Below are positions 1-48,731 of a stretch of DNA of 48,731 nt, piece by piece. The notes beneath the pieces are model-generated. The model was given only the letters and a program-made list of their open reading frames with translations, searched no databases and was not told the DNA's origin. Numbering within the stretch: position 1 is the stretch's first letter; every line of letters starts with the position of its first letter. Source of the DNA: a virus; IMG/VR virus record IMGVR_UViG_3300010885_046818, positions 1-48,731 of that record; one strand, 5' to 3'. Both the position numbers and the translations under genes were made by a program.

Positions 1-462
1 GTCTGTATTTGCTTTTAAATTCAAAGCCGTTACGTTAGAACTATTGTCAAAATTAGTCACGGTAGCTAATCTAGTAATTTCACTATCTGAAATAAGGGAT
101 TTACCTGTTACTTTATCGACTTTACCGCTAATATCTTGATCGCCTGTATTCGTACCGCTTAAATTTGTCCCTAAAACAGTTCCAGAAGCATTTATAGATG
201 TTGGTGTTATATTTCCAAGCCCTATAACGGGTGTTGTGGTTCCTAGAGCAACCGTAACTCCGTTTGTTCCAGTGACAGATTTTAAAGTACCAACCGTGTT
301 TTTCAAAACCCAGTTTACCTCTTTAGTAATTGAATCCTGGACTAAAATTCGTGTTGCTGAATTGTCTTTTGAATTCCCCGTAATTTTTAGCTTATTCGCT
401 AAAGTAGTTTGCCCGAATGATACGGACGTAATTAGTAATAATAAATAGAGTAATTTTTTCAT
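1..462 (-). CDS. Secreted tail-fibre-like protein, N-terminal part (runs off the left edge)
   Basis: The frame opens with ATG at 462 and stays open to base 1, giving 154 codons. Residues 1-18 look like a signal peptide (MKKLLYLLLLITSVSFGQ). The rest is low-complexity and rich in Gly, Thr, Asn and Ser, with a GTNTGDQDISGKVDKVTGKS stretch of the kind found in fibre and appendage proteins of Bacteroidota phages. If the window ends are joined, the frame continues without a break into the frame at 48731-48606, giving a 195-residue protein. It starts 8 bases after the 470-799 gene and lies at the tail/lysis boundary. A signal peptide on a virion protein is unusual, so a secreted or envelope role is possible. 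The fibre assignment rests on composition only. Confidence 0.55.
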   Translation of the reverse strand, partial: MKKLLYLLLLITSVSFGQTTLANKLKITGNSKDNSATRILVQDSITKEVNWVLKNTVGTLKSVTGTNGVTVALGTTTPVIGLGNITPTSINASGTVLGTNLSGTNTGDQDISGKVDKVTGKSLISDSEITRLATVTNFDNSSNVTALNLKANTD

Positions 463-469
463 GTTTATT

Positions 470-799
470 TTAGATTTCTGTTTGTACTATTGGTAAAAAA
501 TTGTTTGAATCCGTAAGAACCCCGCCAAGCCATTTTGCTTCTGACATTCGGATTGTGCCATCGTTGCTCCAACCGCAGAAAATATCGCCTATTTCGTTTA
601 TGGATAGATCGGTGTTACCGAAGCCTTTTTGAATGAATTTAAAGAGAGTATGCGGATTTCTTACCGCAGCAAGTGTTGATTTAGAAACCCACCCCATTTT
701 ACCCGTTACTGAATCTCTAACATATACAGTGTCCGAGTTTAAATCCTCAACTATATCTTTAAATACAATATCACCGTAAAAAGTCTGAAATAAATTCAT
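470..799 (-). CDS. Hypothetical tail-region protein, 109 aa
   Basis: This is a soluble-looking 109-residue protein with no recognised family. Its start overlaps the stop of the 796-1257 gene by four bases (ATGA), so the two are translationally coupled. Residues 25-43 (VYVRDSVTGKMGWVSKSTL) resemble a segment of the next gene downstream (ILVQDSITKEVNWVLKNTV), which suggests a shared small motif in the two adjacent tail-region proteins. Position after the tail-tip genes and before lysis points to an appendage or fibre-associated role, but this is inference from order alone. Confidence 0.6.
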   Translation of the reverse strand: MNLFQTFYGDIVFKDIVEDLNSDTVYVRDSVTGKMGWVSKSTLAAVRNPHTLFKFIQKGFGNTDLSINEIGDIFCGWSNDGTIRMSEAKWLGGVLTDSNNFLPIVQTEI

Positions 800-1257
800 A
801 ATAATTTAGTTTCAAAGTGAATTTTTATATTTTGAGTAATGTGACCTGTTTCCTCTATGTAGATATAGAATTGAGTTTCATTTACTTTTTGCCAAACTAT
901 TGGGCGTATGTCATTGTCATATTCCATTGTACCTAAACTTTCAGGCGTAGAAATATCAACTTTGTAATTAGTATTTGAATGTGCGTTTTTAACCGTAACT
1001 AAAACTATATTTCCACCGCCTGTTCTTTGATATAATTTTGCAGACTCTACATCTCCAACAAAAGGATAAGAAAATCCAACTGAACCCACCCCAATATCTC
1101 CAACAGTTATAGATCCTTTATTTATTGCGTTAACCTGTACCGCATTATTTATATAATTCAAAATAGCAAGCTCTACTTCGCGATGTTTTGATGGAACAAT
1201 CCCTGAGTAATCGGCTAAATTTGAATTTATAAGTGCTATTATTTCGGTTTTCGTCAT
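796..1257 (-). CDS. Hypothetical tail-region protein, 153 aa
   Basis: I chose ATG at 1257 (MTKTEIIALINSNL) rather than the longer frame from 1314, because it overlaps the upstream stop as ATGA and the extra N-terminal residues lie inside the upstream gene. The first 40 residues are helical and charged. The remainder is beta-rich with glycine turns (KGSITVGDIGVGSVGFSYPF), compatible with a small trimeric tail or fibre component. I do not recognise the family. It belongs to the 1808-to-lysis operon and probably contributes to the host-contact end of the tail. Confidence 0.6.
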   Translation of the reverse strand: MTKTEIIALINSNLADYSGIVPSKHREVELAILNYINNAVQVNAINKGSITVGDIGVGSVGFSYPFVGDVESAKLYQRTGGGNIVLVTVKNAHSNTNYKVDISTPESLGTMEYDNDIRPIVWQKVNETQFYIYIEETGHITQNIKIHFETKLL

Positions 1258-1808
1258 GTTGTAGAGTATTGATTTGAATAATGTAAAGGAGAATAATGCA
1301 CTGGATGACCACATCCGAAAAACTCAATCCTTCTTTTAATCTCAAAACTTGCGAGCAAAGTAGGATCTCCTACCATATACAACCCTTCGATATAAACCCC
1401 GCTAATCATTCCTTTTACAAAATCGTATTTTTCAAGTGTGCCAATGATTTTTCCAATACGTTTGAATACTTGAAATTCATGTACTTGCATTAATCTTGAA
1501 AAAGTATATCTAATTTGCGAAGTCGAAATTCCGCTAATCAAAGAAGCGAATTGAATTAATGTATGGTTGTTTTCTGGAATGTAAGAAGTTCCTTTTGAGT
1601 CTATAAATTCAAACTCAAAAGCCTTTGCAGGAACAAAAAGATTGTTCCCAAAAGCATCAATTATGGTATAGGTTTTTAGAAGTAAATCACCCGTTAACTT
1701 GTCGGTTGCACTTAAAACAAGTGTTAAACCTTCTGAAATTTTAGCAAATTTAAGCATCGAAATAGTCCCCAAAGTATTGGTTTCTTTTATCTCGATGCCG
1801 TTTGGCAT
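1254..1808 (-). CDS. Tail-tip protein sharing a C-terminal module with its neighbour, 184 aa
   Basis: The 184-residue protein starts at an ATG about 60 bases downstream of a clear -7 box at 1873-1880. Its C-terminal part, from EFQVFKRIG to ASFEI, closely matches the C-terminus of the 1916-3337 product, and the similarity is visible in the DNA as well, so the module is duplicated. The N-terminal part (residues 1-110) is beta-rich and unlike the larger neighbour. Placement after the tail-tip gene suggests a baseplate, adhesin or receptor-binding accessory. Family unknown; the last 20 residues (from about HPVHYSPLHYS) are unusually rich in His, Tyr and Ser. Confidence 0.65.
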   Translation of the reverse strand: MPNGIEIKETNTLGTISMLKFAKISEGLTLVLSATDKLTGDLLLKTYTIIDAFGNNLFVPAKAFEFEFIDSKGTSYIPENNHTLIQFASLISGISTSQIRYTFSRLMQVHEFQVFKRIGKIIGTLEKYDFVKGMISGVYIEGLYMVGDPTLLASFEIKRRIEFFGCGHPVHYSPLHYSNQYSTT

Positions 1809-1872
1809 GGATATAATTGTTATTTTTCTATTCAGAATACAACATCCGTAATCGCTTTAGGTTAATTGTTTA

Positions 1873-1915
1873 CAAATGTAACATATTTTTATTATAAATG
1901 TAACATATTTTATTC
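1873..1915 (-). promoter_or_regulatory. Promoter with duplicated GTAACATATTTT operator half-site
   Basis: On the minus strand TACATTTG (1880-1873) matches the Bacteroidota -7 box TAnnTTTG. Two copies of AAATGTAACATATTTT lie at 1874-1889 and 1896-1911, 22 bp apart, about two helical turns. GTAAC begins 5 bp from the start of the box on the plus strand, the same spacing as at 17071, 20508 and 23043. No convincing -33 TTG is present, which suggests activator dependence. It would drive the 1808 gene and through it the end of the tail and lysis region. Confidence 0.65.
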
Positions 1916-3337
1916 TTAAAAAGTCACACTGTTTTCTATTTCAAAACTTGCTTTTAATTCAATGTTTCCTCCTAAATAAATGGCCTCGATATAATCTCCT
2001 TCAACAATTCCTTTTACATAATCGCATATTTCTAAAATATTTGGATTAATTCCTATACGTTTAAACACTTGAAATTCACCAATAGCAAAGTATTTCGAGT
2101 TTTCAATTTTGACTATTCCTGTGGTATTTATGATAAATTGCAAAGGAATAAAGTCTGGAACAATTGTATCATTGTCGACACTTCCTAAAACCGTATCTTT
2201 CAATAATTGAAGTGTATAAGCTCCATCACCCCAAGTGTTTATTTTAGCACCTGCATTAGTTACTTTTAAAATATTGGTGCCTAAAATAGAAAGTCCGTAC
2301 GTGATTTTATAATTGTTCGTACCATTGATAACGTTTACGCCGATAGTATCTGAAATATTCCCATTCAAAACAATTGGTTTATTGAAAATAAATAATACCT
2401 CGTAAATGTTGTCTATGATTGTTTCGCCACTTAACGGACTTGTAGCAGTACACTTTAAAGTCACAAACGGTAATCCAAGTACAACACTTAAGTCTGCAAT
2501 TTCGAATATCTTTTTACTAAAATTTGCCGTTGCCGTAATAGTTGACAAAGAAAAATCTTGACCATTTGGAGTTTTTTCGTAGTTGTAAGGTTCTAACAAA
2601 TCAACCCCGTAAATATTTGAAGTTTGAATATTAGCAAAACTGTCTAATTTTCCATCGAGAAAGTAGATTATATCCGAATCCAACGCCAACGCTAATGGGT
2701 TGTTTAGTTCGTCATTTAGAATCACAGTATATTCTTTTAAAAACAACCGTTGTACCCTTCCAAGTTGATTTTTAGAATCGTTATTCGAAAGTGCTTTATA
2801 GTTTTCTGCTTCGGCGGCTGTGCTACTTTTTGCGTAATAAATAGGCAAACGCATAACCTGATAATAAGAGTTATTTTCGTAAGGAATGCTCCAATGGTTG
2901 GCGTTATGCCTCCAAATCATAAGAGTTGTATTGTCCGCGGGAACCATACTCATTCCAAACTTATTAGAATTGAAGTTTAAATTTGTCGAAATTCCATCGT
3001 TTAACAATACGGCTACATTAATCGAGAATTGCGCCCAATTTTCAGAATATCCACTAATTAAAAACTGAAAATAAAGAAAGTTATTTACTAAATCTAGTTT
3101 ATTTGTTTGAGTTAATCCGAGTGAACTCCCAAAACAATCCGTCAATAAAATTGAATTTACCGAAGTAATCGATTTTACATTTTTATTTGTAAACACAAAA
3201 TCCAAAGGCACATATTGAAAATATTGCTCGCCTACGACCAAATCTAAAAATAATCTATTTTGTGTTGGCGTGTCTTTCGAATAAATTTGCTCGTTTGATC
3301 CAATAAATCGAATGAAACTCTTAATTTGACTATTCAT
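1916..3337 (-). CDS. Putative tail-tip / baseplate protein, 473 aa
   Basis: The 473-residue protein starts at ATG 3337 and overlaps the end of the upstream tail gene by 8 bases, so the two are coupled. It is beta-rich throughout with no membrane segment or catalytic motif that I can see. The last 55 residues (EFQVFKRIG...ASFEI) are duplicated in the following gene. Order (tape measure, large tail protein, this gene) fits a distal-tail or receptor-binding protein of a siphovirus. No specific family is recognised, so the functional name is by position. Confidence 0.65.
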   Translation of the reverse strand: MNSQIKSFIRFIGSNEQIYSKDTPTQNRLFLDLVVGEQYFQYVPLDFVFTNKNVKSITSVNSILLTDCFGSSLGLTQTNKLDLVNNFLYFQFLISGYSENWAQFSINVAVLLNDGISTNLNFNSNKFGMSMVPADNTTLMIWRHNANHWSIPYENNSYYQVMRLPIYYAKSSTAAEAENYKALSNNDSKNQLGRVQRLFLKEYTVILNDELNNPLALALDSDIIYFLDGKLDSFANIQTSNIYGVDLLEPYNYEKTPNGQDFSLSTITATANFSKKIFEIADLSVVLGLPFVTLKCTATSPLSGETIIDNIYEVLFIFNKPIVLNGNISDTIGVNVINGTNNYKITYGLSILGTNILKVTNAGAKINTWGDGAYTLQLLKDTVLGSVDNDTIVPDFIPLQFIINTTGIVKIENSKYFAIGEFQVFKRIGINPNILEICDYVKGIVEGDYIEAIYLGGNIELKASFEIENSVTF

Positions 3338-5519
3338 ATTTTTGTTCTCCTTTTATGTTTAATTTTTCATTTTTGCTATCGTAAACTATACTCGTTGGGA
3401 ATATTTTTAAACTTGCAAATGTTTCTGTGTCGACTAAATTTAAATATCCTTTTTTATCTAAAATTGATTGTAATAAATTATAATAATCTTTAAAATTAAA
3501 ACGCACACTTAATTCAATATCGTAAAAATGCGTTGTGATTAAAGGCGTTACGAACGTATCGATATTTTCATTTTCTTTAATTAAAATAGAAGTTGTTCCC
3601 GCAATACTCGCTTGTGATTTCATTATTCCGTTTAGCTTGTAAAAAGTATTCAATAACTTCACTTTGTTAACGATCAACTGCGTCAAATTTGCCAAGTATT
3701 CCGAGTAATTATCCAATAAAAGCCTTTTTAAGGACAATCTTAAATTATATGCAGTCTGAGGACTTGAATAGTTTATAACAGTAGAAAACCCCTCGTTTGA
3801 ACGGTTCTTATAGGTTTCGTCAACTTGCTTGAAACAATCAATTACATAAGTTTCGTCATCTGTTTGTTTTGACTTCCCGGGTTCGACTGATAAACCTTCC
3901 CTTCTTGCGTATTCTATTTTGTAGGCATCTGCAATAAATCCTATTTCTTTTGTTTCGGTTTCTTTTTGATTACCGCCGTTTACCATCCAAGAGCTTTGTG
4001 TATGAACTGAATCGATTGTGTTGTCTTTATTCTCCTGAATATCTTGAAAAGTCTTATAGTTAAATTCGAGTTTTTTAGTTTTGTTTTTCGGATTTACGCT
4101 TACTGAAAATGAACTTGCAATCGGATTAAAGTCTAGTCTGGCCACTTCAATGTCTTTGTAAAAGTCTGAATGATGCCCAATAAATACTTCGCCATCATTA
4201 ATTTGATAGTCGAAATTAAATTGATTTCGAATATTATCTAAATAATCGTTCCAAGTCATTTTCCATCCGTAAACAGTTTGCGGAAAATTCCTGATAGAAT
4301 ATCCGTTACAACAAAATATATCATAAAGAAAACCTCCTAATTGAAGTTTAGGCGCAGTAAGTCCTGTATAAATGGGATTAATAGATGTTAATAATTGGTT
4401 TCCCATATCATATAAACGGCTCATGTTTGCGGTTGTATCTACATAAGCATCGGTTCCGTATATTTTCATTCCACCGCTTCCCGTTATTTTCAAAGTTCCT
4501 GTAGCTGGAATTGGATAATCAAGATCGGAACTTGAACCAGGATAACCGCCAGAAACAGTACTATGAATATTGAAAGAAAGTCTTGAATTTGACATTAATT
4601 CGAAAATATGATTATCGAAATTAAATTCTAAATTCGTTAAATCAACCGTTAAATTACTAGAAAGGCTCGGCGTGTATGTTTTTTTTAGGCTTGTGATTAT
4701 TGGTGTTCCTGTAAATTCAGGATTTGCAAATGATTGAATTATTACCTCAAAAGTCACCTCGTCAATATGCCCTTGATATACAACATCAGGTGTATAAGTT
4801 CCGTTAAAAGTATCTACTATTCCTGATTTAACGTAATCAATTGCTAGAGCTTCAATTATAATACCTGTAATTGACAGCGTTAATTTTTGAGGAATTAACG
4901 TTTGTATGTGGTAGTAAATATTTGATGTTTTTAAAAAAGGATCAAACTGAGATCCTATTGTGGTGCTTGGATTTAACTGCCAAATATCATCATTTGTAAA
5001 AAAACTATTTAACTCATTTGTTGTGATAATTTGTTTAGAAATAGTTTTAAGCGGTAATAAATAAAATGAATAACCTCCTGAAATATCATATGTTTTTCCT
5101 CCATTTGCTAAATCGTAAACATTTGACGAAAGAATATCTTTTGCTTTTAATTTAACGGGTTCCGTGTTTATTGCGGAAATTGCTTTTTGTTGCAAACTTA
5201 AAGTTGAAAGTAGATTGACTTCAATATCTCCTAATTCATTTAAATATCGGTTACTATCGTTAATTACAGCATCACATTTTAAGTAATTTGTTTTATCGGT
5301 AGTGACTGTTCCAAAATCTAACATTGCACTTAAAATAAGCTCCGTATCAATTGAAACTTTATAGTAAACCTCTGAAAATAAAGATTTGGTTTGGAATTTT
5401 AAAAGTAAATTATCGAATTGTTGACCGAAAACTATTTCACGGTTCTGAAATTCTAAAGAAATGCTATCGCCGAATGTTATTTTTCGACCATAACCTTTAT
5501 CGTTTTGTTCTAACCCCAA
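3330..5519 (-). CDS. Large tail protein (tail-tip/hub-like), start unclear
   Basis: From the TTG at 5519 the protein is 729 residues. The open frame, however, continues upstream to a TAA at 5657-5655 with protein-like sequence (residues such as LYIDNIAYQIDEPIGFDSLS) that resembles the N-termini of Bacteroidota phage tail proteins, so the real protein is probably about 35 residues longer. No ATG, GTG or TTG lies in frame there; an ATG at 5629 is one frame off and followed by CGA TAA. A -7 box lies at 5672-5665. Position directly after the tape-measure region suggests a hub or distal tail protein. Confidence is high that it is coding, moderate for the role. Confidence 0.7.
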   Translation of the reverse strand: MGLEQNDKGYGRKITFGDSISLEFQNREIVFGQQFDNLLLKFQTKSLFSEVYYKVSIDTELILSAMLDFGTVTTDKTNYLKCDAVINDSNRYLNELGDIEVNLLSTLSLQQKAISAINTEPVKLKAKDILSSNVYDLANGGKTYDISGGYSFYLLPLKTISKQIITTNELNSFFTNDDIWQLNPSTTIGSQFDPFLKTSNIYYHIQTLIPQKLTLSITGIIIEALAIDYVKSGIVDTFNGTYTPDVVYQGHIDEVTFEVIIQSFANPEFTGTPIITSLKKTYTPSLSSNLTVDLTNLEFNFDNHIFELMSNSRLSFNIHSTVSGGYPGSSSDLDYPIPATGTLKITGSGGMKIYGTDAYVDTTANMSRLYDMGNQLLTSINPIYTGLTAPKLQLGGFLYDIFCCNGYSIRNFPQTVYGWKMTWNDYLDNIRNQFNFDYQINDGEVFIGHHSDFYKDIEVARLDFNPIASSFSVSVNPKNKTKKLEFNYKTFQDIQENKDNTIDSVHTQSSWMVNGGNQKETETKEIGFIADAYKIEYARREGLSVEPGKSKQTDDETYVIDCFKQVDETYKNRSNEGFSTVINYSSPQTAYNLRLSLKRLLLDNYSEYLANLTQLIVNKVKLLNTFYKLNGIMKSQASIAGTTSILIKENENIDTFVTPLITTHFYDIELSVRFNFKDYYNLLQSILDKKGYLNLVDTETFASLKIFPTSIVYDSKNEKLNIKGEQKYE

Positions 5520-5664
5520 AGAAAGGGAATCAAAACCGATAGGTTCGTCGATTTGATAGGCGATATTATCGATATATAAACGGTGAATTAGTCCGTTGCT
5601 GTCTAGTGGGTTAGTGGTTATTATCGCATATCGTTCGTAATCGAATTTTAGATTTTAATAAGTA

Positions 5665-5672
5665 CAAATGTA
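5665..5672 (-). promoter_or_regulatory. Promoter -7 box (TACATTTG) for the large tail gene
   Basis: TACATTTG on the minus strand matches TAnnTTTG exactly. It sits between the terminator at 5676-5704 and the open frame of the large tail protein, leaving a leader of only about 30-40 bases. Unlike most promoters here it lacks the long GTAAC...TATTC element (GTAAGCAAAA follows instead). Confidence 0.55.
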
Positions 5673-5675
5673 AGC

Positions 5676-5704
5676 AAAAAAAAGCCACTCGGTTAAAAGT
5701 GGCT
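5676..5704 (-). terminator. Intrinsic terminator after the DUF4468 moron
   Basis: On the minus strand AGCCACT (5704-5698) pairs with AGTGGCT (5689-5683) around an 8-base loop, followed by eight Ts. It ends the small operon of the DUF4468 gene and its coupled membrane peptide before the next promoter. Confidence 0.8.
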
Positions 5705-5709
5705 TAAGG

Positions 5710-5808
5710 TTATTTTGTAAAGTAATTAAAAGCAACTATAATAATAGTACTGATTAATACTACTATCCACCAATAAGGGTCTTGTAGTCTATTGTAGTGG
5801 TGGTTCAT
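5710..5808 (-). CDS. Small membrane protein, 32 aa
   Basis: ATG at 5808 overlaps the TAA of the DUF4468 gene (TAATG), so translation is coupled. The peptide has a short polar N-terminus (MNHHYNRLQDPYWW) followed by one hydrophobic segment (IVVLISTIIIVAFNYF) and a terminal Lys. It ends just before an intrinsic terminator. Function unknown; a single-span envelope peptide expressed with a secreted partner is a reasonable description. Confidence 0.6.
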   Translation of the reverse strand: MNHHYNRLQDPYWWIVVLISTIIIVAFNYFTK

Positions 5809-6359
5809 TACCAATCTGATTTTTTAGTTTCTTTGATACTTGAAACGAAATTCTCAACTAAATCATTGATAGCTTTTTCTTTGTCGTGCCTTATTTTTAA
5901 TACTTGTTCCGTTTCAGCGTAATTGCTTTTTAACATTGGTTTTATAGCAAGTAAATCAATGTTTAAACCTATTGATCCTTCTATGTCTGGAGAAGTTTCT
6001 AATAATTTAGAAATAGTTAATTTAATTTTACCTTTCTTTATATCTATATTAAAATAGTATTCAATTAAACAGTCAATAACGCGTTCTTTACCGAATGATT
6101 TGTAAAAAATTGGGTCTTTTATAACCCCATTAAAACTAACAAACTCATTTTCAATATTACCTTTTGCAACCTTGTCTGGGTTTGAATAGTTTTTTTGAAT
6201 GTATTTATTAATCCTTGAATAAATCTCTTTTGCGCTTAACGAATCTAATGCAATAATTTGAGTAGTATTGGTTAAACCTTCCTTTGTAATTTCGATCTTA
6301 TTTTGACCGAATCCATAAATACTAAATAATAGTACAAATGGTAAAATAATATTTTTCAT
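5808..6359 (-). CDS. Secreted DUF4468-like protein (moron), 183 aa
   Basis: Residues 1-18 are a signal peptide (MKNIILPFVLLFSIYGFG) typical of Bacteroidota. The following segment (LDSLSAKEIYSRINKYIQ ... SFNGVI ... DCLIEYYFNIDIKKGKIKL) has the layout of DUF4468, a TBP-like fold found in secreted proteins of this phylum. The gene has its own -7 box and terminator inside the tail operon, between tape measure and tail-tip genes, which is the classic arrangement of a moron. It may alter the surface of the host, but nothing in the sequence shows how. Family call is by pattern, not by search. Confidence 0.65.
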   Translation of the reverse strand: MKNIILPFVLLFSIYGFGQNKIEITKEGLTNTTQIIALDSLSAKEIYSRINKYIQKNYSNPDKVAKGNIENEFVSFNGVIKDPIFYKSFGKERVIDCLIEYYFNIDIKKGKIKLTISKLLETSPDIEGSIGLNIDLLAIKPMLKSNYAETEQVLKIRHDKEKAINDLVENFVSSIKETKKSDW

Positions 6360-6374
6360 AATTTAAAATTTTAC

Positions 6375-6384
6375 CAAATGTAAC
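6375..6384 (-). promoter_or_regulatory. Promoter -7 box of the DUF4468 moron
   Basis: TACATTTG (6382-6375, minus strand) directly follows GTTAC, as in the operator-linked promoters, but the rest of the 37-bp element is absent. It lies 16 bases upstream of ATG 6359 and after the stop of the tape-measure gene. Confidence 0.5.
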
Positions 6385-6391
6385 GCTTTTC

Positions 6392-9300
6392 TTAACTAAG
6401 ATTTTGTCTTTTGAAAGAATTATTCCTATTATCTGAATAGTTTTTCATTGTGATAGATCCTTTATTTACGATTTCGACTAACTTATTATCGATTACAACA
6501 TAACTTTTTACTGATTTGTTGTTATTTGCTTTTGCCATTTGTCGCCCAAATCCCTGCTCGATTTTATCGTAATCAATTTTATTACTTTTTATATGCCCGT
6601 CAATTCGTGAACTTGAAAACATTGCACTTCGAACCATTGCAGAAATATCCGCTGGTAAAATCTTGTCTCCTTTAGTAATATTCGTTAAATGCGCACCGCT
6701 ATCTGAACCAAAAGACTTAATGTTGCCAAAAGCATCCGTGTGGATTTCCGCTCCTTTCTCGTCAATCATTGCAAGTCCTGTGTATGGTGCGTAGTTGGTA
6801 CCGACTTCAAAGCCTGCTATTTTACTTGCACTCATTGCACCGTTAGCTATGACAAGACCTCCTTGAATATAAGCCTGTGTTGCTGCCGACGCATACATTG
6901 CCGCTCCTATTGGATCAAAAGCTGCCGCGTGTGCTGTTGCTTCTGCTGTTGCTTCTGCACCTGCAATAAACAATTTAGACGCGCCCTCATAGGTATTGTA
7001 GCCTATTTGCGCAATAGCCAACGCCTTACCTACTGCACTCGATTTCCCAGAAATTTCAATAAAAAAAGCAAATCCATCTTCTAAGTTTTTCTTTTTTGAA
7101 GCTGCTGTAGCTTCATTCATTGCTATTACATTGTCGGCTAATTGTTTTTCAATTTCTGCTTTCTTTTTTGCGTCTCCTTTAACTAAATTAAGTTCTTTAT
7201 TAAGAGCCGCTTGTTTTAGTTTGAATGAATTTATAGACTGTGCTAAAGAACCTTTATTCAATAACTTAAATTTACCTTCTTCTAGTTTTACTTCGTCGTT
7301 TATTTCTTTTACTTTTGAAGCTAATAAATCCGCATCTACTTTCTTAGTATCTTTATTTTTATCATCTTCAAGTTTTTTTATCCCTTGTAAATACTTCAAT
7401 TCGTTGGCTGTTAAAAGCCCTTTCGTTTTCGAATCGATTTTTAATTGTTCGTCGGTTTTTGTTTTATCGATGTTTAATTCGTCACGCAATCCAGCACGGT
7501 GAACTTCCATAGTTTCCGCAATACGTTTCTTTTCTTCATTAACCAACAAATCAGTCAACGTAGCACCGTCTTTGATTAAAGTTTTGTTATTCATATCGTA
7601 GACTTCCAACTCGAATTTTGCACCGTCTAATCGTGTTTTTTCTAAAGCCTTATTTCTTTCCGTTTCGATTTTTACAAGTTCCTGGCTAAATGTATTTCTT
7701 AAAATCAATTCGTCTTGACTTCCTTTTTTAACCCCGATTAAATTTTTCGAAAGTTCTGCGCTTGCGATGGATCGTTTCATTTCGGAAGTAGCCTGAATAT
7801 GCGCAATGTTTTCGCTCTCCAATTTACTTGCTTGGTCGTAGCTTGCAATTTGATTGTCAAGAGTAATTTTCATCGTTTTAACCGTTTCTTCAGCAGTTTT
7901 CTTTTGACGTGAAAGTTCTTTTTCTGCTGCCTTTTCAGCATCCGCATTCGCTTTTTCTGCGTCTTTTTCGGCTTTTTCTTTTGCTTTCTCCTCTTTCTTT
8001 TCCTTTGCATCTGCAAGTCTATCACTAAAGTTATTTGCTTTTTCAACAACCCGAGAAGATGCTTCTATAAGTCCATATCTTTCAACCTGAATTTTTCGCA
8101 AATGATCTATTTCACTTTGATCTAAATTATATTTTTTCTTAATTTCCTGTGCATAATTAGCGTTTCCTTTTGCCAATTGTTTCATGTCTTCTTCCGAAAT
8201 TTCCTTTCCTTCTGAAAGTCTCATTCTAGCAGCTGCCATTTCTTTATTGTTATGTGATAATTTAGCAGCTACATTTTCATTTTCCAAATCAATTGCTTTT
8301 TTCAACATTTTCATTCTTTCCTCTTCGGATAATGTTCTGTTTTTTGATTGCGTAATCAACTTAGTTATTTCGGCCTGTGCTTTTGCGCTAGATAATTCCA
8401 AGGCTCTTTCGCTTGCTATAATTTCCCTTTGAGCTTTTGCTAATTTATAAGCTTCTTCTGCTGCTTTACTTGTTTCACTTCCCAATGAAGAGAATACTTC
8501 TGTTAATGATTTTGACCCTGTGGCCAATGCAAAAACACTACTTTTTAGCACTTCAAATATTGCCATTAACGACGCAAATAAATCTTTTACAGGGTTTATA
8601 ACTGGCGCAAAATCTTTAAAAATATAGACTAATACTCCAAAAGCTAAAACTACTGCCGTGATCGGGAATAATAAAACCGCCAACGCTGCATTTAAGCCCC
8701 ATGTTGTTGCTGTTGCTGCTACTTCCGCACCTGCTGCTACTTCGGTTGTTCCGGCTAATCCAACTTGTGCAACTGCCATTCCTTCTGTTGCTGTTGTCGC
8801 TACTGTTGCAGCTGTTGAAAATCCAGCTACTACAACTCTGGATTCTGCCGTTGCAACTGCATTCGCTTCGGTAGCTATTGTTGAAGCTTCAACCGCTACA
8901 ACTGCCGATTTTTCAACCGCAATCATTTTAATTTTAGCGGCTACATACGAAGCTGTATTTTTTGCCCCTGTAACTACGCTTTCGCTTATGTCTTTTACTT
9001 TAGTAACCGCTTGCGCACCACCTTGAACAAAACCTACGGCAGTACGTGTTAACTCTCCAATTTTCCCACTAAACAATCCTGTTTGCTCTAATGCGGATTT
9101 TACACCGCCAGCATAATCGCCAATATTCATTTTTTGCTTTAATGCTGCGTCCGCATTTGCTTTGATAAATGCGTTATTTGCGTCTAATTTTGCATTAAAA
9201 CCCGTTAACTGTAATTGACCTTCAGCGGTCGTTAAATTAACATTGTTTCTAGCCTGTGTAAGTAATGCGTTTTGCGCTCTTGCTTCGGCAATTGAAGTGA

Positions 9301-9670
9301 CTTCTTTTCTTAAAGATTCACTATTTAAATCAATAATTTGAGCCGATGCCTTATTAATTTGATTTTGTTGTTGGGTTTGTAAATTTACTGCCGATATTTG
9401 TTTAGCAAGATCAGTTTTGGCGAATGCTAATTTTTGCTCAGCCTGTACCAATTTATCAGCAATATCCTTTGTTTCTTTTTGCGTTTCATTAGATTTTTTA
9501 GTCATTTCAACATAATCCTTCATTCCTGTTCCGTTGAATGATTTCATTACTTTTTCTGCGCTTACCGCAGCATCAAGTAAATCTTTAGAAAGTTTTTCGG
9601 TTGACGTTGTTAGGTTCTTGATATTCTCTATTGCGTCTTTTAATCCTGGTATTTCGAATTGATTTGCCAT
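6392..9670 (-). CDS. Tail tape measure protein, 1092 aa
   Basis: At 1092 residues this is the longest protein in the window, mostly helical, rich in Ala, Lys and Glu. Long coiled-coil stretches flank a hydrophobic, Ala/Val-rich region (about residues 250-345) that ends in a clear membrane-like segment (ALAVLLFPITAVVLAFGVLVYIF). This is the usual build of a siphovirus tape measure, which sets tail length and helps DNA enter the cell. A second Ala/Gly-rich segment lies near residues 880-950. It follows the two tail-chaperone-like genes, as expected. Long plus-strand open frames inside it are shadows of its biased codon use. Confidence 0.9.
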   Translation of the reverse strand: MANQFEIPGLKDAIENIKNLTTSTEKLSKDLLDAAVSAEKVMKSFNGTGMKDYVEMTKKSNETQKETKDIADKLVQAEQKLAFAKTDLAKQISAVNLQTQQQNQINKASAQIIDLNSESLRKEVTSIAEARAQNALLTQARNNVNLTTAEGQLQLTGFNAKLDANNAFIKANADAALKQKMNIGDYAGGVKSALEQTGLFSGKIGELTRTAVGFVQGGAQAVTKVKDISESVVTGAKNTASYVAAKIKMIAVEKSAVVAVEASTIATEANAVATAESRVVVAGFSTAATVATTATEGMAVAQVGLAGTTEVAAGAEVAATATTWGLNAALAVLLFPITAVVLAFGVLVYIFKDFAPVINPVKDLFASLMAIFEVLKSSVFALATGSKSLTEVFSSLGSETSKAAEEAYKLAKAQREIIASERALELSSAKAQAEITKLITQSKNRTLSEEERMKMLKKAIDLENENVAAKLSHNNKEMAAARMRLSEGKEISEEDMKQLAKGNANYAQEIKKKYNLDQSEIDHLRKIQVERYGLIEASSRVVEKANNFSDRLADAKEKKEEKAKEKAEKDAEKANADAEKAAEKELSRQKKTAEETVKTMKITLDNQIASYDQASKLESENIAHIQATSEMKRSIASAELSKNLIGVKKGSQDELILRNTFSQELVKIETERNKALEKTRLDGAKFELEVYDMNNKTLIKDGATLTDLLVNEEKKRIAETMEVHRAGLRDELNIDKTKTDEQLKIDSKTKGLLTANELKYLQGIKKLEDDKNKDTKKVDADLLASKVKEINDEVKLEEGKFKLLNKGSLAQSINSFKLKQAALNKELNLVKGDAKKKAEIEKQLADNVIAMNEATAASKKKNLEDGFAFFIEISGKSSAVGKALAIAQIGYNTYEGASKLFIAGAEATAEATAHAAAFDPIGAAMYASAATQAYIQGGLVIANGAMSASKIAGFEVGTNYAPYTGLAMIDEKGAEIHTDAFGNIKSFGSDSGAHLTNITKGDKILPADISAMVRSAMFSSSRIDGHIKSNKIDYDKIEQGFGRQMAKANNNKSVKSYVVIDNKLVEIVNKGSITMKNYSDNRNNSFKRQNLS

Positions 9671-9674
9671 ATTT

Positions 9675-10238
9675 TTAGTTGTTTTCTTTTTTTTGTTGCT
9701 TGCTTTGTTCCTCCAATAAGTTTAAAATTGCAATCCATTCCGAAACTGTGGTTGTAAATCGGTTAATTTGAAACCCATTTTTCAAAACAATAGCGAACAT
9801 TCTATCGAATTCATTATCACCTTTTACATCTGTTTTTTGAAGTATCGAGTTTAAATCGTCAATATCATATTTAATCAGTGCCATATATTGCGGTAAATCG
9901 ACTGCATTGACCCCATATAGTTTCATTGTATTGTCTACATTCAACCCTTTGTTTAGACAGAGTTGTATTGCCTCATAAACCCAAATTTTATTTTGAAGTA
10001 ATGTTAAAGCCGTTTTCTTTTTAAGGTTTTCAATCCCTTGTACTTCTTTTGAAAGAATAAAATACTCGTCGATAATAGTTAGCCATGCTTTTTCGAGGTC
10101 CGCATCGCTTACTTTGTCCTCTCGGTTAATCTTCATGTAGTTTAAATCACCGTTTGATACTTCATTGAAGCAATGAATTGGCATTATATTACATCGATTA
10201 TATAGTTTGGGTTGGCGTTTTTTGAATAGTTTGAACAT
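9675..10238 (-). CDS. Tail assembly chaperone, second frame (gpT-like), 187 aa
   Basis: I take ATG 10238 (MFKLFKKRQPK) as the start; a longer frame reaches 10262. It overlaps the 10198-10488 gene by 41 bases in another frame, immediately upstream of the tape measure, which is where siphoviruses keep the G/T chaperone pair. The protein is helical and soluble with no recognised motif. A frameshifted fusion of the two products is possible: the overlap holds a run of six As (CAAAAAACG) and the frames differ by +1/-2. This is inference from gene order. Confidence 0.65.
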   Translation of the reverse strand: MFKLFKKRQPKLYNRCNIMPIHCFNEVSNGDLNYMKINREDKVSDADLEKAWLTIIDEYFILSKEVQGIENLKKKTALTLLQNKIWVYEAIQLCLNKGLNVDNTMKLYGVNAVDLPQYMALIKYDIDDLNSILQKTDVKGDNEFDRMFAIVLKNGFQINRFTTTVSEWIAILNLLEEQSKQQKKENN

Positions 10239-10488
10239 TCTTTTTGGTTTTGATTGTTGCAATAATATCTTTGGTTTTTTGGGAAGTATAAGCGCATTCA
10301 GTTCCGTCGGGCAAATAGTAACTCAACACATTGAAATCATCGGTTATGTCAGTCAGTTTGCATACAAATATCTCTTTCACGGCTTCCATAATAAAAACTA
10401 CGTGCAATATTCCTGTTTGTTCCGTTAGTGCTTTAGCGACGTTTAATTTATCTTTGAATGTTTGCGTATTTTTACAATTACAACTCAT
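10198..10488 (-). CDS. Tail assembly chaperone-like protein (gpG-like), 96 aa
   Basis: This small soluble protein of 96 residues starts with a Cys-containing N-terminus (MSCNCKN) and lies between the connector/neck gene and the tape measure. It starts at the stop codon of the 10488-10928 gene (shared base), so it is coupled. Size and place match the first frame of a tail assembly chaperone pair, and its 3' end overlaps the next gene. I do not recognise sequence motifs, so the call is by synteny. Confidence 0.6.
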   Translation of the reverse strand: MSCNCKNTQTFKDKLNVAKALTEQTGILHVVFIMEAVKEIFVCKLTDITDDFNVLSYYLPDGTECAYTSQKTKDIIATIKTKKNVQTIQKTPTQTI

Positions 10489-10928
10489 TATTTTAGTTTT
10501 AGGTTAGTGTTTAGAATTTCGATAGCCAAATCTTGTGCTATCTGTGTGAATTGGTCAATGTTTTTATCTTGTAATCCGAAAATACGTTCACCTAATCGTG
10601 CAATCAATGCGCCTGTATTGGTTCCGGAACTATCAAAATTGAATAGCAAATCATTATCTTTAATATTTCCAAATAAATGCGTTTGCTCGTAAAAATCCCC
10701 TGTGTCAAATAAGGTAAAAGGAGTACCGGCAACTTTGCTCGGATTGATCGCTTCCGTTCCCTTGGTATATAATCCAAGTATTACGCCGTGAGCATCTAGT
10801 CCAATTTTCCACTGATCCTTTTGAAGTTGAATTGCATCGTTATTCCTTTCTAATTCTGTTTGTAAATCATAAACAAATCGAGAAGTCGAATAATTTTGTA
10901 ACAACTCAGCGAACGCAAAAAAATCCAT
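10488..10928 (-). CDS. Putative neck / minor tail protein, 146 aa
   Basis: ATG 10928 (MDFFAFAELLQNYSTS) is preferred over the longer frame from 10982, because the extra residues would be translated from the terminator hairpin at 10945-10980. The protein is mixed helix and strand, with a DTGDFYEQTH segment reminiscent of HK97 gp10-like neck proteins. It follows the major tail protein gene instead of preceding it, which is unusual for a gp10 protein, so the role is uncertain. Confidence 0.6.
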   Translation of the reverse strand: MDFFAFAELLQNYSTSRFVYDLQTELERNNDAIQLQKDQWKIGLDAHGVILGLYTKGTEAINPSKVAGTPFTLFDTGDFYEQTHLFGNIKDNDLLFNFDSSGTNTGALIARLGERIFGLQDKNIDQFTQIAQDLAIEILNTNLKLK

Positions 10929-10944
10929 AGGAATTAGTTTTAAA

Positions 10945-10980
10945 ATAAAAAAGCCCCTCCCGAATGAGAGAGGCTTTTTC
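10945..10980 (-). terminator. Partial terminator after the major tail protein
   Basis: The minus strand reads AAAAAGCCTCTC, an 8-base loop, then a G-rich arm ending GGGGC and six Ts. The seven-pair stem includes one T-G wobble. It lies between the highly expressed major tail protein and the downstream chaperone and tape-measure genes, where partial termination would lower expression of the latter. Confidence 0.75.
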
Positions 10981-10998
10981 AATATTGAATTGATTGTG

Positions 10999-11910
10999 TT
11001 ATGTTAAAACAACCGGTAAAATGTTTGATTGAAAGAATCTTGTTGTCAAGATATCTGCAACTGCTAAATTATTCACCGTATCGTAAAGCTGTACAGTAAC
11101 TGCACCTGCTACAATTCCGGCTCCTGATAATTTGTATTGACCGTTCCCAACTTCTGCAACTGTTGCAACCGCAATACTTCCATCACTTGCTTTCAATACT
11201 CTAAAGTTTGCAGTAGTCAAACCAATTTTTGGAGTTGATTTATCGCAACCCGCAACAACTGAAACAACAAAGTTTGCAGCTGTTGAAGTTACCGGAGCAA
11301 TCACCGTGTCTTCAATTCCATTTGTACTTAACAATCCGTTAGTATCATCAGCCAATACGAAATCTGCTCTTTCATTGAATCCTTTTGTTCCATCAGGAGA
11401 CAATTGACATTCAAGCATGAATTTTGCGGTTTTAGATCCACCATCATTGATAGTTTCATTTTCAACTGCTAAAAATGCAATTTCAAAACCATTGATTGCG
11501 CCACCTCTTTTGTCAAAGAAAAATTTACCTTCTGAATCTAAAAGACAAAGCCCCCATTTTCTTTTGGTTAAATTTCTCAAAGATTTAATCAAACAAACAT
11601 TTGCAATAAATTCGAAAGAGAAGTCATAAAGACCATCAGAAACGAATAATTTAACTTTGTTTGGCAAAGTCTCAACGTTTGTTTTAGCTGCTGCATCTGT
11701 AGCCGCTAGCATATTATTCAAAGGGATTAACTGCCCTTTTTTAATCAACAATGCAATAGCTGCCTTGTCGAAAGTTCCGCTTGTCAAATCAATGACAGCA
11801 TTCGGACTGATTAAAAATGGTTTTGTAAAGTTCTTTTTAGTAACCTCACAACCATCAAAATAAGTACCGCTAATTGAAGTTGTACAATTTAATACTCCAG
11901 TAGTTATCAT
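10999..11910 (-). CDS. Major tail (tube) protein, 303 aa
   Basis: The 303-residue, beta-rich protein sits between the tail terminator and the chaperone/tape-measure genes, the standard place of the tail tube subunit. Residues from about 205 to 300 (after APVTSTAANF) form a separate Ala/Val/Thr-rich domain that looks like an Ig-like decoration (KIGLTTANFRVLKASDG ... GNGQYKLSGAG). A terminator follows directly, consistent with high expression. No motif proves the assignment; it rests on size, composition and synteny. Confidence 0.75.
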   Translation of the reverse strand: MITTGVLNCTTSISGTYFDGCEVTKKNFTKPFLISPNAVIDLTSGTFDKAAIALLIKKGQLIPLNNMLAATDAAAKTNVETLPNKVKLFVSDGLYDFSFEFIANVCLIKSLRNLTKRKWGLCLLDSEGKFFFDKRGGAINGFEIAFLAVENETINDGGSKTAKFMLECQLSPDGTKGFNERADFVLADDTNGLLSTNGIEDTVIAPVTSTAANFVVSVVAGCDKSTPKIGLTTANFRVLKASDGSIAVATVAEVGNGQYKLSGAGIVAGAVTVQLYDTVNNLAVADILTTRFFQSNILPVVLT

Positions 11911-11935
11911 ATTTTTTTATTTATTAATTAATAAT

Positions 11936-12505
11936 TTAATTTTTAAAACACGCTGGGGTAAAATGCAAATCACAATCAAATGTAACTGCGTCCCAAACGT
12001 CAATTGTTCCGATTGTTTTCTGTTCGTTTACAGAGTAGTTAGGATGGAATATTTCCTTTATGTCTACCAATTTATCAACCCATACGTATTTTTTTAAGCT
12101 AGATTGGTACATTAAATCTTTGAAGTTTTCGACAATCTGATCTAAAATAAATCGTGTTGTTTGAATCCTTGTTTGAACTAATTTATCTGAATCGTTATTA
12201 ATTGCAAAAACTAAACGTGCGCCCTTGTAGGTATAGAGACTTTCAGGATTGTTGTTATAACTTTCAAATAAGGGATAAACCAACCAAACCAATGGGTATT
12301 TATCTTTAGTAGTTGTGAGCCAAATATTCAATTCCTTTTGCGTTCCAAACATGAACTTAACCTTAGAAGGTTCTTGTCCGTAATAAGGATTACGAATTGA
12401 GTTTCCACAATCAAAATCATCATTTAAAAATTCCCCTTGAGGTAAACAATAATCGTTTCTGATAAAATCGAATACTGTTTTGAGTGCTTTTTCAATTGCT
12501 TGCAT
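11936..12505 (-). CDS. Putative tail terminator / completion protein, 189 aa
   Basis: This 189-residue protein starts at ATG 12505, sharing one base with the stop of the upstream connector gene. It is a mixed alpha/beta protein without membrane segments. Placement between a head-tail connector and the tail tube gene matches the tail terminator of siphoviruses, and size is within the usual range. No distinctive motif was recognised. Confidence 0.6.
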   Translation of the reverse strand: MQAIEKALKTVFDFIRNDYCLPQGEFLNDDFDCGNSIRNPYYGQEPSKVKFMFGTQKELNIWLTTTKDKYPLVWLVYPLFESYNNNPESLYTYKGARLVFAINNDSDKLVQTRIQTTRFILDQIVENFKDLMYQSSLKKYVWVDKLVDIKEIFHPNYSVNEQKTIGTIDVWDAVTFDCDLHFTPACFKN

Positions 12506-13167
12506 TAGTATTTTTCTTTAAATCGAAGGTTACAATTTGGTTTCCACGTTGGATAGTCTGTTTTATTATCTTGTAAAAACAAATACATACTTGAAACTTT
12601 CGTAAAAAATGAATTCCATGAATCAATTCTTTTCGAGAAGTTAGAAACGGTTTGAGAATTTTCGCCTGCTAATACTTGTTGGCCTGTTCCTGTTGTCACA
12701 GAACGATTCACTAATAAATAATGGTAGTGAATATAGTCCGCTATAAATGATGTCTTAAAAGTCGATAAATCAACCCCGTTGTAAAAATCTTCGCTTCTTA
12801 CTATTCCGGACCATGTTCGTTTACCGTTTACAATTCCACTTTCGCCACCCCAATAAAGATTAAGTCCTGAAGCGTCAAAAAATTGATCATAAAAGCCACT
12901 AGAAGTTATTAGTGCGTTGTACTCTTTTCCGTTTACTAAGTCTTTGATTTGCTGTGTTGCACTTGCTTTTAAAGCGAACATTCCACTTACAATTTCGTAA
13001 CTATCGTCTAATTCTTTCGCTAAACTTTCGCCTAAAACTTCACGTAAACATTGTTTTTCATACTGCCCAATAAATCGAGCTACCTCTAATCTACCGCTTC
13101 CGTTTTCTGTTACGTTGGCAATTTTTAAAGGTTCGAATTCGAAAAATGAAGGAGTTATGAAATTCAT
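12505..13167 (-). CDS. Head-tail connector-like protein (DUF6712-like), 220 aa
   Basis: The 220-residue protein begins MNFITPSFFEFEPLKI. It lies just after the major capsid gene and a small 78-residue gene, and is directly coupled to the tail terminator-like gene. Segments such as FIGQYEKQCLREVLG and the C-terminal DYPTWKPN resemble the DUF6712-type proteins found at this place in Bacteroidota phages. I infer a neck or connector role from order; the family match is from memory of pattern only. Confidence 0.6.
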   Translation of the reverse strand: MNFITPSFFEFEPLKIANVTENGSGRLEVARFIGQYEKQCLREVLGESLAKELDDSYEIVSGMFALKASATQQIKDLVNGKEYNALITSSGFYDQFFDASGLNLYWGGESGIVNGKRTWSGIVRSEDFYNGVDLSTFKTSFIADYIHYHYLLVNRSVTTGTGQQVLAGENSQTVSNFSKRIDSWNSFFTKVSSMYLFLQDNKTDYPTWKPNCNLRFKEKY

Positions 13168-13170
13168 AGT

Positions 13171-13407
13171 TTACTCTGCTTTTTTAGATAGTTTAACAAC
13201 GCCGTTTGCTTTGTAGTAATCGTACATTACTTTTGAAATATCTTGAGTATGCCCTTTTTTGAACAATCCAAAATCTTCTGTAAATTCAACATTGTGTTTT
13301 CCAGCAATATCTACTTCGGTATCATTTCCTGATTCTTTTGCTTTTGCAGCGTATCCGTCATAAATTTCTTGTAACGTAACTACTTTTTTTTCTTTAGCTT
13401 CTGCCAT
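13171..13407 (-). CDS. Small hypothetical head protein, 78 aa
   Basis: This is a 78-residue charged protein (MAEAKEKKVVTLQEIYDGYA) between the major capsid gene and the connector gene. The C-terminal half (KVMYDYYKANGVVKLSKKAE) looks like a small helix-strand unit. Three bases separate its stop from the connector start. Could be a capsid accessory or head-completion protein; nothing in the sequence decides this. Confidence 0.65.
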   Translation of the reverse strand: MAEAKEKKVVTLQEIYDGYAAKAKESGNDTEVDIAGKHNVEFTEDFGLFKKGHTQDISKVMYDYYKANGVVKLSKKAE

Positions 13408-13433
13408 GATTTTAGTTTTTTAAATTGATTAAT

Positions 13434-13457
13434 AACCGCCCAAATTAATGAGCGGTT
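13434..13457 (-). terminator. Hairpin after the major capsid gene (weak terminator)
   Basis: AACCGC (13457-13452) pairs with GCGGTT (13439-13434) around a 12-base AT-rich loop, on the minus strand. There is no clear run of Ts, so it may act as a partial terminator or mRNA-protecting hairpin that sets capsid expression above downstream genes. Confidence 0.4.
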
Positions 13458-13467
13458 TATTTTATGA

Positions 13468-14754
13468 TTATGCTTTTGTAATTGCTGTAATTACGTTTGT
13501 GAACGTGTCTACAGTTACGCCTGTGCGTGTTGCAGCTGGCATAATTATGGCGATGAATTTCTCTAACAAGTGAGATTTTAAGTTCTTGTCTCCATCGTCT
13601 CCAGAGAAATATTCCATGTATTCTAAGTTAGTGTCTAAACCAACTTTAACAGACATCATTAAATCTCCAACGATTATTTCGTCGTCATTCAATTCAACGT
13701 CTGGCTCAATAGTTACGACTACGGTACCGAATGAAATTGTTCTATTCAATAAATTAATAGATCCACCATTTTGCAATAAGTAAGCTCCGGTTGTATCTTT
13801 TTTAGTTACCATGTCCTCCCATGCAAACACAGACATTTTAGCGATGTTAGGACTATATCCTAATTTGATTTGCGAAGCGATTATAGCAATTAAAGCATCC
13901 CATTTGTTTGGTGCCGCTAATGTCAATTGTGCTGGAACTGCTGTAAAAGCGGTACCGTGCAATCTGATTTCAGCAAGGATTAATTGAGGGATTTTCTTAG
14001 CGAAATAATCTTTCAATGTATCCATCCAAACTTTCACGAACATCGGGAAGAAACGACGCATTTTTGTAGTCGTTTTGAATGTTGTCGCAACTGCTTCCGC
14101 TGCTGCGTCAATCGCTGCCCAAACAACTGTAGATTTTGGTTTAACCAAACATTCAGCAGTTACCAAGATAATTACTGTTTCAGTTTGCGAAATAGAAACG
14201 ATACGATCTGAATCTAATGGCAATACATCCACGTAATCCAAAATATTCGAAGTCGGAACTGGTTTTCTTGCAAATCCAGGGATTAATTGCGCGAAGTAAT
14301 TCCCAACCGCACCAATAGCACCCGCAATTGAATTATGAGTGTTTACCGCGATTGCAGTATCGGCAGAATCAGCAACTTTGATAGTCACTTTTTCGCTTAC
14401 AACACCAGCGTTTGTTGCTTTGTGAAGCACTTCTAATTGTGTTTTCAAGTTCTCAGCAACTGCTAATCCGTTACCTTCTGGACCTGAAACAGTTCTTTTG
14501 GCTAATTCTTCTCCCTGAATTTTTACAATTTCTTCCAAAGAAGTGTTTGCTGTTTTAGCTGCTTCGATTGCTTCGTTAGCAGTTTTCAATTTCTCGTCGA
14601 AAGATTTTTCAATTCCTTCTCTTGCTATTTTTACAGCTTCTTCAATTCCTTTCTTTGAAACTTCTGCTTCGTGAGCTCTTTTTTCTGCGGAGTAAGTGTC
14701 TCTTTCTCCTGCGTTCATTGCCTCTAATTGGGCTTCTGATTTGTAAGTAAACAT
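13468..14754 (-). CDS. Major capsid protein, HK97 fold, 428 aa
   Basis: The N-terminal 100 residues are highly charged and coiled-coil (AEKRAHEAEVSKKGIEEAVK), the usual delta or scaffolding domain removed by the prohead protease. The remaining 320 residues carry a capsid-like body, with an Ile/Val-rich stretch and the helix around TTTKMRRFFPMFVKVWMDTL matching the spine helix of HK97-type subunits. It directly follows the prohead protease gene and precedes a hairpin. Assignment is strong by layout and order. Confidence 0.85.
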   Translation of the reverse strand: MFTYKSEAQLEAMNAGERDTYSAEKRAHEAEVSKKGIEEAVKIAREGIEKSFDEKLKTANEAIEAAKTANTSLEEIVKIQGEELAKRTVSGPEGNGLAVAENLKTQLEVLHKATNAGVVSEKVTIKVADSADTAIAVNTHNSIAGAIGAVGNYFAQLIPGFARKPVPTSNILDYVDVLPLDSDRIVSISQTETVIILVTAECLVKPKSTVVWAAIDAAAEAVATTFKTTTKMRRFFPMFVKVWMDTLKDYFAKKIPQLILAEIRLHGTAFTAVPAQLTLAAPNKWDALIAIIASQIKLGYSPNIAKMSVFAWEDMVTKKDTTGAYLLQNGGSINLLNRTISFGTVVVTIEPDVELNDDEIIVGDLMMSVKVGLDTNLEYMEYFSGDDGDKNLKSHLLEKFIAIIMPAATRTGVTVDTFTNVITAITKA

Positions 14755-14768
14755 AAATTTTAATGTGT

Positions 14769-15635
14769 TTAATTAATAAATATTTTCTTTTTTTGAACCG
14801 GTGGCTCGGGGTCTTGAGTGTCTTTCAACGGCTCGGTTTTTTCAAGTGATTCCTCGGCTTGAATTTTATTTTCGATAGTCATGTCAATTGTAGGCGTTGC
14901 AAAACAACTTCCTTTCACAACCGCACTTCCTTCATCTCTTATTTTGGCTTCGGTAACGGCATAAAACCAATTTACTTTGGCTAAGTCTTCTTGGTTGGCA
15001 CATTGAGGAGCATATTTATCCCAATTCTCTTTGTACTGGGTTGCTTCTGATTCTTCGGAATTCATACAGAAATACTCTTTGATATACTCCATACGAACAG
15101 AATGATTACGTACGTATCCTTTTTTGTATTGATTGAACATGAATTCGTTTCTATTCTCTCTTACTGTTGCATCGAATACTAAACATTCAGCAGTGCCCTC
15201 TAAGTCAACACCTAATTCCTTTAATGAGAATACTTGCGTGTATGCTTTTAGTTCGTCTGAAATAATACCTTTGAATGATAAATCATGTTCTTGGCATAAG
15301 TAGATTAGTTTCTTTTCTGAAAGAGATTTTTTCCAAATGCCTGGCAAGTGTAAATCACGATGAGAGTCTAAAATATTGGTAGCATTGATTACTACTTTTA
15401 CATTCAAAACACCAGTATCTAAATCCTGATCTTCGTCTGTGTCCATCACTTCGGATTTGATCTGTTCGCCTTTTTTATTTACAGCAAACGAAATGGCTGT
15501 TAATGAACCAAAGTTTTGACCGGATGTGAATTTTGGCTCACATCTTCGCTCTGCCTTCATTCGAGATTGGTTCTCAATTAACCAAAGATCACTTTCTCTT
15601 TTAGTAGCGAAACTTTTAATTTTTATCTTTGCCAT
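14769..15635 (-). CDS. HK97-type prohead protease, 288 aa
   Basis: The core shows the protease layout: a beta segment followed by a His (QEHDLSFKG) and a second conserved block NHSVRMEY with His-Ser, as in the S78/U35 assembly proteases that trim the capsid delta domain. The C-terminus is a Glu/Pro/Lys-rich tail (DPEPPVQKKKIFIN), probably removed by self-cleavage. The gene lies between portal and major capsid genes. ATG 15635 overlaps the small upstream frame by 13 bases. Confidence 0.8.
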   Translation of the reverse strand: MAKIKIKSFATKRESDLWLIENQSRMKAERRCEPKFTSGQNFGSLTAISFAVNKKGEQIKSEVMDTDEDQDLDTGVLNVKVVINATNILDSHRDLHLPGIWKKSLSEKKLIYLCQEHDLSFKGIISDELKAYTQVFSLKELGVDLEGTAECLVFDATVRENRNEFMFNQYKKGYVRNHSVRMEYIKEYFCMNSEESEATQYKENWDKYAPQCANQEDLAKVNWFYAVTEAKIRDEGSAVVKGSCFATPTIDMTIENKIQAEESLEKTEPLKDTQDPEPPVQKKKIFIN

Positions 15636-15757
15636 TTTTCAACTGGTTTATTGGTTTTCATTCTTTTTTTTATGTCTTTCAATAGCTCTTTATCGCCTGT
15701 TTCAGTAGCTATTTTTTCAACTTCTTTGAGTTGTTTTTGCCTTTTAGATAATTCCAT
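15623..15757 (-). CDS. Small basic protein, 44 aa, between portal and protease
   Basis: ATG 15757 to TAA 15623 encodes 44 residues (MELSKRQKQLKEVEKIATET...), very rich in Lys and Glu and predicted as a single helix. It overlaps the portal stop by 14 bases and the protease start by 13, fitting tightly into the operon. No family recognised; it may be a scaffold-like accessory or simply a coupling peptide. Confidence 0.5.
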   Translation of the reverse strand: MELSKRQKQLKEVEKIATETGDKELLKDIKKRMKTNKPVEKWQR

Positions 15758-16964
15758 TGTCTTTGTAAATTTGAATTAATTCTTTATCGGTTAACCTTCC
15801 TTTTTCAAATAAACCTTCATACATCGTTACTAATGCCTGTTGGGTTGTTAATTTAGTTTCCTCGTTATCAGCGAACACTGGCAAGTGCGAAAAGTCAAGT
15901 AAAATAGTATTTTCCCAATTGAAATAAGTTTGCATTTTATCACAAAAAGAAGTCGCTAATGGTTCAATGGTATTTTGAATTACTTCCATCATTGCCATTT
16001 GGCGATTAGCGAATTTTGCTGTTTCCTTATCAAGGTTTTGAAACTCTTTAGGCACGTTTAGTTTGTTGTATATTTGACGAGCGTACCCTACCATTTTTTC
16101 GTCAAACTTTATATTTTCAAGACCAGCAGAAAGTGGTTGTGATTTTAAAGGAAGTGAGGAATACATAATTCCCATTGAATTATTGCCAAGTCCAGTCTCT
16201 TTTAATTGCTTTTCGAGTAGTGCTTTTTGTGTTGTAGTTAAAGGAGTTCCGTCTTTATCAAATTGACCAGTTCCTACCATGGTATCTAACCCTAAATCAT
16301 CTGTAGGTTTTGCATCTAATGAAACTAAAATAGAACCTGATCTCTTAATTAAATTTTCGTCTCCTTGAAGCGAAAGAGAGTAGTTTTCGATTTGTTTACG
16401 TAAAGCCAACCAACGTGCTATTCCTATGTGTGGTTTTTCAGAATTTTGACGCACGTCTATAAATGGAATTATATCGGAATAGTCAATGTTTACAAAATCA
16501 AGTGGCTTATATGAAAATGTAATCTTGTAGTTTTTTATCAATCCAAAAAAAGAACTATTCGAACCCCAAGTAAAATGGTCTGGATCACAATTATAAAGTT
16601 CTGTTTTGGTAGTACCTCCTAATTTTTTAGTAAAACCAATACTTGAACATTGTGGCACAACATAGTTCCACCCGTGTGCATAGTGATAATACAACCATTC
16701 TTTAATAAATTGTTGGAAGTTTTGGTTTGCATTTGGTTTTTTTAAGAGGGCAATTAATGCGTCATTTTCCGTAACGTCGTTGCCCTCTTTGTCAAGTGAT
16801 TTTAAAATTCCACTTGAAAGTATTTCGGCATAGAAAGTGATTGCACTATCGATTGGGTCGATAGTTTGCGCAAGTCTTGTGTAAAAGTTTTGATCGATAT
16901 TTTCCCAAGCGGTTGAGAAAATTGCTTTAAAAAGCATTGAATTATTATCTCCAATAGGAGCCAA
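15744..16964 (-). CDS. Portal protein, start unclear, at least 406 aa
   Basis: The body (WENIDQNFYTRLAQTIDPID ... KPNANQNFQQFIKEW ... YHYAHGWNYV ... PKEFQNL) is that of an HK97-type portal, the dodecameric ring through which DNA is packaged. It precedes the protease and capsid genes. The only standard in-frame start is TTG at 16964, but the frame stays open for 24 more codons with protein-like sequence (YLNSLLNTLIPRSSNQ) up to a TAA at 17039-17037, itself preceded by ATG ACG. An ATG at 17032 (ATG AAA) is one base out of frame. The true N-terminus is therefore likely longer. Confidence 0.8.
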   Translation of the reverse strand: MAPIGDNNSMLFKAIFSTAWENIDQNFYTRLAQTIDPIDSAITFYAEILSSGILKSLDKEGNDVTENDALIALLKKPNANQNFQQFIKEWLYYHYAHGWNYVVPQCSSIGFTKKLGGTTKTELYNCDPDHFTWGSNSSFFGLIKNYKITFSYKPLDFVNIDYSDIIPFIDVRQNSEKPHIGIARWLALRKQIENYSLSLQGDENLIKRSGSILVSLDAKPTDDLGLDTMVGTGQFDKDGTPLTTTQKALLEKQLKETGLGNNSMGIMYSSLPLKSQPLSAGLENIKFDEKMVGYARQIYNKLNVPKEFQNLDKETAKFANRQMAMMEVIQNTIEPLATSFCDKMQTYFNWENTILLDFSHLPVFADNEETKLTTQQALVTMYEGLFEKGRLTDKELIQIYKDNGII

Positions 16965-17070
16965 CCCGTTAACCTGATTTGAGGATCTAGGTATTAATGT
17001 GTTTAATAAACTATTTAAATATCCTATTTCATAGTTTTACGTCATCGTATTTAGTGGTTGTAATAAAAAA

Positions 17071-17112
17071 CAAATGTAACATATTTTATTCTATTTATAT
17101 CTATTCTAAATA
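17071..17112 (-). promoter_or_regulatory. Portal-operon promoter with GTAACATATTTTATTC half-site
   Basis: TACATTTG (17078-17071, minus strand) is a perfect -7 box. GTAACATATTTTATTC starts 5 bp from the box on the plus strand, the class-A spacing. Only one half of the 37-bp palindrome is well kept; the other half is degenerate. It follows a terminator and drives the head and tail genes. Confidence 0.7.
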
Positions 17113-17121
17113 ATTTTACAC

Positions 17122-17156
17122 AAAAAAAGCGGATAACTTCATGGCTATCCGCTTTT
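17122..17156 (-). terminator. Intrinsic terminator after DUF3127 gene
   Basis: GCGGATA (17152-17146) pairs with TATCCGC (17135-17129) on the minus strand, flanked by A and T runs, with seven Ts after the stem. It closes the terminase operon before the portal promoter. Confidence 0.9.
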
Positions 17157-17198
17157 CGATTTGTTTTTCTCAAATGAAAAATCAACTTATATGCTTAC

Positions 17199-17477
17199 TT
17201 ATTCTATTTTCCAACCTTGAAAACTCAATCCAAACCGGGTTACTTGGTTTCGGTCTTGATATTCATTACCTCTAACATTCACGCTTACCTTTACTTGCTG
17301 GCCAATTTGTAAATTGTTCAATAGATCACATTTGTCTTTGATAAACTCGATAGGTAGTTTCTGCGGATATTCATTATCCGTAATTACAACCAAAATTTGT
17401 TTTTGCATTTGGTTGGCTCCAATTAGTTCTACTTCACTTTTGAAATATACTTTTCCGATAATCTCTGCTTTGTCCAT
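17199..17477 (-). CDS. DUF3127-like OB-fold protein, 92 aa
   Basis: The protein has the DUF3127 layout: a beta-barrel start (AEIIGKVYFKSEV), the KQILVVITDNEYPQKLPIEF strand pair, and the closing FGLSFQGWKIE. DUF3127 proteins are short, OB-fold-like proteins of Bacteroidota that resemble single-stranded DNA-binding proteins. It is the last gene of the terminase operon and is followed by a terminator. Role in the phage is not known; DNA binding during packaging or replication is possible. Confidence 0.75.
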   Translation of the reverse strand: MDKAEIIGKVYFKSEVELIGANQMQKQILVVITDNEYPQKLPIEFIKDKCDLLNNLQIGQQVKVSVNVRGNEYQDRNQVTRFGLSFQGWKIE

Positions 17478-17487
17478 TTTACTTTAT

Positions 17488-17685
17488 TTAATTATTTAAT
17501 TTAGTCCAGAATGATTTATTAAACCAGTCAATTGCTAGCTTGTCATTTAATTTTGTTGTATAATCTACTTTGATCCTATCAAGCCTACTGTCAACCTCGA
17601 TTACTGTTCCGAAGTATTTTTCATCGCTAAGGATTACAAAAACTTTGTCTTTAATTTCAAATCCTGTGCTGTTAAATAGTTCCAT
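17488..17685 (-). CDS. Hypothetical protein, 65 aa
   Basis: This is a 65-residue protein (MELFNSTGFEIKDKVFVILS) with a short beta-rich layout similar to small SH3/KOW-like folds (KVFVILSDEKYFGTVIEV). Its ATG overlaps the stop of the upstream 44-residue gene (TAATG). No family recognised; part of the small-gene cluster between terminase and portal. Confidence 0.6.
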   Translation of the reverse strand: MELFNSTGFEIKDKVFVILSDEKYFGTVIEVDSRLDRIKVDYTTKLNDKLAIDWFNKSFWTKLNN

Positions 17686-17819
17686 TACTTATGGTATTTA
17701 GATTTCATTTCAATTTCATAACTATCATAAATATAATTGTTCCAGAACAACGGAAACCCTAGAATATCAACTCCTATTCGATAGGTAATGACTGCGATAT
17801 ATTTTTTAAGTATTTTCAT
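17685..17819 (-). CDS. Small hypothetical protein, 44 aa
   Basis: ATG 17819 to TAA 17685 encodes MKILKKYIAVITYRIGVDIL and 24 further residues, Tyr- and Ile-rich with one short hydrophobic stretch. The stop overlaps the next start (TAATG), which is good evidence that it is translated. Function unknown; possibly membrane-associated. Confidence 0.5.
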   Translation of the reverse strand: MKILKKYIAVITYRIGVDILGFPLFWNNYIYDSYEIEMKSKYHK

Positions 17820-17893
17820 AATTATCTATCTTTTGGAAATTCTGGCTTATTTGCGTTTTGGTTTCTCATCTCTTCGATTATCTGTTCGAATTT

Positions 17894-18127
17894 TTACTTT
17901 TTAATAATAGTTTTTCTTTTTATTTCTTCTTCAAGTTTGGATTTTTCGAAGCTTAATAATAAAGTTAAAATTGAACCTGAAACTATCCAAATTAATAAAG
18001 TAGTGCAAAATATTTTTATTGCTATTATTCCAATTTTACCGCCCCAAATTAGATTGCATATTATTAAAACCCCTAGAAGAAAAGTTAAAAAAAATGATAG
18101 TGCAGTAATTATTTTAAGTGTTTTCAT
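17894..18127 (-). CDS. Membrane protein with two spans, 77 aa
   Basis: Two hydrophobic segments are clear (about residues 6-28 and 35-58), followed by a basic tail (KSKLEEEIKRKTIIKK). The start overlaps the upstream stop (ATGA). Small two-span proteins in phage genomes can be holins or superinfection-exclusion proteins, but here it lies in the terminase operon far from the endolysin, so no role is assigned. Confidence 0.6.
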   Translation of the reverse strand: MKTLKIITALSFFLTFLLGVLIICNLIWGGKIGIIAIKIFCTTLLIWIVSGSILTLLLSFEKSKLEEEIKRKTIIKK

Positions 18128-18312
18128 TCCTCGATTATTTTATAGTTAGTAATTTTCTGAAACTCCCTGATTTTATTGTTTAAATCTTCGTTGTTACCTC
18201 CTTGTAGATATAATTCTTTTCTTTGATTGTATAATTGTTGTAGAAATAACGCTGCTACTTCATTGGTTTGTACTTTATCGAGTACGGTTTCGTATGTGCT
18301 TTCACCTATCAT
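18124..18312 (-). CDS. Hypothetical protein, 62 aa
   Basis: This is a 62-residue helical, charged protein (MIGESTYETVLDKVQTNEVA) with no membrane segment. It is coupled to both neighbours: its stop overlaps the next ATG and its start lies 3 bases after the preceding small frame. Family unknown. Confidence 0.6.
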   Translation of the reverse strand: MIGESTYETVLDKVQTNEVAALFLQQLYNQRKELYLQGGNNEDLNNKIREFQKITNYKIIEE

Positions 18313-18314
18313 AA

Positions 18315-18404
18315 TTACTCTACTTTACTTATTAAAAAATACCAAATCCAAACTATCCTAGCTCTAAATGCTTCGTACAAAACCCAAATTATAATGTATT
18401 TCAT
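18315..18404 (-). CDS. Possible 29-aa membrane micropeptide
   Basis: ATG 18404 lies 2 bases after the TGA of the 70-residue gene, and the frame ends at TAA 18315, 3 bases before the next ATG. The product (MKYIIIWVLYEAFRARIVWI...) has Trp- and Ile-rich hydrophobic character. The tight packing supports translation, but the length makes it uncertain. Confidence 0.4.
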   Translation of the reverse strand: MKYIIIWVLYEAFRARIVWIWYFLISKVE

Positions 18405-18405
18405 A

Positions 18406-18618
18406 TCAATTTTGTTTTACGTTAAACAACCTTCTAACCACATAACCCCTAACAATACTCACCGTAAAAAATATAGCCGTGATTATTAAGTTTTGTTTAA
18501 ATGATACTGGAATACCCATAAAAGGATAAATGATTAATTGTACCGCTATTGAAGTGATTAATCCGATTAATGTTTGCGTTACGCTTTCGATAACTGATTG
18601 CTTTTTACTTTGGCTCAT
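18406..18618 (-). CDS. Two-span membrane protein (DUF7220-like), 70 aa
   Basis: A basic N-terminus (MSQSKKQSVIESVTQTLIG) is followed by two membrane spans and a basic end (VVRRLFNVKQN). Short proteins of this build beginning with SKKxSxxEAxxN are widespread in phages and are grouped as DUF7220-like. It sits among the small genes downstream of the large terminase. Function unknown. Confidence 0.6.
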   Translation of the reverse strand: MSQSKKQSVIESVTQTLIGLITSIAVQLIIYPFMGIPVSFKQNLIITAIFFTVSIVRGYVVRRLFNVKQN

Positions 18619-18622
18619 AATT

Positions 18623-18898
18623 TTACTTTTTTATATTTCCTCCTGATCTAAATTGAATTGCATTTCTTTCGTAACCGAAAAGCGTATCCTGAGATTTTCT
18701 TTTATGGTTTATAATTTGGTTGTTGTCAGCATCAAAACTGTTCCAGTTCCCACATCTACATTTGCAGTCCCTTGAATTATCAGTCAATGAAACTTCTAAA
18801 ATCGACAAAGCTTTCATGTTATCGAATATGATTTTACCGTTGGATAGGCTGGCTATTTGAGAACCACAAGATTTGCAAAGGATTTTTTTATTTGGCAT
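18623..18898 (-). CDS. Zinc-ribbon protein (Com-like), 91 aa
   Basis: A CKSCG knuckle near residues 8-12 and a second CKCRCG knuckle near residue 46-51 make a probable zinc ribbon. Small proteins of this kind in phages resemble the Com translational activator and other nucleic-acid-binding ribbons. The ATG overlaps the terminase stop by one base (TAATG), so it is coupled to terminase. The function in this phage is unknown. Confidence 0.6.
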   Translation of the reverse strand: MPNKKILCKSCGSQIASLSNGKIIFDNMKALSILEVSLTDNSRDCKCRCGNWNSFDADNNQIINHKRKSQDTLFGYERNAIQFRSGGNIKK

Positions 18899-20316
18899 TA
18901 TCCGTAAAAATTGATTAAATTATTTCGTTCTAAAACTTGTACTAATGACGTCAACACATCTTCAAAATCATCAAACTTATTACTACCTATTCTCTTGAAA
19001 CTCGTTAAGTGATTGACCGCATTTTCATATTCTAAATTTGGTGACTGCTCCAAGAAATAAAAGTATTTCGATACAATATTTGCCTTTGAAAATATCCTGT
19101 CTTCTTTGTTTCCTTTTGCGTTGAAAGTCTGCACCAATGGATACTTTGCCCTTACTTGTTTGCTGTAAATATTCCCTAATCCATCTTTCTCAATGTGAAA
19201 AGCATAAGGTTTGTGCTCTTTTGCTTTGCTTATATTTATTGGAATTGTAGTATCTGAATCCGATTGTGTATAAATGACATCATGTATGAAGCATTTATTC
19301 GAATGGATATAAGCAAATACTGTGGCCGTGAAGTTGTCGCCTGAGTCCGATGGATCACATACAGCAATACTAATTCCTTTCTTTTCGATTTCTTTTACCT
19401 TTTGAACGCTGTACATGTAACCATCTTTGGTTTCACAGTCTTGGCCATATTCTGCCATATACTGCAAGTCGCCAAGGGTAAGTTTCTTTTTGTCTAAAAA
19501 ATCCTTATTGATATGCGTTGGGTTTAAAAGCCCATTAATATAATTTTCTTTTAGTTCCGGTGGATATACCTTTCCGTTATCCCATGCTGGCAATATAATT
19601 CTCTTCGCTGTGGGTTTTGTTTCAAAAACATAAGTACACGTGTCCTGAGCTGATAATCGTTGCATAAAAAGGATATAAGGCACGTATGCGTTTTTCTTTT
19701 CACGGGTTGAAAATGCTTTGTAACCATCAATACATCTTTCGCTTTCTGCATCGCTTCGCGCATCTTGAAAAGCCATTGGATCATCGTCAATACGAATATG
19801 TCCGTGGTCTCCTGTAATCTTTGATTTGGTTGTATATTGACGACGTGCGCCACCGCTGTCATTTTTAATACGCATGAATGCAGTACTATCATGTCGAATT
19901 GTTATTTCTGGAAAGTATAATTTGTATTTGTCCGAGGTTACAATATCTCGGAACTTTTGGGAAAATTCCGTTGCGTTACGATCTGAAATGGTATTGCATA
20001 AAATAACACAATCAGGTTTTCTAGTCCATATCCAAGCAGGAAGTATGATTGAAATTATTGTTGACTTGGTTGTTCCTGGACAAATATTGCAAATTAAATC
20101 GTCGTTTGTTTTATCGCCGTTGATTACGCCTTCTGCAATCTTTTGAAGTTCGTCACATAAAAATTTTATATGCCAATTTAAATGCAGCTCATCCGGAATG
20201 ATTACTTCCCAGAACTCACAGAAGAATTCGAACAAGCTATATCTTAATTTCTCAGATACCTGATCAATCAATAATAACTCTAGTTCTTTTGTTTCGTCGT
20301 CCGTGAGATTTGTCAT
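18898..20316 (-). CDS. terL: Terminase large subunit, 472 aa
   Basis: The ATPase domain has a Walker A-like CPGTTKST at residues 79-86 and a Walker B HIRIDDDP at about 173-180. The nuclease domain has the acidic motif VCDPSDSGDN at about 319-328, with Asp residues for metal binding. The 472-residue length is typical. The enzyme packages DNA into the prohead with the small terminase encoded at 20572-21012. A 54-residue gene ends two bases before its ATG. Confidence 0.92.
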   Translation of the reverse strand: MTNLTDDETKELELLLIDQVSEKLRYSLFEFFCEFWEVIIPDELHLNWHIKFLCDELQKIAEGVINGDKTNDDLICNICPGTTKSTIISIILPAWIWTRKPDCVILCNTISDRNATEFSQKFRDIVTSDKYKLYFPEITIRHDSTAFMRIKNDSGGARRQYTTKSKITGDHGHIRIDDDPMAFQDARSDAESERCIDGYKAFSTREKKNAYVPYILFMQRLSAQDTCTYVFETKPTAKRIILPAWDNGKVYPPELKENYINGLLNPTHINKDFLDKKKLTLGDLQYMAEYGQDCETKDGYMYSVQKVKEIEKKGISIAVCDPSDSGDNFTATVFAYIHSNKCFIHDVIYTQSDSDTTIPINISKAKEHKPYAFHIEKDGLGNIYSKQVRAKYPLVQTFNAKGNKEDRIFSKANIVSKYFYFLEQSPNLEYENAVNHLTSFKRIGSNKFDDFEDVLTSLVQVLERNNLINFYG

Positions 20317-20317
20317 T

Positions 20318-20482
20318 TTAAGAATTTAATGCTTCGACAAAAACATCTTGGTCTTTCAAAATAATTGCGACATTATCTTGCTCTTGACTTTCTGCAAAAT
20401 CTAATATTGCATATCCAATTATCTCAGGGTATTTGGTTTTATGTCCGTCAATAAATACTATTCCATTTACGATTGCTATCAT
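20318..20482 (-). CDS. Small hypothetical protein, 54 aa, coupled to terminase
   Basis: ATG 20482 to TAA 20318 encodes a 54-residue acidic protein (MIAIVNGIVFIDGHKTKYPE). It is the first gene after the promoter at 20508-20549 and its stop lies one base before the terminase ATG, so it could control terminase translation. No family recognised. Confidence 0.55.
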   Translation of the reverse strand: MIAIVNGIVFIDGHKTKYPEIIGYAILDFAESQEQDNVAIILKDQDVFVEALNS

Positions 20483-20507
20483 ACTATTTCTTAATTTTAA
20501 ATCTTTT

Positions 20508-20549
20508 CAAATGTAATACAAAGTATTCTTTAAGAACATATTTTGTTAC
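20508..20549 (-). promoter_or_regulatory. Terminase promoter with full 37-bp palindromic operator
   Basis: The -7 box TACATTTG lies at 20515-20508 on the minus strand. The element at 20513-20549 reads GTAATACAAAGTATTC, five bases TTTAA, then GAACATATTTTGTTAC, the same 37-bp length and layout as at 23048 and 34519. Spacing to the box is 5 bp (class A). There is no recognisable -33 box. Confidence 0.7.
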
Positions 20550-20571
20550 ATTTATTTCAAAAAAAAGGTTT

Positions 20572-21012
20572 CTATTTATTTGATTTTGAAAGTAATTCAG
20601 CAATGCGTTTGTCGCGTTCCTCGGAGTTCATTATAACAATTGGGTTTTCTTTGTCGCCTTGAAGGATGTGGCGGGTAGCTGGATAAATACCTTCTAACTT
20701 ATTTATTTCCTTTTGAATTTGATTAATTGCGGTCATTCCTTGTGGGGTTCCTTTGTACTGATCCTTCATCGAACGAATGTTTTGTTTTAATTCAGCTATT
20801 CGAAGCGCTCGTTTTTGTTCAACGGTTGCTTCTTGGTCCTCGTGCCAAATCTTATAGGCCTTTTGAAGTAGGTTTTTTGATTGCCTACGACCTACTCCCC
20901 ATTCCTGTTCAATGTTTTTTAATATCAAATAATCTTGAATACCATTGATAACCCAGCCTTGAATGGTAAACACACGTTTGTCTGTTTCTATTTTGGTTGA
21001 CCTTGCGTTCAT
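20572..21012 (-). CDS. terS: Terminase small subunit-like protein, 146 aa
   Basis: The N-terminal half holds a helix-turn-helix-like region (WVINGIQDYLILKNIEQEWG VGRRQSKNLL split over residues 18-48), followed by a helical, Lys/Glu-rich oligomerisation region and a short acidic tail. Such proteins recognise the phage packaging site. It lies one promoter upstream of the large terminase. Size and context are right; there is no diagnostic residue. Confidence 0.75.
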   Translation of the reverse strand: MNARSTKIETDKRVFTIQGWVINGIQDYLILKNIEQEWGVGRRQSKNLLQKAYKIWHEDQEATVEQKRALRIAELKQNIRSMKDQYKGTPQGMTAINQIQKEINKLEGIYPATRHILQGDKENPIVIMNSEERDKRIAELLSKSNK

Positions 21013-21013
21013 A

Positions 21014-21250
21014 TTATTTACTTGGGTACATGCGTTTGATTACGGCAATATGTCGGCTTAATTCGATAATTCGATCCCTTAGCTTGATGGATTCTTTTTC
21101 TCGCATTCTACGGATTTCTGCGTCATCATCCTGAATAGGTTTTGGCTCGTAAGAAGTTAAAGCTTTCTCGTTAATGGATTTTTCTTCCTCTAAATATTCG
21201 ACAATTGTATTTCTCATCTCGATTAATATTTCATAGTTAGTTTGTGCCAT
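21014..21250 (-). CDS. Hypothetical helical protein, 78 aa
   Basis: This 78-residue helical protein (MAQTNYEILIEMRNTIVEYL) has alternating Glu and Lys/Arg, likely a coiled coil. It is separated from the small terminase start by a single base and so is coupled to it. Its job may be in packaging, by context only. Confidence 0.6.
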   Translation of the reverse strand: MAQTNYEILIEMRNTIVEYLEEEKSINEKALTSYEPKPIQDDDAEIRRMREKESIKLRDRIIELSRHIAVIKRMYPSK

Positions 21251-21310
21251 TTTATAGTAAGTTTTGTTACGGTGGCATAAAAGTAAACAAAACTTTTATT
21301 AAACGCCTAT

Positions 21311-21328
21311 GGTGGCCATACAGCCACC
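21311..21328. repeat. GGTGGC/GCCACC palindrome upstream of terS
   Basis: GGTGGC (21311-21316) and GCCACC (21323-21328) form a perfect 6-bp inverted repeat with a 6-base loop, and another GGTGGC occurs at about 21271. The block is more GC-rich than its surroundings and lies in the only gap beside the small terminase, so it is a candidate packaging (cos/pac) site or an mRNA hairpin. There is no direct evidence for either. Confidence 0.4.
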
Positions 21329-21354
21329 AATAGCAATCTAAATGTAAAACCAGT

Positions 21355-21507
21355 TTATATTGCCCAGATAACGTCGCCGTTTTCGAGTAATACCCTGTTG
21401 CCAATGATGGCTACAATTTTTGATTCTACTTTAATCATTCCTTTGTACATGATCTCTTTTTGGTAGGAAAGTATATCTCCTTTTTTTAAATTTTCTTTGA
21501 GTAACAT
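21355..21507 (-). CDS. Small beta-rich protein, 50 aa
   Basis: ATG 21507 to TAA 21355 encodes 50 residues (MLLKENLKKGDILSYQKEIM), with the pattern KKGDILSY ... IVAIIGNRVLLENGDVIW typical of a small SH3/KOW-like barrel. A possible ribosome site (AAAGAAAA) lies nearby, and it follows the methyltransferase by 14 bases. No function known. Confidence 0.5.
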   Translation of the reverse strand: MLLKENLKKGDILSYQKEIMYKGMIKVESKIVAIIGNRVLLENGDVIWAI

Positions 21508-21521
21508 AAGTGCTTTGATTT

Positions 21522-23009
21522 TTAATTCAGAGCAATATTAGGGTCAATATCTAACGCTTCCAAGTCTTCTCCTAAGTTTAATTCTGGGAAGTTTTCTTTT
21601 ATTTTCTTCGGGTCGCCTTTATAAAAAACCAATACATTTTGGTGCATTTTTCCAACTTTTCTACCGTTGTTAAATTGGCGCCTTACCCTGATAGCTAATG
21701 AACCAACTACGTTTACTAAAATGATTTCATTGTAGTACTTTGCGCCTGCTTCTTCAAAAGCTCTTACAGTATCACCCACGAAGTTATAATAGAACCCTTT
21801 TTTATCGCGAACATCACCCACTACAAAACAAGCAAAACGATCCTCTTTTAGTTGTTCGATTGATTTCTTAATTATACTGAAATATGCGTCTTTGAAGTCG
21901 GCATAGTCCATGTTTGATAAATCCTTTGGATCATCACTATATTTTTCAAGGTCGGCATAAGGAGGGCAAGAATAAACAAAATCGACACCGTCCTTAAATT
22001 CCACGTTGTCTAATACTTCGTTGCTATCTCCAGCGTGCCAATTAACAGCATCTAAATTTAATACCTGTGCTTGTTTTCGGTTGGCTTCTACCTGGTCCAA
22101 TCTCAAATCAATTCCTTCATATGGAAACCCAAGAACTCCAGCAACAACACCACGAACGGAACCACCCGCAAATGGATCTAATATCTTGCCACCTTCTGGA
22201 CAAAACCAACGGTACGAAAGCTCGCATAAAACAGGGTCGAATATACTTGCACCTTCATACACGTGCATTCCTTTTTGTTTGGCATAATCAATGATTTCAT
22301 CCCAACTTGGCTCTCTTCCCAAGGTATCGCGCATCTTATTTCGAAGTTCATAAATTCCGCTTGACTGTCCGCTTTTTGCAATCAGTTCTACATCTTCTCG
22401 GGTTTCCTGTGAATTAAAACCAAGCGCCAACCATTTGCGTTTGCGTTCTTGCCAAACTCCTGATCTAGTATCTAAAATTGAAAACGGAGGAAATATAAAA
22501 CTGTCTTTCAATGATGATGGAACTATCGCTTCATTCGTATTTGTAGTTTGGTTCAACATTCCCTCAAATGCAATATTATCAAACTCTGGAATACTCATCA
22601 TATTTTGCATTTCTGGAAAGTCCAAATCAAAGTGTTGCACAAAGTCAAGTAATCCTTGCTGTGTAATCTTAGCATAAGCAGACGAATAAACCAAAACCAA
22701 TTCGGCAGCTTCTTTCATGTTCGTGCAATCAATGAACGTGGCTGGTAATTGTTCTGGCACGTCTTTTCCTGATTTCAATACGGCTTCTAAATCTAAAAAT
22801 CGGTGGCGACCATCCAAGCAATAATTTATTCCTTCGTGGTGCCAAACCTTAAACGGGTCTATGAACTGATATTTTAAAATTGATTCTAATAGCTTCTTGT
22901 CGCCATTACTTACCCATTCTTTGAAGTTTTCCTGCTGGATAAATTGAAGTTCTCGCCAGTTAATTAGCTCTGTTTTAAGTATTCGAGATTGAATAGTTTG
23001 ATTCGACAT
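21522..23009 (-). CDS. ParB-like / DNA methyltransferase fusion, 495 aa
   Basis: The ATG at 23009 (MSNQTIQSRI) is preferred over the TTG at 23045, which lies inside the promoter. Residues 1-150 form a ParB-like domain with a DGRHRF motif at 66-71. Residues 250-440 form a SAM-dependent methyltransferase with motif I DPFAGGSVRG (278-287) and catalytic SCPPY (347-351), a motif of amino-methyltransferases. Such fusions modify phage DNA to evade host restriction, or act as solitary methylases. It has its own operator-linked promoter upstream of the terminase region. Target sequence and base are unknown. Confidence 0.85.
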   Translation of the reverse strand: MSNQTIQSRILKTELINWRELQFIQQENFKEWVSNGDKKLLESILKYQFIDPFKVWHHEGINYCLDGRHRFLDLEAVLKSGKDVPEQLPATFIDCTNMKEAAELVLVYSSAYAKITQQGLLDFVQHFDLDFPEMQNMMSIPEFDNIAFEGMLNQTTNTNEAIVPSSLKDSFIFPPFSILDTRSGVWQERKRKWLALGFNSQETREDVELIAKSGQSSGIYELRNKMRDTLGREPSWDEIIDYAKQKGMHVYEGASIFDPVLCELSYRWFCPEGGKILDPFAGGSVRGVVAGVLGFPYEGIDLRLDQVEANRKQAQVLNLDAVNWHAGDSNEVLDNVEFKDGVDFVYSCPPYADLEKYSDDPKDLSNMDYADFKDAYFSIIKKSIEQLKEDRFACFVVGDVRDKKGFYYNFVGDTVRAFEEAGAKYYNEIILVNVVGSLAIRVRRQFNNGRKVGKMHQNVLVFYKGDPKKIKENFPELNLGEDLEALDIDPNIALN

Positions 23010-23042
23010 AGTAGATTTTGTTCTTTTGGAAATAATATGAAA

Positions 23043-23084
23043 CAAATGTAATAAATATTATTCATAAGGAATAAATATTGTTAC
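23043..23084 (-). promoter_or_regulatory. Methyltransferase promoter with 37-bp operator
   Basis: The -7 box TACATTTG (23050-23043, minus strand) adjoins an imperfect palindrome at 23048-23084: GTAATAAATATTATTC, spacer ATAAG, GAATAAATATTGTTAC. Spacing is 5 bp (class A). It lies after a terminator and about 34 bases before the ATG at 23009. Confidence 0.7.
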
Positions 23085-23088
23085 AAAC

Positions 23089-23123
23089 AAAAAAAGCCAC
23101 CCCGATTAAGGAGTGGCTTTTTT
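23089..23123. terminator. Bidirectional-looking intrinsic terminator
   Basis: AAAAAAAGCCACCCC and GGAGTGGCTTTTTTT (plus strand) form a stem with A and T runs on both sides, so it can work in either direction. It closes the early operon that ends with the 23193-23375 gene. Confidence 0.85.
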
Positions 23124-23192
23124 TGGTCTCCAGCGTGTGGAGTAAGTTAACTGACGTATTGATTTTACTAAGTTTTCATAGTCTATTTATTT

Positions 23193-23375
23193 TCAAAACG
23201 GACAATCCGATTTTTTAGGTTTTGGGAGTAAGGTATTATACTCCCTTTTTATTTTTTCAGCTATTGCATCACGGATGAAATTACCAACTTTTATATTATT
23301 AGCACTTATTTTTTCTAAAGTGTTAAACTGAATTTCAGAAACGTTTATCGTAATATTTTTAGTGTATGACTTCAT
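23193..23375 (-). CDS. Ribbon-helix-helix-like DNA-binding protein, 60 aa
   Basis: The layout is that of an Arc/CopG-type regulator: an N-terminal strand (KNITINVSEIQFNTLEKIS) followed by two helices (NNIKVGNFIRDAIAEKI). A short basic tail ends SDCPF. It is the last gene before the terminator and adjacent to the operator at 23048-23084, so it is one candidate for the factor that binds the repeated palindromes, or a methylase-operon regulator. Confidence 0.6.
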   Translation of the reverse strand: MKSYTKNITINVSEIQFNTLEKISANNIKVGNFIRDAIAEKIKREYNTLLPKPKKSDCPF

Positions 23376-23418
23376 AAAAGATTTGTATTTATATCGGTTA
23401 GCAAATAGTTACCTGCTA

Positions 23419-23838
23419 TTATTCCGTAACGGAACGCCATTCAGGTAAATCATAAATTTTCTTTCCTACTTCAAAGTATTTAGTCCAAAACCATTCTGTA
23501 ACTTCTTTCCATTTTACGGTAACCGAAGTGCAGTAAGAAAATGTTTCAGCACGTCCGCCAAAACAAAAAACTGACATTAATTTTGCACCAATCCAAATAC
23601 CATTTTCATCACGCAATCCAATGTAATAAGAACCATTTTCGGTATCTTGAAAAACGTTCGTTAAATGACGTTTTCTGTAAGTTAGAAATCTGTATAAATT
23701 TGGAGAAAATTTATTATCATTTTTAGGATTAATAAATTTATTCAATCCGTAAGCAGGAACATTTCCGCCTATTATAACAGCAGGTAACACAGGATTTGTG
23801 CTATTGCTTGGCTTGGTTTTTTCTGAATGTTTAGTCAT
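23419..23838 (-). CDS. Hypothetical protein, 139 aa
   Basis: The N-terminus is disordered and polar (MTKHSEKTKPSNSTNPVLP), followed by an aromatic-rich C-terminal domain (WKEVTEWFWTKYFEVGKKI). No family recognised. It lies immediately downstream of the cassette array, whose last attC-like site appears truncated. Confidence 0.6.
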   Translation of the reverse strand: MTKHSEKTKPSNSTNPVLPAVIIGGNVPAYGLNKFINPKNDNKFSPNLYRFLTYRKRHLTNVFQDTENGSYYIGLRDENGIWIGAKLMSVFCFGGRAETFSYCTSVTVKWKEVTEWFWTKYFEVGKKIYDLPEWRSVTE

Positions 23839-23911
23839 AATCTGTAATTTTTAGTGTTTAAATTAATGTTTGGGTTTATTTTTTTTCGCAACAGACACAA
23901 AGCATCAGACG

Positions 23912-24853
23912 TTATGGTAAATGCTCAAAACCGAGTGCTACAAGAACTTTTCGGTATCCAAGTTTGTCCATCATACTATTATATCTCTTTGGCTCTCTTT
24001 TTGCTAATCTTGAAATCCTATTGTCATCTTTTGATTCACAATTCAAGCCAAATAAACACCAAGCACAACCAGTTCTTTTTTCTCCTGTAACTAATTCTCC
24101 ATTTATAATTTGGTCGTAATATATCGGGCAAATTTCTATATTGAACTTATCAATAAGTTCCCAAATATTATCTTCTGTAAACAATGATAAAGGCGAGCAA
24201 ATTTCTTTTCCTTCTGTCCAACTTATACAACCACCGTTTTTTAAATAACGCATTTTTCTTTGATTGCTTTCGGATGTCATTACTCCATTTATAGGTTTTA
24301 ATCCTGTTTCTTTCTCAAATTTATGTATTGGTTCTTTTTTTAGAATATCGCAACATTTATCTGTAGTTAAGAAATCTTCATCTAAAAGATAGTGCCATTT
24401 TTTAGCTATTCTAAAAGCACTTTGACTGCCATCTTTATTTATTCCAAATTTGTAAAACAACTTCATTGCTTCACTTTTTGTTTTTTTGTATCTATCAATA
24501 AATCTTGCTGTCTGTTTTGATACAACGGGATAACCATACTTTTGCAACGTTTCAGCAAATGTCATTCTAGGTCTTGTCCAAATTACATCATCACCAAAAG
24601 TTTTTACAAAATCTAATATCTCTTTGTGTTCATTTGTGGTATTATTAAACAAACATTTTATTCTCGGATATTTATTCATATCTGTCCACTTATCGATAAA
24701 GAATTTCAGAACAGTTGAATCTTTACCGCCAGAAAAATTAAGATAAACTCCTCCATTAAATTTATGATAATAAACATCTACTACTTCAAGTAAATGAAAA
24801 ATCTTTTGGTCTAATGTCCAATTGATTTTTTCGCTATAAGATTATTTTTCCAT
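23912..24853 (-). pseudogene. PAPS-reductase-like protein broken by an ochre at codon 4
   Basis: The frame from ATG 24853 reads M E K stop, then continues open for 309 codons to 23912. The segment after the stop holds the PP-loop SFSGGKDST-type motif (residues 40-47, NFSGGKDST), which binds the nucleotide in PAPS-reductase/ATP-pyrophosphatase proteins. The next in-frame ATG (24679) lies after that motif, so re-initiation there would give a 255-residue protein without the active site. The C-terminal part keeps a Cys-rich block (RTGCAWCLFGLNCE). No GTG or TTG start lies between. A readthrough or sequencing error would restore the gene. Confidence 0.75.
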
Positions 24854-24875
24854 CACGTTTTTGTAAAAGCACTTA

Positions 24876-25009
24876 CCATAACACTGCATTGTAGCAATTG
24901 TGGTATTTGGCTTGATTGATAAATAATTTTGTACTTGGTTAGTTAGGTTTTAAATCGATAATTCGGCAGTCCTAATCCACAACTGCGACAATGCTCAACG
25001 TTAGTGGCA
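24876..25009 (-). repeat. attC-like imperfect inverted repeat, about 134 bp
   Basis: On the plus strand AACACTGCATTGTAGC...TGTGG (24880-24903) is the imperfect reverse complement of CCACAACTGCGACAATGC...GTT (24977-25002), with a few extrahelical bases. Outer boxes are GTTAGTGGC and CCATAAC. Length and imperfect pairing resemble attC sites, whose folded single strand is the recombination substrate of integron integrases. Confidence 0.55.
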
Positions 25010-25025
25010 ACCGCCTAGTTTGGCT

Positions 25026-25292
25026 TTAAAAAGAAAAACCAGCATCATAAGTCATTACTTTTTTATCTTGTTCTATTTCTTCAATAGTCATTCTTATTTC
25101 TGATAAAAAATGCGAATCAATTATTATTTTTTCCGTACTAACATAATTACCATTATAATCATATTTATCTTTGAAAAAAGTTATACTTTCAACTTTGTTT
25201 TGGTGCATTGCTTTTTCTCCTTCTTTACATTTTTCTATCGGTCTATATTCAGAAGTTAAAATGCAATCTTGTGTTTTTAAAAATGTTCTCAT
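25026..25292 (-). CDS. Cassette-borne hypothetical protein, 88 aa
   Basis: The 88-residue soluble protein (MRTFLKTQDCILTSEYRPIE) has no recognised family. The ATG lies 23 bases after the cassette start box at 25315-25324, and the stop 17 bases before the end box at 25000-25009. This compact arrangement, one gene between complementary boxes, is that of an integron cassette. Function unknown. Confidence 0.6.
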   Translation of the reverse strand: MRTFLKTQDCILTSEYRPIEKCKEGEKAMHQNKVESITFFKDKYDYNGNYVSTEKIIIDSHFLSEIRMTIEEIEQDKKVMTYDAGFSF

Positions 25293-25372
25293 AATCTTAA
25301 AGTTTTACGTGGTATGCCACTAACAGTCGCTATATTTCAGCGTTTTTATTGGTGATTTCTGTTTTCATAATT

Positions 25373-25534
25373 CTACTTTTTTTTACTTATTAATACTTTC
25401 TGCTCTTCCCAAAACTTAACTAAGCTATACATAACCTCTATTTTGCAAAGTTTTTTAGGCTCTTTTTCTCTTATTTCGCTTAGCCGTTTCGAGTGTTCTT
25501 CGATTCGTTGCTCTATTTGCTTTAATGTTGCCAT
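25373..25534 (-). CDS. Small helical protein, 53 aa
   Basis: ATG 25534 to TAG 25373 encodes 53 residues (MATLKQIEQRIEEHSKRLSE), a single long charged helix. It follows PcfJ by 20 bases. Four bases after its stop a 12-residue frame (ATG 25368, MKTEITNKNAEI) opens and ends at the cassette boundary, perhaps the remains of a gene interrupted by the cassettes. Confidence 0.5.
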   Translation of the reverse strand: MATLKQIEQRIEEHSKRLSEIREKEPKKLCKIEVMYSLVKFWEEQKVLISKKK

Positions 25535-25554
25535 GATTTAGTTTTATTGTTATG

Positions 25555-26877
25555 CTACCGCTTTTGTTTACTTTTTGGTCTTGTTTTAATAACTATTTTC
25601 CTGATTTGTTCTAAGTTATTATTGACTAATGCGATAATTTCTTTGTTGTATTTCGTGGCTTTATTACTTTCTCCTCTGGATTGTAATACCTTCATATTTG
25701 AAAGAGAAACCTCAATTGTTTCAACTGTTTTATTTCCATAGTAGGCAGCTAAAATCAAGGAATCTTCTTTTTTATAGTATTCATTTTCAAAAACACAATG
25801 CCTTAACTCATCTCCATCGTCCATGAACTGCTTTACGTTATCAATAACTTTTACCGTGATATTATTACTCACGAATTCTAATCCAAAAAACATTTTCTTT
25901 TGTGCACTATATTTAACTTGCGCTTGCTCGATTTCGGTTCTCAATTTTTCAAAATTCTCTTTTCTCGTAATAATTCTCTTTTTTTCTACAAGTTTATCGT
26001 GAGCTTTATGCAAATCAATAGGACAAGCGTATTTTGAGTTGCTCGTGTCTTTTCTGAAATAAATAAGAAGTTGGATATAATCCATCCAAATAGAAACGTC
26101 TTTTATGATGTAATTGTTCCGAATACAAATTTTAACCGGTGGCAAATATGTATCTGATATTCCTTGTTTTCTTGCTTCTGCATAGTATTTAAAAAAGTTT
26201 ATTTGCTTTTTTTTTAACAAAGTTTCAGCAAATGAATCCTTTATCAGTATGGAGAATAACTTATGATTTGGAATATTATAAAAATTACCTTTAAAGCCAT
26301 TTCTTTTTATTACTGCTAAAACTTTGCGTTCTGGATAAACTGCAGGAACATTTAAGTTATCACGCAAATGACTGTTATTCGATTGGCTTCTTACTTCCAA
26401 ACCACTTCCATACTGCCAATTGTCGTAATACATTGACATTCCGTTTGTAGATAGTGAAAGTGTTGTTTTCTTACCATCTGATCCAACCCAATGTTGAATA
26501 ACCTCAACGAAATGATTATTCGCCTGAGTTCGCTTTTTCATATCCTTATGAACGATTATAACTCGCTGAATTTGAAAGTCACCTTTTGTAGTCAGTATAG
26601 AAAAGTATTCGGTTTTTCTGCAATTTCCATTATGCTTGAACATTTTCAATTCCGTTTCACATTTTGGGCATTTACAACCTGCAATTTCGTTATGCCATTC
26701 GGGTGAATTATCTTTCCAGCTATGGCCACATTCTAGGCAATACACATTTTTTCTTAGCTGTGTTGCATAGCTATCAAAACATTTTTTATAAGCCCATTGC
26801 GACTGCTTTTCAGTAATATTAGGTAGTTGAGAACTAAACCCAACTACCATTTTTTCAAGTTTTGTTTTTGGCTCCAT
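25555..26877 (-). CDS. PcfJ-like protein, 440 aa
   Basis: The N-terminal region carries a zinc ribbon (CLECGHSW ... GCKCPKCETE, about residues 48-80). The C-terminal region shows the PcfJ signature, DELRHCVFEN followed by YYKKEDSLILAAYYG at about residues 365-395. PcfJ was named in an enterococcal conjugative plasmid and is common in Bacteroidota mobile elements; its biochemical role is unknown. The next gene upstream is its usual partner PcfK, and the two are 4 bases apart. Confidence 0.8.
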   Translation of the reverse strand: MEPKTKLEKMVVGFSSQLPNITEKQSQWAYKKCFDSYATQLRKNVYCLECGHSWKDNSPEWHNEIAGCKCPKCETELKMFKHNGNCRKTEYFSILTTKGDFQIQRVIIVHKDMKKRTQANNHFVEVIQHWVGSDGKKTTLSLSTNGMSMYYDNWQYGSGLEVRSQSNNSHLRDNLNVPAVYPERKVLAVIKRNGFKGNFYNIPNHKLFSILIKDSFAETLLKKKQINFFKYYAEARKQGISDTYLPPVKICIRNNYIIKDVSIWMDYIQLLIYFRKDTSNSKYACPIDLHKAHDKLVEKKRIITRKENFEKLRTEIEQAQVKYSAQKKMFFGLEFVSNNITVKVIDNVKQFMDDGDELRHCVFENEYYKKEDSLILAAYYGNKTVETIEVSLSNMKVLQSRGESNKATKYNKEIIALVNNNLEQIRKIVIKTRPKSKQKR

Positions 26878-26880
26878 AGC

Positions 26881-27288
26881 TTAGAATAATGAAGCTTGAC
26901 TATCAACTTTTTGTTCCTCTTTTTTTGGAGCAACTTTCTTTTTCATTCGCTCCATTTCTTCGGTAACAACCTTATTTATTGCTTCTTGCTTAGCTTTCTG
27001 AATATCTTCTAGTGAAAGTTCTGTAGTATGATTAGTTACTATTTTACAATTTACAGCTGTTCCTGGCTTAATATCATCTTCGTCATAGTAGTGAATAGCC
27101 ATGCCAAAGATCTCTTGGTCTTCGAAGCCATTGGATCCACTTTCTTTTACTTGGTTCAGAATGTAGGTGATACAATCATCGATATTTTTATTTTCCTTTT
27201 TAAGTGTTTTAGCGAATAACTGGTCATTAGCTGCAATGCTTTCTAAATGAAGGGTAATTACCCTTTTAAAATTTTCTGTTGATTTCAT
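26881..27288 (-). CDS. PcfK-like protein, 135 aa
   Basis: The pattern (NFKRVITLHLESIAANDQLF ... CITYILNQVKES ... EIFGMAIHYYDEDDIKPG) and the acidic/basic C-terminal tail match PcfK-like proteins, which travel with PcfJ. The highly charged tail ends in SQASLF. It belongs to the early operon after DUF4942. Function unknown. Confidence 0.75.
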   Translation of the reverse strand: MKSTENFKRVITLHLESIAANDQLFAKTLKKENKNIDDCITYILNQVKESGSNGFEDQEIFGMAIHYYDEDDIKPGTAVNCKIVTNHTTELSLEDIQKAKQEAINKVVTEEMERMKKKVAPKKEEQKVDSQASLF

Positions 27289-27312
27289 GTGTTGCGGATT
27301 TATATTGTTTGA

Positions 27313-27879
27313 TTATTTTTTATATGTTTCTGGAAGTGAAAAACCTTTCAATTCACCGTAGGCTTTATTCAAAAAGTACCAATCGTTTTCATCTTTGAAT
27401 TTTACGTGCATTGTACCTTTTTTGAAAAACTTAATTTCAAAGAAGCCCCATTGATACCAAGTATTTGGTTCTAAATTAAACTTTGATTTACAGCTTTCTT
27501 TATCCCAATTAAACCTATGCAAACTACCGATAGTGCTATAATTTGTTCCAGTAATATTGCAAAGTACTTTTACCAAATCATCTATTTTACGTCCGTTATG
27601 TGAATCATATCTTACTTGTATTCCACCGCTATAATTTGATTCAACAATACCTTCACAAATGAATTTTTTGTTTAGCATATATCCTGAATTCGTTTTCCAT
27701 CCTTCAACTCCAAATCTATTCTCGTGGGTATGGCGTGTAAAATTATCCACGGCTTCCTCTAAAGCTCGGTTAAATGTTTCCTGGCGAGTTCCAACGATTA
27801 TTTGCAACATTTTATAAATGTTTTTCATCGTAAACGGAACCTTCTCCTGACTTTCAACAAACTTATTGATGTCTTTCAT
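27313..27879 (-). CDS. DUF4942-like protein, 188 aa
   Basis: Residues such as NFTRHTHENRFGVEGWKTNS and GYMLNKKFI match the DUF4942 domain, which in many Bacteroidota elements is the C-terminal part of an adenine methyltransferase. Here it is a separate frame, in the same reading frame as the methyltransferase upstream and only five codons after its TAA. It may act as the target-recognition or regulatory partner of that enzyme. Size fits the domain alone. Confidence 0.75.
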   Translation of the reverse strand: MKDINKFVESQEKVPFTMKNIYKMLQIIVGTRQETFNRALEEAVDNFTRHTHENRFGVEGWKTNSGYMLNKKFICEGIVESNYSGGIQVRYDSHNGRKIDDLVKVLCNITGTNYSTIGSLHRFNWDKESCKSKFNLEPNTWYQWGFFEIKFFKKGTMHVKFKDENDWYFLNKAYGELKGFSLPETYKK

Positions 27880-27894
27880 TACTCCAGAAGTAAC

Positions 27895-28704
27895 TTATTT
27901 TTCCATATTCATTTTTTTGAATATGTGGCTCCAACTCTTTTTTTGGATTACTTTTGAAAATTGCGCTTTATCAGTGATTGTTTCGTTATGGCCTAATTCA
28001 AGTTTTATTTTACTCAACCCAATTTGCTCAATGCAATAATTCATCGAGTCAATTTGTTCTTTCAAAGTATCAAATGATTTCATTGTACCAACGTATCGGT
28101 TGACTAAAGCTCTCACTTCGTTGTACTCCATCATTCCTTCACCTTGGGCTTCTTCCTCGTCATCATCCATGTAAAAACCTTCAAACTCAAATTCCTTTGA
28201 AACCATTGGCTTGAATAATCGAAGCAAACCAATATCAATTCCTGTAGTCCTTTCGGCATTGGAGAAACAATCTCCTAAATTTTCAGTAGTTCCATAAGTA
28301 CTGATCAATTTTTGAAGCTGTCCATGCCTTCCGTTATTATCAATTGTTTGATAATTACAAAGCGATACAATTTCACAACCTTCTGGCGCAATATTCCAAG
28401 CATGAAGAATATGTCGGTCCGCATTAGAAAATGGAGGGTTCATATATATTGCATGAATATGGCTTATTTGCTCTGGCTTACATTCAAAGAAATCATTGCC
28501 AATTATACTACACTTGCCTTTTAGTATTTTTCGGCAATTTTCGTTTATTTCAATTGCCAATACCTCTTTAGCACCGTTTTCTTTGCAGTAGTCAACAATG
28601 TGACCGAAACCAGCATGTGGTTCCAGGATAATCTTGTTAGTACAATCTAATTGCATTAATTCAAGAGTTTCTAAATTTGTAGGGTATAATTCTGCGTGAA
28701 ACAT
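27895..28704 (-). CDS. Adenine-type DNA methyltransferase, 269 aa
   Basis: Motif I (EPHAGFG, residues 28-34) binds SAM, an acidic residue follows at AIEIN (50-54), and catalytic NPPF lies at residues 89-92, typical of N6-adenine methyltransferases. It overlaps no other gene; the 28707 gene ends 2 bases upstream. In relatives the enzyme continues into DUF4942, which here is split off at TAA 27897-27895. Likely protects phage DNA from restriction. Confidence 0.82.
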   Translation of the reverse strand: MFHAELYPTNLETLELMQLDCTNKIILEPHAGFGHIVDYCKENGAKEVLAIEINENCRKILKGKCSIIGNDFFECKPEQISHIHAIYMNPPFSNADRHILHAWNIAPEGCEIVSLCNYQTIDNNGRHGQLQKLISTYGTTENLGDCFSNAERTTGIDIGLLRLFKPMVSKEFEFEGFYMDDDEEEAQGEGMMEYNEVRALVNRYVGTMKSFDTLKEQIDSMNYCIEQIGLSKIKLELGHNETITDKAQFSKVIQKKSWSHIFKKMNMEK

Positions 28705-28706
28705 AG

Positions 28707-29090
28707 TTAATTGAATTTAAGGTTTTCAATTTTAGTGTAGGCAAATCTTCGTTTCACTTCTTTAGCTTTTTCATCACCAAAATAAGATACTACAAGCTTT
28801 ATTGCTTCCTCATCATCACCAACATAGTCACATTCGTGATTCCCGAATTCATAAGCATACACTTCTTGCGGATCACATGTGTTGGTTATTTCATCACTGA
28901 TAGCCTGATAATCTGAATAAAGATTTTCGATACCTTCTTTAGTTCCAAAAAGACCACCGTCTGAACTAAGTATCTTTTTATTTTGAAGGTTGTTTTCAAT
29001 AATTCCTTCCTCAATTTGACTTTTTGAAAAAGCAAAAAAGCAATCAACTAATACTGGTTGCTGATCTTTTAATTTTGAATAAGTGTTCAT
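28707..29090 (-). CDS. Hypothetical acidic protein, 127 aa
   Basis: This 127-residue protein (MNTYSKLKDQQPVLVDCFFA) has a central acidic block (NHECDYVGDDEEAIKLVVSY). It is the first gene after the leader with the terminator at 29144-29193, and its stop is two bases before the methyltransferase start. Not recognised. Confidence 0.6.
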   Translation of the reverse strand: MNTYSKLKDQQPVLVDCFFAFSKSQIEEGIIENNLQNKKILSSDGGLFGTKEGIENLYSDYQAISDEITNTCDPQEVYAYEFGNHECDYVGDDEEAIKLVVSYFGDEKAKEVKRRFAYTKIENLKFN

Positions 29091-29143
29091 TTTTTTTGTT
29101 TTTTTGTCCTCGACGACGATTAATAGTTTGATTTATTTTATAC

Positions 29144-29193
29144 TAAAAAAAGCCTTAAACGTTCCCCGAGTCGGCGGGTACTTGTTTAAGGCT
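29144..29193 (-). terminator. Leader terminator between promoter and first gene
   Basis: AGCCTTAAAC (29193-29184 on the minus strand) pairs perfectly over 10 bp with GTTTAAGGCT (29160-29151), with an inner GC stem (CCCG/CGGG), followed by seven Ts. It lies between the promoter at 29238 and ATG 29090, so it must be passed by transcripts from that promoter. Confidence 0.85.
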
Positions 29194-29237
29194 TTTTAAT
29201 AATTTTTTCGTTCGTTGACTTCCGACTTTCAACATAG

Positions 29238-29291
29238 CAAACATACAAAATAAAGTAACATATTTTGTTACATTAGAAACATATTTTATTC
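29238..29291 (-). promoter_or_regulatory. Early promoter with operator, class-B spacing
   Basis: The -7 box TATGTTTG lies at 29245-29238 (minus strand). GTAACATATTTTGTTAC (29255-29271), a palindrome with 6-bp arms, starts 17 bp from the box, and a further half-site GAAACATATTTTATTC follows at 29276-29291. The spacing is the same as at 34502. No -33 box is evident. Confidence 0.65.
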
Positions 29292-30017
29292 TTATTTTTT
29301 AAAATAAAAATCACAGAATTCTGGGTCGTAAATCCCTAACTTCAAATTAACCTCGTTTCTTAATTCTATTCGTTCATAAGGCGTTTTTGTTTCCTCATTT
29401 CTTTTTAATTCTGATCGGATGAATGATGCTTTCAAAGCTATCTCAATCATATCGCCTTTCGTCAAGTGAAGCGCTTTATGTCTTTGAATGAATTCTACAT
29501 ATTCAAAATAATCATTTCCATATCTTTCAATTAGTCCCAAACGGTATTTTATAGGGTCACCGCTTTTATGGTGGTTACTAGCGAAAGATTGAATATGAAT
29601 GTTATGTAGGTTCAAAGCTGTGGTTCGGTTTGCTCCAACGCTGATATAATGCCCTCCATTCATCTTGCCAAAATCTCCTGTGGCGATGCAAGATTGACCA
29701 TAATCAATTATCCTTGCTATTTCGTTAATGATGGGCTGTAGGTGTTCAGCACGATATTTGTCTGGACTCATCAACTCAATTTTAGTCTTAGCATATTTTT
29801 TATTTTGCTCAATTTTATTTTCTTTTTGAACTTTTACTTTGGCATAAATAATTGATTTCTCCATCTTTATTTTTCCATTTTCAGTATTTAGCAACCAATT
29901 TGAGTAGCATCCACACATTTTTCCAAGGCCATAAACTCGATGTTTTGTCTTATGGCCACATCCAAGTCCTTTAGCAAGTCCGGTTCCAACACATGGTTTT
30001 TCTTTTATAGCTATCAT
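29292..30017 (-). CDS. NinG-like recombination protein, 241 aa
   Basis: The C-terminal half shows the NinG (Rap) pattern: GGHYISVGANRTTALNLHNI followed by a Q...NHHKSGD block and YRLGLIERYG. An N-terminal Cys/His cluster (CVGTGLAKGLGCGHKTKH, CGC) may bind zinc. Canonical NinG has CxxCG and QCxxCN; here CIATG and QSFASN lack one or both Cys of each pair. NinG cuts Holliday-type branched DNA. It is the last gene of the replication operon. Confidence 0.75.
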   Translation of the reverse strand: MIAIKEKPCVGTGLAKGLGCGHKTKHRVYGLGKMCGCYSNWLLNTENGKIKMEKSIIYAKVKVQKENKIEQNKKYAKTKIELMSPDKYRAEHLQPIINEIARIIDYGQSCIATGDFGKMNGGHYISVGANRTTALNLHNIHIQSFASNHHKSGDPIKYRLGLIERYGNDYFEYVEFIQRHKALHLTKGDMIEIALKASFIRSELKRNEETKTPYERIELRNEVNLKLGIYDPEFCDFYFKK

Positions 30018-30367
30018 CGAAGTACTTTTTTACAAATTCCTTCAATGCTTTTTTGATCCTTATTGTAGGCATTTATAATGGTAACAATGTTAGCCATCTC
30101 CCATATTGGAACCGATGAAATTGTTTTGTAAAATTCATCAACTACATCATAAATAACAGAAGTGGCCTCCTCTTCTTTGCTAATTGCTTTGTCAAAATGG
30201 TTTATTTCTACTTCCGAAAGTTTTGTAATAAAATTGTTTACAAAGTTTTTAAATGCTCCTGTAAAAAAAGACTTTGTTTTGCTTTCTGCTCTAAAATCAG
30301 ATAAATAATTTAATAGAACTTGTGCTAAAATCTTGATGTGCGTTAATTTTGCGTCTTGTGGTATCAT
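30014..30367 (-). CDS. Hypothetical protein, 117 aa
   Basis: ATG 30367 (MIPQDAKLTHIKILAQVLLN) is chosen because the upstream part of the frame lies in the AT-rich gap and has no ribosome site. The stop overlaps the NinG start (ATGA). The protein is helical, with a VDEFYKTISSVPIWEMANIV segment. No family recognised; context is DNA replication and recombination. Confidence 0.6.
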   Translation of the reverse strand: MIPQDAKLTHIKILAQVLLNYLSDFRAESKTKSFFTGAFKNFVNNFITKLSEVEINHFDKAISKEEEATSVIYDVVDEFYKTISSVPIWEMANIVTIINAYNKDQKSIEGICKKVLR

Positions 30368-30402
30368 AATTTTGTTTTTTATTATTTTTATTAAACGAAT
30401 AT

Positions 30403-30615
30403 TTATATTTCGTTCATTTTGCTTTCGAGTGTTATTACATTGCATTTTCCCTCAAAATAAAGCACCTTAAAAATAAGCTCTATCTGTATCCTGGCATATA
30501 TCCTAATCGTTTTCTTGTCGTAATAAATTGGCTTAATTTTATTTTTTTTTATCACTTCATAAACATTTCGAAAAGTGCATCCTGCTTCTTTTGCGATTTG
30601 CGAAATTGTTTTCAA
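30403..30615 (-). CDS. Small helix-turn-helix protein, 70 aa
   Basis: Residues 1-30 (MKTISQIAKEAGCTFRNVYE) look like a MerR/excisionase-type helix-turn-helix, followed by a wing and a short basic segment. The start overlaps the stop of the 30612 gene by 4 bases. It could recruit replication proteins or regulate the operon; specific function unknown. Confidence 0.55.
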   Translation of the reverse strand: MKTISQIAKEAGCTFRNVYEVIKKNKIKPIYYDKKTIRIYARIQIELIFKVLYFEGKCNVITLESKMNEI

Positions 30616-31436
30616 CCTATTGCCGTTTTGAAAATTTCATAATCTTGAATATGGTTTTTAAGATAATTCGAAGCCGTAATGCTTCTGCATTTATTCACAA
30701 CGCTTCCAACGGTTCCTTTTCCAGTGATTTGATTATTCAAATCACGAAGAAAAGCCTTTGCATTAATACCATGTTTACCTCGAATATCTGCTTTTTCTTC
30801 GATTTCATAAATTCGAAGTTGCTGAAAATACAAGGTTTTCTTTTCCTGCAACGACATTGGTAATTTTCCATCTTCCTCTAATTTCGAGAATAAATGCCAA
30901 GCATTTGAACTAAATGATTTTTCAGTTAATTCGCTAAAAATTGATTTTAAAAATCTTTCCCGTATTTCATTTTTTTGAATTTCTGAAACTTCTGGAAGTG
31001 CTTCGAGTATTTTCTTTTTTTTAGAATCATAGATTCTTAAAGATTCATTTCTAAAATCTTTGTATGCGTTCAACACTTCACCAACTGAAATACAATCTAA
31101 CATTCGAAATACTTTAATTTCTGAGAACTCTTTTGCTACATACATTTTGAAAGCTTCTTTTATTTCTGGAATTGTTAAGCTTCCAAATTTTGTTTTTATC
31201 AAATCGAAGATCAAAATCATTTGCTTATCAAGTTGTAATTCTTCTTCCTTGCTTGAAACTTTGATATTTAGAATCGTGACTAAGAAATTTATTAACTCGT
31301 CAGTTTCCTGCTTTGATTCTATGTTTTTAACTTTTGGGTGGTCTTCATTAAGAATTGCCAGAGTAGGTCTCGATAACCCTATCAACGCTAAACTTGTATG
31401 CTTGTTTTGGTCCAGCGGTAGTATTTGGTTTTCCAT
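30612..31436 (-). CDS. Putative phage replication protein, 274 aa
   Basis: The ATG at 31436 (MENQILPLDQNKHTSLALIG) is favoured over the longer frame to 31466. It overlaps the DUF1376-like gene by 89 bases in another frame. Helical throughout, with FDLIKTKFGSLTIPEIKEAF resembling a winged-helix/DnaD-type region. Placement right after the replication initiator-like gene suggests helicase loading, in the way DnaB-associated phage proteins work, but this is inference. Confidence 0.55.
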   Translation of the reverse strand: MENQILPLDQNKHTSLALIGLSRPTLAILNEDHPKVKNIESKQETDELINFLVTILNIKVSSKEEELQLDKQMILIFDLIKTKFGSLTIPEIKEAFKMYVAKEFSEIKVFRMLDCISVGEVLNAYKDFRNESLRIYDSKKKKILEALPEVSEIQKNEIRERFLKSIFSELTEKSFSSNAWHLFSKLEEDGKLPMSLQEKKTLYFQQLRIYEIEEKADIRGKHGINAKAFLRDLNNQITGKGTVGSVVNKCRSITASNYLKNHIQDYEIFKTAIG

Positions 31437-32100
31437 TTGAATTTTTGTTATTAAAGTTCTTATCATTCCTAGCCCACATTTCCAGTCGGCGTTCTAAATC
31501 CCACGTTCGTTCTAATTCCTGCTTGAATTTTGAGTTCGATTTATTAGGCTCAGCCCAGTACTTGTAAAAATCATTTAAAAAGTCTTTACCGTATTTTGAT
31601 AAAAAAGGTTGGAGCGTGGAAGAAAATTTTAATTTTCTGGCAACTATCTCTTCTTTTATATTCTCTTTTTTTATTATTATTTCTTCTTTTCTTATCTCTT
31701 CTCTTCTTAATGCTTTCGTTTCGGTTTCTGTTTTTAAAAGCGAATCAAAACCGTTCGGTTTATTTTCGCTTTCAATTAGCTTTTTTGGTCTACCTCCTAA
31801 AGCACCATTTTTAGAGTTTATTTTTGATTTTTCTGAAAGCTTTTCCCACTGTTCATCAAGGAAATTAACTCTTATTTTACCAGATCGAATCTTTATTATT
31901 TTTTCAGAAATAAGCTCTTCAAATAACTCTTCGCTTTTTAGCCTTTTTACCGCTTGCTCTAGTGATAAATCGCAATCTTTCTGCCAATACAAGGCTTGTA
32001 TATTAACATATAAACCTTGGGCTGATAAAGAACAAAACATTATATCTCCAGCAAGCCATTCGGCTGGTTCGAATTGAAAATATGGGAGTCGCTTACTCAT
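31348..32100 (-). CDS. DUF1376-like replication initiator, 250 aa
   Basis: The N-terminus (LPYFQFEPAEWLAGDIMFCS LSAQGLYVNIQALYW, residues 5-39) and the linker NGALGGRPKKL match DUF1376-type phage proteins, which contain a winged-helix origin-binding domain. A charged linker (KEEIIIKKENIKEE) separates it from a C-terminal helical part containing FLSKYGKDFLNDFYKYWAEP. Such proteins bind the origin and bring in the host replicative helicase. Confidence 0.7.
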   Translation of the reverse strand: MSKRLPYFQFEPAEWLAGDIMFCSLSAQGLYVNIQALYWQKDCDLSLEQAVKRLKSEELFEELISEKIIKIRSGKIRVNFLDEQWEKLSEKSKINSKNGALGGRPKKLIESENKPNGFDSLLKTETETKALRREEIRKEEIIIKKENIKEEIVARKLKFSSTLQPFLSKYGKDFLNDFYKYWAEPNKSNSKFKQELERTWDLERRLEMWARNDKNFNNKNSNGKPNTTAGPKQAYKFSVDRVIETYSGNS

Positions 32101-32108
32101 AATTAATT

Positions 32109-33797
32109 TTATTTTGTAATTAAGTTTATCATATTATCTACATAACTCATTTCCATCATATCGGTTGCGCCAGTGATAGAATTTGCCGTGTGACGCTTAT
32201 CTTGTATCATCTTATACAAATCTTCGTCGATTGTATTATCGCCCAAGAAATAGGTACACATGACGTTGTTAGTTTGTCCTATTCGGTGCGCTCTATCCTC
32301 ACATTGTACACAATCAGCATAAGTCCATGGATATTCAACAAAAGCAACTCTTGAAGAGGCTGTTAAAGTGATTCCAACTCCTGCTGCTTTTATATTACAA
32401 ACAATCAATTGGCAACTAGCATCATTCTGAAATTTATCAATATTAGCCTGTTTCTGATCCATTGAATCTCTACCCGTAACGGTTACTGATTTTGGAAACA
32501 TTTCTCTTATAGCATCAACGATTGAATGTAGCGAACAAAAAACAATTAGCTTTTTGCCACTATCCATAACTTCCTGAATAAATTCCTTAACCTCATTTAG
32601 TTTTCCAAGTGCTGAAATACGTTTAAGTTCACCCATTTTTACCATGATTTCGCCACGAAGTTTTTTAGCTATTTCAGCATCAGTCCAACCGCTATCTTCA
32701 AGGAATTTCACAAAGTCATTTTTGGCTTTATTATACTGAACCCGTGTAGTAATATCACAAAGAATAGTTTGTCTTTGCTTTTCTGGAAGGTCTTTTGCTA
32801 CATCCTTTTTTTCTCTTCTGAAGAACAAATTTTGATTCATCAAATAATTGAGTTCTTTTAGATTACTTGCTCCTTTTCCTCCTTCACAATACCTTGCTAA
32901 AAACAGTTTTTTATTTCCAAAATGTGACAATCTATTCATGATTGCTAATTGTGGATATAAATCGATTGGTTTGTTCACAACAGGTGTTCCTGATAATAAA
33001 ATTACCCATTCTTTTTTATGCTCTGGAGTGCTGCATATTCTAAGAATTATTTTTGCTTGTTGTGTTCCAGGATCTTTGCACCGGTGTGACTCATCAATGA
33101 TAATAGATTTGAAAAGTTTAAACCTTTCATCCATGATAATATCATTTGAGTTTCTCATTTTACCTTTTTCAGGATATTTCAAAACGAAGTATTTTTTCAA
33201 ACTTTCATAGTTACAAATGAAAACGTCGTTCATTCCTAACTTTGAAAATTGGTGCCAATTAGTTTTTACTTTATCTTCTAAAATCATGGCATCTTTGTTG
33301 ACCCATTGCTTCCATTCTCGTTTCCAGTTTATTTTTGTAGATGATGGACAAATAACTAATGCTGGAAACACATCCTCTCCTTGTTGGTCCGCTGCAAATA
33401 AGGTAGCTATGGTTTGAAGTGTCTTTCCCAGACCTTGCTCATCGCCATTTATATACCTCTTTAATTGCATTCCTCTTGCTACACCTTGCGCTTGATAAGG
33501 TCTCATTTCTCCAAATGCCAAATCGATTTTTATATTCAAATCTGGCATTGGATCAATGTTTCCAATTTCTTGGGGTTTTTCTTCTCCTATATAAATCCAT
33601 TCGACAGGATTCCAAGAAGTTTCTTTATTTTTAAGTTCCAGAAGTTGCTCTTTATATCCAGTTCCTACAATGAAAACTTTTCGTGGCCAATCAAATCTTG
33701 CTCCTGGAATAAGTTTGATTGAATTTTGATTCTTAACACGAAAACGATCATAATTAATTCTTACATGAAATTCATGGGCATACTCGACTATTTGCAT
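32109..33797 (-). CDS. SNF2-family DNA helicase/translocase, 562 aa
   Basis: Classical SF2/SNF2 motifs are present: Walker A DEQGLGKT (119-126), DESH box (IIIDESHRC), motif III (LLSGTP), and motif VI QCEDRAHRIGQ near the C-terminus. The N-terminal 90 residues resemble the HARP-like part of SMARCAL1-type annealing helicases (FDWPRKVFIV). These enzymes are common in the replication modules of phages and remodel forks and junctions. It is 8 bases upstream of the replication initiator gene. Confidence 0.88.
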   Translation of the reverse strand: MQIVEYAHEFHVRINYDRFRVKNQNSIKLIPGARFDWPRKVFIVGTGYKEQLLELKNKETSWNPVEWIYIGEEKPQEIGNIDPMPDLNIKIDLAFGEMRPYQAQGVARGMQLKRYINGDEQGLGKTLQTIATLFAADQQGEDVFPALVICPSSTKINWKREWKQWVNKDAMILEDKVKTNWHQFSKLGMNDVFICNYESLKKYFVLKYPEKGKMRNSNDIIMDERFKLFKSIIIDESHRCKDPGTQQAKIILRICSTPEHKKEWVILLSGTPVVNKPIDLYPQLAIMNRLSHFGNKKLFLARYCEGGKGASNLKELNYLMNQNLFFRREKKDVAKDLPEKQRQTILCDITTRVQYNKAKNDFVKFLEDSGWTDAEIAKKLRGEIMVKMGELKRISALGKLNEVKEFIQEVMDSGKKLIVFCSLHSIVDAIREMFPKSVTVTGRDSMDQKQANIDKFQNDASCQLIVCNIKAAGVGITLTASSRVAFVEYPWTYADCVQCEDRAHRIGQTNNVMCTYFLGDNTIDEDLYKMIQDKRHTANSITGATDMMEMSYVDNMINLITK

Positions 33798-33819
33798 AAA
33801 ATTTGATTGTTTGAATTAA

Positions 33820-34359
33820 TTATTCGTCCCCGAAGCTTTCGTCTTCTTCTTCTTCTGAAAACATTTCAAGTTGTAATTTCTCGGCTTGTTTTCCTGACAT
33901 ATACTGCAATACTTCATCTTTCAATAAATCAACTGTGGCTGATAAATCGCTTCCAAATTGATAAACTCCATCAAGTTTTATTTTAGGAGTAGTGAAACAA
34001 ATTTCACTTCCAATTCCGAGTTGTTTACCACCTGAAATAGTAATGCTTTCTTCATTTTTTGAAAGTGCAAAACCAAAGACGCGGTAATTAACAAAATCTT
34101 CGTGTTTGATGTCGTCTCTAAAACCGAAATAATCTTCTGGAGTTTTGATTGCTGATTGAATTAATTCTTCGTTTTTTATTTCATCACAAACAAATACAAA
34201 GTGTGGAGTCAATGCTCTAAAGGCATTTCTTAAATCATCATGAATAGGTGCATCCGATGATGTTTTAATAGAGTTGTTTACGTCTGTGTCTTGCTGATCG
34301 TATTCGAACGATAGGAATAAACTACTTCTAATTTCGGCTTTCTTAACTGTTACATTCAT
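33820..34359 (-). CDS. Hypothetical protein with acidic tail, 179 aa
   Basis: The protein (MNVTVKKAEIRSSLFLSFEY) is beta-rich, with a strongly acidic C-terminus (MFSEEEEDESFGDE) as in single-stranded DNA-binding proteins, although no OB-fold signature could be confirmed. It is the first gene of the replication operon, after a leader with an intrinsic terminator. A ssDNA-binding role is suggested by place and tail only. Confidence 0.6.
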   Translation of the reverse strand: MNVTVKKAEIRSSLFLSFEYDQQDTDVNNSIKTSSDAPIHDDLRNAFRALTPHFVFVCDEIKNEELIQSAIKTPEDYFGFRDDIKHEDFVNYRVFGFALSKNEESITISGGKQLGIGSEICFTTPKIKLDGVYQFGSDLSATVDLLKDEVLQYMSGKQAEKLQLEMFSEEEEDESFGDE

Positions 34360-34400
34360 TTTTTTAAATTGGTTTTATTAATAATTAATTTTTACGATGC

Positions 34401-34455
34401 AAAAAACCCCTAATCGTTTGGCTCGTTGGTGGAAAACAGCCTCCCGATTAAGGGC
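34401..34455 (-). terminator. Leader terminator upstream of the replication operon
   Basis: CCCTTAATCG (34454-34445, minus strand) pairs with CGATTAGGGG (34416-34407) with one bulge, and an inner GGCT/AGCC stem caps it; six Ts follow. Like the hairpin at 29144 it lies downstream of a class-B promoter and upstream of the first gene. Confidence 0.8.
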
Positions 34456-34501
34456 TTGATAATTTCTTTGGTATAATGATTTCCACTTCATTACTATGAT
34501 G

Positions 34502-34555
34502 CAAACATACAAAAAAATGTAACAAATATTATTCTTTATGAATATTATTTGTTAC
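34502..34555 (-). promoter_or_regulatory. Replication promoter with the best-preserved 37-bp palindrome
   Basis: The -7 box TATGTTTG lies at 34509-34502. The palindrome at 34519-34555 reads GTAACAAATATTATTC, spacer TTTAT, GAATATTATTTGTTAC; the two 16-base arms match with a single mismatch. GTAAC begins 17 bp from the box (class B). This copy serves as the reference for the element found at five other promoters. Confidence 0.75.
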
Positions 34556-34564
34556 TTTATAGAT

Positions 34565-34936
34565 TTAAAAAAAAGCAAATTGACTATTGCTTTTATCTAG
34601 GGTTCTATTGGCTTGTTGTTTCAATCTAAACTCTTTGCTTATCCAAATACTTAGTGGCCGGTGGTGGGCTTCTTTAAAACTGCTTTTTTGGGTTCTTTCA
34701 GTATCAAAAATTTGATGACTCCTGGATAACTTTCTAAAAGGAGTTCCAAAAATACTTGGCTGTGATGGTGGAGAATTACCAGCTTTAAAAAAAGCTCTTT
34801 TTAGATCATCGGCTGTGAACGGTTTCATTTGGGTTTTTACCCAAATTTCAGCAAAGGCACAAAGTTTTTCGCAATATACTTTGTTATTGTCTTCTACTTG
34901 CTGAACTGCTTGATTTGTTAGGTCGAATGGTGTCAT
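34565..34936 (-). CDS. Hypothetical basic protein, 123 aa
   Basis: The start overlaps the NinB-like stop by 4 bases (ATGA). The middle part (KPFTADDLKRAFFKAGNSPP) looks like a winged-helix segment, and the C-terminal part is basic. Comparable small proteins occur after NinB-like genes in phages, but I do not recognise the family. Confidence 0.6.
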   Translation of the reverse strand: MTPFDLTNQAVQQVEDNNKVYCEKLCAFAEIWVKTQMKPFTADDLKRAFFKAGNSPPSQPSIFGTPFRKLSRSHQIFDTERTQKSSFKEAHHRPLSIWISKEFRLKQQANRTLDKSNSQFAFF

Positions 34937-35367
34937 AAGTAAATTTTATTATTTTCGATTTCTAATTCAATTTGTCTAATCATTACTAGATCGCTTGGTT
35001 CAGGAAGGTAGATCAACGCCTCTTTACTTGCGTAATCTCTAAACCGTTCGATACATAAAGTCATTTCTGCAGTATCTAAACCGGCAGTACTTCGCCATCT
35101 TTCAATTTTTATCAGTGTTCCAAATTCACCTTCATAAAACGTGTTTGGATTTACTATTTTCTTGAAAATATCTTGCTTTACCTCTGATACTGAATATCCA
35201 GTTTCTAAAGCAAACCAACCGAACAACAAATGCAAATAACCGTTTTGAGAAATAGTTCGTCGTTCCCGTTTTGCTTTCAATTCGAACATTTGCTTTTTGT
35301 CAATGAAACATTTTATCTTTTCAATTGCATGCTGGACGTCTATTTTTTTTTCGGCGTTGTAGATCAT
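34933..35367 (-). CDS. NinB-like recombination protein, 144 aa
   Basis: The motif RRTISQNGYLHLLFGWFA (residues 36-53) matches the RTxxQNxxLH signature of NinB/Orf-type proteins, which bind ssDNA and help RecT/Beta-dependent annealing. Length and order (RecT, MBL, NinB) are typical for phage recombination modules. Name assignment is by this motif. Confidence 0.65.
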   Translation of the reverse strand: MIYNAEKKIDVQHAIEKIKCFIDKKQMFELKAKRERRTISQNGYLHLLFGWFALETGYSVSEVKQDIFKKIVNPNTFYEGEFGTLIKIERWRSTAGLDTAEMTLCIERFRDYASKEALIYLPEPSDLVMIRQIELEIENNKIYL

Positions 35368-35384
35368 TTATCTAGGTGAGTTTT

Positions 35385-36005
35385 TTAATTTGTACTTGAT
35401 TCGTGAAGTCTTAAAACTTTTGATTTTTCGCCTCTATTTTTAAATATAAAATCTCTGGCTTGTTGCTCTGAAAGATGGCTATTAATAGCTCCTTTTTGAT
35501 GTGCAAATTCCCCTTTGGCTTCTTTTCTGGCAATACTTTCGAAAATAGTGTCTTCGTTGTAATTTGATTCTATCGCATACAAATCATAATCTTTTGCCGA
35601 AATTCCAATCAGATGCGAAGTGTCTGTTATGTGAATTGTTTTATGGTCTCCTTTGAAAATTCTGTATCCAAAATTTGGAACATCATGATATAAAACTATT
35701 GGAGAAATTTTAAAACTTCCATAGTCATAAACTTTTCCAGCCTCTAAAACATCAACGTTTTTAACACCTTCTAAATAATCTAATAAAAAAGCCCCACACG
35801 CAAAGCGCAACGTAGGGCGTTCAAAAGATAGTTTTTGTATAGTTGTTAAATTCAGATGATCTCCGTGCTTATGGGTCAATAATACTATTTGCAGTTCATT
35901 TTTTAACTGCTTAATACTTGAATAAGGAATACCCATATCTATAGCAATTGTATCATGATATACGATACAATTGCCTTTTGATCCACTAGAAATAACGTTG
36001 TACAT
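35385..36005 (-). CDS. MBL-fold metallohydrolase, 206 aa
   Basis: The zinc motif THKHGDHLN (residues 44-52) is the HxHxDH of metallo-beta-lactamase folds, and additional His/Asp residues appear at VLYHDVPN and HITDTSH. These enzymes are often found next to RecT in phages, presumably as nucleases processing ends. The start shares one base with the RecT stop. Confidence 0.8.
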   Translation of the reverse strand: MYNVISSGSKGNCIVYHDTIAIDMGIPYSSIKQLKNELQIVLLTHKHGDHLNLTTIQKLSFERPTLRFACGAFLLDYLEGVKNVDVLEAGKVYDYGSFKISPIVLYHDVPNFGYRIFKGDHKTIHITDTSHLIGISAKDYDLYAIESNYNEDTIFESIARKEAKGEFAHQKGAINSHLSEQQARDFIFKNRGEKSKVLRLHESSTN

Positions 36006-36802
36006 TATATCAATACTTTTTCAGTTTCAAAGCTTGGTTCGTTTTGAACTATAACAGCTTCTTGAAAATTTCCAGAACGGCTTGTATTTCTTTGATTGTC
36101 TGATTCCTCATCACTTTCGCTGTCATTAGCCATTGCCTTAACCATTTCTGTAGATAGTATTCCGTAGGTTCCTAAAAGCCCTTTTAAAACAGTTTTTATT
36201 GCCATTTTAGGTCTAGCTTCAGGGTCACTCCATTTACTAACTCTTTTTGAATATTGCTTATCGGCAGCATACATTTTACTAAATCGAATAGCGTGACTTT
36301 CAATTTGCGCTTCCGTCATGTAAAGCGAGGATCTAAATCCATTGTTTAGCTCTAAACAAGCCATATAACCTACAATTTTACCTTCCTCATTATCTCCTAG
36401 GAATTTAATTTCTCCAGTAAATTTATTCCTTGAAATTTCGTCTTCACGAACTTCGCAAGCATTTAAGAATTTATATTGTCCAGAACGCAACGCCAATTGA
36501 ATAAGTCCTTTATATCCAATTTGAAAGCTAGGAACTCCTTTGTAAGGAATGATGTAGGCATATCCTAAATTTTTGTTTAAAGGAAGGTTTAAAGCTGTAG
36601 CGTTCATAGCGCAAAGCATTAATTGATTTGGATCGCATAAAGCTAAATTAGCATCGTTGTTGCATAGTGTAATAAGATTAGCGACAAACTCTTTTTTGTT
36701 TTCTGCTAATGTTTCCTCTAGGTATTTACTAATACTTGGTCCGTTTAAAAAATTACCTAAACTAACTTTTTTAGGTTGTTGTGTTACTACTTGATTTTGC
36801 AT
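36005..36802 (-). CDS. recT: RecT-family annealing protein, 265 aa
   Basis: The body has the RecT pattern: LCNNDANLALCDPNQLMLCA, ATALNLPLNKNLGYAYIIPY, FQIGYKGLIQLALRSGQY and KTVLKGLLGTYGILS. RecT coats single-stranded DNA and pairs complementary strands during phage recombination. The gene is preceded by DUF1351 and followed by the MBL-fold gene, a standard cluster. Confidence 0.9.
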   Translation of the reverse strand: MQNQVVTQQPKKVSLGNFLNGPSISKYLEETLAENKKEFVANLITLCNNDANLALCDPNQLMLCAMNATALNLPLNKNLGYAYIIPYKGVPSFQIGYKGLIQLALRSGQYKFLNACEVREDEISRNKFTGEIKFLGDNEEGKIVGYMACLELNNGFRSSLYMTEAQIESHAIRFSKMYAADKQYSKRVSKWSDPEARPKMAIKTVLKGLLGTYGILSTEMVKAMANDSESDEESDNQRNTSRSGNFQEAVIVQNEPSFETEKVLI

Positions 36803-36804
36803 GA

Positions 36805-37851
36805 TTAAATGTTTTTATAATTAATATTGTTTGATTTCATAAATTCGCCTAATGCTCTAAGTTGAGTCATTGTGGCGGTAACTTCGAAAGAGGCAGTTTT
36901 TAGCGGTTCAGATTCTTTTGCTTCAACTATTGGAGCGAAAATTGGAGCAGAAATCGGAGCAACTTTCTTTTCAGAATAAATAGTAACTTCTGGATTTACT
37001 TCAACTTTGATTTCAAGTGCTTTTAATGCTTGGGCTTTTGCTTTTACGTCTAAAATTTTAGCCTCACAATCGTGATATGCTTCAGTGAACTTTTCTTTTG
37101 AAAGATTGTTTACATCGGCTAAAGTCACATAAATATCAGCGTTAAATTCATAAGCGTTGGTAATTTCCACATACTGCATTCCTAGTTTTTCAAGGAAATT
37201 AACACGGTTTACTCTTTGCTCGGCTTTCAACCTTTCAACCTCTTTTTGTTCGTTTTCTTTACGGGTTTTTACCGTTGTAATCGCACTCGAAACGTTTAAT
37301 GATGCTTTATATTCGGTTAAAATTTCGGCTTCAAAATCAGTTGATTTTATTAGGCTTAAATCGTCAATTACCTTAGTAATATATTCGTTTACCTGCTCTT
37401 TGTATTTCTTTTCTGTGGTAGAAAGATTTACTTCAATTCCTAATTTTTCAAACTTGATAAAATCGATTTTTTCAGAAACGCACAATTCAGAAAAATAACT
37501 TTCAATTGCTTCTTTTTTATCTGATTTGATTTTATCTTCTACAAATGCAATTTTATCTTTTAAGAAATCAATTGCAGTTTTGTACTTGTCTGAAATCTCC
37601 GTTTTATAGGTATTTTCAAAAGCCAAATAAGGATTGTTTACCCCTTCCTTGATGAATTTACGCTGTGTTTCAAAGTCCGCTAATTCCTTGTTTAGTTCGG
37701 CTCTTAATTCCTTCAAGGACTTTACTGTATTAACTGTGGCGACTTGTTTTTCAAGTTCTAATTCTCCAATACGTTTGGTAACTTCCCTACCCGCCTCTTG
37801 CAGTTTGTGGGTGATTACTGGTGATTGTACCAGCTTAATTTGATTCTCCAT
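36805..37851 (-). CDS. DUF1351-like protein, 348 aa
   Basis: The protein is mostly coiled coil (residues 25-215: ELRAELNKELADFETQRKFI and KTRKENEQKEVERLKAEQRV), with a short C-terminal domain that ends in TMTQLRALGEFMKSNNINYK. This is the layout of DUF1351 proteins that occur directly before RecT in phages. Probably a partner of RecT in recombination. It ends 3 bases before the RecT ATG. Confidence 0.75.
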   Translation of the reverse strand: MENQIKLVQSPVITHKLQEAGREVTKRIGELELEKQVATVNTVKSLKELRAELNKELADFETQRKFIKEGVNNPYLAFENTYKTEISDKYKTAIDFLKDKIAFVEDKIKSDKKEAIESYFSELCVSEKIDFIKFEKLGIEVNLSTTEKKYKEQVNEYITKVIDDLSLIKSTDFEAEILTEYKASLNVSSAITTVKTRKENEQKEVERLKAEQRVNRVNFLEKLGMQYVEITNAYEFNADIYVTLADVNNLSKEKFTEAYHDCEAKILDVKAKAQALKALEIKVEVNPEVTIYSEKKVAPISAPIFAPIVEAKESEPLKTASFEVTATMTQLRALGEFMKSNNINYKNI

Positions 37852-37874
37852 TTTGCTCTGTTTTTAAAGTTTGA

Positions 37875-38006
37875 TTATAATTTTATAAAAAAGTAAGTTG
37901 TTAATGCTCCGAAAAATGCTCCGATGAATAAGGTCATAATTAAAGCAATCATAATAATCGAAAACACTCTATTAACTCGTTCGTCATCTTTGTTGATGTG
38001 TTGCAT
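37875..38006 (-). CDS. Small membrane protein, 43 aa
   Basis: ATG 38006 to TAA 37875 encodes MQHINKDDERVNRVFSIIMI followed by a hydrophobic stretch (LIMTLFIGAFFGALTTYFF). One membrane span with a charged N-terminus. It lies between two small genes in the early operon. Function unknown. Confidence 0.5.
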   Translation of the reverse strand: MQHINKDDERVNRVFSIIMIALIMTLFIGAFFGALTTYFFIKL

Positions 38007-38030
38007 GATTATTTTTTTGAGAATTGATTA

Positions 38031-38159
38031 TTAAATTGATTTTGCCATTTTAAAAATTGCTATTGCTATACCTAAAATTGCTGGAACTGAAATTACTTTT
38101 AAAAACAAAAGCCAAATTCTTTCAGCGCGTTCGTCTTCGAAGTCGTATTTATTCCTCAT
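38031..38159 (-). CDS. Small membrane protein, 42 aa
   Basis: ATG 38159 overlaps the upstream stop (ATGA). The peptide has an N-terminal charged part (MRNKYDFEDERAERIW) and one span (LLFLKVISVPAILGIAIAIF). It resembles the neighbouring 43-residue protein in layout: DDER/DERAER followed by one membrane span, perhaps a duplicated gene. Confidence 0.5.
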   Translation of the reverse strand: MRNKYDFEDERAERIWLLFLKVISVPAILGIAIAIFKMAKSI

Positions 38160-38377
38160 ACCGCTTTCATTTTTTTGAACGTTGATACTATCTCTGGAGA
38201 ATAAACCAAACTAACTCTTCGGGTAACATGTCCAGCTCGATTTCTCCTTTCAGGAACTGGAACCCTGCTTATATTATCGTTCACTTCGATAAAGTGATGC
38301 AATCCATTTTCATTTATTTCGGTTACCTGTAAAAACCTTCCAGATTCAGTTTTAAAAACTTGTTTTGCTACTGCCAT
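38156..38377 (-). CDS. Hypothetical protein, 73 aa
   Basis: The protein (MAVAKQVFKTESGRFLQVTE) is basic and beta-rich, with an Arg-rich central part (VPVPERRNRAGHVTRRVSLV). Both ends are coupled to neighbours (ATG at the TAATG overlap, TGA overlapping the next ATG). No family recognised. Confidence 0.6.
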   Translation of the reverse strand: MAVAKQVFKTESGRFLQVTEINENGLHHFIEVNDNISRVPVPERRNRAGHVTRRVSLVYSPEIVSTFKKMKAV

Positions 38378-38520
38378 TATGACTTTATTTTTATTTTGGT
38401 TACTAAAATGATTGTTCCTTTTTGAGAAAGGTTTTTGTTTAAATTCGAAATTGGTTTGTCGAATTCGGGATCTGAAATGATTTGCTTTACCCTTTGGCGA
38501 AATGCTCTATTTATGAACAT
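38377..38520 (-). CDS. Small basic protein, 47 aa
   Basis: ATG 38520 to TAA 38377 encodes MFINRAFRQRVKQIISDPEF and 27 further residues, strongly basic. It overlaps the upstream 107-aa gene by 10 bases and its stop overlaps the next ATG. Function unknown. Confidence 0.5.
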   Translation of the reverse strand: MFINRAFRQRVKQIISDPEFDKPISNLNKNLSQKGTIILVTKIKIKS

Positions 38521-38834
38521 AATTGGCTTGATTTTAGGTTAAGCAAATCTTTTAAAGTAGCTCCGTTTTGTGGGTTTAAAAACCCTTGAAACGATTTTGA
38601 AGTTCTACTTTTCAAAGGATGCACATTTTTGCATTCCTCTATATTAATCTGGCGTCTTACATATAAAATGCAATCATAATACTTCTGAATTTTTGAATTT
38701 CCAGACTGAGTATAACCGAATTGCAAATTCAATTCAATTAATTTTTCTCTTCTACTTCTCAAAGTTTGAAGTCTACTTTGATTTTTTACTAAAATTTCCA
38801 TACATTTGTTTTTTATTTTGCTCTCGATAAGCAT
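38511..38834 (-). CDS. Hypothetical basic protein, 107 aa
   Basis: From ATG 38834 (MLIESKIKNKCMEILVKNQS) the product is basic and helical. A second ATG (residue 12, MEILV) is also possible. No family recognised. It is in the leftward early operon after the excisionase-like gene, with a weak hairpin in the 46-base gap. Confidence 0.5.
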   Translation of the reverse strand: MLIESKIKNKCMEILVKNQSRLQTLRSRREKLIELNLQFGYTQSGNSKIQKYYDCILYVRRQINIEECKNVHPLKSRTSKSFQGFLNPQNGATLKDLLNLKSSQLCS

Positions 38835-38880
38835 TATTAAAGTTTGATTTAAATCCTCTTTCTGCTCGGAAGGGGATTTT

Positions 38881-39144
38881 TTATTTTACAAGAACTAAAT
38901 TGCTAATCAACTCACTTTTCTTGTATCTACGTTCGCTATCAATAGCGTATGCATTTATTTTCCCTTCCTTTTGCCATTTAATAATTGTTGGCTTTGAAAC
39001 CCGATAAAATGCTGCAACTTCTGTTTGAGTAAGAAGTATTTCCTGTTCTTTTTGTGGGTTTATAATTGCTAAAACACCTTTCGCAATCATATCCGTTAAA
39101 TATTCAGGAGTAACCTGGATAAACTGAATTGACTTTTCCATCAT
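38881..39144 (-). CDS. Excisionase-like helix-turn-helix protein, 87 aa
   Basis: The C-terminal half (LLTQTEVAAFYRVSKPTIIK WQKEGKINAY split over two segments, residues 36-66) is a MerR/excisionase-type helix-turn-helix with the DNA-recognising VSKPTIIKW and a wing (AIDSERRYKKSEL). Such proteins serve as excisionases or replication/regulatory factors. It is the second gene of the early operon and overlaps the upstream gene by 4 bases. Confidence 0.7.
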   Translation of the reverse strand: MMEKSIQFIQVTPEYLTDMIAKGVLAIINPQKEQEILLTQTEVAAFYRVSKPTIIKWQKEGKINAYAIDSERRYKKSELISNLVLVK

Positions 39145-39353
39145 TGCATTATTAAGTGTGTAGATTCTTTTTCATGCTCTTTTAATATTTTCCAAAATAT
39201 CGGGTATTTTGTAAGAGCCTTTTCTCGGTTGGGTTTAGATACATATCCGTAAACCGTGCTCTGTTCGATTCCTAACTGTTCGCCAATTTTTTTACGAAGA
39301 GGAATGTCGTTTCGAATTATTTTTTTAATCTCCTCTGTGAGTTTCTTTTCCAT
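39141..39353 (-). CDS. Cro-like helix-turn-helix protein, 70 aa
   Basis: The middle part (IGEQLGIEQSTVYGYVSK, residues 23-40) is a clear helix-turn-helix. It is the first leftward early gene opposite the divergently transcribed repressor, so it is probably the Cro-like partner of the lysogeny switch. The long leader from the promoter at 39681 is about 320 bases. Confidence 0.6.
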   Translation of the reverse strand: MEKKLTEEIKKIIRNDIPLRKKIGEQLGIEQSTVYGYVSKPNREKALTKYPIFWKILKEHEKESTHLIMQ

Positions 39354-39775
39354 TTTATTTGACTGATTTAGTGATAATTAATAATTTAGAATGATTCTAA
39401 GTTCTAATGGTACGTTTTTGGTTATGTTCTAACTAAGACGTATTCGTGCTGTTGTTGTATCGATACTAGATTCATTTTTCAAATCCAACAGCTTTTTTTT
39501 GTACTTTTTTTTAAATGGCGTAACAACTTAAAAGATTTCCTTTTCTATACGAGTAGATAAGGCTTTGTTATTGTAAGGCTGACACTTAGTACACTATTTA
39601 TAATGGACAACCATTTTATAGTTTATTCGATATGTCAAAGAGCTTTTTTTTATACATTTGCTACGGGCATTTGTACACTGCAAATATAGAACGTAAATAC
39701 GTTACAAAAAAACATAAAAACGTAAATAATTAACGTATAAATGTTATTTATATTAATTCTAAATAATATAGACAG
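39354..39775. promoter_or_regulatory. Lysogeny switch region, 422 bp without genes
   Basis: The region separates the leftward Cro-like gene from the rightward repressor. TATATTTG (39688-39681, minus strand) is a -7 box for the leftward operon. AACGTAAATACGTT (39690-39703, a palindrome with 2-bp spacer) and two more AACGTA half-sites at 39719 and 39732 lie next to it and are likely operators. A perfect palindrome TTAGAATGATTCTAA lies at 39386-39400, near the Cro-like start. The rest of the leader (39405-39680) shows a possible GCTGTTG/CAACAGC stem but no gene. Confidence 0.6.
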
Positions 39776-40171
39776 ATGGAAAAACAGACTGAAAAACAGA
39801 TAATAAGTAATAGAATAAGGAAAGTAATTGATTTTTATAACCTGAATAACACCTCTTTCGCTAGAAAAATTGACATAAGACAAAGCACTATTAGTTCAAT
39901 GTTCGAGAAAGGAACTAATCCAAACATAGACACCCTTTTGAAGATAATTAACACATTTACGGAAATTAGTCCAATATGGTTATTACTAGGAACTGGAGAA
40001 ATGATTGTTAAAAAAGAAGAGATTGTAGGTGTAGAGACAAATTCTTTAATGAAAATAATTTCGCTACATGAAGAAGTTAAAGCTTTGTCTTTAGAAAATA
40101 AAAAATTAAAAGAAGAACTTGATCTTTTGGAAATTAAATTTAATGAAAATTTTAGAAAGAAAATTGGGTAA
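39776..40171 (+). CDS. CI-like repressor, XRE family, 131 aa
   Basis: Residues 10-70 form an XRE helix-turn-helix (NNTSFARKIDIRQSTISSMF) with the ISPIWLLLGTGEM segment typical of Bacteroidota repressors. The remainder is a coiled coil (KALSLENKKLKEELDLLEIK), likely for dimerisation. There is no S24/LexA-like peptidase domain, so it cannot be inactivated by self-cleavage. It is transcribed away from the early operon. Likely maintains lysogeny by binding the operators at 39690-39737. Confidence 0.75.
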   Translation: MEKQTEKQIISNRIRKVIDFYNLNNTSFARKIDIRQSTISSMFEKGTNPNIDTLLKIINTFTEISPIWLLLGTGEMIVKKEEIVGVETNSLMKIISLHEEVKALSLENKKLKEELDLLEIKFNENFRKKIG

Positions 40172-40259
40172 TCACCCCCTTCATTGGGTTATTTTGAAAT
40201 AACCAAATGGATATAAATCCTTATTTAAATAAATTACTCATAAGTTAAAACTAAATAAC

Positions 40260-40511
40260 ATGAACAATCCAGACGAAAGAATTTTAAAGTTAATTGACGT
40301 TTTGAAATATCAAAAAAGAGTTAATACAATAATACAATTTTGTGATGAAATTGGAATTTTAAGACAAACCATTTATAAAATAAAACAAGATGAAACGCAC
40401 TTCACCGTAAGTCACATTGATACAATTTGTAATAAATATAATGTGAATGCAAATTGGATCTTTGGTAGGGAGAAGAAAGTTTTTAATTCCGAAAATAGCA
40501 TCGAGCTTTAA
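40260..40511 (+). CDS. Second helix-turn-helix regulator, 83 aa
   Basis: It carries an XRE-like domain (FCDEIGILRQTIYKIKQDET) and the NVNANWIFG motif seen in Bacteroidota phage regulators. It lies 88 bases downstream of the repressor on the same strand and ends just before a terminator. It may be a second repressor or an auxiliary factor. Confidence 0.65.
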   Translation: MNNPDERILKLIDVLKYQKRVNTIIQFCDEIGILRQTIYKIKQDETHFTVSHIDTICNKYNVNANWIFGREKKVFNSENSIEL

Positions 40512-40515
40512 AATA

Positions 40516-40550
40516 CAAAAACCATCATTTAATAGTGATGGTTTTTTTTA
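40516..40550. terminator. Bidirectional terminator between regulators and integrase
   Basis: AAAAACCATCA and TGATGGTTTTT form an 11-bp stem around an 8-base loop (plus strand), followed by TTTTTT. It sits between convergent genes, the rightward regulators and the leftward integrase, and can end both. Confidence 0.9.
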
Positions 40551-41747
40551 TTAAAAATATTTACTCAACTCGATTGCTTTGTCGCTGTTGCTTTTTCCAA
40601 CATAGGTTAAAAAAGTAGATTCTTTTGTGTGGCCAGTAGCACTCATTAATAATGCCGTTGGTATTTTACCATAAAAGTTAGTGGCAAAGGATCTTCTACC
40701 AATATGCGAAGTTACCAGTTCGTTTTTTGGGTAATCTTTTAAAACTTTTCGCTTTGTCTTTGGATCCATTTTTCCACCGTAAACAATATCAGTAATTTTA
40801 GCCTTTTTACAAACCGATTTTATCAAAACATTATAATCCGAATCGGTAAACTTTTCTGGAAACCGATAATCTCTTTTGTTTAAAATTTCAATAACTTTTT
40901 TATGAAGTGGCAAAGTCATAACCTTACCTGTTTTTTGCTGTGTAAATTCAATCAGGACCACGCCATTTTCAGTTCTAATCATATCAGTGGTAAAACGCAT
41001 AAAATCAGAAACCCGCTGCGCTGTGTAACATGAAATTAAAAGCCAATCCCTGGCACAATCTAAATCAATTATTTTTAAAACTACTTTTTCAATTTCTTCA
41101 ATATCTTTCTCATTCAAATAAATACTTATTGCTTTTTTCTGAACTGTTTTTATATCCTCGATTTCGTAATTTATTTGTAAACCTCTTTTTCTGGCATGAT
41201 TGCAAATTGCTTTTATTTCTTTTAGATTATTAGCAATTGTATTTTCAGCATATCCATTTTCGATACAGTATTTTTCGAATTCATTTTTAAATTCCATATC
41301 GATATTTTTTATCAAATATGGTTTTTTTGAAAACGACTGCATTTTTATTAATTTATTTTGAACCACTTTAATTTTCATCGAAGTACGATGATCAATTTCC
41401 CTAGCTCTTTCTTTCAGGTAAAAATCAAAATAAGAAATAAGATCCAAAGGGATGTTTATGTTTTCAACTGGGTTTATGAAATTCTTAAGCCATCTTAAAT
41501 TTATCGGGTCAGTTGTATTATTAAAATGTTTTAGTAGATTTGCTTTTAGGTTTTGCAGATCAGTATCGAGATTTTTAAAATCTATATTTTTTAAGTTCTT
41601 TGGTTTTTGCTTTAGGTCGCTCCAGTCAATTGGATTTATAATGTAATTTGTTTTTACTTTAAAATCGTAATTTCGGCCATCAATAAATCGTAAATAAATA
41701 TAGGATGGGTTTTGATTGCTAATTAGTAAGAACTTGATAGTTGCCAT
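40551..41747 (-). CDS. Tyrosine recombinase (phage integrase), 398 aa
   Basis: An N-terminal arm-binding part (MATIKFLLISNQNPSYIYLR) and a SAM-like core-binding domain (residues 100-200) precede the catalytic domain. Catalytic residues are visible: Arg245 (YTAQRVSD), Lys272 (QKTGK), His348/Arg351 (SHIGRR), His373 (GHTKES) and the nucleophile Tyr382 (TYVGKS). Full length of the family. It is adjacent to the duplicated 28-bp element in its promoter region, a candidate attP. Makes the phage temperate. Confidence 0.92.
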   Translation of the reverse strand: MATIKFLLISNQNPSYIYLRFIDGRNYDFKVKTNYIINPIDWSDLKQKPKNLKNIDFKNLDTDLQNLKANLLKHFNNTTDPINLRWLKNFINPVENINIPLDLISYFDFYLKERAREIDHRTSMKIKVVQNKLIKMQSFSKKPYLIKNIDMEFKNEFEKYCIENGYAENTIANNLKEIKAICNHARKRGLQINYEIEDIKTVQKKAISIYLNEKDIEEIEKVVLKIIDLDCARDWLLISCYTAQRVSDFMRFTTDMIRTENGVVLIEFTQQKTGKVMTLPLHKKVIEILNKRDYRFPEKFTDSDYNVLIKSVCKKAKITDIVYGGKMDPKTKRKVLKDYPKNELVTSHIGRRSFATNFYGKIPTALLMSATGHTKESTFLTYVGKSNSDKAIELSKYF

Positions 41748-41773
41748 TAATTTAATTTAGGAATGTAAATGTA

Positions 41774-42018
41774 AATTAAATTCCGACATTATTCCGACAA
41801 TTAGTTTAATTGGAATGAATCCATTTAAATTAAACATTACAAATACGCATATAACAATAGGGTTTTCATTGTTTTTATTGAAACTGATTAAAACTGATAA
41901 AAGCAAAGTCAGTACAGTCAAGGTCACTTTTTTAGATAAAAAATAACTCGTAAACTACTGTTAAATAAGTATTTACGAGTTTTTTATTAAAATTAAATTC
42001 CGACATCATTCCGACAAT
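41774..42018. repeat. 28-bp direct repeat pair flanking the integrase promoter (attP arm candidate)
   Basis: Copies at 41774-41801 and 41991-42018 match in 27 of 28 bases. Each holds two ATTCCGACA units 11 bp apart, so four units in all, one helical turn apart within each copy. The left copy lies just upstream of the integrase ATG. Such arrays beside an integrase are usually integrase or excisionase arm sites; the core site was not identified. Confidence 0.6.
41945..41987. terminator. Bidirectional terminator in the att region
   Basis: AACTCGTAAA (41945-41954) pairs perfectly with TTTACGAGTT (41972-41981) around a 17-base loop, with T runs on both strands. It lies between the 42036-42224 gene and the integrase promoter. 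It may also be part of the attachment region. Confidence 0.7.
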
Positions 42019-42035
42019 GTTTAAAAAAGCGTAAA

Positions 42036-42224
42036 TTAATCAAAATCTAAAGGTTTATTTTCTTGTCCTTTTTCATAGATAATTTTAATTTGACGTGATT
42101 CAATTTCTAAAAACATATCTAAATCCTTTCTTACTACTTTTAATATTTTTAAATAATCTTCGTTTGTAGTTTTTTCAATCCTTAGGTCAATAACTTTTAT
42201 AAATTTATGCATTGCTGTTTTCAT
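42036..42224 (-). CDS. Small helical protein, 62 aa
   Basis: ATG 42224 (MKTAMHKFIKVIDLRIEKTT) is chosen over the longer frame to 42314, whose N-terminus would be encoded by the terminator hairpin at 42303-42327. The product is a charged helix with an acidic end. It lies alone between two terminators, so it needs its own promoter. No family recognised. Confidence 0.5.
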   Translation of the reverse strand: MKTAMHKFIKVIDLRIEKTTNEDYLKILKVVRKDLDMFLEIESRQIKIIYEKGQENKPLDFD

Positions 42225-42302
42225 ATTATTATTTTTTGTAAAAATAAAAAAAAATAAAGCAATGTTTAAAAAATACATATTAAGTCCACAATTATATATC
42301 AT

Positions 42303-42327
42303 AAAAAAAACCACTAGTTAAAGTGGC
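42303..42327 (-). terminator. Terminator of the accessory operon
   Basis: On the minus strand CCACT (42326-42322) pairs with AGTGG (42315-42311) around a 6-base loop, followed by seven Ts. It lies after the last gene of the 47043-42366 operon. Confidence 0.8.
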
Positions 42328-42365
42328 TTAGTATTGGGGGCTTCGTAATTTCTATTTTTTAATTT

Positions 42366-42665
42366 TTATTCATCAAAATCAATATCTTCTAAATCTTCCT
42401 CTAGCAATCGTTCTTCGATAGCAAGGAAGTTCCAAGCCTCTTCCATGATCCGTGCCTGTTCATTTTCAGAAGGTTTATCTCCATCAAACCATTGCACTTC
42501 TGCAATATTAGCATAAAATTCATCGTAGCCTGCAAAATAGGCTTCGTTTAATTTATACCGAATAAAACAACGTGGAAAACTCATTTTTATAATCGTTTCC
42601 TCCCCATCATGATGCTGATGATTTTCTCCCCACCAGTAATGCTTGTGTGCTTCAAATTTCTTCAT
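42366..42665 (-). CDS. Hypothetical acidic protein, 99 aa
   Basis: The protein (MKKFEAHKHYWWGENHQHHD) has a His/Trp-rich N-terminus and a very acidic C-terminus (ERLLEEDLEDIDFDE). It overlaps the XRE gene by 14 bases and is the last gene of the accessory operon. Family unknown. The His-rich segment could bind metal, but this is only composition. Confidence 0.6.
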   Translation of the reverse strand: MKKFEAHKHYWWGENHQHHDGEETIIKMSFPRCFIRYKLNEAYFAGYDEFYANIAEVQWFDGDKPSENEQARIMEEAWNFLAIEERLLEEDLEDIDFDE

Positions 42666-42873
42666 TTCCTATTTTTAAAGTTAGATCTAAACATTCTGCC
42701 AGCATGTACAACTGATCCGCATTAGGTGAAAACACCGAAGATTCAATTCTAGTAATTGTATTTCGGCTAAAACCTACTCGTTCACCTAGTTCTGATTGTG
42801 TCCATCCTTTCTGCACACGGGCAGTTTGAATGATACTTGATACTTTGTTGCGCTTTTCTTCTATTGTACTCAT
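42652..42873 (-). CDS. XRE-family regulator, 73 aa
   Basis: A standard helix-turn-helix (VQKGWTQSELGERVGFSRNT ITRIESS) spans most of the protein, with the closing NADQLYMLAECLDLTLKIG of antitoxin-type XRE proteins. Both ends overlap neighbours. It probably regulates the accessory operon. Confidence 0.75.
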   Translation of the reverse strand: MSTIEEKRNKVSSIIQTARVQKGWTQSELGERVGFSRNTITRIESSVFSPNADQLYMLAECLDLTLKIGNEEI

Positions 42874-43556
42874 ACTTCTTTTGCGTTTGAAAATTCGTTG
42901 TTTTTAAATAATTCTGCTAATCCTGATATTTGTTTTAATCTTAAAATCTCGTCAGCATCCATACCGATATGCTTAATGATCCATGCATCGCTCATTCCTG
43001 CTTTTGTAAGTTCCGAAACTATATTGCTCATTAGTTCCACATCGTGAGAACCACGAGCTCTGTTGTGTCTAATAGTAGAAGCTACCCGATTACTTTCATC
43101 TTTATCAATTACAACTACTGGAAGTAATCCTTTTTCACGATCAAAAACTCTTTTGGAATTTTTCAAAATTGTATATCTATGAAATCCATCTACAATCTCA
43201 TAAATATCATCTGAAATATTATAATAACACACTACTGGCATTGTGTATCCATCTTCCCAAATAGAAGTTTCCAAAAGTTTCATCTCTGGATGCGCTACAC
43301 TATTTGGATTATAGCTGTTGGCTCTAATTTTGTCAATTGGCACAGCCAAAACATTGTAAACTGGAGATTTGTTTTCTACAAAATAAATTGCTTCGCTTAA
43401 AGCCACTGCTTTTTCTGTTGCGTGATTAATTACTGCAATAGTCTTTTCTAATGAATTAAAATGATCATAAATTTTTTTTATATCTTTAAGCTCATAAGGA
43501 GAAGTTATTTCAAGTAATTTGAGTACTTCATTGTCAAAAAAACCGATTTTTTTCAT
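42870..43556 (-). CDS. ParB-like protein (IbrB-like), 228 aa
   Basis: A ParB/sulfiredoxin-fold region contains VDGFHRYTIL (residues 112-121, the DGxHR motif), a following DESNRVASTIRHNRARGSHD block, and a helix-turn-helix-like AWIIKHIGMDADEILRLKQI. Proteins of this type next to DUF3440 are the IbrB partners of IbrA, described in E. coli. The start overlaps the DUF3440 stop (ATGA). Suggested role: nucleotide-dependent DNA or RNA binding with its partner. Confidence 0.75.
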   Translation of the reverse strand: MKKIGFFDNEVLKLLEITSPYELKDIKKIYDHFNSLEKTIAVINHATEKAVALSEAIYFVENKSPVYNVLAVPIDKIRANSYNPNSVAHPEMKLLETSIWEDGYTMPVVCYYNISDDIYEIVDGFHRYTILKNSKRVFDREKGLLPVVVIDKDESNRVASTIRHNRARGSHDVELMSNIVSELTKAGMSDAWIIKHIGMDADEILRLKQISGLAELFKNNEFSNAKEV

Positions 43557-44827
43557 AATAAATTTTGATATTTAACCATTATATTTTTTCTTCGTGCCAT
43601 TTCATTTTTTGTAAGCGTAAAACCCATATACTTACATAAATGGTCATTTTTCATTATACAAATACACATTCTTTTGTAAGTTGGGATTTCCTTTGCTTCT
43701 GAAATATCAATTTCATCAATGTAATCCATCATTACAGGTAATTTTGATGTCTGATAATTAGTGCTTTCTTTTATTTCAAGTTTTACTCCAGAATCTCTCA
43801 ATTTCTGAATAGTTTCTTTCGATAAAACACCTCCTTTTTCTTTCCAAAAAGTAACCGATGTTGAAAGTTTTTCCAAATAATTAGCTCTAGTTTCTTCTGG
43901 CAAAGTCGATAAAAGAAAGTACATATAGCTTTCCCATGTATGACCAGCTGGCAATTTTATAGAATGCCAACCCATTGCTGTGGTTCCTCCATAAATACCC
44001 GTAAAATTAACCCCGTTTACACGGCTTAATAATTTACCCCAAGTATTAGGTTCAATAATTCTATATAGCTTCAAACTATCCTGTGCTGTCGATAAAAACG
44101 GACTGGCCACACGTTGCTGTTCAATTCCAACTCCAGCCATATAGAAGATGTCGTATAATTTATTGTAGGTCCAATTGAATTTCCCATTTGCTGTCCAAAC
44201 ATCTTTTGTCGTATAATCAAAAATAGGGTACCCATTGTAAACATTCAAATACATTTCCTTCGTCCACTTGATCCCTTGATAATTCTTGTAATTTTTAGCG
44301 GAATGAATGGCACGCCAACGGTTCAGGCTTTCTTGCGTACGAATTCCAACCAAACAAGCTGTTTTCTTCGCTTTTTTTAATTTATGGTACCAAAGTGAGA
44401 ATTTTTCTTGAAATTCATAATCCCACATATTTTTCTTGTAAAAATCAAAATCAGTTTCAGTATAGCAATCCTTTGGCAATTCCGAAACCCAAATATCTTG
44501 TTTCGATTTTTCCCAAGGTCGCCAGTAATTCTCATGCATGGAGGTACAAGTCGAAACCTTGAACGGAACACAACATCTGTAGACTTCAAGAATATCGGTA
44601 TTAGCTGCTAAAGTTTCATTAACATAATCAGTCGTCATTTTATATTGGGCTTCATAATCCAAATGAAAAACTCCAATTTTTCTATCTAATTTATGTTCTC
44701 GAATATAATCTATACATAAATTCAAAAGTACACCGCTATCTTTTCCACCAGAAAATGAAACGTAAATGTTGTCAAATTCTTCGAATAAAGTCCTCATTCG
44801 TTCCTGTGAAGCTTCGTAAACTGTCAT
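43553..44827 (-). CDS. DUF3440 PAPS-reductase-like protein (IbrA-like), 424 aa
   Basis: The PP-loop SFSGGKDSG (residues 24-32) is intact and the family motif GIRTQESLNRWRAI appears near residue 180, followed by IKWTKEMYLNVYNGYPIFDY. Length suits DUF3440. IbrA proteins belong here; their chemistry is not settled. By contrast with the broken homologue at 23912-24853, this gene looks functional. It lies between SNF2 and ParB genes, each overlapping by 4 bases. Confidence 0.82.
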   Translation of the reverse strand: MTVYEASQERMRTLFEEFDNIYVSFSGGKDSGVLLNLCIDYIREHKLDRKIGVFHLDYEAQYKMTTDYVNETLAANTDILEVYRCCVPFKVSTCTSMHENYWRPWEKSKQDIWVSELPKDCYTETDFDFYKKNMWDYEFQEKFSLWYHKLKKAKKTACLVGIRTQESLNRWRAIHSAKNYKNYQGIKWTKEMYLNVYNGYPIFDYTTKDVWTANGKFNWTYNKLYDIFYMAGVGIEQQRVASPFLSTAQDSLKLYRIIEPNTWGKLLSRVNGVNFTGIYGGTTAMGWHSIKLPAGHTWESYMYFLLSTLPEETRANYLEKLSTSVTFWKEKGGVLSKETIQKLRDSGVKLEIKESTNYQTSKLPVMMDYIDEIDISEAKEIPTYKRMCICIMKNDHLCKYMGFTLTKNEMARRKNIMVKYQNLL

Positions 44828-46047
44828 AACTCTTTCTTTAAATTTTCTCTACCCACTTTTTTAAAATACTCCACCATACTGGTTTTTGCCTTTACATTTT
44901 TGTCGAATAACGCTTCAAGACCTACATCGCCAGTCATATCCCAATAATAACAGTCCTCTAGGTTCCCTGTTCTATAATTCCTAAAACTTCCCTGTTCCCG
45001 AAGTCCCCAATCAAAGTTTTTGTCCCAGAAAATCGTATAAGGATAATTCTGTAAATTCAAACTCATGGATTCCTTTTGATAGCTCAAAACCTGTGCTTTC
45101 GGAAACGCTTCTTTCAATTCCTCTTGGGAACGTATGAACTTGCAAAAAATAAGATGCTTTTCTTCGGGATAGGTTTTAAAATGTTCCCGCAAAACTTCAA
45201 ACTTATTCATAGTGCAACAATACGTATGCTGCATCTTTTGTGTCATTTCTAGGAAAATATTATTGTTCTTTTCCTCCAATGTTTTATCGTCCAAGTACTT
45301 TTCTTTCAGATAATTATATTCATCCTTGGTTTCGTCGCAAAGCGTATAATTATAATTGTTCCAATATTGCTTGATTTCCAAATTCAAATCACACTCAAAA
45401 ATATATTCCCCGATCAATGAATAGAGATAATCAATATTCTCAATTCCAGTAATGAATTCCTTCGTGTAATTCCGACCATATCCTCCAGACTTCGTGACTT
45501 TTGTATATTTCAGAAACGTATTTTTGAATTCCGAATAATCCATTCGCAGAATTTTTGGCGAAAGAAATTGAATTTGGCTCCATAAATCCAATAAGTTTTT
45601 TGTTATCGGCGTTCCGTTCAAAATCAATTTATATTCTACCATTGCACCAAGTGTGAGCATCCGTTGCGTTCTTTTGGCTTCAAAGTTTTTCATTTTGATA
45701 CTTTCATCAACAACCAAAAAACAACGCCAAGCAGTTGAAATCTGTTTGTATAACTGCAGATAACTTCGGTCTGATAATTGCAAAGTTTCAATACCCATAT
45801 AAACCACATTCGGACAATTGAACCCGCCCCATTTATTGATTTCGTCAATAATACTTGGCAAACCATCCTTTGGCTTAATGCTTCGTAGTGGACCAATCCA
45901 AACTACCAAATCAACTCCTTCAACAGCATTAACCATTTCAATTGTTGGACGAGTCTTGGCTGTTCCGGGTTTCATAAACAAAGCCCCTACTTTGTTAGGC
46001 ATGAGCTTTGTTTTGACTTCTATTTGTTGCGGAAGTGAGGATATCAT
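44824..46047 (-). CDS. SNF2/SF2-like ATPase with atypical motifs, 407 aa
   Basis: A P-loop-like FMKPGTAKTRPT (residues 24-35) replaces the usual GxGKT, and the Walker B is VVDES. Motif III-like LILNGTPITKN and a C-terminal RecA-like half (HLIFCKFIRSQEELKE ... RNYRTG) follow. The layout is that of a compact SNF2-type translocase, but the deviant motifs make catalytic activity uncertain. It is coupled to the DUF3440 and the 46044 gene by ATGA overlaps. Confidence 0.7.
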   Translation of the reverse strand: MISSLPQQIEVKTKLMPNKVGALFMKPGTAKTRPTIEMVNAVEGVDLVVWIGPLRSIKPKDGLPSIIDEINKWGGFNCPNVVYMGIETLQLSDRSYLQLYKQISTAWRCFLVVDESIKMKNFEAKRTQRMLTLGAMVEYKLILNGTPITKNLLDLWSQIQFLSPKILRMDYSEFKNTFLKYTKVTKSGGYGRNYTKEFITGIENIDYLYSLIGEYIFECDLNLEIKQYWNNYNYTLCDETKDEYNYLKEKYLDDKTLEEKNNNIFLEMTQKMQHTYCCTMNKFEVLREHFKTYPEEKHLIFCKFIRSQEELKEAFPKAQVLSYQKESMSLNLQNYPYTIFWDKNFDWGLREQGSFRNYRTGNLEDCYYWDMTGDVGLEALFDKNVKAKTSMVEYFKKVGRENLKKEL

Positions 46048-46349
46048 CGTTTCAGTTCGTTTATAGTGTTATTTTCTAAAGGCTCAATTTTTATTGGCTC
46101 GTGATACTCGACTATCCAAGTTGGCTTGATATTATCCGGCAAAATATCCATTTCATTAATATCAATATCAAACATTCTATTGATAATGAAAGCGGGTAGT
46201 TCTACATGACCACCTAACTTATTGTTAGTGGTAAACCGTTTGCATTGGCTTTTCGGGATCCAATGTTCTTCTCCTTGAATTTGGATAAGAAAAGCTTTAG
46301 GGGTTTCCCCCTTTAGCTTATCAAATTTTATGTTGGCTGATTTAATCAA
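46044..46349 (-). CDS. Hypothetical protein, 101 aa
   Basis: The product (MIKSANIKFDKLKGETPKAF) is small and beta-rich at the N-terminus (AFLIQIQGEEHWIPKSQCKR). Overlaps the upstream gene by 8 and the SNF2 gene by 4 bases. Family unknown; its fixed place suggests it belongs to the system. Confidence 0.6.
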   Translation of the reverse strand: MIKSANIKFDKLKGETPKAFLIQIQGEEHWIPKSQCKRFTTNNKLGGHVELPAFIINRMFDIDINEMDILPDNIKPTWIVEYHEPIKIEPLENNTINELKR

Positions 46350-47043
46350 TTTTTGAAAGTTTAGAGAATCGTTTTAAAAGTTTTTTAACTCCCTCTACAA
46401 ATTCTATCTCTACATGTTCTTCACTTTCTGCTATAATTGTACCCACGCCAAAACGATCATGATTTATTTTTGTATTAACTCCATATATTGGGTTTTCCAT
46501 ATTTTGGATAGTAGGAGTAGCTAAAATTTTTCTGATTACTTTTTCTTCAACAACCAGAGCCACAACTGGCTCAACTTCCAAAGCTTCATAATCACTTCTT
46601 GAAATCGACATTACTTTAAAACCTTCAATATCTTCTCTTTTGATAAAGTTTTTAGCAAAACCTTCTCTTAAATAAAGACCTCCGCCAACATAAAGATCCG
46701 CTATCGGTTTCACTGTTTGACAATCGTCAATTGCTTGGTTTGTTTCTTCGTTTACAACGTAGAAGTATTCTGTTACCAAAGCTTCCGCAATTTCTTGATC
46801 TACGTTTTCGATAACAATTTCCGCTTGAGATTTACACCAGTTGTAGTCTTGACTTGGGCATTCTACGAAACATTTAACATTGAAATTTCCTTCTGATGTT
46901 TCTTCTACATAAGTTTTTGTAGACATCTTTTTTGTGTTGTAACCACGGTCTAAGTAGATTCTTTTCAAATCTCCTTTAGTCCACATTTCACCGTTAAGTT
47001 TTACGGCTAAATCTTCGATTGTAATTTTTGTTGTATTTTCCAT
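46342..47043 (-). CDS. Protein with C-terminal Tudor-like domain, 233 aa
   Basis: The C-terminal 45 residues (NHDRFGVGTIIAESEEHVEI and VEGVKKLLKRFSKLS) match the small SH3/Tudor-like domain at the end of UvrD/PcrA helicases, which binds nucleic-acid-linked proteins. The N-terminal part is unknown. It is the first gene of the accessory operon, 53 bases from the -7 box at 47096-47103. Confidence 0.65.
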   Translation of the reverse strand: MENTTKITIEDLAVKLNGEMWTKGDLKRIYLDRGYNTKKMSTKTYVEETSEGNFNVKCFVECPSQDYNWCKSQAEIVIENVDQEIAEALVTEYFYVVNEETNQAIDDCQTVKPIADLYVGGGLYLREGFAKNFIKREDIEGFKVMSISRSDYEALEVEPVVALVVEEKVIRKILATPTIQNMENPIYGVNTKINHDRFGVGTIIAESEEHVEIEFVEGVKKLLKRFSKLSKID

Positions 47044-47095
47044 CTTATTTCTGCGACTTTACTGTCCTGCACCGGACTTCTTAATTATTACCTTA

Positions 47096-47103
47096 CAAAT
47101 GTA
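47096..47103 (-). promoter_or_regulatory. Promoter -7 box of the accessory operon
   Basis: TACATTTG (minus strand) matches TAnnTTTG. It lies between the lysis terminator and ATG 47043. It lacks the GTAAC...TATTC operator, so the operon seems to be controlled separately from the lytic operons. Confidence 0.6.
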
Positions 47104-47150
47104 GCGTATAAGTATCATTTAAACTAATAAAAAAGGGATTGTTTTTAAAA

Positions 47151-47180
47151 ATAAAAAATCCCGCTCTTTCGAACGGGAAA
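47151..47180 (-). terminator. Terminator after the lysis cassette
   Basis: CCCGTTC, loop GAAA, GAGCGGG (minus strand) with one T-G pair, followed by ATTTTTTATTTTT. It insulates the late operon from the accessory operon. Confidence 0.85.
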
Positions 47181-47205
47181 TTTCAACTAATCAAAGTAAA
47201 TTAAA

Positions 47206-47751
47206 TTATACCCACAAGAATGATTTTATTTTTTCTAATATAACTGATCTGTTTTTCCAAATAAAATAAATTGGAATTAAGAGTAAAATCCAAATCGAAT
47301 TCCAAATATTAAACTGTTTTTGGTCAATCTGTACTACTTCCGCTACTTTTTTAGTATTGGTTTTTTGTTTTATATCCTTTTTATCCGAAGTAACAATTTT
47401 AGCATCTTGAACCGTATTTTTTGACTGATCCGTTTTCGTATTATTTTTTTGATTTGTTTCTCGTGTTGTTTTTTTAGAGTTATTAAGATCAGTTCTTGTT
47501 CCATCTCCATTAATAACGGTAGCAGTTTTAGTTGGGTCAATTGGCTCATAGATTGTTTCTTTTGTGATGATTTCATTTTTGTCATCCACTTTAGTAGATT
47601 CAGACTTTTTCACGTTTAAATCCTCTGTTTTTGCAAGAATAGAATTATCGGATTGTTCAGTTGTAAAGGAATCCTTGACAACTGATTTTTCGACTTTTCG
47701 AGCTCCACAACCAATAAATATCAGCGCAATTAAAAATAGTAAGTTTTTCAT
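47206..47751 (-). CDS. Unimolecular spanin, 181 aa
   Basis: The N-terminus is a lipoprotein signal (LLFLIALIFIGC, lipid-bearing Cys15). A polar, Thr/Lys/Asp-rich stretch of about 130 residues spans the periplasm, and a single transmembrane helix lies near the C-terminus (IWILLLIPIYFIW, about residues 152-164). Outer-membrane anchor and inner-membrane anchor on one chain define a u-spanin, which disrupts the outer membrane at the end of lysis. It follows the endolysin and overlaps it by 4 bases. Confidence 0.8.
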   Translation of the reverse strand: MKNLLFLIALIFIGCGARKVEKSVVKDSFTTEQSDNSILAKTEDLNVKKSESTKVDDKNEIITKETIYEPIDPTKTATVINGDGTRTDLNNSKKTTRETNQKNNTKTDQSKNTVQDAKIVTSDKKDIKQKTNTKKVAEVVQIDQKQFNIWNSIWILLLIPIYFIWKNRSVILEKIKSFLWV

Positions 47752-48335
47752 TTTATTGTGTTTTTGTAAATTATTAATAATTTTTTTCTGTGTTCATAAC
47801 CGTTAGAATCTCCAATATTTACTGTTCTATGACCAATATTGATAATATCACTTATTGTGTCTAAATTATCCTTGTCGGCAAAATCATTTAATCCATGAAT
47901 TTTCCAAAAACATAAAGCTGCTTCGATTGCATTTTCCTCGATTAAAATTAAATCAGGGTTTTCGACAAAATCAATTCCTGTTGCTTTTGTTAAAGTTGAA
48001 TAAAAGTCTTTTCCCGTTCCTTGGATATATCCACCACCACGATATTTATAACCATCTCCAGAATCTTGATTTCCGTTACCCATTCTGTTAGAATAAACAT
48101 AATTTGCAGTTTTTATAGAGTCTCCTATAAACCCACGAACAAAACTATCTGACTTTTTTTCGAAAGGTGTATCGAACGCATCTGATAAACCTTTTGCAGT
48201 TTTATAATAAAGACTTTCACGAACTAATTTAAGCCCCGATTCGGCTGTTATTTGTGCCATAAAATGACATATTCGAAGTTTTGTGTCAACTCCGTATTTG
48301 TCGAAAAGGCTTTTATATTTTTCGTTTAAATTCAT
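47748..48335 (-). CDS. GH19 chitinase-like endolysin, 195 aa
   Basis: The GH19 pattern is clear: HFMAQITAESG with catalytic Glu32, the SNRMGNG...YRGGGYIQGTGK block, and a C-terminal INIGHR motif. GH19 enzymes cut the glycan backbone of peptidoglycan and are common phage endolysins. There is no signal peptide, so export depends on a holin, for which the 48335-48577 product is a candidate. Confidence 0.9.
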   Translation of the reverse strand: MNLNEKYKSLFDKYGVDTKLRICHFMAQITAESGLKLVRESLYYKTAKGLSDAFDTPFEKKSDSFVRGFIGDSIKTANYVYSNRMGNGNQDSGDGYKYRGGGYIQGTGKDFYSTLTKATGIDFVENPDLILIEENAIEAALCFWKIHGLNDFADKDNLDTISDIINIGHRTVNIGDSNGYEHRKKLLIIYKNTIK

Positions 48336-48577
48336 TATTTTTTATTGATTATAAAATGGTCAAAACCCCACGAAATAAATATCGCTACGAAACCTCCAAT
48401 AGTTCCTAAAAGTGCTGCCTTAGCGTGCCAAATCTTCTCACGAACAATTAACTCGGAAAGTTCTTTTCGCATTTCGGCAACGTCCTCTACAAGTCCTTTT
48501 TGGTTTGTATGCGTATCACTTTCGAGATAAAATAGAATTCGATCTACTTTTTTTTCGAGGGCTTTTAATTCTTCCAT
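48335..48577 (-). CDS. XhlA-like membrane protein, candidate holin, 80 aa
   Basis: The N-terminal 50 residues are a charged coiled coil (LKALEKKVDRILFYLES), followed by one membrane segment (LLGTIGGFVAIFISWGF) and a basic end. This is the layout of XhlA-type hemolysin/holin partners. It lies directly before the endolysin, sharing one base. A second membrane protein may be needed for lysis; the C-terminus encoded at 48606-48731 also contains a hydrophobic stretch. Confidence 0.7.
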   Translation of the reverse strand: MEELKALEKKVDRILFYLESDTHTNQKGLVEDVAEMRKELSELIVREKIWHAKAALLGTIGGFVAIFISWGFDHFIINKK

Positions 48578-48605
48578 TTTATTCTAAATTTTAAATTGAC
48601 ACCTA

Positions 48606-48731
48606 TTATTTTTCTCCAGGTGTAAAAAAGTTCTTAATTAAATACCCAATTCCACCTGCAGCTGCCGCTAATTTTATAGCATTTACGTCTAAGGTTAAAA
48701 CTCCAGAAGCTATACTTTGCTGAACAACAAC
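48606..48731 (-). CDS. C-terminal part of the junction-spanning gene (runs off the right edge)
   Basis: The frame is open from base 48731 to TAA 48608-48606, giving 41 residues ending in AAAAGGIGYLIKNFFTPGEK. It is in frame with the 462-1 gene if the ends are joined. The Ala/Gly-rich hydrophobic stretch (IKLAAAAGGIGYLI) may be membrane-active. Alternatively, it is the end of an unrelated gene such as a holin. Confidence 0.55.
   Translation of the reverse strand, partial: VVVQQSIASGVLTLDVNAIKLAAAAGGIGYLIKNFFTPGEK

Follow-up and report, generated by a model that had tools for sequence, protein, structure and literature searches.

The window, a viral record of 48,731 bases that carries head, packaging and replication genes of phage type, very probably contains an array of three cassettes that belongs to an integron-like system specific to phages, in which the genes lie antisense to their attC-like sites. 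On balance we also favour the wider reading that Bacteroidota phages have an integron system that is virus-specific and independently organised. It would comprise a XerA-like recombinase that lacks the IntI insertion, an attI of its own and a common pool of antisense-gene cassettes; these would pass between virulent and temperate phages alike, and phages with only an array would depend on a recombinase supplied in trans. The three single-gene cassettes occupy positions 23408-25324 of the minus strand (Table 1), where the original prediction had counted two units, and each of them has a GTTA... box at the start of its gene and a complementary ...TAAC box at the end of it.

Table 1. Coordinates of the cassette array and its putative sites in the window
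Feature	Sequence	Position	Strand	Remarks
Sequence preceding cassette 1	GAAATATAGCGACT	25325..25338	-	inspected by eye; other sites end in CGACT↓GTTA; weak
R' box opening cassette 1	GTTAGTGGCATACC	25311..25324	-	10/10 complementary to 24999-25008
Cassette 1 gene, 88-aa orphan protein		25026..25292	-	no Pfam or PHROG match
R'' box closing cassette 1	TGCCACTAAC	24999..25008	-	
attC-like site 1, TAAC to GTTA, 124 nt		24879..25002	-	scanner score 35
R' box opening cassette 2	GTTATGGTAAGTGCT	24868..24882	-	14/15 complementary to 23911-23925
Cassette 2 gene, phage PAPS-reductase-like		23912..24835	-	PF01507 E=1.2e-11; phrog_424 E=3.6e-38
R'' box closing cassette 2	AGCATTTACCATAAC	23911..23925	-	
attC-like site 2, complete		23785..23914	-	right half inside next coding sequence (gene 23419-23838, 5' end)
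R' box opening cassette 3	GTTACCTGCTGTTAT	23774..23788	-	within gene 23419-23838; 93% complementary pair (repeat search)
Cassette 3 gene, 139 aa		23419..23838	-	no family match (Pfam, PHROG); first ~19 residues encoded by attC-like site
R'' box closing cassette 3	ATAATAGCAGGTAAC	23408..23422	-	complementary to GTTACCTGCTGTTAT; end of gene 23419-23838
Array end	TATTTGCTAACCGATATAAATACAAATC...	23376..23407	-	place of the attI-like sequence in relatives; by-eye comparison with 22 recombinase-linked ends and the Moomin end TACAATATTACATG

The boxes are complementary as first claimed, with GTTAGTGGCA (25315-25324) matching TGCCACTAAC (24999-25008) at all ten positions and GTTATGGTAAGTGCT matching AGCATTTACCATAAC at 14 of 15, the sole mismatch being the G.T that is conserved at position 11 in the family; R'' carries the T at this position in all three window pairs. 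The attC-like imperfect inverted repeat proposed between the first two cassettes also stands; the minus strand of 24879-25002 folds in place at -20.4 kcal/mol (z -2.4) and, when given the boxes of an excised circle, at -26.1 kcal/mol (z -5.5, none of 200 shuffles being as good). Site 2 alone has a weak predicted fold, which we count against our preferred explanation. The last half-site had been thought to lack its partner, but this partner, the right half, falls within the 5' end of the gene at 23419-23838, which rules out a truncated site 2, and the 140-nt site 2 region is identical at 127 of 140 positions to the complete site of Flavobacterium phage filifjonk9-1; a DNA search further shows 94% identity over 54 nt to many Flavobacterium phages. 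An Rfam scan of the window gave no match.

The window thus has the complementary R'/R'' boxes and imperfect L'/L'' hairpin by which attC sites are recognised, and its two sites and three box pairs (from our own scanner and from homology) fit the definition of a CALIN, in which at least two attC sites lie close together with no integrase beside them. It also has the features of the family of sites in Flavobacterium phages, namely a TAACG left box, a GTTA right box, arms of the form GCTTTGT..TGTTGC and GCAAT..ACAAA, and complementary boxes of about 15 nt with T at position 11 of R''.

This family extends well beyond the window. Used as a DNA query, the window array matched 46 Flavobacterium phage records, and sites of the family also occur in Flavobacterium phage 11b and in dozens of IMG/VR contigs. 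The virulent Flavobacterium 'Moomin' phages carry arrays of about 9-15 sites (14 by our scan in morran9-1), and nearly every accessory gene there is bounded by sites. A strict left-arm pattern found 48 stretches in viral contigs as opposed to one in 85,000 prokaryote genomes (257 Gb), and we dismissed this lone genome match as chance because it falls within a coding region of Patescibacteria and no other sites accompany it. The scanner detected about 200 sites in viral loci, whereas 408 kb of shuffled sequence yielded 6; together with a box complementarity above the null (below), this excludes chance at the level of the family. We use the label 'phage-specific' provisionally, since the genome scan employed one strict pattern and the recombinase was sought in viral contigs, phage isolates and plasmids.

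To describe box pairing we used 145 distinct cassettes that were not selected for pairing. Beyond the GTTA core, the start and end boxes agree at 7.1 of 10 positions, compared with 3.1 under random re-pairing (maximum 3.4 in 200 shuffles). Position 11 of the pair is the exception, with hardly any matches; in the 124 well-paired cassettes R'' always has T there and R' has G in 102, so that the pair is a G.T wobble on the gene-sense strand and a C.A mismatch on the opposite strand. The gene-sense strand also folds slightly better in 33 of 48 sites, and these two observations point to the sense strand as the one that would be folded. Inspection by eye shows one extra base in the left arm of some sites and none in others, and we dropped the reading of the folded strand from extra bases as ambiguous. 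The presence of integron-like cassettes with non-classical boxes inside a phage, as originally predicted, is borne out by the arrays in Flavobacterium phages and by this pairing, and a divergent Bacteroidota cassette family is probable. The implied rarity of phage-borne cassettes does not hold, since Flavobacterium-type phages commonly carry the family and a 2023 study (PMC9892861) had already described arrays in virulent phages.

The arms of the sites are long and imperfect, and their loops span tens of bases and often contain start codons. In the morran9-1 array (2050-9223), 8 of the 22 annotated genes start inside an attC-like site, which encodes their first residues (e.g. ...PSNSTKPMLPAV).

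To establish what is exchanged, we compared linkage across 16 Moomin arrays with 193 sites and 50 distinct configurations. Each hairpin goes with its downstream gene, and a change of that gene is accompanied by a change of hairpin. Of 64 array junctions in these 16 related phages, 52 fall within about five bases of TAAC, and where sequences diverge the identity ends 1-4 bases past TAAC in 38 of 48 distinct comparisons. Shared units start at TAAC in 14 of 16 cases, and only a handful of junctions lie at the GTTA box. For instance, mumin6-1 and mumin6-3 have ...GGTTAACG in common and then join different hairpins, and snork6-2 is without one unit that snork6-1 holds between two identical CTTGCTTATAAC boxes. 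The junctions at the upstream TAAC box and the linkage of hairpin to downstream gene indicate that a hairpin and the gene that follows it are exchanged as one unit. A crossover at the other box would exchange the N-termini of those proteins that start inside a site. About one fifth of the junctions depart from the left-box rule, and we count these against our explanation. Separately, mumin6-1 contains a hybrid site whose left and right arms come from different hairpin types and whose boxes are no longer complementary, which suggests recombination inside a hairpin.

In classical integrons recombination is confined to L'-R' of the bottom strand (PMC2727003), so that their unit is a gene followed by its own attC. 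The linkage and junction tables rule out a moving unit of this kind here, and a crossover at a downstream L'-R' box is not what the arrays display. If the opposite strand is read, the usual order of attI followed by gene and attC is restored, with every gene antisense. It is therefore improbable that the window holds classical cassettes which IntI took from a bacterial chromosomal integron and which the phage carries passively as a CALIN. Such an origin would account for complementary boxes starting G↓TT, imperfect hairpins and single genes, and phage attC sites reported in PMC9892861, including one from Polaribacter phage P12002L, do work with IntI1. However, the window R' boxes (GTTAGTG, GTTATGG and GTTACCT) deviate from the consensus GTTRRRY, the unit has the polarity just described, the strict site pattern is missing from the prokaryote genomes save for the one chance match, and the recombinase linked to the arrays has no IntI insertion.

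That recombinase was found in relatives of the array. Of 42 array-bearing records, three match the phage-integrase family, and in two of these (G003 and G005) there is a strong match at the array end; the two proteins are 267-268 aa long and 70% identical to each other. A protein-only search of viral contigs recovered 22 loci at 57% identity or more and six distant recombinases. All 22 loci have the same layout, in which the variable tail of a cassette, terminating in TAAC (AAC in two), is followed by a conserved block, TACTATATGTA..., and then by the start codon of the recombinase. Sites are detectable upstream in 19 of them and the other three start at or near a contig edge, and near the six distant recombinases, which lie outside the family, we found no sites. 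The conserved block, which follows the cassette tail as TAAC↓TACTATATGTA, is the natural candidate for attI, and such a sequence stands beside the recombinase gene in all 22 loci. That the recombinase-bearing contigs have Bacteroidota hosts is inferred from the site family they have in common with the Flavobacterium phages and from a single weak similarity to Polaribacter phages.

In sequence as well as in predicted fold, the recombinase comes nearest to XerA and the archaeal Xer proteins (PDB 5hxy and 4a8e). NCBIfam NF040815 is its top family at a score below the cut-off, and against TIGR02249 it scores 139-146 bits where the cut-off is 265. Its alignment to IntI falls into two parts, and the roughly 48 residues absent between these correspond to the insertion that characterises IntI; this region has 81 residues in IntI4 and 33 in the phage recombinase. 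The AlphaFold model is of moderate confidence (pLDDT 80, pTM 0.59) and gave poor global superpositions, and we used it only to rank relatives. Xer proteins resolve chromosome dimers at dif, and we know of no Xer protein tied to cassette arrays. The nearest relatives in phage isolates reach at most 38% identity over most of the length, and those in plasmids reach 41-50%. The closest plasmid relative by identity is the 'TnpF' of plasmid record FJ012881.1 and of Acinetobacter plasmids, at about 50% and matching 77% of the query.

The window itself has no match to TIGR02249, in line with the original statement that it holds no integron integrase. The only tyrosine recombinase found in it (40551-41747) has the domain make-up of ordinary phage integrases, and no relatives of this protein were found encoded in viral contigs. 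The XerA-like family is absent from the window and from the five whole Moomin genomes searched, which counts against our explanation. The Moomin arrays end in TAAC↓TACAATATTACATG and have no recombinase, which looks like a related end that has lost it. The window end is still less similar, with only a faint match to TACTATATGTA by eye, a remnant without a recombinase, and the following open reading frame begins at 23375.

Ordinary phage mosaicism offers another account, in which short conserved repeats between genes would serve as places for homologous or microhomology recombination that shuffles the genes, and the hairpins would act as transcription terminators or mRNA signals. The missing recombinase in the window and in the searched Moomin genomes would suit it, as would the annotated recombination protein that Moomin phages carry and the fifth of junctions that lie elsewhere. 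We consider it very unlikely, because terminators need neither some 15 nt of complementarity between the start and end of a gene, different for each gene, nor a conserved wobble on one strand. Start codons in many site loops, as in the morran9-1 genes, would be odd for terminators, and an attI-like junction with a recombinase beside the array recurs in 22 loci.

A relative of the 88-aa protein of cassette 1 (89% identical) lies in the array of another viral contig (L005), where its box pair is different yet complementary; none was found in phage and plasmid records, and searches for relatives of the 139-aa protein of cassette 3 returned none. The PAPS-like gene has an in-frame TAA four codons past its likely ATG (24838-24853; MEK-stop-SYSEK...), whereas its relatives in L001-L003 are intact, with no stop across the corresponding region. 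This early stop suggests that the gene may be inactive or may start at a rare codon. The relatives in phages L001, L002 and L003 (46340-57269 of a 97-kb contig), at 52-80% identity, have no cassette boxes, so this gene can be either an ordinary phage gene or a cassette. In one recombinase-bearing locus (L076, 8168-9169) the last cassette ahead of the recombinase is also a PAPS-reductase-like gene. None of the window's own cassettes was seen in the recombinase-bearing phages, a further point against our explanation.

The state of the window copy deserves separate consideration. The bases at 25325-25338 are possibly the last of a truncated attC right arm; upstream of them inspection revealed neither a left arm nor TAACG, and no complete site could be recognised at this upstream edge of the array. 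We count against our explanation both this lack of a complete hairpin on the upstream side of cassette 1 and the poor match of the attI-like end. The window's own array may be inactive, and it is possible, although we lean the other way, that it is a fossil, a decayed array piece which can no longer be exchanged and is retained only for its useful genes. A truncated first site, the weak fold of the second, the early nonsense codon in the PAPS-like gene and the degenerate array end all fit decay, whereas three intact box pairs that obey the family rule and a first site that folds well do not. A fossil window is compatible with our preferred explanation, an integron-like system of phages, when the whole family is considered.

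We looked for relatives lacking the array, as had been proposed. Relatives of the flanking ParB-methyltransferase gene (81-95% identity) are free of the array at the expected position, which we count in favour of the phage system, but their flanks are entirely different and no exact empty site was obtained. A relative of the PcfJ flank (L004) also has no array and is too distant to define an empty site.

The arrays, the boxes, the positions of the junctions and the association of recombinase with attI are read directly from the sequences, and from them we infer how the phage integron-like system would work. The gene-sense strand of a site would fold into a hairpin as a single strand, and the XerA-like tyrosine recombinase, if it is indeed the enzyme paired with these sites, would exchange DNA inside the TAAC↓G box. 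A circular cassette consisting of hairpin and gene would then enter an array at the attI-like TAAC↓TACTATATGTA beside the recombinase gene, or at the box of another cassette. Cassette genes, being antisense relative to attI and attC, would be read towards the recombinase. The complete system of recombinase, attI and array is present in some phages; others, among them the window and the Moomin phages, have the array only and would be served by a recombinase in trans, for example from a co-infecting phage or a prophage. Without a recombinase of its own, the window array would need one supplied in this way. Since the cassettes carry orphan proteins, DNA methyltransferases and PAPS-reductase-like proteins, the array is probably an exchangeable store of host-interaction genes, from which the phage would benefit. 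Several cassettes in the Moomin arrays (L009-L025) are DNA methyltransferases, up to five per phage accessory region, and these are likely a counter-restriction pool.

Cassette arrays in virulent phages were already known. Qi et al. (2023; PMC9892861) describe CALINs in Tetrasphaera phage TJE1, Polaribacter phage P12002L and Pseudoalteromonas phage PH101, with one of the two P12002L sites working with IntI1; our scanner also picks up two sites in the genome of P12002L, whose host belongs to the Flavobacteriaceae. Like the arrays described here, theirs have clustered attC-like sites, single genes (often DNA methyltransferases), virulent phage carriers and no integrase in the array. They differ in being short (3-4 genes), and the main text of that study contains neither Flavobacterium nor any Bacteroid- name and does not report, as far as that text goes, a site family specific to phages, a recombinase or attI dedicated to these sites, or a unit of reversed polarity. 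The Muminvirus, Lillamyvirus and Hattifnattvirus phages of Flavobacterium have the same site family as the window, with about 9-15 sites per array, and their original description (Nilsson et al. 2020, PMC7077304) makes no mention of integrons or attC. In the literature searched, we found no description of the phage-specific site family, of its recombinase and attI, or of the reversed unit.

With integrons (IntI, attI and attC, including sedentary chromosomal ones) the phage system shares a recombinase beside an attI-like site, an array of single-gene cassettes, hairpin sites, complementary boxes with G↓TT and crossover at the box. It differs in its XerA-like recombinase of 267 aa without the IntI insertion, in box complementarity of about 15 nt with a fixed wobble, in cassette genes that are antisense to the attI/attC axis and in its residence in phages. 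Treponema integrons resemble it in their unusual orientation, with recombinase and cassette genes in one direction (PMC3607928). In Treponema, however, intI is transcribed towards attI with the cassettes following, whereas the phage cassettes read towards attI and the phage recombinase reads away from it. The phage system is thus integron-like in its working, yet it departs from integrons in its integrase family, in the GTTRRRY box and in the polarity of its unit.

Integrons are regarded as bacterial systems which phages acquire from time to time. In the present case the sites appear to form a viral and common family that is linked to a recombinase of its own, and this would provide phages with a dedicated route for swapping single accessory genes, methyltransferases and small orphan proteins among them. 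This offers a testable reason for the variable accessory region among closely related Flavobacterium phages. A Xer-type enzyme without the IntI insertion, possibly acting on folded single-stranded sites, would also allow a direct test of what the insertion is for, and strand choice in the phage system may be set differently from that in classical attC.
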